Source of the DNA: Candidatus Staskawiczbacteria bacterium
GTDB lineage: Bacteria; Patescibacteriota; Minisyncoccia; Minisyncoccales; Staskawiczbacteraceae
Length of the DNA: 48,706 nt
Reading direction: 5' to 3'
Assembly: GCA_026395295.1 (NCBI GenBank)
Contig: JAPLYZ010000020.1
Coordinates: 1-48,706 of the forward strand
The notes beneath the pieces are model-generated. The model had not been told where the DNA came from, searched no databases, and saw only the letters and a list, made by a program, of their open reading frames with translations. Shown here in pieces: positions 1 to 48,706 of the stretch. Position numbers and translations under genes: made by a program. Position 1 is the first letter of the stretch, and each line of letters opens with the position of its first letter.

Positions 1-2
1 CC

Positions 3-131
3 CTGGGCTACAAGACGCCTTTTGAATTAATGATAAAGCATGGTATGTTAAATCTTGAATATATCAAATCGTGGAGGAACAATCGTTTTTCTTACGACAT
101 TAACCGTCAATCAGTTGCGATTCGGGGGTGA
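3..131 (+). CDS. C-terminal fragment of a DDE integrase-core transposase (cut by window edge)
   Basis: An open frame enters from the left edge and ends at TGA (129-131). Its 42 residues begin LGYKTPFELM, which resembles the end of the integrase core in IS481/IS30/IS3-type transposases, where a 'GYxTPxE' motif lies close to the C-terminus. It is on the plus strand, opposite to the next genes. Whether the full element is intact cannot be seen. Family assignment is by motif only, so the precise IS family is uncertain. Confidence 0.6.
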   Translation: MGYKTPFELMIKHGMLNLEYIKSWRNNRFSYDINRQSVAIRG

Positions 132-189
132 ATTTGCATTAGTTTATAATATCTAATAATACCATAATAATATAATGGTGTCAATGTTT

Positions 190-873
190 TTAGCTGTTTT
201 CCAGTTCAGCCTGCACGGTGATCCTTTGGTAGTCTTTTCCCGGAGGCCAGCAACTGATTAGTGTCAAAACACTGCTGTTGGCGCTAAAATTACCCTTAGG
301 CACATCGGCCCCTCTTGCAATTATCGTTTTTTGTTTAACTATATATGTGTACTGTTTATTATTAAGGTCAATTAAAATTTTGTCTCCCGGAATTAACTTG
401 TCTAAGTCAGTAAAAACCCAATCGTGTTTTGTCTTCGGCCAGCCGGGCGGAGCCGAGTGACCCAAAATTACTATCTGACCAGCTTGCCCAGGGCTCACAG
501 AGCCCGGGTAGTAAACCACCCCTGAATCAAGGTCTTTGGTAAGTGAAACCTTGTCGGCACTTGTTGCAAAAACTATTGGAACAGAAATGGATATTTTTGA
601 AATTTCCAGCGTATTTTGTTTATCGGTGTAACTTGTTTCAACAACTCTTGCAGACTTAGGAGCCTCTTCCCCGTTTTGGTTGAAAGAAAAATAAGAAGCA
701 TCTATTGTTGAAGCGTCAATCGACGGATAAGGATTAAAAAAATCACTGACCAAACCTGAAACCTCTTTGTAATTAAAAATCCAAGAAACATCAGTCCAGT
801 TTATTATTAAAAAACTTGCCAGATATATCAGCGCCGTAACTTTTAATATTTTTTTTACTCTTCGTTTTTCCAT
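190..873 (-). CDS. Sortase (class D/E-like transpeptidase)
   Basis: A 227-residue protein with one N-terminal membrane segment (about residues 8-28), a linker, and a C-terminal sortase domain. The three catalytic residues are visible: His in ILGHSAPP, Cys in LTLISCWPPG and Arg in YQRITVQ. Sortases cleave sorting signals of exported proteins and link them to the cell wall or, in some classes, to other proteins. It starts inside the stop of the upstream CAP-domain gene (TAATG, one-base overlap), so translation is probably coupled. The CAP protein could be a partner or substrate, but I see no clear LPXTG-type motif in it. Family call is secure; class is not. Confidence 0.9.
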   Translation of the reverse strand: MEKRRVKKILKVTALIYLASFLIINWTDVSWIFNYKEVSGLVSDFFNPYPSIDASTIDASYFSFNQNGEEAPKSARVVETSYTDKQNTLEISKISISVPIVFATSADKVSLTKDLDSGVVYYPGSVSPGQAGQIVILGHSAPPGWPKTKHDWVFTDLDKLIPGDKILIDLNNKQYTYIVKQKTIIARGADVPKGNFSANSSVLTLISCWPPGKDYQRITVQAELENS

Positions 874-1862
874 TAGATTATAATTTGATGCGGGATAATT
901 GAGATTATAAAACTTTTGTTCAATAAAACAGACAATGACAGCAATACTAAAATCAGGGCCGACCTGAGAACAAGCTTTTTTTCAAGCGGACGCGAACCAA
1001 GGCTAAAAAATATAACTGCGCAAAGTGTGCCAATGATTATCAAAGAAATTCCGTAGGCAATATCTTGCAGTAATGCGTTATAATCGTAAGAAACAAATTT
1101 AGGAGAACTCGAAAGGCTGTCTCCGCCGGCTTCCAGGAAATTTTGCGACTGCGTTGATTGCGACAAAACTTCCTGGCCAACCGGATTAGTGGCTTTTGGA
1201 GTTGTGCTTGCATTAGGCTGAATTGTTGCAACCGGCTTTGAGCTACTATTTTTTACCGCAGATTTTAGGGGCAACTGAGTCCCAAACTCCTGCACAACAA
1301 TAATTGCGTTGTTGTTGCCAAAACCTTCCAAAACAGCCGTGCCAACTTCTGTATAATTAGGATTTACAATGTTTGCTTTATGAGATGGCGAGTTTAACCA
1401 GGCATCATAAACTTCTTTTGAGTCAAAAAATCCAACTGCCAAATTTTCTCCTGCATATTTGTAATTATACCCTGCTTTCAAAAACCAGGACCATGGCGTA
1501 ACTCCGCTGGGGCTGGTGTGGCTGAAATAGTTATTTGAAACCATGTTCTCTGCTTTTGCTTGGGCAGCCTGGTTCAATTTTTTATTTTCCGTTAACGCGT
1601 TTAATCCCAAAGATTGCCGAGTTTGATTAACAAAATTTTCAAGAGATGATTTTGTTATGTCAGCAAAAAATGCATTTGGCGGAAAATTAAATGACACAGA
1701 AATTAAAACAATCTTCAAAACCAAAAGCAAAACAACACAATATAGCAATGCGTTGCCTTGCAAAAAATTTGATTTATAGTTGTTGCTTTCTGAGGGCAAA
1801 ATGAAAAGCTTTATTTTATCAAAAACATACTCAACGATGTCCTCTTTTGAAGAATAATCCAT
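873..1862 (-). CDS. Membrane-anchored CAP (SCP/PR-1-like) domain protein
   Basis: A 329-residue protein. A hydrophobic segment (about residues 37-57) is followed by a CAP domain (about 75-195) with the signatures LNAAR-like QAAQAKAENM, YFSHTSPSG, AGENLA and WLNSPSHKANI. A Ser/Thr/Asn/Pro-rich linker follows, then two more hydrophobic segments near the C-terminus. CAP proteins are extracytoplasmic and their bacterial function is poorly known. Co-transcribed with the sortase by a TAATG overlap, which suggests a cell-surface unit. The topology (CAP domain outside, anchored at both ends) is my inference from hydrophobicity. Confidence 0.88.
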   Translation of the reverse strand: MDYSSKEDIVEYVFDKIKLFILPSESNNYKSNFLQGNALLYCVVLLLVLKIVLISVSFNFPPNAFFADITKSSLENFVNQTRQSLGLNALTENKKLNQAAQAKAENMVSNNYFSHTSPSGVTPWSWFLKAGYNYKYAGENLAVGFFDSKEVYDAWLNSPSHKANIVNPNYTEVGTAVLEGFGNNNAIIVVQEFGTQLPLKSAVKNSSSKPVATIQPNASTTPKATNPVGQEVLSQSTQSQNFLEAGGDSLSSSPKFVSYDYNALLQDIAYGISLIIIGTLCAVIFFSLGSRPLEKKLVLRSALILVLLSLSVLLNKSFIISIIPHQIII

Positions 1863-1975
1863 AAATTTTACTTTGTACCCATATAATTAATTATACTTCA
1901 ATTTTATCTCTTTGTCAATAGTTTGATGCACCCTTTTCACATCTTAATCTTGCCATAATTTCTCTTGCCAAGCAA

Positions 1976-2005
1976 CAAAAAACCGCTTCCTTATGGAAAA
2001 CGGCT
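1976..2005 (-). terminator. Rho-independent terminator after ftsQ
   Basis: On the minus strand the stem CCGTTTTCC / GGAAGCGG with an ATAA loop is followed by a run of T residues. It lies just past the stop of the ftsQ-like gene and so closes the femAB-ftsQ unit. Confidence 0.75.
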
Positions 2006-2010
2006 AAAAA

Positions 2011-2868
2011 TCACCCACCGCAGGTTTTGTTGTCGCAGATGATTGCCCTGTCTTTGGGCCTTAAATCTATGTAGCGCAGATTTTTCCTGTTAGCAACAGA
2101 AATTTCATTGCTTAACAATAAATTAAGTTTTGTGAGCTGGGAATTTATATCTGAATCAGCGCTCAAATCAAAATAAACTTTCCAGCCTTCTTCCGTGCTT
2201 ACACTTAATCTCGATGAGCTTGCAATCAACGCCTCTGTTAAACTTATTTGAAAATTATCTTTCAAGTTTTTTTGAACTTTTAAAATGGCGCCCATCACAT
2301 TTTTCTCCACAATTTTCTCTCCAATGTAAATTTGTCCGTTATCTGCCACCTGTCGCACAATAAGATAGCTGGAATTCAACTGCTCGGGCTTAATTTGCCC
2401 AAATGCAATTCCGTTGCCATCAATTAAATAACATTGCGTGTCGGCTCCACAAAAAATTCCGACCAGAGTCCTTTCCGAAATTGACACCTCTAATGTTTGC
2501 GAAAATATTTTACTAACTTCCGCTTTTTCAATTATAATAAAATCTTTCAAAATTTCTTTGTTTATTTTTTCGGAATTAACCAAAAAAATACTTCTGGTGG
2601 AAACTTCTAAACTGCCAATTTTTAAAATTTTGTTGTTTGCGAGGTTATAAACCAAGGTTTCTATGTTGCGGCTGGGCACCTGCCTGTTTCCGTAAATTAT
2701 AACATTCTTAACTTGAACTCCATCGTAGAATAGAAAAAAATATAAAGCAGACAGAACAATAGCCAAACACAAAAACACAATCCAAAACCACGGCCTTTTG
2801 AAAATGGATTTTCTAGGTTTTATATTATGGATTTTGCCTTTTATGTGTTTTTTTCTGTATGAGGTCAT
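2011..2868 (-). CDS. ftsQ: FtsQ-like cell-division protein (POTRA domain)
   Basis: A basic cytoplasmic N-terminus, one membrane helix (PWFWIVFLCLAIVLSALYF) and a POTRA-type domain (VKNVIIYGNRQVPSRNI) followed by a beta-rich region with ISERTLVGIF. This is the layout of FtsQ/DivIB, the divisome scaffold outside the membrane. The ORF track starts at 2919, but an internal ATG at 2868 overlaps the femAB stop as TAATG, the same coupling seen elsewhere here. I therefore use it (285 aa); the longer start would add 17 basic residues. A terminator follows at once. FtsQ is weakly conserved, so the name rests on domain order and context. Confidence 0.8.
   Translation of the reverse strand: MTSYRKKHIKGKIHNIKPRKSIFKRPWFWIVFLCLAIVLSALYFFLFYDGVQVKNVIIYGNRQVPSRNIETLVYNLANNKILKIGSLEVSTRSIFLVNSEKINKEILKDFIIIEKAEVSKIFSQTLEVSISERTLVGIFCGADTQCYLIDGNGIAFGQIKPEQLNSSYLIVRQVADNGQIYIGEKIVEKNVMGAILKVQKNLKDNFQISLTEALIASSSRLSVSTEEGWKVYFDLSADSDINSQLTKLNLLLSNEISVANRKNLRYIDLRPKDRAIICDNKTCGG
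2351..2362 (+). repeat. TGTCGCACAATA dodecamer, copy 1 (inside ftsQ)
   Basis: Exact 12-base word, one of five identical copies on the plus strand of this window. See the finding on the dodecamer. Confidence 0.6.
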
Positions 2869-3950
2869 TACAAGTTTCTTTTGCGTTTTCTTATTTTTTC
2901 TATCAAATAATTTATCCAATATTTTTGGGAAATAACAAAATCTTGTGTTTTGACATAATTTTTCTTACATCCTCCAAAACCCATTTTAAAAAGCGAGAGT
3001 CCTGCCCACGGGTGCCTTGATTTTTGGGCGTCTGACTCGGTTGCCACATCTGGAGCAATCCCCCAAAAATTATAGGTTTTGCATCCCTTAATTTTGGCTT
3101 CTTGTATGGCCCTCCATTGTAACAAATACGAAACAGGGATTTTATTATATTTGGAAAGAGACCCGGAATGATGATAAAAACATATTCCCTGCCAAAAGAC
3201 AAAAATCGCCGAGGAAACAACTTCCCCTTTATACTTTCCCAAAAATATTAAAATTTCTCTGTCTTTTATGAAAGAATTAAATTCTGCTTCCAGATATTTT
3301 TCCGGAAACACAACAAAGTGGTGCCTTTTAGCTGTTTCAACATAAACCGGCCAGAAGAGTTTTAAGTCTTCAATTTTGTCACTGACTGAAATTTGTATGT
3401 CGGGGTTTTTTTCTGCCTGGCGAATCAAATATCTGGTGGTTTTGCGCATATTTGCCAAAAGTTTTTCTTCGGGCAAAGTGATGTCTAATTCCCAGGTAAC
3501 TTCCGGGTGCATATGTATTGGCGAGCGCCTAAAGCCTAAATCTAAAAAAATATTTTCATTTTCCGGGTATCCGTCATCTGGCGAAATAACGCCTTCTAAA
3601 AAAATCGGAGACACCCTTATAAAACTCGCCCCTTGTTTCTTGGCAACATCGCTCAGCTGCGCCACAATAAGCCCTAAAATTTCTTTCTTGTCCTGGTTTG
3701 ATAAACTTTCTTTAACAACAGGTCCGTGCGGAATAAATAAAAAAGTCCCACGCCTTGCGGAAATTTTATAAACTAAAACAACGCCCAACAGTTGGTCTGT
3801 GTCATAAGCGCCAATCCTCCAAATTACGCTTCCCATTTCCTTGTTAAATTCTCCCCAGTTCCACGACTGCAAAAAGGTTTTCTCTGCTTGCTGCAAAAGA
3901 AAGTTTTCCCATTCTTCTTTATTGTCTATTTCTCTAATTTGAATTGCCAT
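2868..3950 (-). CDS. FemA/FemB-type peptidoglycan interpeptide-bridge aminoacyltransferase
   Basis: A 360-residue protein with twin GNAT-like halves typical of FemABX enzymes, which use aminoacyl-tRNA to add amino acids to the side chain of the lipid-linked peptidoglycan precursor. Recognisable segments are FLQSWNWGEF near the N-terminus, LFIPHGPVVK, FIRVSPIF, KTTRYLIRQAEK and the C-terminal YNFWGIAP. It overlaps the ftsQ start by one base and carries no signal peptide, as expected for a cytoplasmic enzyme. It implies branched or bridged peptidoglycan. The amino acid added cannot be told from sequence. Confidence 0.9.
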   Translation of the reverse strand: MAIQIREIDNKEEWENFLLQQAEKTFLQSWNWGEFNKEMGSVIWRIGAYDTDQLLGVVLVYKISARRGTFLFIPHGPVVKESLSNQDKKEILGLIVAQLSDVAKKQGASFIRVSPIFLEGVISPDDGYPENENIFLDLGFRRSPIHMHPEVTWELDITLPEEKLLANMRKTTRYLIRQAEKNPDIQISVSDKIEDLKLFWPVYVETAKRHHFVVFPEKYLEAEFNSFIKDREILIFLGKYKGEVVSSAIFVFWQGICFYHHSGSLSKYNKIPVSYLLQWRAIQEAKIKGCKTYNFWGIAPDVATESDAQKSRHPWAGLSLFKMGFGGCKKNYVKTQDFVISQKYWINYLIEKIRKRKRNL

Positions 3951-3963
3951 ATTTTTATTTTAG

Positions 3964-3993
3964 CAAAAAAAAGCGCCTTCGGGAAGAAGGCGT
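3964..3993 (-). terminator. Terminator after the hypothetical gene at 4002-4634
   Basis: Minus-strand hairpin CGCCTTC-TTCCC-GAAGGCG followed by a T-run; lies between the unknown gene and femAB, separating the two transcripts. Confidence 0.8.
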
Positions 3994-4001
3994 TAAAAAA
4001 T

Positions 4002-4634
4002 CTATTTTTTACCACTTTCAAACTCCTTGCCAAGTCGCTCTGCCATTTTCAATTTTTCTTTCCAATACTTTGCCTCTTCATCGATCTCCCCTAATCTACC
4101 TCGATCTTGCGATGTTAAATCGCCTTCCCATATCATAATGCTTTTCCTTTCTAATTCTAATTGAGCAATTCTGGCTTTAATAAGATCTGATTTTCTTACC
4201 CGAAGCTCTTTATATTCCCCTTTTATTATTTCAACCTTAAAAAATCCAGAAGCCTCTACTGCCGAAACTTGCCACACCTCATCTCTGTTAATTTCGCCAT
4301 TATGGCCTAATACCTCAACAACTTCTCCTTTTTGGAAAGGTTGCAGTCCTGCAAGTTTTTTCTGCTCAAAAGTTTTCTGGTCTCCTCTTTCATTACGAGC
4401 AACAACATATCCCTGTTTTTTATCAGATGGTCCCACAACTTCCCAACCGCCTTCTAATCTTGCAGGCTTGCCACCTCTTGCATTCCTTGTTACTGTCACT
4501 TCTGCTCCCTGGCCTTTAAAAAAATTTTCACCAATTTCAAAAGCTTCTGCGTCCTTGCCTATTTCATCGTTGGGTTGCACTTCGCTTAAGCCACTTTGTG
4601 GATCTACTTCACCTCTTATTTCTAGATTCTTCAT
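4002..4634 (-). CDS. Hypothetical protein with two similar beta-type modules and a C-terminal coiled coil
   Basis: I do not recognise this 210-residue soluble acidic protein. No signal peptide or membrane helix is visible. Two segments look like diverged copies of one small beta module: GGWEVVGPSDKKQGYVVAR... (about 63-95) and EVWQVSAVEASGFFKVEII... (about 115-150). Each ends in a K-K/R-LxGL or K-SDLIKA-type turn. The last 55 residues are strongly helical and charged. It has its own terminator and no obvious operon partner. A KOW/SH3-like fold would be a guess. Confidence 0.7.
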   Translation of the reverse strand: MKNLEIRGEVDPQSGLSEVQPNDEIGKDAEAFEIGENFFKGQGAEVTVTRNARGGKPARLEGGWEVVGPSDKKQGYVVARNERGDQKTFEQKKLAGLQPFQKGEVVEVLGHNGEINRDEVWQVSAVEASGFFKVEIIKGEYKELRVRKSDLIKARIAQLELERKSIMIWEGDLTSQDRGRLGEIDEEAKYWKEKLKMAERLGKEFESGKK

Positions 4635-4708
4635 AATTTTTTTACTTTAATTATTTATTTTATCTTACTATTTTCTTACCAATAATGTCAAGAGACCCTG
4701 CTCTCTCA

Positions 4709-5773
4709 CTATCTTAACAATCTTATGGCGACGCCTATAAAAGCCAGCACAATGCCAATAATCCAGGCGCGCATTGTTACTTTGTATGAGGGCCAGCCAA
4801 GAGCTTCAAAGTGATGATGGATTGGAGTTGAAAGAAAAACTTTTTTCTTTCGGAATTTTTTAGACAAAAGCTGGATTATAACAGACAAAACTTCAACCAC
4901 CAAAATTCCGGCAATTATAGGCAAAACGTAAACAGAGTCAGTTAAAAAAGCTATTACAGAAAGAACTGTTGTCAGTCCAAGAATTCCTGTTTCTCCCATA
5001 TAAAATCTTGCCGGCGGAATGTTAAACCATAAAAAAGCAAACAAAGTTCCGGCAACAACTGCGCAAAACGCCGCTAAATCAATTTTCCCCACAGAGAAAG
5101 CAATAATAGTAAAAGCGCCGAAAATGGAAGCAAAAGTTCCTCCGGCTAATCCATCTAATCCATCCACAATGCCACCCGACCAGCAAGCAACGGTTACTAT
5201 GACAAATAATGGAATGTACCACAGCCCTATGGAAACGTCTCCCAAATAAGGAATAAAAATTGTGTCCCAGCCCAGCTTTTGATAAAACCAAAGACTTGCT
5301 ATGAGACCAATTAAAATTACCAGCAACAGGCGTTTTTTAAAAGAAATTCCTCCACCGACATATTTCCCCCAGCCCCTAATAGTTAAAATATCATCGGCAA
5401 AACCCACCAAAGATGCGACAATTAATGTGAAAAGAGGCAGCCATGTTTGGCTTCTTGATAAAAAGTTAAATTGAGAAATCCAGGTGTCTGGAAAAAGCAT
5501 CGCTAATACAGAAAATAAAAAAGTGACAAAGACAACTGTTAACCAAATAAGCAGGCCTCCCATGCGTGGCGTGCCAACTTCTTTTTCTTTGTGCAGGTTA
5601 TTAAAAACAACAGCATCTTCGCCGGAAATTGCCTTTTGCCTTGCTGTTTTCTTCCAAAGTTTGTGCTTATACAAAAAATGCGTCAGCAATGGACACCAAA
5701 AAATCGCCAATGCCGAGGCTAAAGCCGCCAAACTGAAAATTTTTATAACATTAAAAATTAAAATAGTAATCAT
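4709..5773 (-). CDS. mraY: Phospho-N-acetylmuramoyl-pentapeptide transferase
   Basis: A 354-residue integral membrane protein with about ten hydrophobic helices. It transfers phospho-MurNAc-pentapeptide from UDP to undecaprenyl phosphate, making lipid I. Visible landmarks are the Asp pair in GFADDILTI, the VDGLDGLAGG loop, FMGETGILGL and the cytoplasmic PIHHHFEALGW loop. The usual NxxNxTDG before DGLDG is shortened to SGGIVDG. Start overlaps the dacA stop by four bases (ATGA), so it is the last gene of tyrS-aspS-dacA-mraY. Length matches the family. Confidence 0.96.
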   Translation of the reverse strand: MITILIFNVIKIFSLAALASALAIFWCPLLTHFLYKHKLWKKTARQKAISGEDAVVFNNLHKEKEVGTPRMGGLLIWLTVVFVTFLFSVLAMLFPDTWISQFNFLSRSQTWLPLFTLIVASLVGFADDILTIRGWGKYVGGGISFKKRLLLVILIGLIASLWFYQKLGWDTIFIPYLGDVSIGLWYIPLFVIVTVACWSGGIVDGLDGLAGGTFASIFGAFTIIAFSVGKIDLAAFCAVVAGTLFAFLWFNIPPARFYMGETGILGLTTVLSVIAFLTDSVYVLPIIAGILVVEVLSVIIQLLSKKFRKKKVFLSTPIHHHFEALGWPSYKVTMRAWIIGIVLAFIGVAIRLLR

Positions 5774-6690
5774 TCACAGAAATTTATTAATTTTTTCATT
5801 TCGGCAAATCGGTCATCAGATCCTAAAATTACGTTGATCAAATAACCGTTATTTTTCGGACTATCAACCACTAAAAGCAAGCAACCCTTAGCTGCATCGG
5901 TGAAACCGGTCTTACTACAAATGGCTTCCGGCATCTCGCTTAAAAGTTGGTCGGTGTTTTCAACTTTCCCGAAATTTGGAACATAAAAATCCTTAACCTT
6001 GCTTATGTTGGCGATCTTAGGATATTCCCTTAAAATGTGTTCAGCAAGCTTTATTAAATCTCGCGCAGTAGAAACATTTCTGGAACTTAAACCTGTGGAG
6101 TCTGCAAAAAAAGTGTTGTCTAACCCCATATCTTTTGCTTTTTGGTTCATTAAACCGATAAATTTTTGCTCGCCAATTTTTTCCGATAACGCATAAGCTG
6201 ATTTATTAGAAGAGCCAACCAACATTATGTCTAGAAAACTTTCAACCGGCATTGTGTCTCCCAGCTTAACATCTTGCCTTACAGATTCCTGTGAGTCGGC
6301 AACTTCATTAACTGTAATTGTGTCTGATAAGTCGTAGTTGTCTAAAACAATAACCGCTGTCATCAGTTTGGTTAAACTGGCAATTGGCAGCCGAGCATCG
6401 CTATCTTTTTCAAAAATAATTTTTTTTTCTCCATAAGAATTGCTTTCTACAGAAATTGCCGCCTTTGCTCTTATCTCGGGAACAACGCCTTGTATTAGAA
6501 CAGTGCCTCCGGTTACATTTTCCAAATTAAAATCCCTGAAATTATCGGAAACACTTCCCAAAAACACCGTTTTGTTTTGGCTCTGGGAAAAATTATCAAA
6601 AACCCATTGCAAACCAAAAATCATGTATACAAAAAATCCTAAAAATACCAGCGACAATAACAAACCTTTGATTGCCCGGCTTAAATTCAT
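5770..6690 (-). CDS. dacA: D-alanyl-D-alanine carboxypeptidase (S11 penicillin-binding protein)
   Basis: A 306-residue protein with an N-terminal signal/anchor helix and an S11 peptidase domain. The three penicillin-binding motifs are present: SLTK (nucleophile Ser), SSN in VGSSNKSAYAL, and KTG in CSKTGFTDAAKG. Members trim the terminal D-Ala of peptidoglycan stem peptides at the outer membrane face. There is no C-terminal amphipathic anchor as in PBP5, so it is held by the N-terminal helix or released. It overlaps aspS upstream and mraY downstream by four bases each. Confidence 0.93.
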   Translation of the reverse strand: MNLSRAIKGLLLSLVFLGFFVYMIFGLQWVFDNFSQSQNKTVFLGSVSDNFRDFNLENVTGGTVLIQGVVPEIRAKAAISVESNSYGEKKIIFEKDSDARLPIASLTKLMTAVIVLDNYDLSDTITVNEVADSQESVRQDVKLGDTMPVESFLDIMLVGSSNKSAYALSEKIGEQKFIGLMNQKAKDMGLDNTFFADSTGLSSRNVSTARDLIKLAEHILREYPKIANISKVKDFYVPNFGKVENTDQLLSEMPEAICSKTGFTDAAKGCLLLVVDSPKNNGYLINVILGSDDRFAEMKKLINFCE

Positions 6691-8087
6691 TTTTTAGTCT
6701 TGCCTATGCTTATGTGTAATTCTTTTAGCTGTTTTTTATCAACTTCCGATGGAGCCTGCATCATAAAGTCCCGACCATCTCCTGTTTTTGGAAAAGCAAT
6801 GACTTCTCTGATGTTTGGTTCGTTTTGTAAAATAGTTACAATTCTATCAATGCCCGGAGCAATTCCACCGTGCGGAGGCGTGCCGAATTGAAAGGCCGTA
6901 AGCATATGCCCAAACTTTTCCCAAATTTCTTCTTTTTTATATCCCATAATTTCAAAGACCTTTTCAAGGATTTTCGGGTCGTGGCTTCTTATTCCCCCGC
7001 TTGCCAATTCCATGCCATTTAGAACAATATCGTACTGGTTGGCAACAATTTTTTCTATATTTTTTTTATTTAATAAATCTGGGATAAACTCTTGTTTTTG
7101 GGCTGAAAATGGATTATGCACGAATGTCCACTTTCCATCTTCTGTTTTTTCAAAAAATGGAAAATCTATTATCCAACAAAAAGCCAGAAGATCTTTATCA
7201 TTTTTGTCCTTTCTTAAATCCGGTTTATCGGAATTATATTTTTCCATTGCTTCTTTATATGGAATTCTGGGAAAAGGAATTTCCTGTATTTTTTTATTCG
7301 GGTATAAGGTTTCAATCATCTTAATAAACATTCTTTCCACCAATTCAAGAATGTCTTCTCTCTCCACAAAACTCATTTCTAGGTCAAGCTGAGTGTGCTC
7401 AAATTGACGATCTCCCCTTGAGTCTTCGTCTCTAAAGCATCTGGCAATTTGGAAATATTTTTCTAAACCGGCCGCCATTAAAAGTTGCTTATATTGCTGT
7501 GGGCTTTGAGGCAAGGCATAAAATTTTCCTGGTTGTAATCTTGAAGGAACTATAAAATCGCGGGAGCCTTCTGGCGTTGACTTTGTAAGCATGGGAGTTT
7601 CAATTTCCGCAAAGCCTTCTTTATCTAAAAAATCTCTAAAAAACTTTATGACTTTATGTCGCACAATAAGATTGTTTTTCAGTCTTTCTCTTCGTAAATC
7701 CAAATACCTGTATTTCATCCTCACCTCCTCGTTAATGTCATAGCCGTCGCCCTCAATGGTCAGTGGCAGGGTTTCTGACTCAGACAAAATCTTCAAGCTT
7801 TCCACCGAAAGTTCCACCTGACCTGTTTCAATTTTTGGGTTAATCATATTTTCCGGCCTTTTAACAATTTGTCCGACAATTTCCACAACCCATTCTGTTC
7901 TCAAATTTTGGGCCAGGTCATAGGCCTCTTTATTTGAGGGCACAAAAACAACCTGCAGAATTCCGCTGATGTCGCGCAGGTCAATAAACAAAATTTTTCC
8001 GTGAGCCCTCCTGGTGTTGACCCATCCGCAAACCCTGACCTTTTCTCCAATATGTTTTGCCGTGTCTTTTATTAAAAATCTTTGCAT
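6687..8087 (-). CDS. aspS: Aspartyl-tRNA synthetase lacking the GAD insert
   Basis: A 466-residue class II synthetase. An OB-fold anticodon-binding domain (GWVNTRRAHGKILFIDLRD) is followed by the catalytic core with motif 1 (FAEIETPMLTKSTPEGSRDF), motif 2 (FRDEDSRGDRQFEHTQLD) and motif 3 (GIAPGIDRIV). Bacterial AspRS is usually near 590 residues because of a GAD domain inside the core. Here motif 2 runs through EKYNSDKPDLR straight to FCWIIDFPFFE with only a short linker, so the insert is absent. Whether it charges tRNA-Asn as well cannot be told by eye. It lies 6 bases downstream of tyrS. Confidence 0.95.
   Translation of the reverse strand: MQRFLIKDTAKHIGEKVRVCGWVNTRRAHGKILFIDLRDISGILQVVFVPSNKEAYDLAQNLRTEWVVEIVGQIVKRPENMINPKIETGQVELSVESLKILSESETLPLTIEGDGYDINEEVRMKYRYLDLRRERLKNNLIVRHKVIKFFRDFLDKEGFAEIETPMLTKSTPEGSRDFIVPSRLQPGKFYALPQSPQQYKQLLMAAGLEKYFQIARCFRDEDSRGDRQFEHTQLDLEMSFVEREDILELVERMFIKMIETLYPNKKIQEIPFPRIPYKEAMEKYNSDKPDLRKDKNDKDLLAFCWIIDFPFFEKTEDGKWTFVHNPFSAQKQEFIPDLLNKKNIEKIVANQYDIVLNGMELASGGIRSHDPKILEKVFEIMGYKKEEIWEKFGHMLTAFQFGTPPHGGIAPGIDRIVTILQNEPNIREVIAFPKTGDGRDFMMQAPSEVDKKQLKELHISIGKTKK
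7657..7668 (+). repeat. TGTCGCACAATA dodecamer, copy 2 (inside aspS)
   Basis: Exact 12-base word, same orientation as the other four copies. It is read in the same protein frame as copy 1 (LIVRQ, LIVRH) but a different one from copy 3. Confidence 0.6.
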
Positions 8088-8093
8088 AATTTT

Positions 8094-9296
8094 TTATTTA
8101 AGTTTAATTTTTACGAATTTTCTGCTGCCGACTTTTATTATCATTCCGTCTTTTATTTCTACAGATTTTTTCCACTCTTTTTCGGTTTTATCATCTATAT
8201 CAACTGCCCCAGCCTCAACCAATCTTTTCGCCTCGTTTTTTGAAGGAGCCAACCTAGTGTCGCACAATAAATCCAAAATAAAATACTCTCTCGTGTTTGT
8301 GTTAAAAACTGGCATATCGCTTGGCAATTCCTTATCGCGATAGACCTTGTTAAACTCTTCTTCCGCCTTTTTCGCTTCTTTTTCGCCAAAAAATATTTTA
8401 GCGATTTCAAGCGCCAAATGCGCCTTTGCATCTCTTGGATTTCCCGAAACTATTTCTTTTATTTCCTCCAATGGTAAATACGTATTATTAACAAACAAAA
8501 TTTCTGTCATTTCGTCGGGTTGAGCCATAATTTGTCCGTACATGTCGGCGGGTTTTGCGTCCAAAAAGACTCCGGTGCCCTTGCTCTTTGACATTAGTTC
8601 GCCGGTTTTTGGATTTTCCATTAATGTTACAGCAATCACAAACTTATCTTTGCCTTTTAGCTTCTTTATCAAATCTCTTCCTGCCAAGGCATTGAAAATT
8701 TGGTCGGTTCCGCAAACCTCCACGTCAACACCCATAGCCACCGAATCATAACCTTGCATTAACGGGTACAAAAATTCATGCAAGTGTATTGGCTTTTCCT
8801 CTCTAATTCTTTTTTGGAACATATCGCGTTCAAGCAATCTCTGCACAGTAAAATTACTTGCCAAATCTATAACTTCTTCCATTGTAAGCTTCGAAAGCCA
8901 ATCGTTGTTATATTTTATTTTTGGCGGATTTTTAAGGTCGTTGAAATTCATCAATGGCTTTATCAACTGCTTCCATTTTTTAACATTTCCAACAACTTCT
9001 TTACGCGATAGTTGTTTTCTCGCGGAATTTTCTCCGGAAGGATCTCCAATTCGAGCTGTAAAGTCGCCAAAAAGAATTATAACTTCGTGCCCAAGTTTCC
9101 TGAACTTTTCCATCAGTATTATATTTTTTGCATGACTTAAATGCAGGGTTGGCGATGTGGCGTCAAAACCAATATAAAACCTAAGCTTTTTTCCACTCAA
9201 CAGTTCTTTGCGAAACTCGTCTTTTGTCGGTAAAATTTCAACAATTGTCCCGCGATTTAAAACTTCATCAATTTTTTGTTCATTTGTGTCTGTCAT
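8094..9296 (-). CDS. tyrS: Tyrosyl-tRNA synthetase
   Basis: A class I synthetase of about 400 residues. The HIGH-type signature appears as SPTLHLSHAKN, the KMSKS-type loop as LMSKSKGTG, and an S4 RNA-binding domain (APSKNEAKRLVEAGAVDID) forms the C-terminus. The track ORF begins at 9368, but the first 24 residues are hydrophobic and unlike the family. The ATG at 9296 (MTDTNEQ) gives the normal N-terminus. It heads the tyrS-aspS-dacA-mraY operon. Confidence 0.95.
   Translation of the reverse strand: MTDTNEQKIDEVLNRGTIVEILPTKDEFRKELLSGKKLRFYIGFDATSPTLHLSHAKNIILMEKFRKLGHEVIILFGDFTARIGDPSGENSARKQLSRKEVVGNVKKWKQLIKPLMNFNDLKNPPKIKYNNDWLSKLTMEEVIDLASNFTVQRLLERDMFQKRIREEKPIHLHEFLYPLMQGYDSVAMGVDVEVCGTDQIFNALAGRDLIKKLKGKDKFVIAVTLMENPKTGELMSKSKGTGVFLDAKPADMYGQIMAQPDEMTEILFVNNTYLPLEEIKEIVSGNPRDAKAHLALEIAKIFFGEKEAKKAEEEFNKVYRDKELPSDMPVFNTNTREYFILDLLCDTRLAPSKNEAKRLVEAGAVDIDDKTEKEWKKSVEIKDGMIIKVGSRKFVKIKLK
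8258..8269 (+). repeat. TGTCGCACAATA dodecamer, copy 3 (inside tyrS)
   Basis: Exact 12-base word. Here the complement encodes LLCDT, a frame different from copies 1 and 2, which argues against a protein-level cause for the repeat. Confidence 0.6.
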
Positions 9297-9394
9297 AATT
9301 ATTGGTAATCTTAATACGTTATTAAATGATAGCAATTTTTGCAAAAAAAAGAAAGCGCGGAAATCCACAGCATCATATGTCCCTTAAATGTTGC

Positions 9395-9424
9395 AAAAAA
9401 AAAGAGGCAATGACTAACATTGCC
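9395..9424 (-). terminator. Terminator overlapping the end of the 76-aa zinc-finger ORF
   Basis: Minus-strand stem GGCAATG-TTAGT-CATTGCC followed by TC and nine T residues; the stem begins within the last codons of the ORF at 9414-9644. Confidence 0.85.
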
Positions 9425-9644
9425 ACGTGCCTTTTGGCTTCTTGGGCTTTACCCTGCTCACCTTGCAGTTGATGCAAACGTTTACAACTCCACCGCCGGT
9501 GTCGATAGTTGGGCAAAAATTATGCATACCATCTTTAGTCATAAGGGGAAAGCTCTCTTCGCACACCGGACATTGATGTTTCTCTGTGTTTTTGTCATTC
9601 ATAAAGTATTGCGAACTGGGCCACCAGCAAGTATCAATTTTCAA
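9414..9644 (-). CDS. Small Cys-rich (zinc-binding?) hypothetical protein
   Basis: A 76-residue basic protein with CPVC near residue 25, CPT, CINC and a terminal Cys, a pattern suggesting one zinc ribbon. The track start is TTG (9644), preceded at good distance by AAGGT; an ATG at 9602 would give a 62-residue form without a visible ribosome site. A strong terminator begins within its last codons, supporting a real transcript. Family not recognised. Function may be nucleic-acid or protein binding, which is a guess. Confidence 0.6.
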   Translation of the reverse strand: MKIDTCWWPSSQYFMNDKNTEKHQCPVCEESFPLMTKDGMHNFCPTIDTGGGVVNVCINCKVSRVKPKKPKGTWQC

Positions 9645-9686
9645 TTTTCTGACCTTAGTCTACCTTAAAATTTAGGAAAGATCAAA

Positions 9687-10298
9687 TTAATTCTTCCTAT
9701 CTAAAAGATGCAAAACATCTTCTCTAATCTGCGCAGGATTTTTTGCAAGAACAGTTTTCATTCCCAACTCCTTTGCCGGTAGGAGATTCTTTTCTTTATC
9801 ATCAATAAAAATACATTCTTCCGGCTTAACCTTCAATTTTTCAACGGCCAATTGATAAATATCCATCTCCGGTTTTTTCATTCCCACTTCGTACGACAAA
9901 ATAACATCTTCAAACTCATCGTAGCCTTTATTCTCTCGAATAACATCCGCCTCAAATTTAAAAATGTTAGACAGCACAACAACCCTAATTCCCATCGCCC
10001 TTAATTTTTTAACCAAATCAACGGTCTCTTGTATAAAAACGAAAGTTTTCCTATAAATGTCTTTAGCGGTCTTTGCGCAATCAGCAGGCAACGGCTTGCC
10101 AATGGCCTCGGAAAGTCTTTTCCAAAATTCTTCGTCAGTGATAATGCCTTTTTCAGCTAAAACGGCTATTTCCGATTTTTTTTCTTTTATTTGCTCTAAT
10201 TCCTTTTCAGGCACGTTGCATATTCTGGCCAAATCCATGCTTAATGGATGGCCCACCTTTATTATTCCTCCATAGTCAAATAAAACTACTTTTATCAT
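9687..10298 (-). CDS. HAD-superfamily hydrolase (subfamily IA)
   Basis: A 203-residue haloacid-dehalogenase-type phosphatase. Motif I is LFDYGGII, with the nucleophile Asp but Gly-Gly in place of the usual second Asp, as in the YihX-like group. Motif II is VVLSN, motif III the Lys in MKKPE, and motif IV IFIDDKEKN. The substrate is unknown; relatives dephosphorylate sugar phosphates. It sits 14 bases after murC and could be co-transcribed with it. Confidence 0.88.
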   Translation of the reverse strand: MIKVVLFDYGGIIKVGHPLSMDLARICNVPEKELEQIKEKKSEIAVLAEKGIITDEEFWKRLSEAIGKPLPADCAKTAKDIYRKTFVFIQETVDLVKKLRAMGIRVVVLSNIFKFEADVIRENKGYDEFEDVILSYEVGMKKPEMDIYQLAVEKLKVKPEECIFIDDKEKNLLPAKELGMKTVLAKNPAQIREDVLHLLDRKN

Positions 10299-10312
10299 GT
10301 TATATTTTTATA

Positions 10313-11653
10313 TTAAAATTTATCTGCTAATTTATAAATGTCTCCTGCGCCCATAATAATTAACACATCGTCGGATTTTATATTTTTTTTAACGTAGCTT
10401 TCCGTTGCGCTTAACGAAAAATATAAGATATTTTCTTTGCTAATTTTCTTAACTAATTTTTCAGATGAAACCTCTGAATTAATTTTTTTGGTCTCCCTTC
10501 CTGCCACGTCATAAATATCTATGATAATTATTTTGTCTGTTTGAGCTTTGCGGAAAGTTTTCACAAAATCATTGAATAAATAATAAGTTCTTTGATGCTG
10601 GTGAGGCTGAAAAACACACCAGATGGTTTTATCAGGATACTTCTCTCTTGCAGCTTTCAATGTTGCTGAAATTTCACTGGGATGATGCCCATAATCAGAC
10701 ACAACTGTTATCTTTTTATCTCCGGCCTTGCCTTCTTTTACCTCGAACCTTCTCCAGGTTCCTTCAAATTCCGACAACGCGCTAAAAGAAAGTTCATCGG
10801 GAATTCCCAATATCCTCGCCACTTGCAAAACTGCCAAAGCGTTGGATATATTGTGTTCTCCGGGCACTTTTAAAATTTTTCTTAGTTTTTTTGCTTCACC
10901 GTCATTGCGAGCGAAACGAAGCAATCTTTGATTTTTGTCATTCCCGCGAAAGCGGGAATCCAGATTGCTTCGTCGTCCGAAGCTCCTCGCAATGACACTT
11001 AAATTTTTATCGTCACCGTTAAATACCAAAAATCCATCATCCGACAGTCGCATAATAAAGTCCCTGAACGCTTTTTTGACATTGGAAAAAGTCTTAAAAT
11101 AATCTAAGTGCTCTTTATCAACATTGGTTACCACAATAATTTTTGGCGAGTAGTGCAAAAAAGATGAATCGTATTCGCAAGCTTCAATAACCAAAAATTT
11201 CCCTTTGCCTTCTCTAAAATTACTGTTTCCAAACTCTTTTACTTTTGTTCCAACGATGACTGTGGGGTCGAGCCCGGCTTTTGCCAAAACTAAAGCCAGC
11301 ATTGCGGTTGTTGTGCTTTTCCCATGAGCTCCGGCAATTGCAATTGTGTAATATTCTTTTGTTAAATCTCCTAAAGCCTCGGGGTAAGACAAACATTCAA
11401 CCCCCTTCTCTTTGTAAAATTTTAACTCGGGGTTATCTTTTTTAACAGCAGGACTATAAACCACTAAATCCAGATTTTCTTTTACATTTTCAGCGGAATT
11501 GCCAATAAAAATTTTTACTCCTTTTTCTTTTAAAAAATCTGTGATTTCCGAAGCAACCAAATCAGAGCCACTCACCTCGTGGCCTTTTGACAAATAGTAC
11601 TGAGCCAGTGCCGACACCCCGATTCCGCCTACGCCAATTAAATGTATCTTCAT
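10313..11653 (-). CDS. murC: UDP-N-acetylmuramate--L-alanine ligase with a palindromic repeat inserted in frame
   Basis: An ATP-dependent ligase that adds the first L-Ala to UDP-MurNAc. The N-terminal Rossmann motif is IGVGGIGVSALAQYY, the P-loop AGAHGKSTTTAM, followed by VTNVDKEHLDYF, PGEHNISNALA and the C-terminal SDYGHHPSEISAT. I start at the ATG at 11653; the track start adds 18 residues that belong to no MurC. Residues about 220-251 (RRSNLDSRFRGND ... LLRFARND) are the translation of a 96-bp nested palindrome. They sit where the end of the central domain normally lies, and the usual ITYGF-type strand there is missing. Function is likely kept but this region is abnormal. Confidence 0.93.
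   Translation of the reverse strand: MKIHLIGVGGIGVSALAQYYLSKGHEVSGSDLVASEITDFLKEKGVKIFIGNSAENVKENLDLVVYSPAVKKDNPELKFYKEKGVECLSYPEALGDLTKEYYTIAIAGAHGKSTTTAMLALVLAKAGLDPTVIVGTKVKEFGNSNFREGKGKFLVIEACEYDSSFLHYSPKIIVVTNVDKEHLDYFKTFSNVKKAFRDFIMRLSDDGFLVFNGDDKNLSVIARSFGRRSNLDSRFRGNDKNQRLLRFARNDGEAKKLRKILKVPGEHNISNALAVLQVARILGIPDELSFSALSEFEGTWRRFEVKEGKAGDKKITVVSDYGHHPSEISATLKAAREKYPDKTIWCVFQPHQHQRTYYLFNDFVKTFRKAQTDKIIIIDIYDVAGRETKKINSEVSSEKLVKKISKENILYFSLSATESYVKKNIKSDDVLIIMGAGDIYKLADKF
10901..10996. repeat. 96-bp nested palindromic element inside murC
   Basis: Outer arms GTCATTGCGAG / CTCGCAATGAC, middle arms CGAAGCAATCT / AGATTGCTTCG and an inner hairpin TTCCCGC-GAAA-GCGGGAA are perfectly nested. 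The length is exactly 32 codons and all are open in the murC frame. Translations of such elements carry the tell-tale DSRFRGND and LLRFARND strings seen for dispersed palindromic elements in many bacterial genomes. Confidence 0.9.
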
Positions 11654-11660
11654 ATTATTT

Positions 11661-11831
11661 TTATTTTTTTGGCAAGTGTTTTTGGAGGCACTCATCGCAA
11701 ATGCCATGAGTTATTCCCGACTCGCCCTCAACTTCTTTTTCTCCTATTTCTTTTCTACACCAAGCGCAAACAATTTTCATAATCGCTTTTTTACCTTCTG
11801 GTTGCTCTTTCCTTGTTTCTGAATTTTCCAT
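11661..11831 (-). CDS. 56-aa zinc-ribbon-like small protein (below ORF-track cutoff)
   Basis: This frame is not in the track. It starts at ATG 11831 and ends at TAA 11661, seven bases before the murC start, so the two are probably co-transcribed. The sequence has a basic N-terminus, then CAWCRKEIG, a spacer and ICDECLQKH: two CxxC knuckles about 24 residues apart that could hold one zinc ion. I do not know a named family; similar short CxxC...CxxC proteins are common in bacteria. The context gives no function. Confidence 0.65.
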   Translation of the reverse strand: MENSETRKEQPEGKKAIMKIVCAWCRKEIGEKEVEGESGITHGICDECLQKHLPKK

Positions 11832-11912
11832 ATTTTTGTTATTGAATAATTTAAAACAAACCTACAATTCCATACATCCCTTGTTCGCGCGAATAAGGGT
11901 ATTATTTTGTAA

Positions 11913-12482
11913 TTACAATTTTAGATTGTGGGATTCTAAAATTGTGTAAACAGGCCCGCCTCTTTTCATTTCTGATTCCATTACTTCAATGGACTCCACA
12001 TCGAATGGCAAATCAAACATTCCGTTTATTTCCGGTCTTTCTTCTGGTTCAATCTGTTTCCATGCAAAAGAGCTAATACGAGCCAAAGTAATATGCGGAG
12101 CGAATGTCCTATTTTCCGGCACAAATTTAACTTTTTCTGTTAAAGAATTTTCCAGGTCTTCGCGAAGCAAAGACAGTTCTTCTGACTTCTCCCCTTCCGC
12201 CCAAACCATTTTTGGAGGCAACTTTTTCGGAGGACCATACAAAATCTGATTTACATTCAAAGAAAATGAACTGTGCCTTTCTGCAACTTCTTTTGCAACC
12301 AAACAAACTTCGCCGATTTCTTCATCGGTCAAAGTGCCCAAAAACTCCAAGGTAATATGCAAATTATCTTTTGGCGTCCATTTCGCAGGAAGTTCCGCAA
12401 ATTTTTCCGAATACGCAAACAACTCTCTCTTTACTTCCTCCGGCAAATTTATAGCAATAAAAACTCTGTGTCTCTTTTCCAT
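11913..12482 (-). CDS. thpR: RNA 2',3'-cyclic phosphodiesterase (2H family)
   Basis: A 189-residue 2H phosphoesterase. The paired HxTx motifs are NLHITLEF and PHITLARI, with the N-terminal RVFIAINLP strand typical of ThpR/LigT. It opens 2',3'-cyclic phosphate RNA ends; older names include 2'-5' RNA ligase. It stands alone, with the palindrome-bounded PaaX-like gene upstream. Family call is firm; physiological role is not established. Confidence 0.92.
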   Translation of the reverse strand: MEKRHRVFIAINLPEEVKRELFAYSEKFAELPAKWTPKDNLHITLEFLGTLTDEEIGEVCLVAKEVAERHSSFSLNVNQILYGPPKKLPPKMVWAEGEKSEELSLLREDLENSLTEKVKFVPENRTFAPHITLARISSFAWKQIEPEERPEINGMFDLPFDVESIEVMESEMKRGGPVYTILESHNLKL

Positions 12483-12550
12483 ATATGTTTTTCATTCTAT
12501 CAGAATAATCCGTGCTACTCAACCTCAAACAACCGAACTCGAACAACTGG

Positions 12551-12584
12551 GTTCATAATTTACGCGATAGCGTATTTTATGAAC
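12551..12584. repeat. Palindrome D, copy 1 (downstream of the PaaX/Cas2-like gene)
   Basis: A hairpin with 15-base arms (GTTCATAATTTACGC / GCGTATTTTATGAAC, 13 of 15 paired) and GATA loop. A diverged copy in opposite orientation lies at 13215-13250; the pair brackets the gene at 12600-13145. Confidence 0.85.
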
Positions 12585-12599
12585 TACCTTAAAATTTAA

Positions 12600-13145
12600 T
12601 TATTTTATTTTAAACAATTTTTTAAAATACGCTTCGTTGTCGACATATTCCAATACAGCAAAACGAACAAACTTATCAAGCTCAAAATAATTAACTAAAA
12701 GCTCTATTTCCCTTTTACATTCTACCGGAGTTATAAAAACGCTTTTCTGGAGTTCCCGAAAACCAATGAATTTTAGCTTGCGGCGCAAGGCATCTCTGCC
12801 TCTTTTATATTTTTCTGGGATATCAAAAGACACCATCCTCCATTTCCCGTCCCACTTTTCTTTTTTATTCTTAAGATTGTTTAAACGAAAGCCTAACGAT
12901 TTTAATTTCCCTTTTTTAGTTAAAGTCAATCTGACGAATCCATTTTTAGAAACCTCTTTATCAATAAGATCTAATTTATATAGATACTTAATCCCTTCTG
13001 TTAATTCCTGTTTGCTTATTTTATTCCATTCACGGGAAATAGCCCCTAAAACTCTTCTCTGTTGCCCCGGAGTAATACTATAACCAAAAGCAATGCCGGC
13101 CAACAAAAGCAGTAAAATTTTTTCTTTGGTTACATTCATATACAA
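12600..13145 (-). CDS. PaaX-like regulator / Cas2-fold protein
   Basis: A 181-residue protein. The N-terminal part (about 1-85) looks like a winged helix, with helices and a LTLTKKGK wing. The C-terminal part (WRMVSFDIPEKYKRGRDALRRKLKFIGFRELQKSVFITP) matches the Cas2/PaaX-C ferredoxin-like fold: beta strand ending in DIPE, an arginine-rich helix and the QKSVFI strand. There is no CRISPR array in the window, so CRISPR adaptation is unlikely. Inverted palindromes lie 16 bases after its stop and 70 bases before its start. They could be operators for autoregulation or ends of a mobile unit. Start ATG 13145 or 13139. Confidence 0.8.
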   Translation of the reverse strand: MYMNVTKEKILLLLLAGIAFGYSITPGQQRRVLGAISREWNKISKQELTEGIKYLYKLDLIDKEVSKNGFVRLTLTKKGKLKSLGFRLNNLKNKKEKWDGKWRMVSFDIPEKYKRGRDALRRKLKFIGFRELQKSVFITPVECKREIELLVNYFELDKFVRFAVLEYVDNEAYFKKLFKIK

Positions 13146-13214
13146 CTATTTAGCTTTTTATATTTTTTCATGACTTTTTTATATCTTAATTAACAGTATC
13201 ACAAAACACCAGCC

Positions 13215-13250
13215 AGTTCAATAATTACGCTATCGCGTGAAATATGAACT
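13215..13250. repeat. Palindrome D, copy 2 (upstream of the PaaX/Cas2-like gene)
   Basis: An imperfect hairpin with outer AGTTCA/TGAACT and inner ACGC/GCGT pairing around TATC. Its reverse complement matches copy 1 at 29 of 34 positions by my count. It is in inverted orientation relative to copy 1. Confidence 0.8.
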
Positions 13251-13303
13251 GCCTACTTATGGTTAAATACTATCACAATTTTTATCAAAAAAAACAAAAC
13301 CTG

Positions 13304-13334
13304 TAAAAAAAGAAGCCCGATTCATTCGAGCTTG
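13304..13334 (-). terminator. Terminator after the 68-aa ORF
   Basis: Minus-strand stem AAGCTCGA-ATGAA-TCGGGCTT (one mismatch) followed by a T-run; it lies 24 bases past the ORF stop. Confidence 0.8.
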
Positions 13335-13357
13335 ATAGTTGTCCATGACATATCAGG

Positions 13358-13564
13358 TCATTCACTCAACCAAGGAAGCAAATCAATCACTTCGACATCT
13401 TTGGATTCATGCCACTCGCCGTCGAAGTGCACGCGCTTACCAACTGGTCGGTTGTTTAATCCCTCAGGATCTTGATGGGCGAGACGTATTACTACATCCC
13501 TCGGTTCCCCACCTTTGACTTTGACCCTGAGCCTGCAGGTTTGTCGGCACTGAGTTATGTCCAT
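13358..13564 (-). CDS. Small hypothetical protein, start region possibly frameshifted
   Basis: A 68-residue frame of unknown family, richer in G+C than its neighbours, with CRQTC near the start and a central GGEPRDVVIRLAHQDPEG. A consensus promoter (TTGACA-17-TATTAT), a full ribosome site (AAAGGAGG) and a terminator frame the locus, so a gene is certainly expressed here. However, the ATG placed after that ribosome site (13588) is one base out of frame with this ORF and opens only about 42 codons. Two A5 runs between the two starts could hide a one-base indel; joining the frames would give about 78 residues (MNPQQNTKKLMDITQ...). Confidence 0.6.
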   Translation of the reverse strand: MDITQCRQTCRLRVKVKGGEPRDVVIRLAHQDPEGLNNRPVGKRVHFDGEWHESKDVEVIDLLPWLSE

Positions 13565-13640
13565 AAGCTTTTTGGTATTTTTGTTGAGGGTTCATCAAGG
13601 CCTCCTTTCGAGAGCCAACCCGTTTTGAAGAACTAAGTTT

Positions 13641-13669
13641 ATAATAGCATACAAAAAATACCCTGTCAA
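13641..13669 (-). promoter_or_regulatory. Consensus promoter for the small ORF at 13358
   Basis: On the minus strand, TTGACA (13669-13664) and TATTAT (13646-13641) are separated by 17 bases. A leader of about 45 bases carrying AAAGGAGG leads into the gene. Confidence 0.75.
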
Positions 13670-13694
13670 TGGTGGCACTTGCTTTTCTTTGTGA

Positions 13695-13700
13695 TACAAT
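13695..13700 (+). promoter_or_regulatory. -10 element giving a probably leaderless transcript of the HHH gene
   Basis: TGATACAAT is an extended -10-like sequence only six bases before the ATG at 13707, so transcription should start at or next to the start codon. No good -35 box is visible. It is divergent from the promoter at 13641-13669. Confidence 0.5.
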
Positions 13701-13706
13701 TTATTT

Positions 13707-14411
13707 ATGGCAAACAAGGAAATTGCGAAAATATTCAGAGATATGGCGGAGTTGCTCAATATTCGGGGCGATAGCGCGTTTCATATAAATGCTTACATAA
13801 AAGCCGCTGCGTATTTGGAGGCTTTGCAAACTGATGTTTCGGAGTTGTACGGTAACCCTCCTTCGCCAAAGGCTTCGGAAGGGCAAAAAAACAAATGGAA
13901 AGTTTTTTTGGTTCCAAAAATAATTGGTGATAAAAACGCCAAGAAAATTGAAGAGTATATAAAACACGGAAAAATCAAAGAGTTTGAAGAATTAGAAGAA
14001 GAAACAGCAATTAGGCAAGTCATCACACATTTTTTTATGTCAAAAGGGTTAAGCTTGCAAGAATTGAAAGAAAATGCTAAAAAGAGGAAAATAATATATT
14101 CCAGATTTACCAAACCAGCTAAGCAATTGCTGGAATTGGCTGGCTCAATTGAAAAGGCAAAATCTGCCATTGATACTGTAGCACAATGGGCAAGCACCAG
14201 AAAACTTGATTATGCCATTGAAACCGTTTTCAAAAAATGGCTGGAATTAGACAGATTAAAACCAAAAGAAATAGTTAAAAAACCATTTTACAAAGGCGAC
14301 CCCATGATTTGGTCCGAATCTAAAAAGAAATGGTTTGTAATTTCAAAATACGGCGAGTGGTTAGAATTCGCCGACAAACAATCCACTATTGAGTGGAGAA
14401 CTATAGAATAA
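13707..14411 (+). CDS. Protein with PolX-type helix-hairpin-helix N-terminal domain
   Basis: A 234-residue protein. The first about 95 residues match the 8-kDa HHH domain of family X DNA polymerases (NKEIAKIFRDMAELLNIRG, YIKAAAYLEAL, IGDKNAKKIEEYIKHGK). The nucleotidyltransferase palm is absent, so it is not a polymerase. Residues about 50-60 (NPPSPKASEGQ) come from an imperfect palindrome within the HHH hairpin region. The C-terminal half is unrecognised and ends in short Trp-rich strands. Possibly DNA-binding. It is followed 16 bases later by efp on the same strand. Confidence 0.75.
   Translation: MANKEIAKIFRDMAELLNIRGDSAFHINAYIKAAAYLEALQTDVSELYGNPPSPKASEGQKNKWKVFLVPKIIGDKNAKKIEEYIKHGKIKEFEELEEETAIRQVITHFFMSKGLSLQELKENAKKRKIIYSRFTKPAKQLLELAGSIEKAKSAIDTVAQWASTRKLDYAIETVFKKWLELDRLKPKEIVKKPFYKGDPMIWSESKKKWFVISKYGEWLEFADKQSTIEWRTIE
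13856..13883. repeat. Imperfect palindrome inside the HHH gene
   Basis: CCCTCCTTCGCC-AAA-GGCTTCGGAAGGG pairs at its ends and next to the loop. In frame it gives the low-complexity PPSPKASEG. It resembles dispersed short palindromes that I recall from Parcubacteria, which is an impression from memory, not a search. Confidence 0.55.
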
Positions 14412-14427
14412 AATTAAAAAATATAAC

Positions 14428-14988
14428 ATGCTTACACATACAGATTTGCATCCAGGCATACAATTTATTTATGAAGGCCAGCCATGGGAGGTTTTAGAGG
14501 CCAATATGATGAAAACCGCCCAAAGAAGGCCGGTTATTCAAAGCAAAATAAAAAATTTAATAGATGGCAGAGTCCAAGAGAAAAACTTCCAGCAGGGAGA
14601 TGTTTTTGACGAAGCTGATTTGGAAAAGCGAGAAATAAAATATCTTTACACCACAAAGGGGCAATTTTTTTTCTGTGAACCGAAAGACCCGGCGAAAAGA
14701 TTCTCTTTTACCGAAGCTCAAATTGGGACTCAGGCAAAATTTTTAAGACCAAACGAAATTGTTACCGGAATTGTTTTTGAAGAAAAAATTATCACTTTTA
14801 AACTGCCTATAAAAGTCCAACTGAAAGTTAAAGAAACAGCCCCGGGGCTTAAGGGCGACAGGGCCCAGGCAGGAACTAAAGAAGCCACCTTGGAATCGGG
14901 CGCGGTTATCCAGGTGCCCCTGTTTATTGAGGAAGGAGATGTAATTGAGGTCAACACAGAAGTTGGCCAATACGTAAAACGCGCATAA
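14428..14988 (+). CDS. efp: Elongation factor P
   Basis: A 186-residue EF-P with its KOW-like N-terminal domain (GIQFIYEGQPWEVLEA), OB domain 2 (FCEPKDPAKRF) and domain 3 (GDRAQAGTKEATLESGAVIQVPLFIEEGD). EF-P rescues ribosomes stalled at polyproline. The tip loop that carries Lys34 in E. coli reads MMKTAQRRPVIQS here, so Lys is replaced and PGKGQ is absent. No modification enzymes (EpmA, EarP) are in the window. It is convergent with the P-type ATPase, with two bases between stops. Confidence 0.95.
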   Translation: MLTHTDLHPGIQFIYEGQPWEVLEANMMKTAQRRPVIQSKIKNLIDGRVQEKNFQQGDVFDEADLEKREIKYLYTTKGQFFFCEPKDPAKRFSFTEAQIGTQAKFLRPNEIVTGIVFEEKIITFKLPIKVQLKVKETAPGLKGDRAQAGTKEATLESGAVIQVPLFIEEGDVIEVNTEVGQYVKRA

Positions 14989-14990
14989 AT

Positions 14991-17531
14991 TTAGGCTTTT
15001 GAGGGCTTCCAGTAATGGAAATATACAAGTTTGACTATTTCGCTTGTTATAAAATAGGCGCCATTGAGCAAAAACACAATTAGCAATGGGATAATGGGCG
15101 GAGCCACAAAATGGAACCAGTTTTGCCCAATTTTTAAAAAGGGCAAAGCAACAACAAATATGGCATCTATTGCTGTAAGGAATATCAGCCAAAAACTTGG
15201 CCTTTTTGCTTTGTAAAAAAGCCCTTTTGTTCTAATAATATAAATAAGCAGAATCTCGGTTAAAATGCTTTCTATGTACCACAAGGTTTGGATGACTCCG
15301 GGCGACTGTTTGTAAAAAATTGAAAAAAAAATAAAATCAAATACTGTGCTGACCAGAGCCAAAGAAATAATTAGCGGCAAAACATTGTGAAGTTGATACA
15401 TTTTTGGCTTTCTCAACTCTTCGACATCCACGGAATCTGTGGCAACCGAAATCAACGGAAAATCTGACAAGATGTTTCCCAGCAAAATTTGCACCGGCAA
15501 CATAGGCAAAAAATCTATAAATAAAGAAATAACAGCAATTGAATAAAAATTCCCAAAGTTGCTTGCCAAGGCGCACTTTATGTATTTATTTATGTTGGCG
15601 AAAATCATTCTGCCATCTTTAATTCCATTAACAATCACTCTGAGATCTTTTTGCAAAAGAACAACATCTGAAGCATCTCTGGCAATATCTGATGCCTCAA
15701 CAACGGCAATTCCAACGTCGGCTGTTTTCAACGCCGGAGCATCATTGACTCCCTCGCCCATAAAACCAACCTCGTGTTTCTTTTGCAGAGATTTTATAAT
15801 TTTGTGTTTCATATCAGGAGATACTCTGGCAAAAACAATTTTTTCTTCACATGCGTCGTCAAACTCTTCTTGTGACAGCTCCTCTAATTCCTGCCCGGAA
15901 ATTAATTCTTCGGGCAATTCTGTCAGCCCGGTCCGCTTAGCCACATATCCTGCAACCTCTTTTGAATCTCCGGTAATAATTTTTATTCTGACTCCCAATT
16001 TCTTAGACAAATTCATTGCTTCCTTGGCAGTGGTTTTTATTGGATCTTCAAAAACAAAATACCCTAAAAATGTCAGCCCTTTTTCGTCTTCAGCTTTGAT
16101 GTCAATGGTTTTTGAACCAATTTTCTTAAAAGCCAAAGCTAAAACTCTCTTGCCTTCCCTGCCCTCTTTTTCTATATCTTCCTTTGTTTCTTTCCTGTCA
16201 AAATTACCGCTCATTCTGGAACAATTATTCAAAATAGACTCCGGAGCTCCCTTAACAATCAGAAATTTCTCACCACGCAAGGATTGGATCAAAAATGCAG
16301 ACCTCATTCTGTAAGAATCAAACGGCAGTTCTGAAATTATTTTAAATTTTTTCGACTCTCTTAAAATGTCTTCCGGAGCTCTCTGTAATAAAGCAGAATC
16401 AAACGGGTTTAAAAAATGTTTATATTCCGCCACGCTTAGCGTGGCAATTGGGACGCTTAGCGTCCCGTACAAAAAACATTTTTTCTTATCGGAAGAAACC
16501 GTTTTTTCCAAAGATAATTTGTTCTGCGTTAATGTTCCTGTTTTGTCAGCGCACAAAACTTCTATATTCCCTAAGTCTTCAATGGCAGACAGGCGTTTCA
16601 CAACCACGTTTTGCTTTGCCATTTTTAAGCTTCCCTCAGACAAAGCAAATGTTACCACAACCGGCAAAGCTTCGGGCAAAATGCTGACTATTAAAGCAAC
16701 AGAAAATAAAAGTATTTCCAATCCCACATTCAGACCTTTAATCAAGAGATTGGCGATCAAAATTAAAGTTATTGTTACGACAACAATTCTTAGAATTAAT
16801 TTACAGAAATATAAAATGCTTTTTTCGTAAGCGCTCTCTTTTTTTATCTCGGAAACCGTTTTTATAATAGTGCCGAAAACCGTGTCTTTTCCCGTGGAGA
16901 CAGCAATCCCCGTTGCTTTGCCCGATATTACAGAAGAGCCTGAAAAAATAATATTTTTTGCCTTAAAAATTTCTTTTTCTTCTCGGGCTAACGGATCTAT
17001 AACCTTAGAAACGGGGTTAGACTCTCCGGTGAGAACTGACTCATCTGCTAAAAAGTTTTGGACGCTTGTTACCCTCAAATCGGCGCAAACCTTATCGCCC
17101 GCCTCCAGCATAACAATATCCCCCGGAACTAAAAACTTTTCGTCAATAATTTCCTGCCTTGAATCTCTTAATACTTTAACCTTTTGCGGAATAAATTCCC
17201 TTAGAAGCGCTACCGCCTTTTCAGCTCGATATTCTTGAAAAAATCCGACAACAACGTTGATAATAATGAAAGCCAAAACCGCCAGACTGTCAACCAATTG
17301 GCCGATAAAAAAAGATATTACAGCTGCGGCTAAAAGCAAATAACAAAACGGAGATTTAAACTGCCTTATAAAAATGCTTAACGCGTTTGTATTTTTGACC
17401 TTCACCTCGTTCGGGCCGAATTTGGTCAAAGCAAAATTCGCCTGCTTTTTTGTGAGCCCGCTTTCGGAAGTTTTTAACAATTCCAAAACTTCTTTGACGC
17501 TTATGCTTGTATATTGTGAAAAGCTATTCAT
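14991..17531 (-). CDS. Cation-transporting P-type ATPase, MgtA-like
   Basis: An 846-residue P-type ATPase. It has a cation-ATPase N-terminal domain, TGES actuator loop (LTGESNPVSK), transmembrane 4 PEALP, phosphorylation site CADKTGTLTQNK, nucleotide-domain KGAPE, and hinge GEGVNDAPALK. The sequence after PEALP (VVVKRLSAIEDLGNIEVL) and the C-terminal LLGNILSDFPLISVATDSVDVEELRKP resemble MgtA/type III Mg-ATPases more than SERCA. Ion specificity is therefore inferred. A double palindrome inserts TLSVPIATLSVAEYK at about residue 355 in the N domain. Its stop of the upstream antiporter gene overlaps by four bases, so the two may serve divalent-cation homeostasis. Confidence 0.9.
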   Translation of the reverse strand: MNSFSQYTSISVKEVLELLKTSESGLTKKQANFALTKFGPNEVKVKNTNALSIFIRQFKSPFCYLLLAAAVISFFIGQLVDSLAVLAFIIINVVVGFFQEYRAEKAVALLREFIPQKVKVLRDSRQEIIDEKFLVPGDIVMLEAGDKVCADLRVTSVQNFLADESVLTGESNPVSKVIDPLAREEKEIFKAKNIIFSGSSVISGKATGIAVSTGKDTVFGTIIKTVSEIKKESAYEKSILYFCKLILRIVVVTITLILIANLLIKGLNVGLEILLFSVALIVSILPEALPVVVTFALSEGSLKMAKQNVVVKRLSAIEDLGNIEVLCADKTGTLTQNKLSLEKTVSSDKKKCFLYGTLSVPIATLSVAEYKHFLNPFDSALLQRAPEDILRESKKFKIISELPFDSYRMRSAFLIQSLRGEKFLIVKGAPESILNNCSRMSGNFDRKETKEDIEKEGREGKRVLALAFKKIGSKTIDIKAEDEKGLTFLGYFVFEDPIKTTAKEAMNLSKKLGVRIKIITGDSKEVAGYVAKRTGLTELPEELISGQELEELSQEEFDDACEEKIVFARVSPDMKHKIIKSLQKKHEVGFMGEGVNDAPALKTADVGIAVVEASDIARDASDVVLLQKDLRVIVNGIKDGRMIFANINKYIKCALASNFGNFYSIAVISLFIDFLPMLPVQILLGNILSDFPLISVATDSVDVEELRKPKMYQLHNVLPLIISLALVSTVFDFIFFSIFYKQSPGVIQTLWYIESILTEILLIYIIRTKGLFYKAKRPSFWLIFLTAIDAIFVVALPFLKIGQNWFHFVAPPIIPLLIVFLLNGAYFITSEIVKLVYFHYWKPSKA
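16429..16466. repeat. Tandem palindromes inside the P-type ATPase gene
   Basis: Two perfect 17-base palindromes, GCCACGCT-T-AGCGTGGC and GGGACGCT-T-AGCGTCCC, share the core ACGCTTAGCGT and are separated by AATT. Both are read through in frame. Confidence 0.85.
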
Positions 17532-18490
17532 CTAAATGGATAAAATATTTCTACCAAAAGAAACAAGATATAAATTGAAAGAAAAATTAACCCTTCCATC
17601 TTGGTAATTTTTCTGCCGGTTCTGATGAAAATAAGGAAAATTAAAGAAGCCACTACGGTAAATATTCTGGTTGTTAAAAATGGAGACATATCTTTAATTT
17701 CAAACGGAGAAATTAAAGCGACTATTCCCAAAACCAATGTGGCGCAAACTATGACTGAACCCATTAGATCTCCTAAAATCATCCAATTCTCTCCGCGTCG
17801 TGCGGAAATGATGGAAAAATAGGTTTCCGGAAAACAATTTCCCAAACCAACGATTAAAATGCCCACCAGCGAAAGCGAAATTCCAAGCTTGATGGAAAAA
17901 AATTGGGCCGAGCTTATAACAAAATAAGAAGCCAAAAGCAACAGCGCCAACAAAGCGATAATTTTGAAAATGTTAACAACGAAACTTTTAAATCCTTTAA
18001 CCGGATTTTTTGGCCGGCCGGCATAAACTTTTTTGAATCTTTCCTCTTTGGAAAAAAGCCACCAAGTATATAAAACAAACGCTCCTAAAAGTATAAGCCC
18101 GTCTCCCCTGTCCAGTTTGCCGTCCCAAACCAAAATTATTGGCAAGATGGCAATTGCCGATGTAAAAATTGCCGACTTTTGCACCATTTCGTTTTCAGCC
18201 GGCAAAAATTTTGAGCCAAAAAGCACTGCTATTGCCATAACCAGAGTCAGGTCAACCAAATTGCCTCCAACAATGTCGCCAAAAGATATTTGGGGCATAT
18301 GGCGCAGGGCGGCGCTGACGTCAACAAATAGGTTTGGCAGAGAAGCGGCGAATGCCATTACAAAAAAAGCAGTAACAAACTCTCTCCAACGCAAATATTT
18401 GGCAATATCAACCAGTGTTGCCACCAGTTTTGAGCTTAGCCATGAAAGAATGAATATTGATGCGATGAAAATTGCGATTTCAGTTGCCAT
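17528..18490 (-). CDS. Sodium/calcium exchanger family (CaCA) antiporter
   Basis: A 320-residue membrane protein with about ten helices and the two inverted alpha-repeats of the CaCA superfamily: AASLPNLFVDVSAAL...DIVGGNLVDLTLV, and GLGNCFPETYFSIISARRGE...LGDLMGSVIVCATLV. The acidic residue usually found in the first repeat (SLPE) is Asn here, while the second keeps PET. Ion selectivity may therefore differ from classical Na/Ca exchangers. The start overlaps nothing upstream (four bases from the permease stop), and its stop overlaps the P-ATPase start (ATGA). Confidence 0.88.
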   Translation of the reverse strand: MATEIAIFIASIFILSWLSSKLVATLVDIAKYLRWREFVTAFFVMAFAASLPNLFVDVSAALRHMPQISFGDIVGGNLVDLTLVMAIAVLFGSKFLPAENEMVQKSAIFTSAIAILPIILVWDGKLDRGDGLILLGAFVLYTWWLFSKEERFKKVYAGRPKNPVKGFKSFVVNIFKIIALLALLLLASYFVISSAQFFSIKLGISLSLVGILIVGLGNCFPETYFSIISARRGENWMILGDLMGSVIVCATLVLGIVALISPFEIKDMSPFLTTRIFTVVASLIFLIFIRTGRKITKMEGLIFLSIYILFLLVEIFYPFR

Positions 18491-18494
18491 AAAA

Positions 18495-19625
18495 CTATTT
18501 TATAAAATAAATAATTTCGTAAATTACTCCTAACAAAAACACTAAAGACAGGGGGTATATTATTATATTCTTGCCACCTATTTTTTTGTACATTAACAGA
18601 ACTAAAATTCCATCAATGCCCAGCAAAACTCCGCCCACAAAGGACAACAAAGGTATAAAAGATTTTAGCCCCAGCAAGAAGAGTATCATTGGCGGAAAAC
18701 ATGTCATTATAAAAGCCTGCCAATGCTTTATTTTCAAATCAAACATCAGGGTTTTCTTAAAAATAATTCCCTGGGTAATAAAGGCTGTAAAAGTGGCCAG
18801 GGCTCCTATTAAAAGAGAAATAAACACCAAAGCGCTCGGCAGAAAAGATTTTAAACCTTGCAAAGCAGTCGGGTCTGTTTGAGTTCCCGTTATTCCCAAT
18901 ATTAAAAGAACAAATAGAAAATAAAAAACTGAAACCGTTATGGTGGAAGCTGTGACTATTGTTTTTAATCTTTTTTTATTCGTACGCAACATTTCCTCCA
19001 CCTCGGGTATCAACCCAATTCCCCACAACGCAAACAACAGCGGACCGTATGGCAGAAAAACGTTTTGAAAATTGGAAATTAAAAATTGAAAATTACCGAA
19101 TATATTGCTGAGTTTTATTTGTGAGAAGCCTTCTACAAATATAAAAAATAAAGATAAAAAAAGCAAAGCGATTACCCAAAACTCCACCTTGGCAACTACC
19201 TTTATATCAAAATAAATTATCACGCTTGCTATTAGAAAATAAATAAAAATGTAGGTTAAAACACTCCCAGAAAATATGGGTTGGAAAACCGATGTTAAAA
19301 ATTGACCTCCTATTAGAATATAAACCAAAAGCACTCCAACAGTTCCAAAAATAACCGAAGCCGATGTAAAAAGTTTCGCCCATTTTCCCAAATAATACCC
19401 TACAAACCCGGGGAATCTTTTAAAATCTGGGGTCTTTAAACTTATCTGGCAAAATATAAGGTTTATGGCGACAACCAGCGCAGTCAAAACCAAGAAATAC
19501 AAAAGCATCAGCCAAATGCCGGTTTTCACGGCGACATAAGGCAGAGACAAAAAACCAACCCCAATCATTCCTCCAGAAAAAACCGCAATCGGATAAATAT
19601 AATTTTTTAGTACGTCTTTAAACAT
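18495..19625 (-). CDS. Aromatic/branched amino-acid permease-like transporter (APC superfamily)
   Basis: A 376-residue protein with about eleven membrane helices. The first helix contains the unwound GGMIGVGFLSLPYVAVK motif typical of the Trp/Tyr permease and AAAP families. Substrate is not deducible, but an amino acid is likely. It is the first gene of a three-gene run with the CaCA antiporter and the P-type ATPase, all spaced by four bases or less. The terminator at 19649-19672 lies upstream and separates it from the tRNA/GIY-YIG segment. Confidence 0.85.
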   Translation of the reverse strand: MFKDVLKNYIYPIAVFSGGMIGVGFLSLPYVAVKTGIWLMLLYFLVLTALVVAINLIFCQISLKTPDFKRFPGFVGYYLGKWAKLFTSASVIFGTVGVLLVYILIGGQFLTSVFQPIFSGSVLTYIFIYFLIASVIIYFDIKVVAKVEFWVIALLFLSLFFIFVEGFSQIKLSNIFGNFQFLISNFQNVFLPYGPLLFALWGIGLIPEVEEMLRTNKKRLKTIVTASTITVSVFYFLFVLLILGITGTQTDPTALQGLKSFLPSALVFISLLIGALATFTAFITQGIIFKKTLMFDLKIKHWQAFIMTCFPPMILFLLGLKSFIPLLSFVGGVLLGIDGILVLLMYKKIGGKNIIIYPLSLVFLLGVIYEIIYFIK

Positions 19626-19648
19626 TAATATATTTTACCATTAAAAAC

Positions 19649-19672
19649 AAAAACGAGCCAATGGCTCGTTTT
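19649..19672 (-). terminator. Terminator of the ftsI/tRNA-Glu transcript
   Basis: Stem AAACGAGCC-AAT-GGCTCGTTT with T residues on both sides, so it can work in either direction. It is separated from the tRNA by the GIY-YIG cassette, and before that insertion it would have followed the tRNA directly. Confidence 0.85.
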
Positions 19673-19677
19673 CCCAA

Positions 19678-19696
19678 GTGGTCCCAATGGGATTTG
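19678..19696 (+). repeat. 19-bp direct repeat, distal copy (tRNA-Glu 3'-end duplicate)
   Basis: GTGGTCCCAATGGGATTTG is identical to 19996-20014, the 3' part of the tRNA-Glu gene. Together they bound a 318-bp cassette, as attL/attR do around tRNA-integrated elements. Confidence 0.85.
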
Positions 19697-19735
19697 CCCA
19701 GTCATCCGACTGGGCATCAGGTCGTATGACCTGAT
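19696..19735. repeat. Two abutting 20-bp hairpins at the end of the GIY-YIG cassette
   Basis: GCCCAGTC-ATCC-GACTGGGC is followed directly by ATCAGGTC-GTAT-GACCTGAT. Each has a perfect 8-bp stem and a 4-base loop. The second overlaps the last codons of the GIY-YIG gene. They have no T-run, so they are more likely element ends or RNA-protecting structures than terminators. Confidence 0.8.
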
Positions 19736-19995
19736 GAACTATCTTGGAATTTTATCAAAACATCTCTCAATTGTTGTCTCAACAATCTTCTTCCTTCCGT
19801 TGTCTTTAAAAATTTCTCTCTTCTCGCCGCATCCGATTTCAATAAATACGCCTCATAACAAATAAGTTTGGGCTGTTTATTTTTTGTAGAAATAACATTA
19901 CCAAGTTTATGTTCTTGGATTCTTCTTTCCAATTCGCTTGTAAATCCTTTATAAATTTCCCCAGTATTTAATAACAAAAAATAAACATAATACAT
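19717..19995 (-). CDS. Small GIY-YIG endonuclease
   Basis: A 92-residue stand-alone GIY-YIG domain: YYVYFLL (GIY position), EIYKGFT (YIG position), ERRIQEH (catalytic Arg), and KSDAARREKFLKTTEGR. These domains cut DNA with a single metal ion. The start codon lies one base after the discriminator base of tRNA-Glu, and there is no ribosome site. The C-terminal SSSGHTT is written by a hairpin. A 19-bp duplication of the tRNA 3' end brackets the gene, so it is probably a minimal homing-type element. The catalytic Glu cannot be assigned with certainty. Confidence 0.85.
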   Translation of the reverse strand: MYYVYFLLLNTGEIYKGFTSELERRIQEHKLGNVISTKNKQPKLICYEAYLLKSDAARREKFLKTTEGRRLLRQQLRDVLIKFQDSSSGHTT

Positions 19996-20014
19996 GTGGT
20001 CCCAATGGGATTTG
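19996..20014 (+). repeat. 19-bp direct repeat, proximal copy (inside tRNA-Glu)
   Basis: Covers the T-loop 3' half, acceptor 3' strand, discriminator and one flanking base of tRNA-Glu; identical to 19678-19696. Confidence 0.85.
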
Positions 20015-20071
20015 AACCCATGTTACTTGCTTGAGAAGCAAATGTCCTAGACCAGGCTAGACGATGGGACC
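19997..20071 (-). tRNA. tRNA-Glu (anticodon CTC)
   Basis: Folded by eye: acceptor GGTCCCA/TGGGACC, D arm GTCTAGCCTGGTCTAGGAC, anticodon stem TTTGC/GCAAG (one G-U) with loop TTCTCAA giving anticodon CTC, and T arm ATGGG-TTCAAAT-CCCAT. The discriminator is A and CCA is not encoded. It begins four bases after the ftsI stop, so it is probably processed from the mraZ-rsmH-ftsL-ftsI transcript. Confidence 0.93.
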
Positions 20072-20075
20072 GCGT

Positions 20076-21794
20076 CTATTTAGCATTTATATCATAGTCG
20101 GGGGGAATTTGCCAATAATTAATTATGTAATTGGCTAATTGCTTGAAAACCGGCACCGCGGAAAGAGCGGACTTTGGAACTTTTGGATTGTCTAGCTTAA
20201 CTAAAATTAAAAACTGCGGATTGAAGGCCGGCCCATAGCCTACGAAGCTCTGGATAGTTTTGTCGGGCTCGTAACCCTTGCCGGTTTTTAAAGGAACCTG
20301 AGCTGTGCCCGTTTTTCCGGCCAAATAATAACCCGGAATTTTTGCCACGCTGTTAAAGCCCTTATCAACAACATTAACCAGCATAGAATTTAACTGAGTA
20401 ATCGTGTTTTGAGAAACAATTGGGTCAGAAATTTCCGGCTTTGTGCTGGTTTCTTCTTTACCGTTCACAATTTTATCAACTATATAGGGTTTCACCAATT
20501 TCCCGCCGTTGGCTATGGCGCAAAAACCTTTGGCGATTTGCATGGGAGTCAACTCAATTCCTTGTCCAAAAGCAGCTGTTGCAAAATTTATGTCCGGGCC
20601 CTTCTTCAAACTGTTATTGCCCGAATAAACCTCTCCCTGCAAATCAACTCCTGTTTTTGAAGTAAATCCAAATTTATCAATATAATTAAAAAATGTATCG
20701 TGCGGAATTTGCTGTTCGGCGAAAACTGCTCCTGTGTTAATTGAATTTTCCAAAACCTGAGTCATTGTTTGCTTACCATATTTTTCGTTATCAAAATTAT
20801 GAACCGAATACTGGCCGAAAGTCAAAACCCCTGTATCTGTATAAGTTGTGTCGGGAGTGATTTTACCCTCATTCAAAGCAGCCGCCATTGTAAACGGTTT
20901 CATAATAGACCCCGGCTCAAAAAGTTTTTGCGTGACAGAATTTTGGAAAACGTCCAAGTCAAATTCTTTTGAATATTGATTGAGGTCAAAACCGGGAAAG
21001 TTTGCTAAAGCAATAATCCTGCCGGTGTCAGGCTTCATAACTATTATCTGGCCCGAGTCAATGTCGTTTTTCTTTTGCTCTTGTCTTAGCAAAGCTTCTG
21101 CTTGAAACTGTATATTATAATCAATTGTCAAATAAATATCCGAACCGTCTAAAGGCACCTGGCTGTTGTTTGAAAAAATAAAACCCAAACCAGACCTGTC
21201 TTCCTGGATTCCGGATTTACCTCTTAAAATATCGTCGTAATACCCTTCTATTCCATATTGGCCCGAACCTTCGCCACCCAAAAATCCAACTGCTTGAGAA
21301 GCCATTTGCCCTTGCGGATAAAATCTTTCAGGCTCGTTTTGCCATGACAAACCTTTTAAATTCAGGGCTTTAACTTTTTTTAGATTATCGGAAGATAAGT
21401 TTTTTTCTATAACAACATACGATTCTGCGCCACTTAATTCTGAAAGAATCTGCTCTTGGGACTGGTTAATATTTTTGCTTAATATATCCGCGAAGGCTGT
21501 TTTGTCTGAAATGTTCTTCGGGTTTGCAGATATTGTCCAGCTGTCTTTGTTTATGGCTAAACTTTTTACTTCTCCTGACAACTTGTCGCCCTTTGTTTCC
21601 TGGCTATTTTCACAAAAAATTTGTCCCCTTGAACCCACGACGCTGTCAAAGGCCACCTGCTGACCCATGGCCTGCGCGCCGTAAAGCTTTCTCTCTAAAA
21701 TTTGCAGAAAAAATAGGCGGCTAATAATAGCTGCCCCAAAAATTAAAACTATGATTAAAATTATGTTTATGCGCCAATTAACCGGTTTCCTCAT
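20076..21794 (-). CDS. ftsI: Peptidoglycan D,D-transpeptidase (FtsI/PBP2-type)
   Basis: A 572-residue class B penicillin-binding protein with one N-terminal membrane helix, a dimerisation domain (including GSRGQIF) and a transpeptidase domain. The motifs are the nucleophile in EPGSIMKPF, SxN in ENSINTG, and KTG in LAGKTGTAQV. There is no PASTA domain. It cross-links septal peptidoglycan in the divisome. Position after mraZ, rsmH and the ftsL-like gene supports FtsI over an elongation PBP2. Start overlaps the ftsL stop by four bases. Confidence 0.95.
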   Translation of the reverse strand: MRKPVNWRINIILIIVLIFGAAIISRLFFLQILERKLYGAQAMGQQVAFDSVVGSRGQIFCENSQETKGDKLSGEVKSLAINKDSWTISANPKNISDKTAFADILSKNINQSQEQILSELSGAESYVVIEKNLSSDNLKKVKALNLKGLSWQNEPERFYPQGQMASQAVGFLGGEGSGQYGIEGYYDDILRGKSGIQEDRSGLGFIFSNNSQVPLDGSDIYLTIDYNIQFQAEALLRQEQKKNDIDSGQIIVMKPDTGRIIALANFPGFDLNQYSKEFDLDVFQNSVTQKLFEPGSIMKPFTMAAALNEGKITPDTTYTDTGVLTFGQYSVHNFDNEKYGKQTMTQVLENSINTGAVFAEQQIPHDTFFNYIDKFGFTSKTGVDLQGEVYSGNNSLKKGPDINFATAAFGQGIELTPMQIAKGFCAIANGGKLVKPYIVDKIVNGKEETSTKPEISDPIVSQNTITQLNSMLVNVVDKGFNSVAKIPGYYLAGKTGTAQVPLKTGKGYEPDKTIQSFVGYGPAFNPQFLILVKLDNPKVPKSALSAVPVFKQLANYIINYWQIPPDYDINAK

Positions 21795-22126
21795 TTTGTT
21801 TTGACTACGGCGACCGAACTATCCGAAATTCTTATATATTTTACTGAGGTGGTTTTTTGAAAATTTAATGCCTGTATTTTCTGCAAGGCCTGGCCTAAAA
21901 AGCTGTTCTCGGCGAATGATATTTCTAAATTTTTATTCTCGTCTGAAAGTTTTGTAATCTGTTTCTCGTAGCTGTTCATTAAGTAAGACCCTCGGGTCAA
22001 ATCATTTATCTGCCAAACGTAAAAAACCAACAAGAAAAAGCTGACTATAAATCCCAAAAGACAGGCTGTCTTCCAATTTATTGCCGGCAAATCTACAGAG
22101 GCGAAATTTAATGTTGCGGTAGTCAT
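21791..22126 (-). CDS. ftsL: FtsL-like divisome protein
   Basis: A 111-residue protein with one membrane helix (about 19-39: ACLLGFIVSFFLLVFYVW) followed by a short coiled coil (YEKQITKLSDENKNLEISF). FtsL is too diverged to identify by sequence alone, but the topology, length and position between rsmH and ftsI are those of ftsL. It would pair with a DivIC/FtsB-type partner and FtsQ in the periplasm-equivalent space. Name is inferred from synteny. Confidence 0.75.
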   Translation of the reverse strand: MTTATLNFASVDLPAINWKTACLLGFIVSFFLLVFYVWQINDLTRGSYLMNSYEKQITKLSDENKNLEISFAENSFLGQALQKIQALNFQKTTSVKYIRISDSSVAVVKTK

Positions 22127-22132
22127 TTTGTT

Positions 22133-23020
22133 TTAAATCTTTATTGCAACCCTAAGCTTTGCAGATCTTGATCTTGGATTTTTCCCAAGCTCATCTCGGC
22201 TTGCTGTTATGGGCTTTTTATTTAATATTCTCAATGTCTTTTTTTTACTTTCACTTGCGAAAAAGTTTTTGACAATTCTGTCCTCTAAAGAATGAAATGA
22301 TATAACCGCCAATCTTCCTTCCGGCGCCAGCAGAGAAACTGCCTGTGGCAAAACCCTTTTTATGCTTTCTAATTCATCGTTAACCGCAATTCTCAAAGCC
22401 TGAAAGGTTCGGGTTGCATAGTGAATCTTCCCTCGCCAATATGCCGATGGCGTTGCGTCTTTTATGGTTTCTATAAGTTGAAATGTGGTTTTTATCCTTC
22501 CTAATTTTCTTTGTTCTACTATGTTTTTGGCAATTTTTCTGGAAAATTTTTCTTCGCCGTAGTTTGTTAAAATTTCCTCAATTTTTTCTTCCGGCCACTC
22601 ATTAACAATTTTTTCTGCAGTTAAGTAACCTGTCTCGTCGTTGTATCTCATGTCTAAACCCTGGTCCACTTTGAAAGAAAATCCTTTGTGTGTGCCTTCC
22701 AGTTGAGCCGATGACATTCCTAAATCTAGAAGAACTCCGTTAACCTGACCAAGATTTTTCCTTTCAACAATCTCTGTGATGTTTGTATAGGAATCATTAG
22801 TTAAAATTATCCTGTCCTTGAATTGAACGTTCAGCCATTGGCTTGCCACAATTTGTTGAGGGTCGAGGTCAATTCCCAATAATTTTCCGTTTGGCCCGTT
22901 TTTTGAAAGTATATCCTCTGAGTGCCCGCCCTCGCCTATCGTGCAATCAACAAAATTTTCATTTGGCTTTGGGTCTAAATATTCTAAAACTTCTTTTTTA
23001 AGTACGGCTGTGTGAATCAT
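22133..23020 (-). CDS. rsmH: 16S rRNA (cytosine-N4) methyltransferase RsmH
   Basis: A 295-residue SAM-dependent methyltransferase acting on C1402 of 16S rRNA. It shows the N-terminal HTAVLKKEVLEYLDP, SAM motif VDCTIGEGGHSEDIL, LLDLGMSSAQL, FSFKVDQGLDMRY and the C-terminal VISFHSLEDRIVKNFF and NPRSRSAKLRVA. Length and motifs are standard. It starts two bases after mraZ and is the second gene of the dcw operon. Confidence 0.97.
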   Translation of the reverse strand: MIHTAVLKKEVLEYLDPKPNENFVDCTIGEGGHSEDILSKNGPNGKLLGIDLDPQQIVASQWLNVQFKDRIILTNDSYTNITEIVERKNLGQVNGVLLDLGMSSAQLEGTHKGFSFKVDQGLDMRYNDETGYLTAEKIVNEWPEEKIEEILTNYGEEKFSRKIAKNIVEQRKLGRIKTTFQLIETIKDATPSAYWRGKIHYATRTFQALRIAVNDELESIKRVLPQAVSLLAPEGRLAVISFHSLEDRIVKNFFASESKKKTLRILNKKPITASRDELGKNPRSRSAKLRVAIKI

Positions 23021-23022
23021 TT

Positions 23023-23454
23023 TTAAATTCCGAAATTTCCTAATTTTGAAACAATTTCTTCCACCCCTTTTTCCGCGGTCTTTCTATAAGAATCCCATTT
23101 CTCTGAATCCCATATTTCCAAACGGTTTGACAGTCCGCAGATGACTACGTTTTTTTTAAGGGTGGCGTAATTTTTTAAATAATCGGGAACTAATATCCTA
23201 CCCAATTTGTCTAAGACCACCTCCATGGCTCCTGCCAGCATAATTCTTGCAAAAGATCTTGCTTCTGTTTGAGAAATCGGCAGGTTGCCTAATTTCCCGG
23301 CCATTACTTCCCACTCTTTTTGCGTGTAAACAACCAGGCAATTTTCTACTCCTTTTGTTATTATTACTTTGTCTCCAAGCTCGCCCCTGAATTTGGCAGG
23401 CAGAGCTAAGCGTTTTTTAATATCAATTGTATGCTCGTATTGTCCAATCAACAT
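23023..23454 (-). CDS. mraZ: Transcriptional regulator MraZ
   Basis: A 143-residue protein with two AbrB-like half-domains: YEHTIDIKKRLALPAKFRGEL and AMEVVLDKLGRILVPDYLK. MraZ forms ring oligomers and binds TGGG-type direct repeats upstream of its own operon, repressing dcw genes. Exactly such repeats are present upstream (23483-23533), so autoregulation is very likely. It is first in mraZ-rsmH-ftsL-ftsI. Confidence 0.96.
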   Translation of the reverse strand: MLIGQYEHTIDIKKRLALPAKFRGELGDKVIITKGVENCLVVYTQKEWEVMAGKLGNLPISQTEARSFARIMLAGAMEVVLDKLGRILVPDYLKNYATLKKNVVICGLSNRLEIWDSEKWDSYRKTAEKGVEEIVSKLGNFGI

Positions 23455-23482
23455 AATATAAAGTTATACACTTGTTTTGGCA

Positions 23483-23533
23483 GTTCTCCCACACTTATCC
23501 ACATATTCCCACTTCATCTTATTTATAGCCCAC
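23483..23533 (-). promoter_or_regulatory. MraZ operator repeats
   Basis: Reading towards mraZ on the minus strand: GTGGGC, a 21-base step, then GTGGGAATAT, GTGGATAAGT and GTGGGAGAAC in strict 10-base succession, ending about 30 bases before the ATG. MraZ boxes in other bacteria are TGGGN repeats spaced by about ten bases. A TATAAC -10-like sequence lies between the repeats and the start. The middle repeat also contains a perfect DnaA-box 9-mer. Confidence 0.85.
23495..23503 (+). other. DnaA-box 9-mer TTATCCACA (copy 1)
   Basis: Perfect match to the classical DnaA box, overlapping the MraZ repeats. The overlap may be coincidental because GTGGATAA is also a diverged MraZ repeat. Confidence 0.4.
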
Positions 23534-23550
23534 TTCATGGCACCGAGTCA

Positions 23551-23567
23551 ACCCCGTTAGAAATTTT
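23551..23567 (+). repeat. 17-bp inverted repeat, left arm
   Basis: ACCCCGTTAGAAATTTT, preceded by GTCA. The perfect complement lies at 23665-23681, 97 bases away, and is itself followed by CAACACC. Confidence 0.8.
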
Positions 23568-23664
23568 TCTCCCACCAGGCATTTTTTAAAATATAGTAAC
23601 GATATATCTTAAAAATTAAGTCAATGTTTTTACGAACAAAATCAATGGAATATCGCATACCGAC

Positions 23665-23681
23665 AAAATTTCTAACGGGGT
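23665..23681 (-). repeat. 17-bp inverted repeat, right arm
   Basis: AAAATTTCTAACGGGGT on the plus strand, complementary to 23551-23567. The pair could be a small MITE-like unit of about 130 bp or a long-range hairpin in the leader region. Confidence 0.8.
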
Positions 23682-23715
23682 CAACACCTTTCATAAAAAT
23701 AAACTTATTCACCAG

Positions 23716-23724
23716 TTATCCACA
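23716..23724 (+). other. DnaA-box 9-mer TTATCCACA (copy 2)
   Basis: Perfect 9-mer, same orientation as copy 1, 213 bases away. A TTATTCACC near-match lies 13 bases before it. Confidence 0.4.
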
Positions 23725-23742
23725 GCCCATATTTTGATATTT

Positions 23743-23754
23743 TGTCGCACAATA
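23743..23754 (+). repeat. TGTCGCACAATA dodecamer, copy 4 (intergenic)
   Basis: Exact 12-base word followed by GA, in the mraZ upstream region. Confidence 0.6.
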
Positions 23755-23790
23755 GAGTTTTCCACACAAACCTATATATAAGAAATAAAT

Positions 23791-23813
23791 AAAAAAGCCT
23801 CACAAAGTGAGGC
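23791..23813 (-). terminator. Terminator after the 67-aa ORF at 23845
   Basis: Minus-strand stem GCCTCAC-TTT-GTGAGGC followed by six T residues. Confidence 0.9.
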
Positions 23814-23844
23814 ATGAACACTGCACAAGCTATTCCCTTCCACA

Positions 23845-24048
23845 TTAAGTTTCTATGACCTCTCCCCAAAAATCCTTTTTGGGTGCGCCAGTCTGTTGCC
23901 GCCCCGGACGGAACGACTCAATGTGACAAAAGTCGCCCCTTGGCCGCTGTTCTTCCGGCATAGTCTCAACCTTATGATGATTGCCAGACATAACCAGCGC
24001 TAACGGCGTAGGTTCCAACTGTGTAGGTTTTTTTTGAGCATTTTTCAT
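23845..24048 (-). CDS. Small hypothetical protein
   Basis: A 67-residue hydrophilic protein of unknown family, with a Lys/Gln/Pro-rich start, a central GNHHKVETMPEEQRPRG and FCHIESFRPGRQQTG. Base composition is richer in G+C than the neighbours. No ribosome site beyond AGGCAAG is visible. A strong terminator follows, and a leader with mutually exclusive hairpins precedes it, so a regulated short transcript is plausible. It could also be an RNA gene with a chance reading frame. Confidence 0.5.
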   Translation of the reverse strand: MKNAQKKPTQLEPTPLALVMSGNHHKVETMPEEQRPRGDFCHIESFRPGRQQTGAPKKDFWGEVIET

Positions 24049-24069
24049 AAGCTTGCCTATTATTTGTTA

Positions 24070-24130
24070 AAGTGCTGTATTACCCAGCACTTATCTGCTT
24101 CCAATTTCAGAAACAAATAAGTGCCGGGTA
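24070..24130 (-). promoter_or_regulatory. Leader with two alternative hairpins before the 67-aa ORF
   Basis: On the minus strand, arm 1 TACCCGGCACTTAT can pair with arm 2 ATAAGTGCTGGGTA (14 bp, one G-U). The AAGTGCTG part of arm 2 can instead pair with arm 3 CAGCACTT (8 bp, 7-base loop). The two structures exclude each other, as in attenuators. No ligand-binding core that I recognise is present, and no T-run follows either hairpin. Confidence 0.45.
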
Positions 24131-24132
24131 AA

Positions 24133-24163
24133 ATTAAAAATCCTCTGTGAGGAGGATTTTTGA
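24133..24163 (-). terminator. Bidirectional terminator after the beta-propeller gene
   Basis: Stem AAAAATCCTC / GAGGATTTTT with T-runs on both sides. It lies about 170 bases past the propeller gene stop; the stretch between holds no gene that I can support. Confidence 0.75.
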
Positions 24164-24331
24164 TTTTTTATTTTTTTATATTCATCAAAAACCTCCTCCA
24201 CTTCGTGGCAACAAAAGCAAGCTTAACAACAAAGAGGCTGAATAGTTCAAATTATTTGTTTTGCTGATTATTTTTTCCATTTTGGCTATTATATTTTTAT
24301 ATTACTCCTTCCAATAATCTTGTCAATACTT

Positions 24332-25834
24332 CTACCTCCCCATGGCCGCGGCTTCTTCGGTGAGTATTTGGATAAGTTGGGTGATGAGAGCTACGAGTTG
24401 TTGTTTAATTTGAGTAATAACTTCAGCTCGGGTTGGCGCGACCACACCCGGTGTGGACGGCGTGGTTGGTGGTGGAGTTGGAGTTTCAACTGCTTGTGAA
24501 CTGCTGTCTGATGTTGAGCTTGTGGTGAAGGTGGGTGCTCCGCTGCTTGCTCCACCGCCTCCGCCAAGCACTAAGGAGAAGTCAGCTATAATGGTGTGGT
24601 CTGTAGTTACGTTGGCAAAGGTGTAGGTGGTTAGCGGGCCTTGTGAAGCTCCGTCTACTATGACGTTGGTTGTGTAGGGGGCGTTGGCTGATATTACGAA
24701 TGTCTGGTTTACTCCATCGTCTACGGTGGTGGCTCCTGCTGGACTGATTGAACCGTTCTTTCCTGCTGTTGGAGTAAGAGTGTGAGTTGCAGGAATTGCA
24801 ACTAAGCAAGAAAAATCAACCACAAACATGTTGTTTGTGGAAGTATCAGCAATATAAGCATGCGAACCAGAGACAGCTACTGAAGACGGAGAGGCGTAAA
24901 AAGTAGGATCCACATTTACCAAAGCCACTTCAGAAGCTGATAATGGATTTGAAATATTAACAATGGAAAGAGAAGAATCATTAGAATTAGCTACAAAAAC
25001 ATAATGGCCAGAAACAGTATCAAAAGTAGGGTTACTGCCAGTAAGAGAAACTATGCGGACTTCGGAAGCAGACAGAGGAGTAGAAATATCAACGACATGT
25101 AAAGTAGAATCAGTGCTAGAAGCATATAAATAAGAATTTAAAGCAGTAAGCCAAACAACATTGCCTGAAGAAAGAGAAATAGTATGAACCTCGGAAGCAG
25201 AGGCGGGAGTAGAAATATTAACAACAGAAATTGTATTATCATTCAAATTTGCAACATAAGCATAGTTACTAGAGATAGCAACAGAAACTGTAGAATTATA
25301 AGTACCAGTTAAAGTAACAGAAGCAATTTCAGAAGCAGAAGAGGGAGTAGTAATATCAACAACAGAAAGTCCATCAGAAGTAGATCCTTTGTCATTCATA
25401 TCAACATATAAATAATTACCATTAACAGCAACCGATACAGCATTATTACCAGTAAGAGTTACAGTATGAATTTCAGAAGCAGAAGACGGAGTAGAAATAT
25501 CAACAACGGATACGGTACCATTCCAATTAGAAGCATATAAATAATTACCAGAAATTACTTGCGAAACAGGTTGGCCAGAAAGAGAAATAGTATGAACAAC
25601 AGAAGCAGAGGCCGGAGTTGAAATATCAACAACATCAATAGAAGAATTAGTATAATCTGCAACATACGCATAATTACCACTAACAACAACAGAATAAGAA
25701 TGTGAACCAGTTAAAGTAACAGTAGAAACTAAAGCCGGACAACCATAAGGACTACCAACTGCCAAAGAAAAAGACGGATAAAAAAAACCCATAATTAAAC
25801 CAAGGACTATGACAAAAAAAATGTGTTTCTTCAT
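24332..25834 (-). CDS. Secreted seven-bladed beta-propeller surface protein
   Basis: About 500 residues. A signal peptide (MKKHIFFVIVLGLIMGFFYP...) is followed by seven repeats of about 43 residues with the pattern SGNYAYVAD...SVVDISTPASASEVHTISLTG (LVIVD/YVTN-like). Then come a small beta domain (GKNGSISPAGATTVDDG), a Gly/Ser/Thr/Pro linker and a C-terminal amphipathic helix (AEVITQIKQQLVALITQLIQIL). Seven repeats should close one propeller. The C-terminal helix after a Pro-rich linker is a recurrent ending in Parcubacterial surface proteins as I recall them. The track start is TTG 25858; ATG 25846 or 25834 is likelier. Role probably adhesion or binding. Confidence 0.8.
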   Translation of the reverse strand: MKKHIFFVIVLGLIMGFFYPSFSLAVGSPYGCPALVSTVTLTGSHSYSVVVSGNYAYVADYTNSSIDVVDISTPASASVVHTISLSGQPVSQVISGNYLYASNWNGTVSVVDISTPSSASEIHTVTLTGNNAVSVAVNGNYLYVDMNDKGSTSDGLSVVDITTPSSASEIASVTLTGTYNSTVSVAISSNYAYVANLNDNTISVVNISTPASASEVHTISLSSGNVVWLTALNSYLYASSTDSTLHVVDISTPLSASEVRIVSLTGSNPTFDTVSGHYVFVANSNDSSLSIVNISNPLSASEVALVNVDPTFYASPSSVAVSGSHAYIADTSTNNMFVVDFSCLVAIPATHTLTPTAGKNGSISPAGATTVDDGVNQTFVISANAPYTTNVIVDGASQGPLTTYTFANVTTDHTIIADFSLVLGGGGGASSGAPTFTTSSTSDSSSQAVETPTPPPTTPSTPGVVAPTRAEVITQIKQQLVALITQLIQILTEEAAAMGR

Positions 25835-25923
25835 AAAATGAATCATCTTACCAAACAAAAGGAAACTAAAACATAAGAACGGTGGATAAATTACGCGGAA
25901 GCCCCTCCTTCTCGAGGAATAAT

Positions 25924-26958
25924 TTAATGGAGATATTTTGCTGCGGCCTCGTTATGCTGGTCGAAGGTTTCGCTGAATATTGTTTTGCCGTCGGTTAAAT
26001 AAAACCAATACTTTGAAGCCTTGGGACGAATGGCGGCGGTTATTGAATCGATCCCCGGCTCTGAAATGGGACCCTTGGGCAACCCCCTATACTTGTAGGT
26101 GTTGTAAGGTGAATCTATTTTTGTGTCTTTAACCGAAATGTTTGCGTTACCTGTGGCATAAATAACCGTCGAGTCCAACTGCAAAGGCATATCAATTGCC
26201 AAACGTTTCCACAAAATTCCGGCAACCATTTTTTTGTCATCTAAAGTTATTACTTCTTTTTCCAAAATTGAAGCCATTGTAACTACGTCAAAAATAGACC
26301 TTTTTTTGTTCTTTATTTCAGCTCTTAATTCTGGAGTTAACTTTTTATCAAAATTTGCCAACATGGCATTTAGCACATCTTCGCAAGTCTCTCCCTTGGC
26401 AATTTCGTAAGTATCGGGAAAAAGATAACCTTCCACATCGGCTTTTTTTGGCTTGTCTTGCAAAAAAGCAAAATCTTCTGAATAATCTTTATTTGTGAGC
26501 GTAATAAAATAACTTTGTTTGCAAACGCCTTTTGATTCTAAATATTTTCCGATGTCCTTTTTATCCCAACCCTCTAAAATTACCAACTTGTCTCTTAGAA
26601 CATCTCCCTGCTCCATTTTATTTGCAATTTGCCAAGCCGACATTTTTGGAGACAAATTATACTCGCCTGCCTGCAATTTTGAGTGCTTTAGAGATAAAAT
26701 TGAATAAAATTTAAAAAAATAACTGCTTCTAATTATTCCCAATTTTTGCAAACTGGTGCCAATGTCATCGTCGGACCAGCCTTTTTGAACAGAAAAAATA
26801 ATTGTTTCGTGCGAGCTGGGGTTGACCGGAACATAAATTTCAAAACACACGAAAAAAAACGCCAGCAAAAAAATAGTTGCAATAGTAGAAGCAATTTTTT
26901 CTAAAAATTTTACAGATATTTTAGAAAAATCTTTGTTCTTCAAAAAATTATTCTCCAT
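25924..26958 (-). CDS. mltG: Endolytic peptidoglycan transglycosylase MltG (YceG-like)
   Basis: A 344-residue membrane-anchored protein: N-terminal helix (about 19-40), a LysM-like middle part (PSSHETIIFSVQKGWSDDDIGTSL) and the catalytic domain with MASILEKE (catalytic Glu), LQLDSTVIYA and SPYNTYKYRGLPKGPISEPG. MltG cuts nascent glycan strands to set their length. The start overlaps the stop of the 109-aa gene as TAATG. Confidence 0.95.
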   Translation of the reverse strand: MENNFLKNKDFSKISVKFLEKIASTIATIFLLAFFFVCFEIYVPVNPSSHETIIFSVQKGWSDDDIGTSLQKLGIIRSSYFFKFYSILSLKHSKLQAGEYNLSPKMSAWQIANKMEQGDVLRDKLVILEGWDKKDIGKYLESKGVCKQSYFITLTNKDYSEDFAFLQDKPKKADVEGYLFPDTYEIAKGETCEDVLNAMLANFDKKLTPELRAEIKNKKRSIFDVVTMASILEKEVITLDDKKMVAGILWKRLAIDMPLQLDSTVIYATGNANISVKDTKIDSPYNTYKYRGLPKGPISEPGIDSITAAIRPKASKYWFYLTDGKTIFSETFDQHNEAAAKYLH

Positions 26959-27287
26959 TATAATAATTTACCTTGTCTTAATAGTTTTGAAACAACTGCC
27001 GATTTTTCTTCGCCGGTTTCTGTCAAAATAAAATAAGTTTTTGGGTCGCCAATTATCAGCTTTTCGTTGCGAAGCGCCCGCAATGGCCTGTCTAATTTGC
27101 GCGAATCCGGCCAAATGGGATACCTTGGAAATTTTAGAGTGTCCGGAAATAAAGTAAAACACTCTTTTACTAATCTCTCAAAACTGCATTGTTCAGAATT
27201 TGAAATAATGAAATGTATACAAAAAAGTATCAGGTCGTTTACAGAAACCTTGGAAAAAGCCAAATCTTTTGTTGTCTTCTTAACCAT
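26958..27287 (-). CDS. Hypothetical protein, possible winged-helix
   Basis: A 109-residue soluble protein of unknown family. The C-terminal part (LDRPLRALRNEKLIIGDPKTYFILTETGEEK) reads like the recognition helix and wing of a winged-helix domain. The N-terminal half is helical with CIHFIISNSEQCSF. It overlaps mltG by one base and lies eight bases after the serpin gene, so it shares their transcript. A regulator of the mltG/serpin unit is possible but unproven. Confidence 0.65.
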   Translation of the reverse strand: MVKKTTKDLAFSKVSVNDLILFCIHFIISNSEQCSFERLVKECFTLFPDTLKFPRYPIWPDSRKLDRPLRALRNEKLIIGDPKTYFILTETGEEKSAVVSKLLRQGKLL

Positions 27288-27295
27288 ATCTTTAC

Positions 27296-28564
27296 TTATT
27301 TAGCAGGGTTGTCCAATCTTCCCAGAAACAATATATTGCCGGTGGAGTTTTGCTGAATTACAAACAAGAAGGGGTGGTCTGCTCTGAATGTTTTGACAGT
27401 TCCCGGCATTGCACTATTCAGTGTCATTACCACTGCTGTTGCGGCCGCGGCTTCAGTCCCCTCTTCGTCCACTTGCACAAACGCCTGGTGGATAACATCG
27501 CCTATTTTCAAGTCTTTACTGCCTGTCATTCCGGAAAAATCAGCTGCGTCTGAAAAAGCCGAAGGCATACCCATATCAGACATATCATTTTTCATGAAAT
27601 ATTTTGTTTCAAGCTTAAATTTAGGAATATAAATGTCTATTCTGGTGTTTTGCAAGTCTGTTTTCAAACCGGAAAGTTTTTGGTCGCTTAAATATTTCTC
27701 TGCGTCTTTAACTGTTTTTCCAGCTTTTGGCAAAATTAAAGTCATAGACAAGTCATTCCCTTGGTATGGCAAATTCAAAACTTGAACGTCGTCATTCTCT
27801 GTATATTTAAACCGTGTATCTTCGCCCGTAAGACGCATCATATCTGCCTTTACAATTTTTCCTGAACTAACATTAAAGTCTTCCTGCCTTGTATCTGCTT
27901 TGGCGAACTGTTTCTGCCAATTACCTTTAAAATATATGGCATTTGTCAGCACCAAACGAGTATAGCTATCAACTGCGCCTTGCGGAATTAAGTCTTTTAT
28001 CTTGTTATTTGTTTTGTCCTCTATGTATTTGTTTATTGTTGTCCTGGAATTTTCTGTGTTATTAACGAAATCAAGATTGGTCAGCTTGCCTCCGTAATAT
28101 TTATCAACTGTTTGCAAATAAGCCGGCAAAAACGAGTAATCCTTTTGCGCCCATAAGGCATTGGCGGTATTCAGGCTGTAACTTTTACCCGCTTTGTTTA
28201 TCTCGTTATATATTTTTGCCGAAGACGATTCTAAAACTTTCACATCGGGCAAGTGAAAAACGCTGGCTATTTGGGAAGAGGTATCCCCTTTCGCGCCCTC
28301 ATACACCATAGACATAGCGCCAGAAACACTGTAGGGAGAAAAGAAAAAGTTTGAATCTCCGCTGTGCTTTGAATAAAAATCAACGGCGAACTGATTGTTT
28401 GCTTTAACAAGAGAGCTAACCCCTTCTGTTGTTGCCAATGAGTCGTCCAAGAAAACTGCCGGCGAAGGCGACGGAGCTTTTTTATAAATAAGATAAACAC
28501 CAATCGCTATTATGGCGACTACTAATATCGCTAATATTATAAACATTATAATTTTTTTTGTCAT
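27296..28564 (-). CDS. Membrane-anchored serpin (serine protease inhibitor)
   Basis: A 422-residue protein: N-terminal signal-anchor helix (about 3-27), a Pro/Ser linker, then a full serpin fold (NQFAVDFYSKHSGDSNFFFSPYSVSGAMSM; TRLVLTNAIYFKGNWQ; ADHPFLFVIQQNSTGNILFLGRL). The reactive-centre hinge EEGTEAAAATAVVM has the small residues needed for loop insertion, so it should be inhibitory. Aligned on that hinge, P1-P1' is Asn-Ser. Serpins trap proteases by a covalent acyl-enzyme. It likely protects the cell surface from host or community proteases. First gene of serpin-wHTH-mltG. Confidence 0.93.
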   Translation of the reverse strand: MTKKIIMFIILAILVVAIIAIGVYLIYKKAPSPSPAVFLDDSLATTEGVSSLVKANNQFAVDFYSKHSGDSNFFFSPYSVSGAMSMVYEGAKGDTSSQIASVFHLPDVKVLESSSAKIYNEINKAGKSYSLNTANALWAQKDYSFLPAYLQTVDKYYGGKLTNLDFVNNTENSRTTINKYIEDKTNNKIKDLIPQGAVDSYTRLVLTNAIYFKGNWQKQFAKADTRQEDFNVSSGKIVKADMMRLTGEDTRFKYTENDDVQVLNLPYQGNDLSMTLILPKAGKTVKDAEKYLSDQKLSGLKTDLQNTRIDIYIPKFKLETKYFMKNDMSDMGMPSAFSDAADFSGMTGSKDLKIGDVIHQAFVQVDEEGTEAAAATAVVMTLNSAMPGTVKTFRADHPFLFVIQQNSTGNILFLGRLDNPAK

Positions 28565-28691
28565 ATAATTTCAATTATAATTAATTTTACTTGTTTATTG
28601 CTTAATTACTTATTTATATAACAAATTCAACTAAAATGCCAGACTTACTACAATAAATTTACCACACACTGCAACTCACTGCTATTTTATA

Positions 28692-28739
28692 TAAAAAAAT
28701 GGCCGGGATAGCTCGACCTTAAAAGGTGAGCTCCCGGCC
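28692..28739 (-). terminator. Strong terminator of the radical SAM operon
   Basis: A long nested stem (GGCCGGGA...TCCCGGCC, GCTC...GAGC, ACCTT...AAGGT) followed on the minus strand by seven T residues. It lies 13 bases past the stop of the last gene. Confidence 0.92.
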
Positions 28740-28752
28740 CTGTTGTTGCCCG

Positions 28753-29406
28753 CTACTTGGCGGACTTTTTGTTGGTGCGACGCGCCTTGGGTTTCCGCTG
28801 CTTGATTGTCAGCGAAGTGACCTTTGCGCTGTCCATCACGGCTCGGCATTTCGACATAGGTTTCTCTTTCTGTCCCACAACGGTTGCAAGTATGTGACAT
28901 CGGTTAGGTCCGAAGGGGAACTTTGTGAGCTCCTCATAGGAAAGGTAAACCTTCAGGATAAGCATCATCAGCTTTGGATCTATGCTTTTCAGCAAAACCT
29001 TAACTTTTGATCTGAACGCCTGATTACCCTCCATGTCTTTGGCATACTGGCAATCTAAGTGGAGAACTAAGTGAACTTTATCATCTTTCCGTAAAAAACT
29101 CAATGGATACATCCTACACGCCAGCGGTCTGATTCTCCGTATGGTGCACCTCCTGTTCTTACAGCAAGGACAATCTGGTTTGAGCTTCTCGATATCGGTC
29201 TCGCCCTTTTTGAAAGGCGAAATAAGAAGGACTCCCTTGTTGATTTCCAAAATTGGAACCCCTACCCGGAAAAGCATAGAAGACTCTGCCGGGAGAAGCC
29301 AAATATATCCTTTACAATCGTCGTAGGCGCAATGTTCGCACGCATCGCTTATGTCGAGCAGAAGCTTGTCTAAAGCCAGGTAAAACTCTTGCAGTGTTTT
29401 TATCAT
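28753..29406 (-). CDS. YkgJ-like Cys-cluster protein
   Basis: About 217 residues. The middle carries CPCCKNRRCTIRRIRPLACRMYPLSF, the eight-residue-spaced Cys cluster of the YkgJ/DUF family thought to bind a metal or Fe-S centre. CEHC and CKGY lie nearer the start. The C-terminal 30 residues are Lys/Arg-rich. The track start (29433) would overlap the previous gene by 31 bases. The ATG at 29406 forms the usual ATGA overlap and has GGAGG at a workable distance, so I use it. Last gene of the operon with two radical SAM enzymes. Function unknown. Confidence 0.82.
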   Translation of the reverse strand: MIKTLQEFYLALDKLLLDISDACEHCAYDDCKGYIWLLPAESSMLFRVGVPILEINKGVLLISPFKKGETDIEKLKPDCPCCKNRRCTIRRIRPLACRMYPLSFLRKDDKVHLVLHLDCQYAKDMEGNQAFRSKVKVLLKSIDPKLMMLILKVYLSYEELTKFPFGPNRCHILATVVGQKEKPMSKCRAVMDSAKVTSLTIKQRKPKARRTNKKSAK

Positions 29407-30305
29407 AACCATCCACCTCCAATCATGCAGCAAGGACTATCTGACCCGAGACAAAAGGTCACCTTGTCTCCTTCATACACAACGTAGCAGCATGTTTCGT
29501 TCGGGATCACCCAACTACTAGACAAAGATGTTAGCTCTTCTACACACTGCTCTGAAAGTATGCTTGCCAGAAACCTCTTCGGTTTTTTCAAAGCAATCTC
29601 GGAGCATGGATAGACCAGCCCGTCGAAGCTGAGATAAACCGTTGAGAGATTGGGGTTGCACAGCCTGTTCTGTCTTTTTGTCATTCTTTCCGCAATCTTT
29701 CTCAGCCTTACTTTTTGATCCCTATCTAAGGCAAGCCAGGATTTATGAGCGAGGGCTCTGCCGAGGATGGCTATCTCCGAAATGTGTACATGATAAGCGC
29801 CAAGAGCCATAGCCTTCTTGATTATGTCTTCTACCTCATATATGTTCTGCGCGGAAACCGTGATGTGCACGGAAACCGGCAAAACAGACGAAAAAGCAGA
29901 AATGGCCCTGCATGCCTTGTTAAAGCTACCAGCTCCGCGGACTGCGTCATGTGTCTCCTCCTTGACTCCGTCGAGACTAACCCCGACCAAATCCAGTAGC
30001 GATGACAGCTTCAAAACAAGACCCCTGTTTGATGTAAATCCGTTGGTAATTAGTCTTAGCCCCATCCCTTTGGCCTTACAGGCCTCGAGGATAGCGACTA
30101 TGTCTTTCCTCGCCAACGGCTCTCCGCCGGTAAACATAACCTTTTCACACCCGAGCCTTGCTATTCGGTCTACAACCGTTAATGCTTCATGAGTTGAGAG
30201 TTCGTTTTTTTCTGGCGAACCGCAATCTGTGATACAGTGGTTGCATCGCAAATTACAAACCCTGGTTATTTCCCAATGCCACTCTTCAAAGTGTTTTGTT
30301 GTCAT
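29403..30305 (-). CDS. Radical SAM protein with short Cys-rich C-terminus
   Basis: A 300-residue radical SAM enzyme. The 4Fe-4S motif is CNLRCNHC near residue 17, followed by MFTGGEPLARKD (GGEP), RLITNGF and GVSLDGVKEETHD. The end carries several Cys (YPCSEIAL, NETCCYVVY, FCLGSDSPCCM) resembling a shortened SPASM/twitch region for an extra cluster. Relatives mature peptides (RiPPs) or cofactors. A clear ribosome site (AGGAG) precedes the ATG, and it overlaps the 433-aa radical SAM stop by four bases. Confidence 0.9.
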   Translation of the reverse strand: MTTKHFEEWHWEITRVCNLRCNHCITDCGSPEKNELSTHEALTVVDRIARLGCEKVMFTGGEPLARKDIVAILEACKAKGMGLRLITNGFTSNRGLVLKLSSLLDLVGVSLDGVKEETHDAVRGAGSFNKACRAISAFSSVLPVSVHITVSAQNIYEVEDIIKKAMALGAYHVHISEIAILGRALAHKSWLALDRDQKVRLRKIAERMTKRQNRLCNPNLSTVYLSFDGLVYPCSEIALKKPKRFLASILSEQCVEELTSLSSSWVIPNETCCYVVYEGDKVTFCLGSDSPCCMIGGGWL

Positions 30306-31603
30306 AATTTCTCTCCTATCATGTGCGCAGCGCCTACGCTGACAAGTTTGCTGCAGAACTTTCTAACTTCCACTGCGTCAGCTTTTGCAGAAAAATCAGA
30401 GACCAAGTCTGCTTCAGAAAAAATACCCAGATACAAAGCCCTTCGAACTACCGCTAGGGATAGGCCGCTGACCTCTATTGTCTGGTAGCGCGTAATGAGA
30501 TATTTTTCCTGGTGAAACTCGTTGAGCTTAGCGAGGGGATCCATTTTAATCCTGCGGTATTCCCTTGGGAAAACCTCCTTCACGCAACCGCGCTTCGGAA
30601 GTGTCTCCACTTTATGCAGAGGCTCCGCCCTATTTCTTACCGCGTAATCAACACAATATTTGTCAGAACAGCTACAATCTACTTTACAACCACAGAGACA
30701 ATCGTGAAGAACCGGGCAGGATTTGCAAGGTTCAGTCACCCACGACAAATCTCTGAAGTCGCGAATTTTATCCGATTTCCAGATCTCTTCTATGGGCTGG
30801 GTCAAAACGTTACCGTAAATAACCTGTGACTGATTACAAATTCTCACACTGCCATCTGGATCTATGGCAGCAAAAGTTATGCCTACCCCGCAGTTAGCCG
30901 ACATATTTTCTTGGACCAGCCGTTCGTCAAGGCAGTAAGGTATAGCGGTGCCAAAACCCATGGGAATGTTAAGCTCATCCCTAGCGCGAATCATTTGCCC
31001 GAGAGCTATTTTAAACTGTTCTATTGTGGGCTTCAGTTGTTCGGCATTTGCGCTGCCTATACCACCATCCTCGAACCGGTCCACAAAAACGCTTTCCATG
31101 CCAAGTTCTTTGGCGAGGCGAGCGATATTGTAGATTTGGTCAAAGTTCCAGGCGGTGAGCACGGGGATACACCTAACGTCGAATCCAGCTGCAACGTAGT
31201 ACTTAATGCTTGCAACCGTATCCGCATAGCGCCCAGGCGTCTCGCTGTGAATGTTGTGAGTTTTCTCGTCGCCGTGAATGGGGACCCCAATACAGGCAAG
31301 CTTGTCTGACAACCCCTCAAGAGTGATTATTCCATTGGTGACCACGGTCACCGAGGAACGAGCTGAAAGAAGATTGATGTATTCGTTCAACTGGGGCACT
31401 CCTAAAAGCGAAGGCTCTCCACCGATTAGGTAGACGTGAGGAACCCATGATCCGTAAACAGACGCCACAATCTTGTCGATGGTTTCCTTCCTAAAAGGCA
31501 ACCCGCGCTTAGGATTGTAGCAAAATTTACATCTCTTATTGCAAGCGTAAGTCGTCTCGATATGAACGAGGTGAGGAACGCTGGGAATTTTTAAAGCCTT
31601 CAT
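30302..31603 (-). CDS. Radical SAM/SPASM protein with possible PqqD-like C-terminal domain
   Basis: A 433-residue protein. The radical SAM motif is CNKRCKFC (about residue 20), with YLIGGEPSLLG and TVVTNGI. A full SPASM region follows: CGVGITFAAIDPDGSVRICNQS, then PCKSCPVLHDCLCGCKVDCSCSDKYC. The last about 75 residues (ITRYQTIEVSGLSLAVVRRALYLG...VRKFCSKLVSVGAA) resemble a PqqD-type RiPP-recognition wHTH; this is inference by pattern. Ribosome site GGGAGG is strong. It overlaps RNHCP upstream and the second radical SAM downstream by four bases each. Confidence 0.9.
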   Translation of the reverse strand: MKALKIPSVPHLVHIETTYACNKRCKFCYNPKRGLPFRKETIDKIVASVYGSWVPHVYLIGGEPSLLGVPQLNEYINLLSARSSVTVVTNGIITLEGLSDKLACIGVPIHGDEKTHNIHSETPGRYADTVASIKYYVAAGFDVRCIPVLTAWNFDQIYNIARLAKELGMESVFVDRFEDGGIGSANAEQLKPTIEQFKIALGQMIRARDELNIPMGFGTAIPYCLDERLVQENMSANCGVGITFAAIDPDGSVRICNQSQVIYGNVLTQPIEEIWKSDKIRDFRDLSWVTEPCKSCPVLHDCLCGCKVDCSCSDKYCVDYAVRNRAEPLHKVETLPKRGCVKEVFPREYRRIKMDPLAKLNEFHQEKYLITRYQTIEVSGLSLAVVRRALYLGIFSEADLVSDFSAKADAVEVRKFCSKLVSVGAAHMIGEKL

Positions 31604-31926
31604 GGTCCCACCTCCCGTGCCTGCCTTGCAAAAGCCGAAGCTACGGCCATGACGGCATCAATAGAGTCGTTTTTAGCTACACGGTTTCTCTTTTCCGTCC
31701 CACATTTTGTGCAACGGTGGACAATAATGTAGCCACCCTTTTTCTGTTCGATAGAAATCGGCTCCATGAGCCCTTTGCAGTTGTGCATCCTGTCGCCAGG
31801 ATTTACGTCAACATGTTTACTGTACAGACACGCCGAGCAATGATTGGTGTATCCATCGCCGACAACTTCTGTACCACAATTTTCACAACGGAAGTTCTCT
31901 CTTCTGCGAATAAATCTTAAGGACAT
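31600..31926 (-). CDS. RNHCP-domain protein
   Basis: A 108-residue zinc-finger-type protein. It starts with RRRENFRCENCGTEV and continues with GYTNHCSACLYSKHVD, NPGDR, CKGLMEPI and HRCTKCG: the conserved RNHCP-domain layout, with four CxxC/HC pairs likely holding two zinc ions. Function of the family is not established; nucleic-acid binding is often assumed. First gene of the radical SAM operon, with AGGAG seven bases before the ATG and a TTGACA promoter. Confidence 0.9.
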   Translation of the reverse strand: MSLRFIRRRENFRCENCGTEVVGDGYTNHCSACLYSKHVDVNPGDRMHNCKGLMEPISIEQKKGGYIIVHRCTKCGTEKRNRVAKNDSIDAVMAVASAFARQAREVGP

Positions 31927-31977
31927 TTTGTCGCTCCTTTCTTGTAGTTTTAAATTTCAATGTGCTGAATTACCTAT

Positions 31978-32005
31978 ACATTACTATAAAATGCCAATTT
32001 GTCAA
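31978..32005 (-). promoter_or_regulatory. Promoter of the RNHCP/radical SAM operon
   Basis: On the minus strand TTGACA (32005-32000) and TAATGT (31983-31978) are separated by 16 bases. A leader of about 45 bases follows. Confidence 0.6.
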
Positions 32006-32031
32006 ACAAAAACCCGAGAGGCTATCTCGGG
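32006..32031 (-). terminator. Terminator after the GNAT gene
   Basis: Minus-strand stem CCCGAGA-TAGCC-TCTCGGG followed by five T residues; it abuts the promoter of the radical SAM operon. Confidence 0.88.
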
Positions 32032-32068
32032 AGATTTTATGTAATCAACGACCTAATCACTCTTAAAA

Positions 32069-32533
32069 TTATAAATTTTTGACCAAGGTAGCTAAATATA
32101 ACATTTCCCCTTTATCCTTGCTTTTTATTTTTTTAGTACTTTCCACTTTAAATCCCATTTTTTTATAAAACAACCTAGTCTTCTCATACGGCTCATATTC
32201 GGTTAATTCTGATAAAGTCTCAACTCTCAATTCCTTCAAACCAATATTCTTGAGTTCCTTTTCTAGTGCTTTTAAAAGGCTTGTGCCTGTACTTTTCCCA
32301 TGGAATTTCGGCTTCACCCCCATCCAGCTGATTCTTGCTTTACCTTCGTCTGATGTAAAAGTTAAAAAACCGATTATCTTGCCCTTATCTTCTGCAACAA
32401 ATCCACTATGAATTTTTAAATCAAACGGAATAGATGTGCTCGTTGCAAAATTATCAAACCATTTAGGATGGAGTTTTTTGACGACCGCCATAATATTTTT
32501 AAAATCTTTTTTTGTTGCCTTTCTTATTTTCAT
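32069..32533 (-). CDS. GNAT-family N-acetyltransferase
   Basis: A 154-residue acetyltransferase. N-terminal IRKATKKDFKNI, the core strand GFVAEDKGKIIGFLTF, the acetyl-CoA loop VKPKFHGKSTGTSLL and the C-terminal TRLFYKKMGFKVE are all typical GNAT segments. Substrate cannot be deduced. It follows tRNA-Trp by about 30 bases and has its own terminator. Confidence 0.9.
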   Translation of the reverse strand: MKIRKATKKDFKNIMAVVKKLHPKWFDNFATSTSIPFDLKIHSGFVAEDKGKIIGFLTFTSDEGKARISWMGVKPKFHGKSTGTSLLKALEKELKNIGLKELRVETLSELTEYEPYEKTRLFYKKMGFKVESTKKIKSKDKGEMLYLATLVKNL

Positions 32534-32548
32534 ATAATATATATTATT

Positions 32549-32560
32549 TGTCGCACAATA
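32549..32560 (+). repeat. TGTCGCACAATA dodecamer, copy 5 (between tRNA-Trp and the GNAT gene)
   Basis: Exact 12-base word followed by GA, only seven bases from the tRNA 3' end. Confidence 0.6.
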
Positions 32561-32566
32561 GATTTG

Positions 32567-32637
32567 CAGGGGCGCTGGGAATCGAACCCAGATCGTTCGT
32601 TTTGGAGACGAACATTCTACCGTTGAACTACACCCCT
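32567..32637 (-). tRNA. tRNA-Trp (anticodon CCA)
   Basis: Folded by eye: acceptor AGGGGTG/CGCCCCT, anticodon stem TTCGT/ACGAA with loop CTCCAAA giving CCA, T arm CTGGG-TTCGATT-CCCAG, discriminator G, no encoded CCA. The CCA anticodon reads UGG, consistent with TGA remaining a stop codon. Confidence 0.94.
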
Positions 32638-32675
32638 ATTATATAAATATACCATTTTTGAAAAAATTTTTCAAC

Positions 32676-32700
32676 AAAAAAAACCAGCGTTACCCGGTTT
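32676..32700 (-). terminator. Terminator after the GT2/PP2C/TylF operon
   Basis: Minus-strand stem AACCGG-GTAACG-CTGGTT followed by a T-run, about 60 bases past the TylF-family gene. Confidence 0.7.
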
Positions 32701-32759
32701 AACTTTTTCAAGTTTTGTTATTTCTCCCGACGATATTACGGATATAAATCCGCAAATTC

Positions 32760-33383
32760 CTATTTTTTCTCTAAAATGCCAAACTGATAATAACTTTTTA
32801 TCAATCCTTCTTCTGGTTTTCCCTTCAAAAAGTCGTCGCAAGCTCGCCTGACTCCTGGCAAAACATCCCAATCATAATCATGTATGCAAACAATTGCCCC
32901 TTTCGATAATTTTGGATAAACCTTTTTAAAACTGTCCATAATTGATGTGTAAAAATCACCGTCAAAAAATGCAAAAGCTATTTTTTCAGGATATTTTTGC
33001 TTACTAAACCATCCTTTATGGATTACGGGCAATTCAAGTCCCGCTTCTTTAAAATTACTCATAAAGCAATCTTTAGAAGTTTTGCAATGTCCTTTTGAAT
33101 ATTGCCTGTCTACATTATTTGCATCTTTTGTATCTTTCTCCGGTAAACCCTCAAAAGAATCGTAAACATGAAATTCTTTATCAGAATTATAGGCTATAAG
33201 AAATCTTCTTATGAATAAAGATGTGGTGCCCACATTGCAACCCAATTCAACAATGTCTCCTTTCACATTTTTATCTAAAATATTTTTTATAGACGTTAAT
33301 ATCTTAAAAAGCTGATCTTTGGTAACCATACCTGAAATCAATGGGTATTTTTCGATTAATTCATCAATGACACTATTTTTCAT
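32760..33383 (-). CDS. TylF/MycF-family O-methyltransferase
   Basis: A 207-residue class I methyltransferase. The SAM-binding loop is IVELGCNVGTTSLFIRRF. The metal-binding and catalytic stretch is FAFFDGDFYTSIMDSFKKVYP followed by IHDYDW and GVRRACDDF, as in TylF/MycF (macrocin O-methyltransferase) enzymes. They methylate sugar hydroxyls in antibiotics and surface glycans. It is the third gene after a GT2 glycosyltransferase and a PP2C phosphatase, so a glycan substrate is likely here. Confidence 0.88.
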   Translation of the reverse strand: MKNSVIDELIEKYPLISGMVTKDQLFKILTSIKNILDKNVKGDIVELGCNVGTTSLFIRRFLIAYNSDKEFHVYDSFEGLPEKDTKDANNVDRQYSKGHCKTSKDCFMSNFKEAGLELPVIHKGWFSKQKYPEKIAFAFFDGDFYTSIMDSFKKVYPKLSKGAIVCIHDYDWDVLPGVRRACDDFLKGKPEEGLIKSYYQFGILEKK

Positions 33384-33405
33384 ACAATTATTTTTATCTA
33401 TTAAA

Positions 33406-34260
33406 TTATTTATCTGCGTAAATTGCTATAAGGGTTTTTTCTAAGCCATATTTTGATAGATCTTCTTCAGATTTTTCAGAAATAAGACCTTCTAATTTAC
33501 TCTTTATATCCTTTGGCCATAATTTGAAAATGTTTATAAACTCTTTAATGCTAAAATAATTTTCGAACCCGTCCGTATGTAAAAATAGCAAGTCTCCGGT
33601 ATTCATATTTAACATACCCGTGTTTAAATACAATTTTGCCGATTCTTCGCCATCAGCAACACCATAACCGACAAGCTCACCTTTTTCGCTTACTACGTTT
33701 CTATATTTCTTGCGTAACATTTCCTCACGCAACATTCTCATTTTTTCTTTCTCTTGCATATTCTCCCAATTTTTTGGTGAATGTTTCTTAAAAATAGCCC
33801 AACCATCAGGGGAATTAAATATTTTTTCTACTTTACTGTTAAATACTACCAAGCCCGAGTCGCATAATGAAAACCAATAAACTTTTTTTTCTTTAATTAA
33901 CAAAAATGCAACCGTCGCTGAAAAAAAATCCTCATCCCAATAATTTACCGTATTTTTGGTTATTCCACAAGAGATATTATATTCTAAAACCGCCTTATTA
34001 CTAAGTTCAAAGATGTCCTTCAAATCTTCTTTCGTAAAGGTCTCGTATCTTTTTTCGGCTTCTTTCATGGCAAGTTCACAAAATACTCTTGCCACCATAC
34101 CTGCGCCCGATTGCTTTGGATAGCTCTCCCCGTCTTTGGTTTGCAAAGAAACTCCATCGGCAACAATAAATATCGGATATTTTTTTGATATACAGAAATA
34201 ATCCTCTTGTGGACGAGGGTCAGGGAATGACGCCAATTTTAATATGGAGAATACCTTCAT
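33406..34260 (-). CDS. PP2C-family protein phosphatase-like protein
   Basis: A 284-residue protein with the PPM/PP2C pattern: QEDYFCIS, IFIVADGVSLQ (metal-binding Asp-Gly), SATVAFLLI, WFSLCDSGLVVF, DLLFLHTDGFENYF and the C-terminal EKTLIAIYAD. Ser/Thr phosphatase activity is expected but the metal ligands should be checked by alignment. The unusual feature is context: the start overlaps the GT2 glycosyltransferase stop by four bases, and a sugar O-methyltransferase follows. No Ser/Thr kinase is in the window. Confidence 0.8.
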   Translation of the reverse strand: MKVFSILKLASFPDPRPQEDYFCISKKYPIFIVADGVSLQTKDGESYPKQSGAGMVARVFCELAMKEAEKRYETFTKEDLKDIFELSNKAVLEYNISCGITKNTVNYWDEDFFSATVAFLLIKEKKVYWFSLCDSGLVVFNSKVEKIFNSPDGWAIFKKHSPKNWENMQEKEKMRMLREEMLRKKYRNVVSEKGELVGYGVADGEESAKLYLNTGMLNMNTGDLLFLHTDGFENYFSIKEFINIFKLWPKDIKSKLEGLISEKSEEDLSKYGLEKTLIAIYADK

Positions 34261-35636
34261 TTTGTTTCGCCGTGACGTTGCGACGCCATTTTTATCTCTT
34301 CTTCTAACCCGCCCTTTATCTTTAAGGATTGGATAAAACCATCTAATTTAACCAATTTTTTTTGTTCATTATCAAATAAAAGATTTAGGCCGTCGTTAAT
34401 TGCTTTATGCCAAATTTCTTCTCTCTTTTCATGGGGAAATGTTTGCCCTTTAGCATACAACGGATACCACATTTTTTTATCATCCGTAACAAATTCCTGA
34501 TAACTTGTTCTTGCCCAATTTATTGCTTCCTTTGTATTCCTTTTGTAAATTATGCAGAATGAAGCGATGATTTTTGAGTAACAATAATCTTCAACGTTCA
34601 CCCTGTTGCCCGACATAATACCTTCATCACATATTTTAAAAAATTCAATCAAACTTAATCTTCCATTACTTATATCCTTTAACCAATCATAACCTTCGAA
34701 TCCCCCTATTTTAGCTCCATAAGCTCCATGGGAAGAAGATGCTTTATTTTCCGGAAGATAATAAAGTGTATAAGCGTTTTCAATTAATCTGCACGCAAAC
34801 TCCTGTTCTTCTCCTGCCTTATTAGGCCAGGTTGCAAAATCGGGGAATCCGCCGACATCTAAATATTTCGTCCTATCTATAATAAAATGCCCCCATGTCT
34901 GATAGACCTGTATCGGTTTAAATATTTTTAATGTCTTATTTATAAACCTTCCTTTGGCGGTTAAATACTCCTTTGGTATAGAATTAAAATACGCGCCTTT
35001 GGTCCCCCTCTTGAAAAAGCTCTTTGTCAGTTCGCTTACCGGCAAAGCTATCTTAGGAAAAGATGCCCTATCATAAACTGGTAAAACTAATGCCGCAAAA
35101 TTTTTATCTGCTTTCTCTATTTTTTTAATCACTATCATCGCTATAAAAGTAAGATGCGGAGTTGGAACGCAATCATCGTCAAGAAAATATAGATACTTTC
35201 CGGAGGCGTGTTTGGCTCCTATATTTCTGGAAGCAGAACTCCCCTTCCTTTCGGAATTCAAAAAATATTTAATCTCTATGCCCTTTTTAGAATATGCCTC
35301 GGCCGCCAACTCTTCCACAACTTTTTTAGTATTGTCTGTTGAAGCGTCGTCAACCACAATTATTTCCTTAATAGAAGATTTTTGCAACAAAAGCGCGCTT
35401 ATGCAAACCGACAACGGATTATATTTATAATTCTCGGAATTTTTATCAAACGGACAGCGGTTATATGTGGGGATAACGGCGCTCATGTCTTCTTTCCTTT
35501 TTCTGCTATTTATTTTAAGACCGGAGAGATAATCAACACGGTAAAAATCCTTGGTAAACTCTTTACTCAAGTCTTCTTCTGTGAGTCCTTTTTCGGCCTC
35601 TACGCTATTTTTTACACTGTTGATTTTTGCATCCAT
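34257..35636 (-). CDS. GT2-family glycosyltransferase
   Basis: A 459-residue glycosyltransferase. After a 50-residue leader, the GT-A domain begins SAVIPTYNRCPF, with EIIVVDDASTDNT and the metal-binding YLYFLDDDCVPTPH. A galactosyltransferase-like second part contains DVGGFPDF and GEEQEFACRLIE. No membrane helix is seen, so it acts in the cytoplasm on nucleotide sugars. It leads the GT2-PP2C-TylF operon. Sugar and acceptor unknown. Confidence 0.88.
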   Translation of the reverse strand: MDAKINSVKNSVEAEKGLTEEDLSKEFTKDFYRVDYLSGLKINSRKRKEDMSAVIPTYNRCPFDKNSENYKYNPLSVCISALLLQKSSIKEIIVVDDASTDNTKKVVEELAAEAYSKKGIEIKYFLNSERKGSSASRNIGAKHASGKYLYFLDDDCVPTPHLTFIAMIVIKKIEKADKNFAALVLPVYDRASFPKIALPVSELTKSFFKRGTKGAYFNSIPKEYLTAKGRFINKTLKIFKPIQVYQTWGHFIIDRTKYLDVGGFPDFATWPNKAGEEQEFACRLIENAYTLYYLPENKASSSHGAYGAKIGGFEGYDWLKDISNGRLSLIEFFKICDEGIMSGNRVNVEDYCYSKIIASFCIIYKRNTKEAINWARTSYQEFVTDDKKMWYPLYAKGQTFPHEKREEIWHKAINDGLNLLFDNEQKKLVKLDGFIQSLKIKGGLEEEIKMASQRHGETK

Positions 35637-35720
35637 GATGTTAAAAAAAATACAAAACTACGTATATTATAGCATAAATTTGCTGGAAATAACAGCGCCA
35701 AGGCCACAAGTCAAGCTAAC

Positions 35721-35744
35721 AAAAAAACCCGGGGGAACCCGAGC
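35721..35744 (-). terminator. Terminator after the response-regulator gene
   Basis: Minus-strand stem CTCGGG-TTCC-CCCGGG (one G-U) followed by seven T residues. Confidence 0.85.
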
Positions 35745-35767
35745 TTTTTCTCTAGCTACATTTTTTA

Positions 35768-36157
35768 CTAAACCCCCAGCTTCTTTTTGACTTCGGCAAT
35801 GATGCTTTCAATAGAAACATCTGATTTTATAATATATTCAGACGGGGCCACCTCTATTGCTTTGTTTATGTGGTTCACATCGCTCATATTAGTCAAAAAT
35901 ATTGTGGGAATGTTTATGTGTTTTAACCTCATGCGTTTAGCCATTTCTATGCCATCCATTACCGGCATCATAATATCTAAAAGGATCAAGTCGGGTTTCT
36001 CTTTCTCTGCAGTTTCCAGCCCCTCTTGGCCATTTTGGGCGGTAACTATAAAGAAGCCCTCGTCCCTAAAATTAGTTTGAAGGATAAACATAAAATCTTT
36101 ATCGTCTTCCACAATCAGAATTTTTTTATCTATTTTTTTGTTTATCTTGCTGTTCAT
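35768..36157 (-). CDS. Single-domain response regulator (CheY-like)
   Basis: A 129-residue receiver domain with no output domain. The acidic pocket is VEDDKDF, the phospho-acceptor Asp is in LILLDIMMPVMDG, the switch Thr in IFLTNMS and the Lys in YIIKSD. It lies about 40 bases after the histidine kinase gene, which is its likely partner. Output must be by protein contact. Confidence 0.95.
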   Translation of the reverse strand: MNSKINKKIDKKILIVEDDKDFMFILQTNFRDEGFFIVTAQNGQEGLETAEKEKPDLILLDIMMPVMDGIEMAKRMRLKHINIPTIFLTNMSDVNHINKAIEVAPSEYIIKSDVSIESIIAEVKKKLGV

Positions 36158-36198
36158 GTTTTTTAAAAATTAATAATAATTTTAAACTCTCTTTAAAA

Positions 36199-37815
36199 TT
36201 AGACGGGCAGCTCAACAATAAATGTTGACCCCTTTCCCACCCCTTCCGACTCTGCCCATATTTTTCCGTTGTGAGCTTTAATAATTTGACCCGACAAATA
36301 AAGTCCTATTCCCCTGCCCGATGAAAAAGTTTTTTTTGCTTCTTCGGTTCTCTCAAAGGTGTTATCAAAAAGTTTCGCCAGTCTTTCTTTTGCAATTCCC
36401 ATTCCTGTGTCTTCAATTTCAATCCTCACTTTATTACTTTCACTTTTCAACATCATTTTCACGCTGCCAACTTTTGTATATTTAACCGAGTTGTCAAAAA
36501 TATTTACCAAAGCCGCCTTTAATTTTGACTCATCGGCTTTTATTATGCAAGCCCCTTCGGGTTTTTCTAATGCCAGGTTAATTCCTTTTTTGTCTGCTTC
36601 AAGTTTCATGTCTCCAATAATTTCTTCTAATATGGGCGACAAATCAACGCCGTCTTTCAAAGAAACAACCTGCTTGCCCAGTTGAAATTGTGTAATATCC
36701 AAAAAGTCATTCACCATTTTAATCAAGCCGGTTGTTGACGTTTCAAACTTTCTTATAACTTCCTCTATCTTTTTTGGCACCTTGCCAAACGTTCCGCTAA
36801 GCAACAAATCGGCGTATCCTCTCATTGAAGTAAGCGGAGTTCTCAGGTGGTGCTGAATGGTCATCAAAAATTGATTCTTCACAGTGCTCAACGACTCCAA
36901 ATCCTCTTTGGCTTTTTTCTCCACCTCGTATGCCCTCTTAATCTCTTCCGCCAATTTTTCTATCTCCTCCCTCTGCCTGACTTCCCTTATGGCGCTTCGG
37001 ATAAGCAAAATGCCAAACACTATAACAATCAACAATATGCCTCCATTAAGCAAAAAATCCTGAAGACTTTCTGACAGCAAGGCTTTAATCAATAATAATA
37101 CCCATATTGAGAATGTTAATAATTCTGCCGCGATAACCTTACCATTAAAAAGATGATGTTTCAACGCTGCATAACTTATAAAAATTACATATAAAACAAC
37201 AAAATAATTACCGAAAGGATAAACGTTAAACAGCTGGGGTAAAAAATTTGTTATTCCACCGCCTGCTCCGAATAGTAATGCCAATAATATATAATCTATT
37301 TGTCTTTTTTGTATCAGCGATGCTCCTTTTCTTCTCTGAATAAATAAAAATCCGCTCCAAATTAGATAACTAGCGAAAAGACCGAAAAACAAATAATATA
37401 GTGGTCCTACTTCGATCCAATAATTGAACCCCGCTCCTGGTGGCACCCCTTTTACAAAAAACTTCGTAAAAAAGTTTGATAATACAAAGAACAAAGCAAA
37501 AAAATAGCCAATTATTAAAATAATTTTTTCTCTAATATTTTTTTCATCCTCCAAAAAAAGTATGGTAAAATGATAATAAAAAATTGGAATAAATATAGCA
37601 CCAACATTGAGAATTTTATTCCAGATTAATGCGCTAGAATAATTTGGTGAAGAAATCTCCATACCCAGCGAAAAACTCCACAAAGCTATGCTGAATGTCG
37701 TTAAAAACCACAATTTATTAGTCTTGGCTTTGAAATTTTCTAAAACAACAAAACATCCGAAAATGAGGCTGGAGATAGCCGTAATAAAACAAGATATTGT
37801 AAAGACTGGTAACAT
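36199..37815 (-). CDS. Sensor histidine kinase with seven-helix N-terminal membrane domain
   Basis: A 538-residue kinase. About eight hydrophobic helices (1-270) match the HisKA_7TM type. A coiled coil leads to HisKA (MTIQHHLRTPLTSMRGY) and HATPase_c with the N box (ALVNIFDNSVKYT), EDTGMGIAK and GRGIGLYLSG. In the H box the residue after the phospho-His is His instead of the usual Glu. It is followed by the CheY-like regulator and starts two bases after DUF362. Confidence 0.94.
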   Translation of the reverse strand: MLPVFTISCFITAISSLIFGCFVVLENFKAKTNKLWFLTTFSIALWSFSLGMEISSPNYSSALIWNKILNVGAIFIPIFYYHFTILFLEDEKNIREKIILIIGYFFALFFVLSNFFTKFFVKGVPPGAGFNYWIEVGPLYYLFFGLFASYLIWSGFLFIQRRKGASLIQKRQIDYILLALLFGAGGGITNFLPQLFNVYPFGNYFVVLYVIFISYAALKHHLFNGKVIAAELLTFSIWVLLLIKALLSESLQDFLLNGGILLIVIVFGILLIRSAIREVRQREEIEKLAEEIKRAYEVEKKAKEDLESLSTVKNQFLMTIQHHLRTPLTSMRGYADLLLSGTFGKVPKKIEEVIRKFETSTTGLIKMVNDFLDITQFQLGKQVVSLKDGVDLSPILEEIIGDMKLEADKKGINLALEKPEGACIIKADESKLKAALVNIFDNSVKYTKVGSVKMMLKSESNKVRIEIEDTGMGIAKERLAKLFDNTFERTEEAKKTFSSGRGIGLYLSGQIIKAHNGKIWAESEGVGKGSTFIVELPV

Positions 37816-37817
37816 TT

Positions 37818-38969
37818 TTATTGATTTAATTCTTCATTAATATATTCTATTGTTTCCCTTACGCTCGGCGGACATTTATCTAGGTTTTTTATTCCATGTT
37901 TTATAGCAAAATTTCTAGCGCAGAATCCTATACATACATTTTTTTCTAAATTTGAAAATTCTAAGTCATCTGCTCTACCTATTATTATATTAATCTTTTC
38001 TTTGCCTAGAGCAGCTTTTTTGATAAATTTTAAATTTTTAAAAGGTTGTTTTTTTACGTGCTTACCGTATTCTTTCAGCACAGTTATACATCGAGAACAA
38101 CTTTTGGTCGGCCATACATATATATTTTTTAAAAATTTCTGAAATTTCTCGGCCCTTATAAAATCATAAATTTTATATTTGGAAACAGCTTCAAGGGTAT
38201 TGTTGGTAGGATAATTACCAACTCTTAACTTTTGAGCAGCTGCAATGTGCAATATTTTTTTGCAATCAAACCCCAACAAATAAGCTGTCAGCGAGTCTAG
38301 TTCCACCATATCATCTCCGGCTAATATCAAATTCAGTTTTCTACTCTTCCCATCATGAGGACCATTCCCCTCCATGGCGATAATACCGTCTATTATGCTT
38401 ATGTTTGGTTTCACGGACTTCCCAATATGTGCGATATAATCATCTAAATCATTTTTATGGATATTTACCCTATCCATCGGCGATACAATTCCCATTTGGT
38501 TTTTTAAAGATAAACTAACATCAGTTTCCATATGGGATTTCATTTTGGCCAGATTGATATAAAAATCTACTTCTTGCAAAATTTTGGGTACTGAAAATTT
38601 TACTCCGTTGGATTCGACTGTATTTTGTTCGATATCGTCGATATTCAGTATATTAACCCCTTTAATATCACGCAAAGAAGCGAAACCGCCCTTATTAATA
38701 ATTCTCTCAAATGGAAAGGTCTTTTCTTTTATCCCCAAAAGTGCCCCATGACCAATAATAATTTTTCTGGCTCCGTTCTTGATTAAAAATTTCGACAATT
38801 CCCGTAAAAAAATTGGGTCCGTATTCTCGCCCTGTATTATAGGCGGCCTTGCTGAAAAATTAGGTTTAATAAAAATATTTCCTCTAGGAGAATAATTAAA
38901 ATGCTCAAAAATTTTTGCAAAGCTATCTTGCAAGGTTTTACCAGTTTCTCTTAGAACGATTATGGACAT
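37818..38969 (-). CDS. DUF362-family protein
   Basis: A 383-residue cytoplasmic protein with DUF362 hallmarks: GNIFIKPNFSARPPI, VDFYINLAKMKSHMETDVSLSLKNQMGI and SIIDGIIAMEGNGPHDG. The C-terminal part has CSRC, CIGFCARN and CPPS, which could bind a metal or cluster in place of the ferredoxin domain found in some members. The biochemical role of DUF362 is unknown. It is tightly upstream of the histidine kinase, so a link to signalling is possible. Confidence 0.88.
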   Translation of the reverse strand: MSIIVLRETGKTLQDSFAKIFEHFNYSPRGNIFIKPNFSARPPIIQGENTDPIFLRELSKFLIKNGARKIIIGHGALLGIKEKTFPFERIINKGGFASLRDIKGVNILNIDDIEQNTVESNGVKFSVPKILQEVDFYINLAKMKSHMETDVSLSLKNQMGIVSPMDRVNIHKNDLDDYIAHIGKSVKPNISIIDGIIAMEGNGPHDGKSRKLNLILAGDDMVELDSLTAYLLGFDCKKILHIAAAQKLRVGNYPTNNTLEAVSKYKIYDFIRAEKFQKFLKNIYVWPTKSCSRCITVLKEYGKHVKKQPFKNLKFIKKAALGKEKINIIIGRADDLEFSNLEKNVCIGFCARNFAIKHGIKNLDKCPPSVRETIEYINEELNQ

Positions 38970-39026
38970 ACGTTTAATTTATTTATTATATCATCTATAT
39001 TCATTAAAATAAAATCAATACACCAT

Positions 39027-39422
39027 TTAATTCCATGGAAATTTAAAACATTCCTCGTCATATAAACAATAATCCGCTCCTCCATTTATCGCGAATGTTT
39101 TTATACTTTTTGCACCTTTAAGATATTTTGAAGCTACTTTAAAAGTTGTTCCTGTCCTGCTTATATCGTCAACTAGAAGTATATTTTTGCCACTAAAATT
39201 AAATTCTAGCTTTTTTATTAATTTGGGGTGCTTGAACGTAATTTTGTTTTCATCATCCCTGAACCTTAACCACACCAGCTCTAATTTTTTTTTTATTTTT
39301 TTAGAAACTAAAAAACCAGGAATCACTCCTCCTCTAGCAATCGCAACTATCAAATCAAATTCCTCCTGGAAAATAACACTATCCAGTCTATTTTTAATTT
39401 GTTTCCAACTCTTTCTTTCCAT
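39027..39422 (-). CDS. Phosphoribosyltransferase (XGPRT-like)
   Basis: A 131-residue type I PRTase. The PRPP-binding motif is ILLVDDISRTGTTF, the N-terminal flexible-loop region IVAIARGGVIPGFLVSK, and the C-terminal end ECFKFPWN resembles the base-binding tail of xanthine-guanine PRTases. Purine-base salvage is therefore likely but inferred. It overlaps the ECF-S-like membrane gene by 29 bases, suggesting uptake and trapping of the same base. Confidence 0.85.
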   Translation of the reverse strand: MERKSWKQIKNRLDSVIFQEEFDLIVAIARGGVIPGFLVSKKIKKKLELVWLRFRDDENKITFKHPKLIKKLEFNFSGKNILLVDDISRTGTTFKVASKYLKGAKSIKTFAINGGADYCLYDEECFKFPWN

Positions 39423-39954
39423 ATCTGCTGATAAATTTTAGTAATATATACCCTCCAATTATTTCAAAAAACAAACCGGGATAGCCCAATACCACATCAG
39501 CCATAGATAAGGTTAGATTGTGCGTGAACAAATGAATTATTGTTGAACCAATAAGCTGATAGCTGAAAACAATTAAAACTATGGTCACTATGGATAATTT
39601 TCCGCTCATTCTGGCAAAAAAGCTTGCCGTTAATGATAACAAAACCCCTTTTATAATCACGAATGGTAATATGGTCAGCATCGGCATTCCGGTTAAAAAA
39701 AAGCTTATAAACACCGACGATATTGCGGTTATAATTCCAACCTTCCATCCAAATTTATAGGCCCCGATAAGCACAAAAAAATAAACAGGCAGAATAATTT
39801 GCCCGACCATATAAAAATGATGAAGTGCATACGGTAATGCAATACTTCCCGCGACCAGCGCTAAAGATAGAATATATGTTCTGTATTCAGTTAAACCTAA
39901 ATCTAAACACAAAAATTTTGAATTCAGAGATAAAGTTTTTTGATTTTTTTCCAT
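39394..39954 (-). CDS. ECF transporter substrate-binding (S) component-like membrane protein
   Basis: A 186-residue protein with six hydrophobic helices after a short cytoplasmic start. The stretch ALHHFYMVGQIILPVYFFVLIGAYKFG and the alternating short helices match the compact S-component fold of energy-coupling-factor transporters. The ATPase and T components are not in the window. The overlap with the phosphoribosyltransferase hints at a nucleobase or related ligand. Confidence 0.72.
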   Translation of the reverse strand: MEKNQKTLSLNSKFLCLDLGLTEYRTYILSLALVAGSIALPYALHHFYMVGQIILPVYFFVLIGAYKFGWKVGIITAISSVFISFFLTGMPMLTILPFVIIKGVLLSLTASFFARMSGKLSIVTIVLIVFSYQLIGSTIIHLFTHNLTLSMADVVLGYPGLFFEIIGGYILLKFISRYGKKELETN

Positions 39955-39963
39955 TTTTAAAAA

Positions 39964-40572
39964 TCAATTAACTAGTTTTTTTATTTCTTCCATTATAGTA
40001 TCTGTTATCTCGCGGAGGACATTCTCATTACCTTCCTCCCTATAATATTTATCAAAATATAGGGGCTCACCTATGTTAATCCTGATACTTTTCTTAAGTT
40101 TCGGAAATTTATCATGGCGAGACATAACTTCATAGGCCCCTGATATGCCCACCGGTACAACGGGCACCCTTGCCTTTAAAGCAAACTTAGCGACACCAGA
40201 AAAAGTCTTCCCTATTTTCCCATCAGCTGACCTGGTTCCCTCGGGAAAAATCCCTAAAATTTTTCCATTTTCCAAAACTAAAAGGGCCTTTTTGTAAACT
40301 TCTTTTTTATCCGGACTATCCCTATCAACCCTAATCTGCCCAGTGCTAACCATTAATGGATACCAAAATTTGCTTTTATAAAATTTTTCTGCCGCTAAAA
40401 AATAAATCCGCCTGGGCAGAACAGAAACTAGAGATATAAAATCAAAATAACTGGAATGATTGGCCGCGACAATAAATGCGCCATCGCGAGGCAAATTTTT
40501 TAGACCATCTATTTTTTTTATCCAGATTAGCCTAACCAACCAACCGAGAGTTGTCTTGATAATCCAATACAT
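39964..40572 (-). CDS. plsC: 1-acyl-sn-glycerol-3-phosphate acyltransferase family (PlsC)
   Basis: A 202-residue acyltransferase with the HX4D motif in ANHSSYFDFISL, block II around GQIRVDRDSPDKK, the FPEGTRSADGK motif and VPVVPVGISGA. It makes phosphatidic acid from lysophosphatidate. CPR genomes often lack full lipid pathways, so this may act on scavenged lipids (inference). Spaced 9-23 bases from neighbours on the same strand. Confidence 0.93.
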   Translation of the reverse strand: MYWIIKTTLGWLVRLIWIKKIDGLKNLPRDGAFIVAANHSSYFDFISLVSVLPRRIYFLAAEKFYKSKFWYPLMVSTGQIRVDRDSPDKKEVYKKALLVLENGKILGIFPEGTRSADGKIGKTFSGVAKFALKARVPVVPVGISGAYEVMSRHDKFPKLKKSIRINIGEPLYFDKYYREEGNENVLREITDTIMEEIKKLVN

Positions 40573-40595
40573 AATGCTTAAACTATTTTTAAAAA

Positions 40596-41240
40596 TTATT
40601 CGGGAGATTGGGCGATAATCATTAAACCGGGTTTTTTATCGCCGTGGTACGAGGTAAAAAGCGTTTTCTTGAAGCTGATAATTTTAAACCCCGCCTGCTT
40701 TATCAAATCTTTTATTTCCTGCGCGTAAAAATTATGGCTCCTGCACAATTCCTTGCCAGTGTCTTTGTCTTTCACAGACAGCGTGCCATATTCGCCGGTT
40801 ATTTTGGAATCTTCCTTATACCTGTCCTCAAACTTTTCACTCATTTCAAATTCGGCTATGTGCAAATGCCCGCCCTTTTCCATAATTGACCTTACTTTTT
40901 TCAGGCACTTTGCCCTGTCATTTTTTTTCAGCGAGCACAACAACCCCTGCAACAGCGCGCCCTTAAATTTTTTTTTAAATTTGGCTTTCAATATGTCGGC
41001 ACAATAAACCTCGGCGCCAAAAAGATAGGCGTCTTTGCTCAATTTTTCTATGGCCTCTTTGTTTATGTCTATTCCAATCGGACTCAACCCCCTGGTGGAG
41101 CATGAGTACAAAAACCTGCCCAGTCCACACCCGACCTCCAAAATTCTGTCCCCTTTTTTAAAATAACTCCAAAACTTTCCATCAACTCTTGTTGAAGACG
41201 GAATTTTTTCCGGAGGAATTCTCGCCCATAGTTTATCCAT
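40596..41240 (-). CDS. Class I SAM-dependent methyltransferase
   Basis: A 214-residue methyltransferase with the SAM loop ILEVGCGLGRFLY, acidic end of strand 2 (IGIDINKEAIEKL), VYCADI and FKGALLQGLL. The C-terminal half HIAEFEMSEKFEDRYK is typical of the Methyltransf_11/25 group. Substrate unknown. It lies 23 bases upstream of plsC. Confidence 0.88.
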   Translation of the reverse strand: MDKLWARIPPEKIPSSTRVDGKFWSYFKKGDRILEVGCGLGRFLYSCSTRGLSPIGIDINKEAIEKLSKDAYLFGAEVYCADILKAKFKKKFKGALLQGLLCSLKKNDRAKCLKKVRSIMEKGGHLHIAEFEMSEKFEDRYKEDSKITGEYGTLSVKDKDTGKELCRSHNFYAQEIKDLIKQAGFKIISFKKTLFTSYHGDKKPGLMIIAQSPE

Positions 41241-41327
41241 ATGCCTTTGTATGCTTATTATAATACGAACCGCAAAAAAGTGAAAGCCCCCGACCTGCCC
41301 GTCAAAATGCGTGTCGCTTTTGTCGGG

Positions 41328-42080
41328 TTATTTCTTGCTGTTTATTGCCTGCACATATTTGCAATAATCGCAGTCGGCTCCCGCCTCGGGAATTTTGTTA
41401 CCATTTAAGCACTTGTGCGCGTCAATAATGGTTTGCTCAACCCACGAGTCGTCGCCCTGGTAAGGAATAACTTTTATATCAAACTCCAGCTTGGCATCAA
41501 AGGCCTGTTTGTCGCTGTTGCCGTTGCAATAAACAAAATACCCGGTTTTAGAAACCTTAAACCCATTTTTACGAAACAGCCACTGATAAATTTCCATCTG
41601 TCTTTTATATCCAATTTGCCAATCGGCATCTAAACTGACCTCTTCGTCTTTTGACGTGGCTTTATAGTCCACAATCATCAGCTGGCCATTTTTATCTGCC
41701 CAAACATCGTCAACGCCTCCGGTTATCAGCAAATTTGTATCTTTATGCAAATGGGTTATTCCCCGCCTTAAGGCATCGCGCCATTCATCCATTCTCTTGT
41801 CTGCCAAAGGCACCGCGTCAATTTTATAGCGCTTCATTAAAGGATGAGCCGTGCCTTTTGCCCTGTGAATGTCAAACTCCTTTTTCAAAAGTTTATCAAC
41901 AGCCGAGTTCAAACTAAATGGAAACCCAGGTGGCCTGTCGGTGCCCAGCCTGCGGTCAAAATAAAAACAACGTGGACAATTTAAAAACAAATCAATCCTG
42001 CTTCTGCTCAACCTAAAAGGCTCTTTCGCCTTTGGGTCATACAAATTCCTCTGCCTATTTGGATTATAATAATTGCTCAT
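41328..42080 (-). CDS. PD-(D/E)XK nuclease family protein with Cys cluster
   Basis: A 250-residue RecB/Cas4-like nuclease. It begins LSRSRIDLFLNCPRCFYFDRRLG; the core acid and lysine appear in GGVDDVWADKNGQLMIVDYKATS; it ends CDYCKYVQ. An N-terminal Cys plus a C-terminal Cys group is the arrangement that holds a 4Fe-4S cluster in AddB/Cas4-type enzymes. Role likely in DNA end processing. It opens the defence-like stretch, next to RhuM. Confidence 0.85.
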   Translation of the reverse strand: MSNYYNPNRQRNLYDPKAKEPFRLSRSRIDLFLNCPRCFYFDRRLGTDRPPGFPFSLNSAVDKLLKKEFDIHRAKGTAHPLMKRYKIDAVPLADKRMDEWRDALRRGITHLHKDTNLLITGGVDDVWADKNGQLMIVDYKATSKDEEVSLDADWQIGYKRQMEIYQWLFRKNGFKVSKTGYFVYCNGNSDKQAFDAKLEFDIKVIPYQGDDSWVEQTIIDAHKCLNGNKIPEAGADCDYCKYVQAINSKK

Positions 42081-42088
42081 GTTTAAAT

Positions 42089-43036
42089 TTATTTTATTTT
42101 TTTCTGATTATATTTTTCCAACTCTTCTCTCACTCTTTTCTCCATTTCCAAATGTGAAACATTACCGACATCTTGCAAAATCTTTTTTTCGTTCAAAACC
42201 AAAAAATCATCCAATTTCTTAACCCAATTTTTCATGTACATAACTCTTTGCTCCACGCTTTGCAATTCGGCAAAAGACAGAAACTGTTCCACTAACAAAT
42301 TTAACCTTTTCAGTTCCAATTCTTCCAAATAATTTTTAGCAATTTGCGCCTGTTCGCGAGTTATAATCTTGCCCTTCCAGTTTGTCAGTCCCATATTTTC
42401 TTTTTGGCTGTTAATCCTCATAGAAACAATTTCCGCCGCGGTCAATCCGGTGATAGCATAATGAAATTTATTTTGTACTGTAGCATAAAACAATTTTGCG
42501 TAATCTGTTTTGAGGTTGTAGTCGGCGCTGGTGGCAAAGACATCGCGTACTTTTTGATAAAAATTGGCTTCTGAAGTTCTGATTATTCTAATCCTTTCTT
42601 CCCATTCTTGGAAATATGTCTTTTTCACTTTGCCTCCCGCCAATTTCTCATCATCCATAACAAAACCTTTTACAATATACTCTTTCAACTTCTGTGTCGC
42701 CCAAATTCTGAATTGCGTGCCTCTTAAAGAATTTATGCGATATCCTATAGAAATTATCGCATCCAAATTGTATATTTTAACTTGTCTTTTTACTTCTCTA
42801 TCGCCCTCCTTTTGAACTGCTAAGTAATCCTTAGTAGTTGCTTTTTCGCTCAATTCTGCGCTCTCAAAGATACTTTTAAGGTGAAAAATTATGTTTTCCA
42901 CAGAGCAATCAAAAAGCTCCGCCATCTGCCTTTGCGAAAGCCAGACAGTCTCCTCTTTCATTTGCACCTCAATCTTTGTTTCGCCATCTTCAGTGCTATA
43001 GATTATGATTTGATTATTTTTCTCCCGCTTATCCAT
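42089..43036 (-). CDS. RhuM-family protein
   Basis: A 315-residue protein. N-terminal IIIYSTEDGETKIEVQMKEETVWLSQRQMAELF looks like the RhuM wHTH start. The central VKIYNLDAIISIGYRINSLRGTQFRIWATQKL is the family signature, and the C-terminal part is helical. RhuM proteins occur on pathogenicity and defence islands; their activity is unknown. It lies eight bases upstream of the PD-(D/E)XK nuclease. Confidence 0.9.
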   Translation of the reverse strand: MDKREKNNQIIIYSTEDGETKIEVQMKEETVWLSQRQMAELFDCSVENIIFHLKSIFESAELSEKATTKDYLAVQKEGDREVKRQVKIYNLDAIISIGYRINSLRGTQFRIWATQKLKEYIVKGFVMDDEKLAGGKVKKTYFQEWEERIRIIRTSEANFYQKVRDVFATSADYNLKTDYAKLFYATVQNKFHYAITGLTAAEIVSMRINSQKENMGLTNWKGKIITREQAQIAKNYLEELELKRLNLLVEQFLSFAELQSVEQRVMYMKNWVKKLDDFLVLNEKKILQDVGNVSHLEMEKRVREELEKYNQKKIK

Positions 43037-43173
43037 AGAATTATTTTTTATACTCTTCTTTTTTATACTTTTTTATAACCTGCTATTCTACTATAAAAAT
43101 TATTAGAACAGCTCCCCCATAGCCAGGTTATCGTATGACAACCCGTGTTTTCCCCTCCCCAATTATTTTTTAT

Positions 43174-44682
43174 CTAATTAATGTCGGGCAAGTACAACCC
43201 TAAAATATCTAAAACGGTTTTTTTGTTCTCAGAAGATAAAAAATTTAAAACTAATTTTTTATACCCATCCTTAGCAAGATCAATCTTACCTTGAACTTGT
43301 CTTACTAATCCCTTATGTGGGTAAACTTTTAAAATCTCTACTATGTCTTCGCTATTTGGTAATGATACGTTTGAAAATTCCTCGTCTATTTTACCAAACA
43401 TAGTACTTTTGAAAACTTCACAATCCTCTACATTTTTTACAGCATCAAAACCTTCGTTTATTATACACCGAATATGGTGTTTCGCGATTTTAAATTTTGT
43501 AAATTCTATATTTTCTGTATAAATTTTCTTAATTACAGTAATAATTTCCTCTTTTTTTTCTGGTTGCGATAAGTGATTGCAAACCAATTCTATTATCCCT
43601 GGTAATAGAAACAAGTTTTCTACTTCATTCAAACCACAGCAAAATATGCCGTCACTTTTTAGTTTATCTATTTGGCTTTGTGAACGAAAATCCCTATCTA
43701 TAAGACCAAAAACTTGTTTATCATGTAAATCATCATTATCTTTCAAACCATTTACCGATTCTATTACTTTTTTACAGGAACCCCGCGCAATAATCGTAAA
43801 TCCATCGTAAAACGATTGATAAATTTGCGTATCAAGAGAACCCTTGTTCCCTTCAACAAAAATAATCGGCTTTCTACTACCTATTATTTCTAGGTAAAGG
43901 TCTTCGGGTATAACTTCGTTGGAGTCTACCTCCTTCCATTCCCACTGGTTGATTCTGTAACTTTTTATCCAAATAATTTTGTTAGTGGGTTTTCTAGCGG
44001 CAAAATCAAGGTCGTGGGTTATATAAACAAAAATACAATCGCTTCTTTGTTCTTCGAGTTTATTCCACAATCTTACCATCAAAGATTTGTGTAGATGAAG
44101 CTCCGGTTCATCAATAATTAAAATACAATTTTCATCAGCCAAAAGAATTTGAGATATAAGATACAGCCCAACTTTTTCACCGTCACTCATTTCCGTACCA
44201 GAAAATTCGCTACCTTCATTTAGAATACGCACCCTATCATTCTCTAATTTTAAAACTCTGTGTGGAAAAATAAAATTCCAGACCTCAATTACCTTCTCTT
44301 TCACAGAACCTTGGAGTTCTTCGTGCTTTATCCCACCTTTTGTTTTGATGTGGTCAATCACTTTTTCATTTCTCCTTGATTCTTCGGCGAATATAGATAC
44401 TAATACTTGCTGATAATCATTTTCCGGTTGAACTGGGCTTTGATTTTTAAACATGGTTTTTAAATTCATACCTGCGGTTTCAAAATCTTGTCTCTGGACA
44501 ACTTCACTTAACTGTAAATATCTTTGAGCAGAAATTCTCTTTGTAGGATTATTTATTTGTTCAATCCTTGAGCCGAATCTTGTCTTGCCGGAACCGTTCG
44601 CACCAACAATTATTATACTTTTTTCAATCCCCATCGTTATTTTATCTGCACTATTAGGTTTTGGAAAATTAATATTCTTCAT
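43174..44682 (-). CDS. AAA ATPase fused to DUF4435 TOPRIM-like domain (PARIS-like)
   Basis: A 502-residue protein. The ABC/SMC-type ATPase has Walker A VGANGSGKTRF (about residue 27), signature MSDGEKVGL, Walker B CILIIDEPELHLH and switch His THDLDF. From about residue 265 a TOPRIM-like region appears: IIFVEGNKGSLDTQIYQ (acidic Glu), VFGLIDRDF (DxD) and GLNEVENLFLLPG. This is the DUF4435 pattern found in AriB of the PARIS anti-phage system, whose partner AriA is an ATPase. Here both are in one chain. It could also be a more distant OLD-type nuclease. Alone in its transcription unit. Confidence 0.82.
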   Translation of the reverse strand: MKNINFPKPNSADKITMGIEKSIIIVGANGSGKTRFGSRIEQINNPTKRISAQRYLQLSEVVQRQDFETAGMNLKTMFKNQSPVQPENDYQQVLVSIFAEESRRNEKVIDHIKTKGGIKHEELQGSVKEKVIEVWNFIFPHRVLKLENDRVRILNEGSEFSGTEMSDGEKVGLYLISQILLADENCILIIDEPELHLHKSLMVRLWNKLEEQRSDCIFVYITHDLDFAARKPTNKIIWIKSYRINQWEWKEVDSNEVIPEDLYLEIIGSRKPIIFVEGNKGSLDTQIYQSFYDGFTIIARGSCKKVIESVNGLKDNDDLHDKQVFGLIDRDFRSQSQIDKLKSDGIFCCGLNEVENLFLLPGIIELVCNHLSQPEKKEEIITVIKKIYTENIEFTKFKIAKHHIRCIINEGFDAVKNVEDCEVFKSTMFGKIDEEFSNVSLPNSEDIVEILKVYPHKGLVRQVQGKIDLAKDGYKKLVLNFLSSENKKTVLDILGLYLPDIN

Positions 44683-44785
44683 ATTCGTATTTCTTAATTA
44701 ATTACTCACTTCCTTTTACTTCCGTTTATTATATAATGAACGAAAGGCGAGGCATAGCCCCGTCACAAGTTCTGCAATAAAGTCC

Positions 44786-44989
44786 CTATTTGCCTTTTAT
44801 CAGGTCATTTAGGGATTTTATTTTATGTTTCTTGAGAAAATTCCCAAGTAGCATATCGTCTCGAACATGAAAATCTCTGCCGTACTGCTCCTCGATGGTA
44901 CCCATATGGGTACCATCGCGTTTATCACGCAATTCTCCATCTTTGTTGCGAGTACGGTAGCCTTTCATGCCTTCAGCGTCTTTTGCCAT
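44786..44989 (-). CDS. Small hypothetical protein containing a 26-bp palindrome
   Basis: A 67-residue charged protein of unknown family (MAKDAEGMKGYRTRNKDGELRD...). Near residues 25-33 the chain is written by a perfect 26-bp palindrome (DGTHMGTIE). Upstream lie a TTGACA/TAAAAT promoter and a structured leader; the ribosome site near this ATG is weak. A 38-codon GTG frame (44965-45081) overlaps its start in another phase. Either frame, or only an RNA, could be the real product. Confidence 0.5.
   Translation of the reverse strand: MAKDAEGMKGYRTRNKDGELRDKRDGTHMGTIEEQYGRDFHVRDDMLLGNFLKKHKIKSLNDLIKGK
44893..44918. repeat. 26-bp perfect palindrome inside the 67-aa ORF
   Basis: Half-site CGATGGTACCCAT followed directly by its complement with no loop. 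It could be a protein-binding site or a repeat insertion. Confidence 0.85.
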
Positions 44990-45033
44990 AATACTTCACT
45001 GCCGTATCTCGGCGATTTGCTTAATAAGGAAGG

Positions 45034-45101
45034 CTCGACTATTTCTTCCTGACCGTTTATGCGGTCCTCCTGTATAACCACTTCGTATCAGAATAGTCGA
45101 G
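45034..45101 (-). promoter_or_regulatory. Structured 5' leader upstream of the 67-aa ORF
   Basis: On the minus strand CTCGACTATT (45101-45092) pairs with AATAGTCGAG (45043-45034), closing a domain. The domain contains hairpin GACCG-CATAAA-CGGTC and the sequence AGGAGG (45071-45066). It lies within the leader of the promoter at 45134-45161. The AGGAGG is not followed by ATG/GTG/TTG at normal distance. Confidence 0.5.
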
Positions 45102-45133
45102 ATTATGATGTGACGAGGCCACCCTCATCTAGC

Positions 45134-45161
45134 ATTTTACTCCAACGAAAACGTCTGTCAA
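45134..45161 (-). promoter_or_regulatory. Promoter upstream of the structured leader
   Basis: On the minus strand TTGACA (45161-45156) and TAAAAT (45139-45134) are separated by 16 bases. Confidence 0.65.
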
Positions 45162-45190
45162 ATCATTTTCCCCCTCTTATAGTCTGTGGA

Positions 45191-45226
45191 TAAATAAAAA
45201 CAGACTCTTTGGTCTGTTTTTATTTA
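45191..45226 (-). terminator. Bidirectional terminator of the restriction-modification operon
   Basis: A perfect 15-bp stem, TAAATAAAAACAGAC / GTCTGTTTTTATTTA, nine bases after the last gene. Its T-rich arms can serve both strands. Confidence 0.88.
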
Positions 45227-45234
45227 TTTTTCAA

Positions 45235-45504
45235 TTAATTCCCTTTACAAAAAGCGAGATATTTTTTCTGAGCCTCCATAACTTTTTTTCTTTTATTCTC
45301 TAGTTCTTTTCTCATTTCTTGTCTCTTTTCGAATTCTACTTGAGTGTCTCCCCTTGTTGCCATTTTTACTAATTTCCCACCCATCCATATAGAAAAAAAT
45401 TGTGAAAAATACTCGTGACATCTATTTTCAAAGTCAATGTAGTCTTCAACTAATTTTGTGTATTCCTTCAAATAATCTTCTTTACCCTTGTTTTCGATTT
45501 TCAT
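45235..45504 (-). CDS. Small helical protein co-transcribed with a restriction-modification system
   Basis: About 89 residues from ATG 45504 (the track start 45522 overlaps the HNH gene and seems less likely; GGGAG lies 11 bases before 45504). The chain is predicted helical and charged, ending in a coiled-coil-like EKRQEMRKELENKRKKVMEAQKK. I do not recognise a family. Position downstream of the methylase and HNH genes, with a terminator right after, makes it part of that operon. It might be an accessory or control subunit. Confidence 0.65.
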   Translation of the reverse strand: MKIENKGKEDYLKEYTKLVEDYIDFENRCHEYFSQFFSIWMGGKLVKMATRGDTQVEFEKRQEMRKELENKRKKVMEAQKKYLAFCKGN

Positions 45505-45509
45505 ATTTT

Positions 45510-46103
45510 TTATTTCTCCCAAACAATATGCCCGTTGATATTATGTTTTTCGTATGTTTCCAAAATATCTGCACAAAATTTCATAAGCTCTTTGTTGTTT
45601 TCACTTTTTGCTAATTCATATAATCTAATAAACATTTTCTTTCCAGTTTCGGTTTGCTTTAAATTTTTCTTTATAAAATTGTGCTGCGCGCATAAGGTTT
45701 GCCCGTTTTCTATAGTTGCCTCCCCTCCTAAATCTTTGGGTTTTATGTGGTCTATTTGTAAATCAACGCCGTCTTTTTTACCTCTGCCGCAAATCACACA
45801 CTTATAGCCGTCTCTTTTTAAAATTGCGTCTTTCTGCACAACGGTAAAATCTTCTAAATCTCTTTTGTACGCTTTCTTTGGATCGTACTTATAAATTCCT
45901 TTAGCAATTTTTATCAAAAATCCAGTTTGAGATAATTTACGAATTGCCCTATCAGGATCACGAAAAACATTTCCAGTCCTTTCTTTATAGGTCGCGACGA
46001 CCCAATCTACAACCTCAGGATGTTTGATATCTCTGTCAGGGTTTTTCTTAAAAAACTCAATAATTAAATCTTGTTGAACTACATTATTGTTTTTGTTTTC
46101 CAT
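45510..46103 (-). CDS. HNH endonuclease with N-terminal winged-helix-like domain (putative type II restriction enzyme)
   Basis: A 197-residue protein. Residues 1-75 look like a small helical/winged domain (HPEVVDWVVATYKERTG, AIRKLSQTGFLIKIAKGIYKYDP). The HNH domain follows: KRDGYKCVICGRGKKDGVDLQIDHIKPKDLGGEATIENGQTLCAQHNFIK, with the zinc CxxC pair and the H-N-H residues present. It lies 12 bases after a DNA methyltransferase gene, the classic layout of a restriction-modification pair. Recognition sequence unknown. Confidence 0.88.
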   Translation of the reverse strand: MENKNNNVVQQDLIIEFFKKNPDRDIKHPEVVDWVVATYKERTGNVFRDPDRAIRKLSQTGFLIKIAKGIYKYDPKKAYKRDLEDFTVVQKDAILKRDGYKCVICGRGKKDGVDLQIDHIKPKDLGGEATIENGQTLCAQHNFIKKNLKQTETGKKMFIRLYELAKSENNKELMKFCADILETYEKHNINGHIVWEK

Positions 46104-46115
46104 AATATTTATTAA

Positions 46116-47099
46116 CTAAATTAATTTTACTTCATTTTTTAAACGCTCTATCGCTATATCACAATATTTACCGTCAATATCAATCCCAATTCCTTTTCTA
46201 TTATGCGCGTAAGCAGCAATAAGTGTTGAGCCGCTTCCCAAAAATGGGTCTAAAACCGTATCTCCAATAAAGCTAAACAGTTTGATACATCTTCGTGGTA
46301 ATTCTACTGGAAATGGCGCGGGGTGACCACCTGCTCCTTTTTTACTTTGACCATTAAAAGTCCATACTCCGTTCGTCCAATCCATAAATTCTTGTTTTGT
46401 AATATCGTTTTCTCTACTGCTCCCAGTTTTTTTCCAACTGTCTTTATATAGAACTAAAATTAATTCTACTGGAGCAATTACGTAAGGTGCGGAAGCCGAC
46501 ATGAATGAACCCCATGCAGTACGACGAGATATATTCCCCTCGTTCCAAATAATCGTGGAATGATACTTCCAGCCAATGTCTTTTGCAATCTTTGTAATAT
46601 CTGCGCCGACCGATTTCTGTCCACCTTTATTCTTGTCGAGCGGTATATTCAGCAAAAAACGCCCTTCTGGTTTTGCTAAATCAAAACACCTTTTAATCCA
46701 TTTTTTTGTAAAATCTAAATAATCTTCGTAGCTTAAATTGTCTGCATGCTCGTTATAGTGTATATCAACATTATATGGCGGAGAAGTGATAATAAGATCA
46801 ACTGTGTTGTCTGGAATAGAATCAAACTTTAAAATATCGTCTTTATAAATTGCCACGCCATTTCTCAAAAAATACAGCTTTTTTGAGCTTATACTTTTAA
46901 CGCTTTTTATTTCAGCCACTCCACTTTCAGTTAGAAATAAACCTCCCGTAGCAAGGTCTTTTACTCCTTGGTTTTTGGATAATTTGCTTCTGATCTTTTC
47001 TTTTTGAGGCTTATAAATCTTTTTTCCTGAATTTTTGGATTTTTTATTTTTTACTTTTGTTTTTGGCATATTTTTTTTATTTTCTATTGAATCTTTCAC
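46116..47099 (-). CDS. Site-specific DNA methyltransferase (N4/N6, beta-type motif order)
   Basis: A 327-residue enzyme. A Lys-rich leader of about 60 residues precedes the catalytic motif LIITSPPYNVDIHY (TSPPY), then FLLNIPLDKN, and the SAM motif DTVLDPFLGSGSTLIAA with GIGIDIDGKYC near the C-terminus: the order of beta-class methylases. TSPPY occurs in both N4-cytosine and N6-adenine enzymes. The track start is GTG; an ATG ten codons later (47069) is an alternative. Protects host DNA from the HNH nuclease downstream. Confidence 0.92.
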   Translation of the reverse strand: MKDSIENKKNMPKTKVKNKKSKNSGKKIYKPQKEKIRSKLSKNQGVKDLATGGLFLTESGVAEIKSVKSISSKKLYFLRNGVAIYKDDILKFDSIPDNTVDLIITSPPYNVDIHYNEHADNLSYEDYLDFTKKWIKRCFDLAKPEGRFLLNIPLDKNKGGQKSVGADITKIAKDIGWKYHSTIIWNEGNISRRTAWGSFMSASAPYVIAPVELILVLYKDSWKKTGSSRENDITKQEFMDWTNGVWTFNGQSKKGAGGHPAPFPVELPRRCIKLFSFIGDTVLDPFLGSGSTLIAAYAHNRKGIGIDIDGKYCDIAIERLKNEVKLI

Positions 47100-47115
47100 T
47101 TTTTCTTTTTAAAAT

Positions 47116-47379
47116 TTACCGGTCGTAAGACATGTTTCCTCGGCTTTCAATCTCCTCAACTTCAACCACTTTTTTAGATTCGTTAACAAAATAGATAATT
47201 CTATACGGACGAATAACAATTTTCCGGTTATAACTATACCTGCCCTGCATGTGAACGCCCAAGTACGGATTAGTTTCAAGCTCTCTAAGTTTTTCTGCAA
47301 TTTTCAACCGCCAATTTTGCGGAAACTTCTTTACCGCTTTTCTAACACATGTTGGAACGTAAACATAGTATATCCCCAT
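47116..47379 (-). CDS. RelE/ParE-family toxin
   Basis: An 87-residue toxin-like protein. YVYVPTCVRKAVKKFPQNWRLKIAEKLREL and LGVHMQGRYSYNRKIVIRPYRIIYFVNESKKVVEVEEIESRG follow the RelE/ParE fold, with the conserved RxYRIIY strand. RelE members cut mRNA on the ribosome and ParE members poison gyrase; sequence alone does not decide. It starts one base after the Phd-type antitoxin stop. Confidence 0.88.
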   Translation of the reverse strand: MGIYYVYVPTCVRKAVKKFPQNWRLKIAEKLRELETNPYLGVHMQGRYSYNRKIVIRPYRIIYFVNESKKVVEVEEIESRGNMSYDR

Positions 47380-47380
47380 A

Positions 47381-47734
47381 TTATTTCTTCCTTTTATTAG
47401 CGCTGTAATCCTTTTTAGCTTTATCTCTTAACACCAAACTATTCGTCGGTCTAACTATACCTAATTCCCTTTCAAACTCCTGCAAGGTGACATATTCGCC
47501 ACGAGCAATCTCGTCCTCGGCCTTTTTAATTTTAGCGGCAAACTTCGGGTCTTTTGCTAATGCCAAATCTTCCATCAAGGAGTCGTACTCCTCGGCAGAC
47601 ATTGCAACCATTTTAGCTTTACCGTTTTCAGTAAAAAGATAATGATTGCCACGTTTCTGAATTTTCTCAGCAATGTCAAAAATATTGCTTCTAGCCTCGC
47701 TGATAGAGATAATGTTTTTCATTTTTATGGTCAT
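47381..47734 (-). CDS. Phd/YefM-family antitoxin
   Basis: A 117-residue protein. The N-terminal DNA-binding part (IISISEARSNIFDIAEKIQKRGNHYLFTENGKAKMVAMSAEEYDSLMEDL) is a clear Phd/YefM domain. The C-terminal 50 residues, longer than usual, should wrap the toxin and end in a basic tail. ATG 47722 is an alternative start. An inverted repeat overlaps the promoter upstream, fitting autoregulation. Confidence 0.9.
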   Translation of the reverse strand: MTIKMKNIISISEARSNIFDIAEKIQKRGNHYLFTENGKAKMVAMSAEEYDSLMEDLALAKDPKFAAKIKKAEDEIARGEYVTLQEFERELGIVRPTNSLVLRDKAKKDYSANKRKK

Positions 47735-47763
47735 AATTTTGTTTAAATTAATTAATAGACTAT

Positions 47764-47799
47764 ATGTACATTATAGCGTACATCATAGGTTGCTGTCAA
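47764..47799 (-). promoter_or_regulatory. Promoter and operator of the toxin-antitoxin operon
   Basis: Minus strand: TTGACA (47799-47794), 18 bases, TATAAT (47775-47770), both perfect. An inverted repeat ATGTAC-N8-GTACAT (47764-47783) straddles the -10 box, the right place for Phd-type autorepression. Confidence 0.8.
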
Positions 47800-47801
47800 T
47801 A

Positions 47802-48473
47802 TCATATTAACTTGTTTTCTTTGAAGCTGTATGGCGACTTGCCTTTGGCAATAATAACATGGTCTAAAACTTCCACTCCCATTATTTTGCCAGCTTCAAT
47901 TATTCTTTTGGTAATTTGTAAATCATCTTCCGACGGCTCGTTGTCCCCCGACGGATGATTGTGCGCCAAAATTACCGAGCAGGCATTTTGTTTCAACGCT
48001 TCCTGAAAAATTTCTCGCGGGTGTATCAAGCTGGCGTTTAACGTGCCAATAAACATCGGCTTTTTGTGCAAGAGTTCGTTTCTGGCATTAAGAAAAAGCG
48101 CCATTAAATGCTCTCTTGTTTTATCTCGCATATACACAACCTGGGCCAAAACATCTTCAACCGATTCAATTTTTGGGAGACTTTCGTCTCTTACTTCAAG
48201 AGCTCTTTTTACTAATTCCTGACTGGCTAAAATTGCGCAAGCTTTTGCCGAATTTATGCCTCTAATTTTTGTTAAATCTCCGTATTTTAATTGTAAAAAA
48301 TTTTTAATTGGGGATTTCGCCAAAATTTGCTCTGCCACCTCAATAACATTTTTCCCTTCCACTCCCGTGCCAAGCAAAATTGCCAGAAGCTCTTTGTCTT
48401 TCAGGTTTTCCGCGCCTTTGGCAATCAATTTTTCTCTCGGCCGTTCAATTTTGGGCAAATCCTTTATTTTCAT
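47802..48473 (-). CDS. radC: RadC-family JAMM-domain protein
   Basis: A 223-residue protein. An N-terminal HhH-like region (LKDKELLAILLGTGVEGKN; LTKIRGINSAKACAILAS) is followed by the JAMM/MPN+ metal site AHNHPSGDNEPSEDD. RadC was once linked to DNA repair, but this is disputed; it is frequent on mobile and defence regions. It lies just upstream of the toxin-antitoxin promoter. Confidence 0.95.
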   Translation of the reverse strand: MKIKDLPKIERPREKLIAKGAENLKDKELLAILLGTGVEGKNVIEVAEQILAKSPIKNFLQLKYGDLTKIRGINSAKACAILASQELVKRALEVRDESLPKIESVEDVLAQVVYMRDKTREHLMALFLNARNELLHKKPMFIGTLNASLIHPREIFQEALKQNACSVILAHNHPSGDNEPSEDDLQITKRIIEAGKIMGVEVLDHVIIAKGKSPYSFKENKLI

Positions 48474-48574
48474 AAAGTTATATCTTACTTAAATCTACTC
48501 CTTTTTGGGGCAAAGTTCAAATTTTACAACCCCATTCGCGCAACCCTAAAAAACAAAACCTTGCTCAGTATTTT

Positions 48575-48706
48575 CTAATCAAGAAAGGATCCTGAAATCT
48601 CGGACATGACTTTGTTGGAAAAGGTTGTCGGGAATTGGAGCTTTTGACCTTTAAAATTATTGAATAATTTCTCTTTTTCTTTTTGCATAAACCCGGCGAA
48701 TTCGTT
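48575..48706 (-). CDS. C-terminal end of an unidentified protein (cut by window edge)
   Basis: On the minus strand an open frame enters from the right edge and ends at TAG (48577-48575) after 43 residues (NEFAGFMQKEKEKLFNNFKG...). The composition is normal for coding DNA here. I cannot assign a family from this fragment. Confidence 0.5.
   Translation of the reverse strand, partial: NEFAGFMQKEKEKLFNNFKGQKLQFPTTFSNKVMSEISGSFLD

Follow-up and report, generated by a model that had tools for sequence, protein, structure and literature searches.

The operon described here, which lies on a 48,706-nucleotide stretch of Candidatus Staskawiczbacteria DNA (referred to as the window), is probably a horizontally acquired and undescribed RiPP-type peptide-modification cassette, in which an RRE would dock a small peptide and two radical SAM enzymes would modify its N-terminal segment. 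Most biosynthesis has been lost in Patescibacteria and DPANN archaea, yet some of them have maintained this radical SAM peptide cassette of five parts and exchange it. For two unstudied radical SAM enzymes it offers a small and precise candidate substrate (down to 25 residues); it also provides a first functional context for the RNHCP and YkgJ Cys-rich domains, and places an apparently RRE-guided system in reduced archaea as well as in bacteria. Should the product mediate an interaction with a host or competitor, or constitute a new cofactor, this would raise a question on ultrasmall microbes for which handles have so far been few.

Organization of the operon

The genes encoding an RNHCP-domain protein, a radical SAM/SPASM maturase (P0002), a second radical SAM enzyme (P0003, or rSAM2) and a YkgJ-like protein overlap successively at three ATGA junctions, which carry Shine-Dalgarno sequences (Table 1). 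This agrees with an earlier sequence-only reading, which had assigned the four genes to one operon closed by a strong terminator; the latter is recognizable as a hairpin followed by a T-run. The same reading had placed a promoter ahead of the genes, but a consensus scan upstream of position 31926 gave none; a lone TTGACA is poorly spaced from any -10 element. No riboswitch was detected near the operon by Rfam. The recognition of two radical SAM enzymes, one with a full SPASM domain, was confirmed by profile matches of P0002 (Radical_SAM and SPASM) and P0003 (Radical_SAM, PF04055; E = 7e-26).

Table 1. Features of the operon in the window
Feature	Coordinates	Strand	Evidence
RNHCP-domain protein gene, 108 aa	31600..31926	-	PF12647 match
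Radical SAM/SPASM maturase gene (P0002), 433 aa	30302..31603	-	Radical_SAM and SPASM matches
C-terminal RRE (PqqD-like) of the SPASM protein, 91 residues, as predicted	30305..30577	-	AF2 and Foldseek
Second radical SAM enzyme gene (P0003, rSAM2), 300 aa	29403..30305	-	Radical_SAM match
YkgJ-like ORF, whole (including the fused peptide)	28753..29406	-	
YkgJ/CxxCxxCC-type Cys-cluster domain, ~183 aa	28858..29406	-	Orthologue P0007 matches PF03692; Cys pattern kept
Precursor-like peptide MSKCRAVMDSAKVTSLTIKQRKPKARRTNKKSAK, continuing the YkgJ reading frame as a fusion	28753..28857	-	Leave-one-out profile
Intrinsic terminator: long GC-rich hairpin GGCCGGGAGCTCACC..GGTCGAGCTATCCCGGCC, then ATTTTTTTA T-run	28701..28739	-	

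The SPASM maturase and its C-terminal domain

The radical SAM motif CX3CX2C of P0002 is formed by C21, C25 and C28, and a full seven-Cys SPASM arrangement is present (C238..G251X4C256, CX2CX5CX3C at residues 293-306, and C317). The corresponding Cys columns are conserved in an alignment of 15 relatives. The protein matches the SPASM models PF13186 (E = 1.4e-11) and TIGR04085 (33.4 bits; cut-off 27 bits). It reaches none of the NCBIfam equivalog cut-offs, and none is evident for its 14 orthologues.

The C-terminus of this protein had been suspected, from sequence, to resemble a PqqD-type RiPP recognition element (RRE). An AF2 model of its last 91 residues (pLDDT 90.6) shows strands followed by helices in the order found in PqqD, and the top Foldseek matches in the PDB are RREs: TruD, the RRE of PbtF, McbBCD, TigE, lasso B1 proteins, PqqD and CteB. 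The likeness is at fold level only (E = 5e-3 to 0.1, probability ~1). As judged from the predicted structure, the domain is an RRE, which bears out the earlier guess. An L.T.YQT motif is invariant within it.

The precursor-like peptide

A search for short conserved peptides around homologous operons, proposed in the sequence-only reading, revealed a peptide gene adjoining every cassette that could be checked (17 aligned loci and the genomes G696 and G077). In the window it corresponds to residues 184-217, i.e. the last 34, of the YkgJ-like ORF. It was overlooked at first, and the operon was said to have no obvious precursor, because in this genome the last gene carries the peptide as a fused extension at its end. 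The other loci read all encode it as a separate gene of 25-56 aa, and most of the free genes are preceded by a strong Shine-Dalgarno sequence (AAAGGAGGTGA-like); the window, with its fused version, has none.

The consensus of the family is MSKCxAVLDxxKxTxIxVK (starting MSKCKAVLD...) followed by a variable tail, and residues S2, K3, C4 and D9 are invariant in 18 sequences. Leave-one-out profiles recovered the peptide across the cassettes with E-values of 7e-8 to 3e-17, whereas 11 control loci gave values of 0.08 or higher; for the peptide in the window the value was 2e-10, the next best match being 0.68. Two genomes outside the building set of the profile, G077 (E = 2e-12) and G696 (E = 5.5e-9), also yielded the peptide. 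Codons 2-9 show a pN/pS of 0.08 (pS 0.92, pN 0.08), and on this codon comparison the conserved segment is evidently under strong purifying selection at the protein level. Searches of Pfam, NCBIfam and the PDB returned no match to the family.

The tails measure ~6 to 37 residues, and their character varies between very basic and acidic. The idea that the tail constitutes a RiPP core was discarded, since a tail can be as short as ~6 residues and the tails have no modifiable residue in common. An N-terminal X-X-Cys metal site (mature Ser-Lys-Cys) was disfavoured because the peptide of the window sits inside a fusion.

The second radical SAM enzyme, YkgJ-like and RNHCP proteins

P0003 contains a CX3CX2C motif (C17, C21, C24) and four C-terminal Cys residues (C216, C234, C272, C292). 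All seven are conserved in 15 of 15 relatives, and the C-terminal four would be compatible with one auxiliary cluster. A viperin (pVip) defence role was dismissed, as P0003 matches over the radical SAM core only (residues 11-127); its score with the viperin model NF038283 is 71 bits (cut-off 180 bits). The YkgJ-like protein of the window falls under the Pfam thresholds; its orthologue P0007 matches PF03692 (28.7 bits, cut-off 23), and the Cys pattern of the domain is conserved in 17 relatives.

The RNHCP protein (PF12647; E = 2.9e-29, 101 bits against a cut-off of 24) is Cys-rich and double zinc-ribbon-like (CxxC, HCxxC, CxxC), with Cys14, 17, 30, 33, 50, 72 and 75 and His29 and 38 invariant in 25 relatives. 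Its AF2 model is of moderate quality (pLDDT 78), and a fold search gave weak RPB9-like zinc-ribbon matches only, none of them convincing. RNHCP homologues elsewhere are mostly solo genes adjoining housekeeping genes; the model cut-off is exceeded in 24 of the 243 genomes of the order, and both archaeal genomes with the cassette lack the gene. The view of the four genes as one functional unit is upheld by conserved synteny and chained fusions, but equal status of all four is unsupported, because RNHCP is usually solo elsewhere and missing from both of these archaea. RNHCP is regarded as a peripheral, putative zinc-ribbon partner of the cassette.

Distribution and gene fusions

Relatives of P0002 (49-61% identical over the protein) occur in ~18 genomes, comprising Patescibacteria, two DPANN archaea and one binned Caldithrix contig. 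They were found with a four-sequence alignment (A1); a scan of genome contigs with P0002 alone gave none. The relatives are almost always accompanied by the same partner genes. A neighbourhood survey, also suggested beforehand, recovered orthologous cassettes of the same gene order in several phylum-level groups and two domains. Homologues found singly in unrelated contexts, an outcome that would have spoken against the sequence-only interpretation, were encountered for RNHCP.

The cassette is horizontally spread and patchy, being present in 4 of the 247 genomes of the order. The peptide was detected in 5 of 243, only where cassette genes occur; in the fifth, G077, the contig ends after part of the YkgJ gene. 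Carriage as phage or plasmid cargo is unsupported, because viral, phage and plasmid collections contained no P0002 relative under the limits used.

Four types of fusion in different genomes chain all the parts together: RNHCP-SPASM (locus L018), SPASM-rSAM2 (L073), rSAM2-YkgJ (L020, L026, L028, L029 and L032) and YkgJ-peptide (the window). The last of these, in which the peptide is tethered to YkgJ, was counted against a RiPP-type reading. Optional neighbours of the cassette are of tailoring type and encode a B12-binding radical SAM protein (3 loci), a methyltransferase (4), an amidohydrolase (5) and a PLP aminotransferase-like protein (2). No protease or exporter/transporter recurs beside the cassette across 18 loci, which is unusual for a secreted RiPP; such proteins could be encoded elsewhere.

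Proposed function and alternative readings

The cassette, the peptide and the selection on it, the co-occurrence of the genes and their fusions are evident from sequence comparison. The substrate would be the 25-56-aa peptide, whose first 19 residues (SKCxAVLDxxKxTxIxVK, with a beta-hairpin pattern) would form the docking and modification site, the variable tail being presumably dispensable. Binding of this peptide would fall to the RRE of the SPASM enzyme, and the SPASM enzyme and rSAM2 would together install a radical modification; the YkgJ Fe-S/Zn cluster protein may pair with rSAM2 as an auxiliary or electron-transfer subunit. The modified residue would most likely be the invariant Cys4, with Asp9 as its most likely partner, and a PapB-like Cys4-Asp9 (Cys-X4-Asp) thioether, suggested by the conservation of the two residues, is our first guess. 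RiPP precursors usually have a leader/core layout, from which a conserved start with a low-complexity tail departs.

An alternative is a peptide-derived, retained cofactor or metal site: the modified hairpin would not be released but would stay attached (to YkgJ in the case of the window) and serve the complex itself or a partner enzyme as a redox or metal-binding group. The fusion in the window, the variability of the tails, the invariance of the N-terminal segment rather than the tail and the lack of a recurrent protease or exporter all fit such a role. However, the peptide has its own gene elsewhere, usually with a strong ribosome site, no conserved partner oxidoreductase was found adjoining the cassette, and the lone fusion may have arisen recently by accident or reflect misassembly; we consider this reading rather unlikely. 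A bolder proposal is a novel type of peptide-derived cofactor or metallopeptide, common to reduced bacteria and archaea, in which the two radical SAM enzymes and the Cys-cluster protein would crosslink the invariant SKCxAVLD hairpin into a redox or metal-binding group that can act while carrier-attached (as in the YkgJ fusion); this strikes us as unlikely.

The small protein might instead be a subunit or metallochaperone, the peptide and RRE only assembling a complex in which the radical SAM pair modifies rRNA, tRNA, a protein or a small molecule. An RRE could conceivably also dock a peptide that is not a substrate, both RNHCP and YkgJ resemble metal or Fe-S proteins, and the NCBIfam scores of P0002 are alike for peptide maturases and haem-pathway enzymes (NirJ2, AhbD). 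Against this, the standard RiPP layout combines an RRE and a SPASM domain with a tiny, invariant peptide that contains Cys, and a patchy, horizontally spread cassette is unlike a housekeeping modification; we consider the subunit role improbable. That a radical SAM pair came to lie by chance beside unrelated Cys-rich genes, with no function in common, would accord with the frequency of RNHCP as a single gene near housekeeping genes, but the shared order in two domains, the overlapping stops and starts and the fusions joining all parts refute it for SPASM, rSAM2, YkgJ and the peptide. Only RNHCP could be a hanger-on, and as an account of the whole cassette, chance is extremely improbable.

Comparison with known systems

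The earlier statement that no pathway with this gene set has been described still stands: none was found in the open-access papers searched or among the NCBIfam systems, for which P0002 lies under all equivalog cut-offs. Some models of multi-radical-SAM peptide cassettes are among its nearest NCBIfam bit scores. In these systems (His-Xaa-Ser, SynChlorMet and GeoRSP) radical SAM/SPASM proteins are likewise assumed to act on small ribosomal peptides, but P0002 scores far under all their cut-offs, and YkgJ and RNHCP are not known to be part of them. The graspetide clusters of these reduced, probably epibiotic CPR bacteria are likewise RiPP-like, and some contain SPASM enzymes and methyltransferases (PMC8939145); they are defined by an ATP-grasp ligase, which was not seen in the cassette.

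The PQQ system (PqqA/PqqD/PqqE) shares with the cassette a SPASM radical SAM enzyme, a PqqD-type RRE and a tiny ribosomal precursor. Among PDB sequences, PqqE (6c8v) matches P0002 best (E = 8e-11), and the RRE resembles PqqD (5sxy) in fold. However, P0002 scores 66 bits with the PqqE model TIGR02109 (cut-off 381 bits) and carries its RRE as a fused C-terminal domain, and the cassette additionally has a second radical SAM enzyme and YkgJ, whereas no PqqB- or PqqC-like gene was seen in it. Unlike PqqA, the peptide has no Glu/Tyr pair, and its conserved segment lacks Tyr.

The ranthipeptide maturase PapB (freyrasin) is a further point of comparison. P0002 stays under the cut-off of its model (rSAM_PapB, NF047865; 36 versus 340 bits), and the cassette has two radical SAM enzymes and a peptide with one Cys-X4-Asp as opposed to six Cys-X3-Asp. 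PapB accepts Cys-Xn-Asp with n = 0-6 (PMC9413430). The likeness is that PapB is a SPASM maturase acting on Cys and Asp, and that the cassette peptide carries an invariant Cys-X4-Asp.

Organization of the operon

Within the window, a 48.7-kb part of a 0.9-Mb genome, four consecutive minus-strand genes joined by ATGA overlaps and followed by a strong hairpin-T terminator form an operon, as the sequence-only reading had proposed (Table). The promoter that it also placed there was not recovered, since no sigma-70-like promoter was found upstream of the operon.

Table. Features of the operon in the window
Feature	Position	Strand	Remarks
RNHCP (Cys-rich PF12647 protein)	31600-31926	-	first of four genes
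Radical SAM/SPASM protein (P0002)	30302-31603	-	second of four genes
rSAM2, second radical SAM enzyme	29403-30305	-	third of four genes
YkgJ-like Cys-cluster protein	28753-29406	-	last of four genes
Terminator, strong hairpin-T	28701-28739		3′ of operon
Further terminator-like hairpin	32013-32031		upstream of operon

The GC content of the operon (47.4% vs 36.8% in the remaining window) and the GC3 of its genes (0.48-0.56 vs mostly 0.25-0.40 elsewhere) are raised, which points to recent acquisition. A search of the genus's remaining 11 genomes at a strict threshold found no P0002 orthologue. About 640 bases separate the GC-rich operon from a tRNA gene upstream of it (32567-32637), and the cassette of locus L020 likewise has tRNAs nearby; possibly, these surroundings represent an integration neighbourhood. 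In this Patescibacterial genome the operon is also adjoined by a gene (27296-28564) for a serpin-like protein, which has a membrane segment at its N-terminus.

Precursor-like peptide

No obvious precursor had been seen in the operon, but one was found at the C-terminal end of the YkgJ ORF (residues 184-217, with no intervening stop). In other genomes the peptide gene is an ORF of 25-56 aa, MSKC(K)AV(L)D(S/G)xK(I/V)TxIxVKxK followed by a variable tail, placed directly 3′ of YkgJ in cassette loci other than those of two archaea, where it precedes SPASM, and of genome G696, where it is divergent, upstream and only 25 residues long. The window fusion lacks the strong ribosome site that precedes most free copies; this fusion could be a sequencing or assembly error.

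Residues S2, K3, C4 and D9 are unvarying in 18 sequences, and A6, V7 and K12 show one change each. Codons 2-9 have a pS of 0.92 and a pN of 0.08, while pN is 0.57 in codons 20-25. Leave-one-out profiles detected the peptide in every locus (E-values 7e-8 to 3e-17); in 11 control loci, where RNHCP genes are solo, E-values were 0.08 or higher. The peptide profile also matched two genomes outside its building set, G696 and G077, the latter copy lying 3′ of a partial YkgJ gene, which is truncated where the contig ends. Across the order (243 genomes), it is present only together with cassette genes.

RRE domain and proposed mechanism

Modelled together with 14 relatives, the C-terminal 91 residues of P0002 are predicted (pLDDT 90.6) to form strands followed by helices, in the PqqD order. 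In the PDB, the top fold matches are for the most part RREs or RRE-bearing enzymes: TruD, the PbtF RRE with peptide, McbBCD, TigE and lasso B1 proteins with leader, and further PqqD, CteB and MccB. Their E-values are weak (5e-3 to 0.1) at probabilities near 1, and the assignment follows from the agreement of the matches with one another; the model supports the PqqD-type RRE suggested earlier. In one SPASM clade (L020, L027, L028, L029, L031 and L032) there is a conserved N-terminal extension of 40-45 aa with the motif DWSPVATVxCxYxSxGRxEDGKYVxHD, whose Cys is near-invariant.

We propose that the RRE would dock the beta-prone conserved segment of the peptide, upon which SPASM and rSAM2-YkgJ would act. 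That the peptide is modified is, in our judgement, likely. A PapB-like thioether between Cys4 and Asp9 would be the first chemistry to consider, because these invariant residues form Cys-X4-Asp and PapB tolerates Cys-Xn-Asp spacings of n = 0-6 (PMC9413430); this particular step is a guess and rather unlikely to be the correct one.

Partner proteins and optional neighbours

Besides the radical SAM triad, rSAM2 carries four further invariant cysteines, which fit one auxiliary cluster. YkgJ has a conserved cysteine set, and its repeated fusion to rSAM2 (L020, L026, L028, L029 and L032) suggests that it may serve that enzyme as an auxiliary Fe-S or Zn subunit. Further fusions are RNHCP-SPASM in L018, SPASM-rSAM2 in L073 and YkgJ-peptide in the window. 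Between them, the fusions connect all five components and so suggest a single physical complex.

RNHCP exceeded the cut-off in 24 of 243 genomes of the order; commonly it stands alone in the vicinity of housekeeping genes. Because these solo genes (L061-L072) are scattered over about 10% of the order's genomes, mostly without common neighbours, the general role of RNHCP is separate from the cassette. As it is commonly solo, gave no informative match in the fold search and is not present in either cassette-bearing archaeal genome, it is probably peripheral.

Optional neighbours encode a B12-binding radical SAM protein, a methyltransferase, Amidohydro_2, a PLP aminotransferase-like protein and a third radical SAM protein; no recurring transporter or protease was found across the cassette loci. 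The PLP aminotransferase-like gene lies within the cassette, 5′ of YkgJ, in two distant genomes (L019:1966-3138 and L073:9517-10689). A small Cys-rich protein (FLEIKCESCSAFIALYQKDGPGPLKRMYID-like) is encoded twice in genome G002, flanking a recombinase-like region (L062:9224-9556 and 17307-17639), and also adjoins the L030 cassette (L030:7267-7641).

Spread of the cassette

Orthologues of P0002, 49-61% identical across the whole aligned protein, were found in 4/247 genomes of the order, 5/384 of the class sample and 3/380 of the phylum sample, these samples overlapping. By search, the genome that contains the window has its relatives among Patescibacteria, including Nealsonbacteria and Sungbacteria. 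Further loci came from a pattern scan that covered 84,980 species genomes; they lie in Magasanikbacteria, Sungbacteria, Saccharimonas and other Patescibacteria, in one Nanoarchaeon and one Pacearchaeon, and on one 6-kb contig of a Caldithrix bin, which may be misbinned. The host assignments of the Pacearchaeal and G696 loci are sound, because archaeal ribosomal-protein and SecY genes and bacterial ribosomal genes, respectively (identified by inspection), lie alongside. The gene order RNHCP, SPASM, rSAM2, YkgJ is kept in nearly all loci; an ORF search found no separate rSAM2 in L027 and L031.

Archaeal and bacterial copies are intermixed in the tree, consistent with horizontal spread; support is 92/91 at the fork that unites the two archaea with two bacterial rows, under the starred level that several other forks reach. 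In genome G104 the L020 cassette is flanked by perfect 486-bp inverted repeats (6478-6963 and 11742-12227), each holding an identical peptide gene, and a 513-aa ORF resembling a serine recombinase (12549-14090) lies just outside them; the 4.8-kb segment between the repeats could be invertible or mobile. Genome G102 carries a decaying cassette (L066:7117-7818), in which RNHCP is followed by a truncated SPASM remnant of 110 aa and the peptide is absent.

Comparison with known systems

P0002 scores well under all NCBIfam equivalog cut-offs, and the best NCBIfam E-values of its orthologues are of a similar modest order. The peptide has no match in Pfam, NCBIfam or PDB. In line with the earlier statement that no such pathway is described, the cassette is absent from the open-access literature searched, although subscription papers or unannotated mining lists could contain it. 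The cassette is probably an RRE-guided radical SAM peptide system, new in its precursor family and set of partners. Graspetide clusters of CPR are already known (PMC8939145), but these depend on ATP-grasp enzymes.
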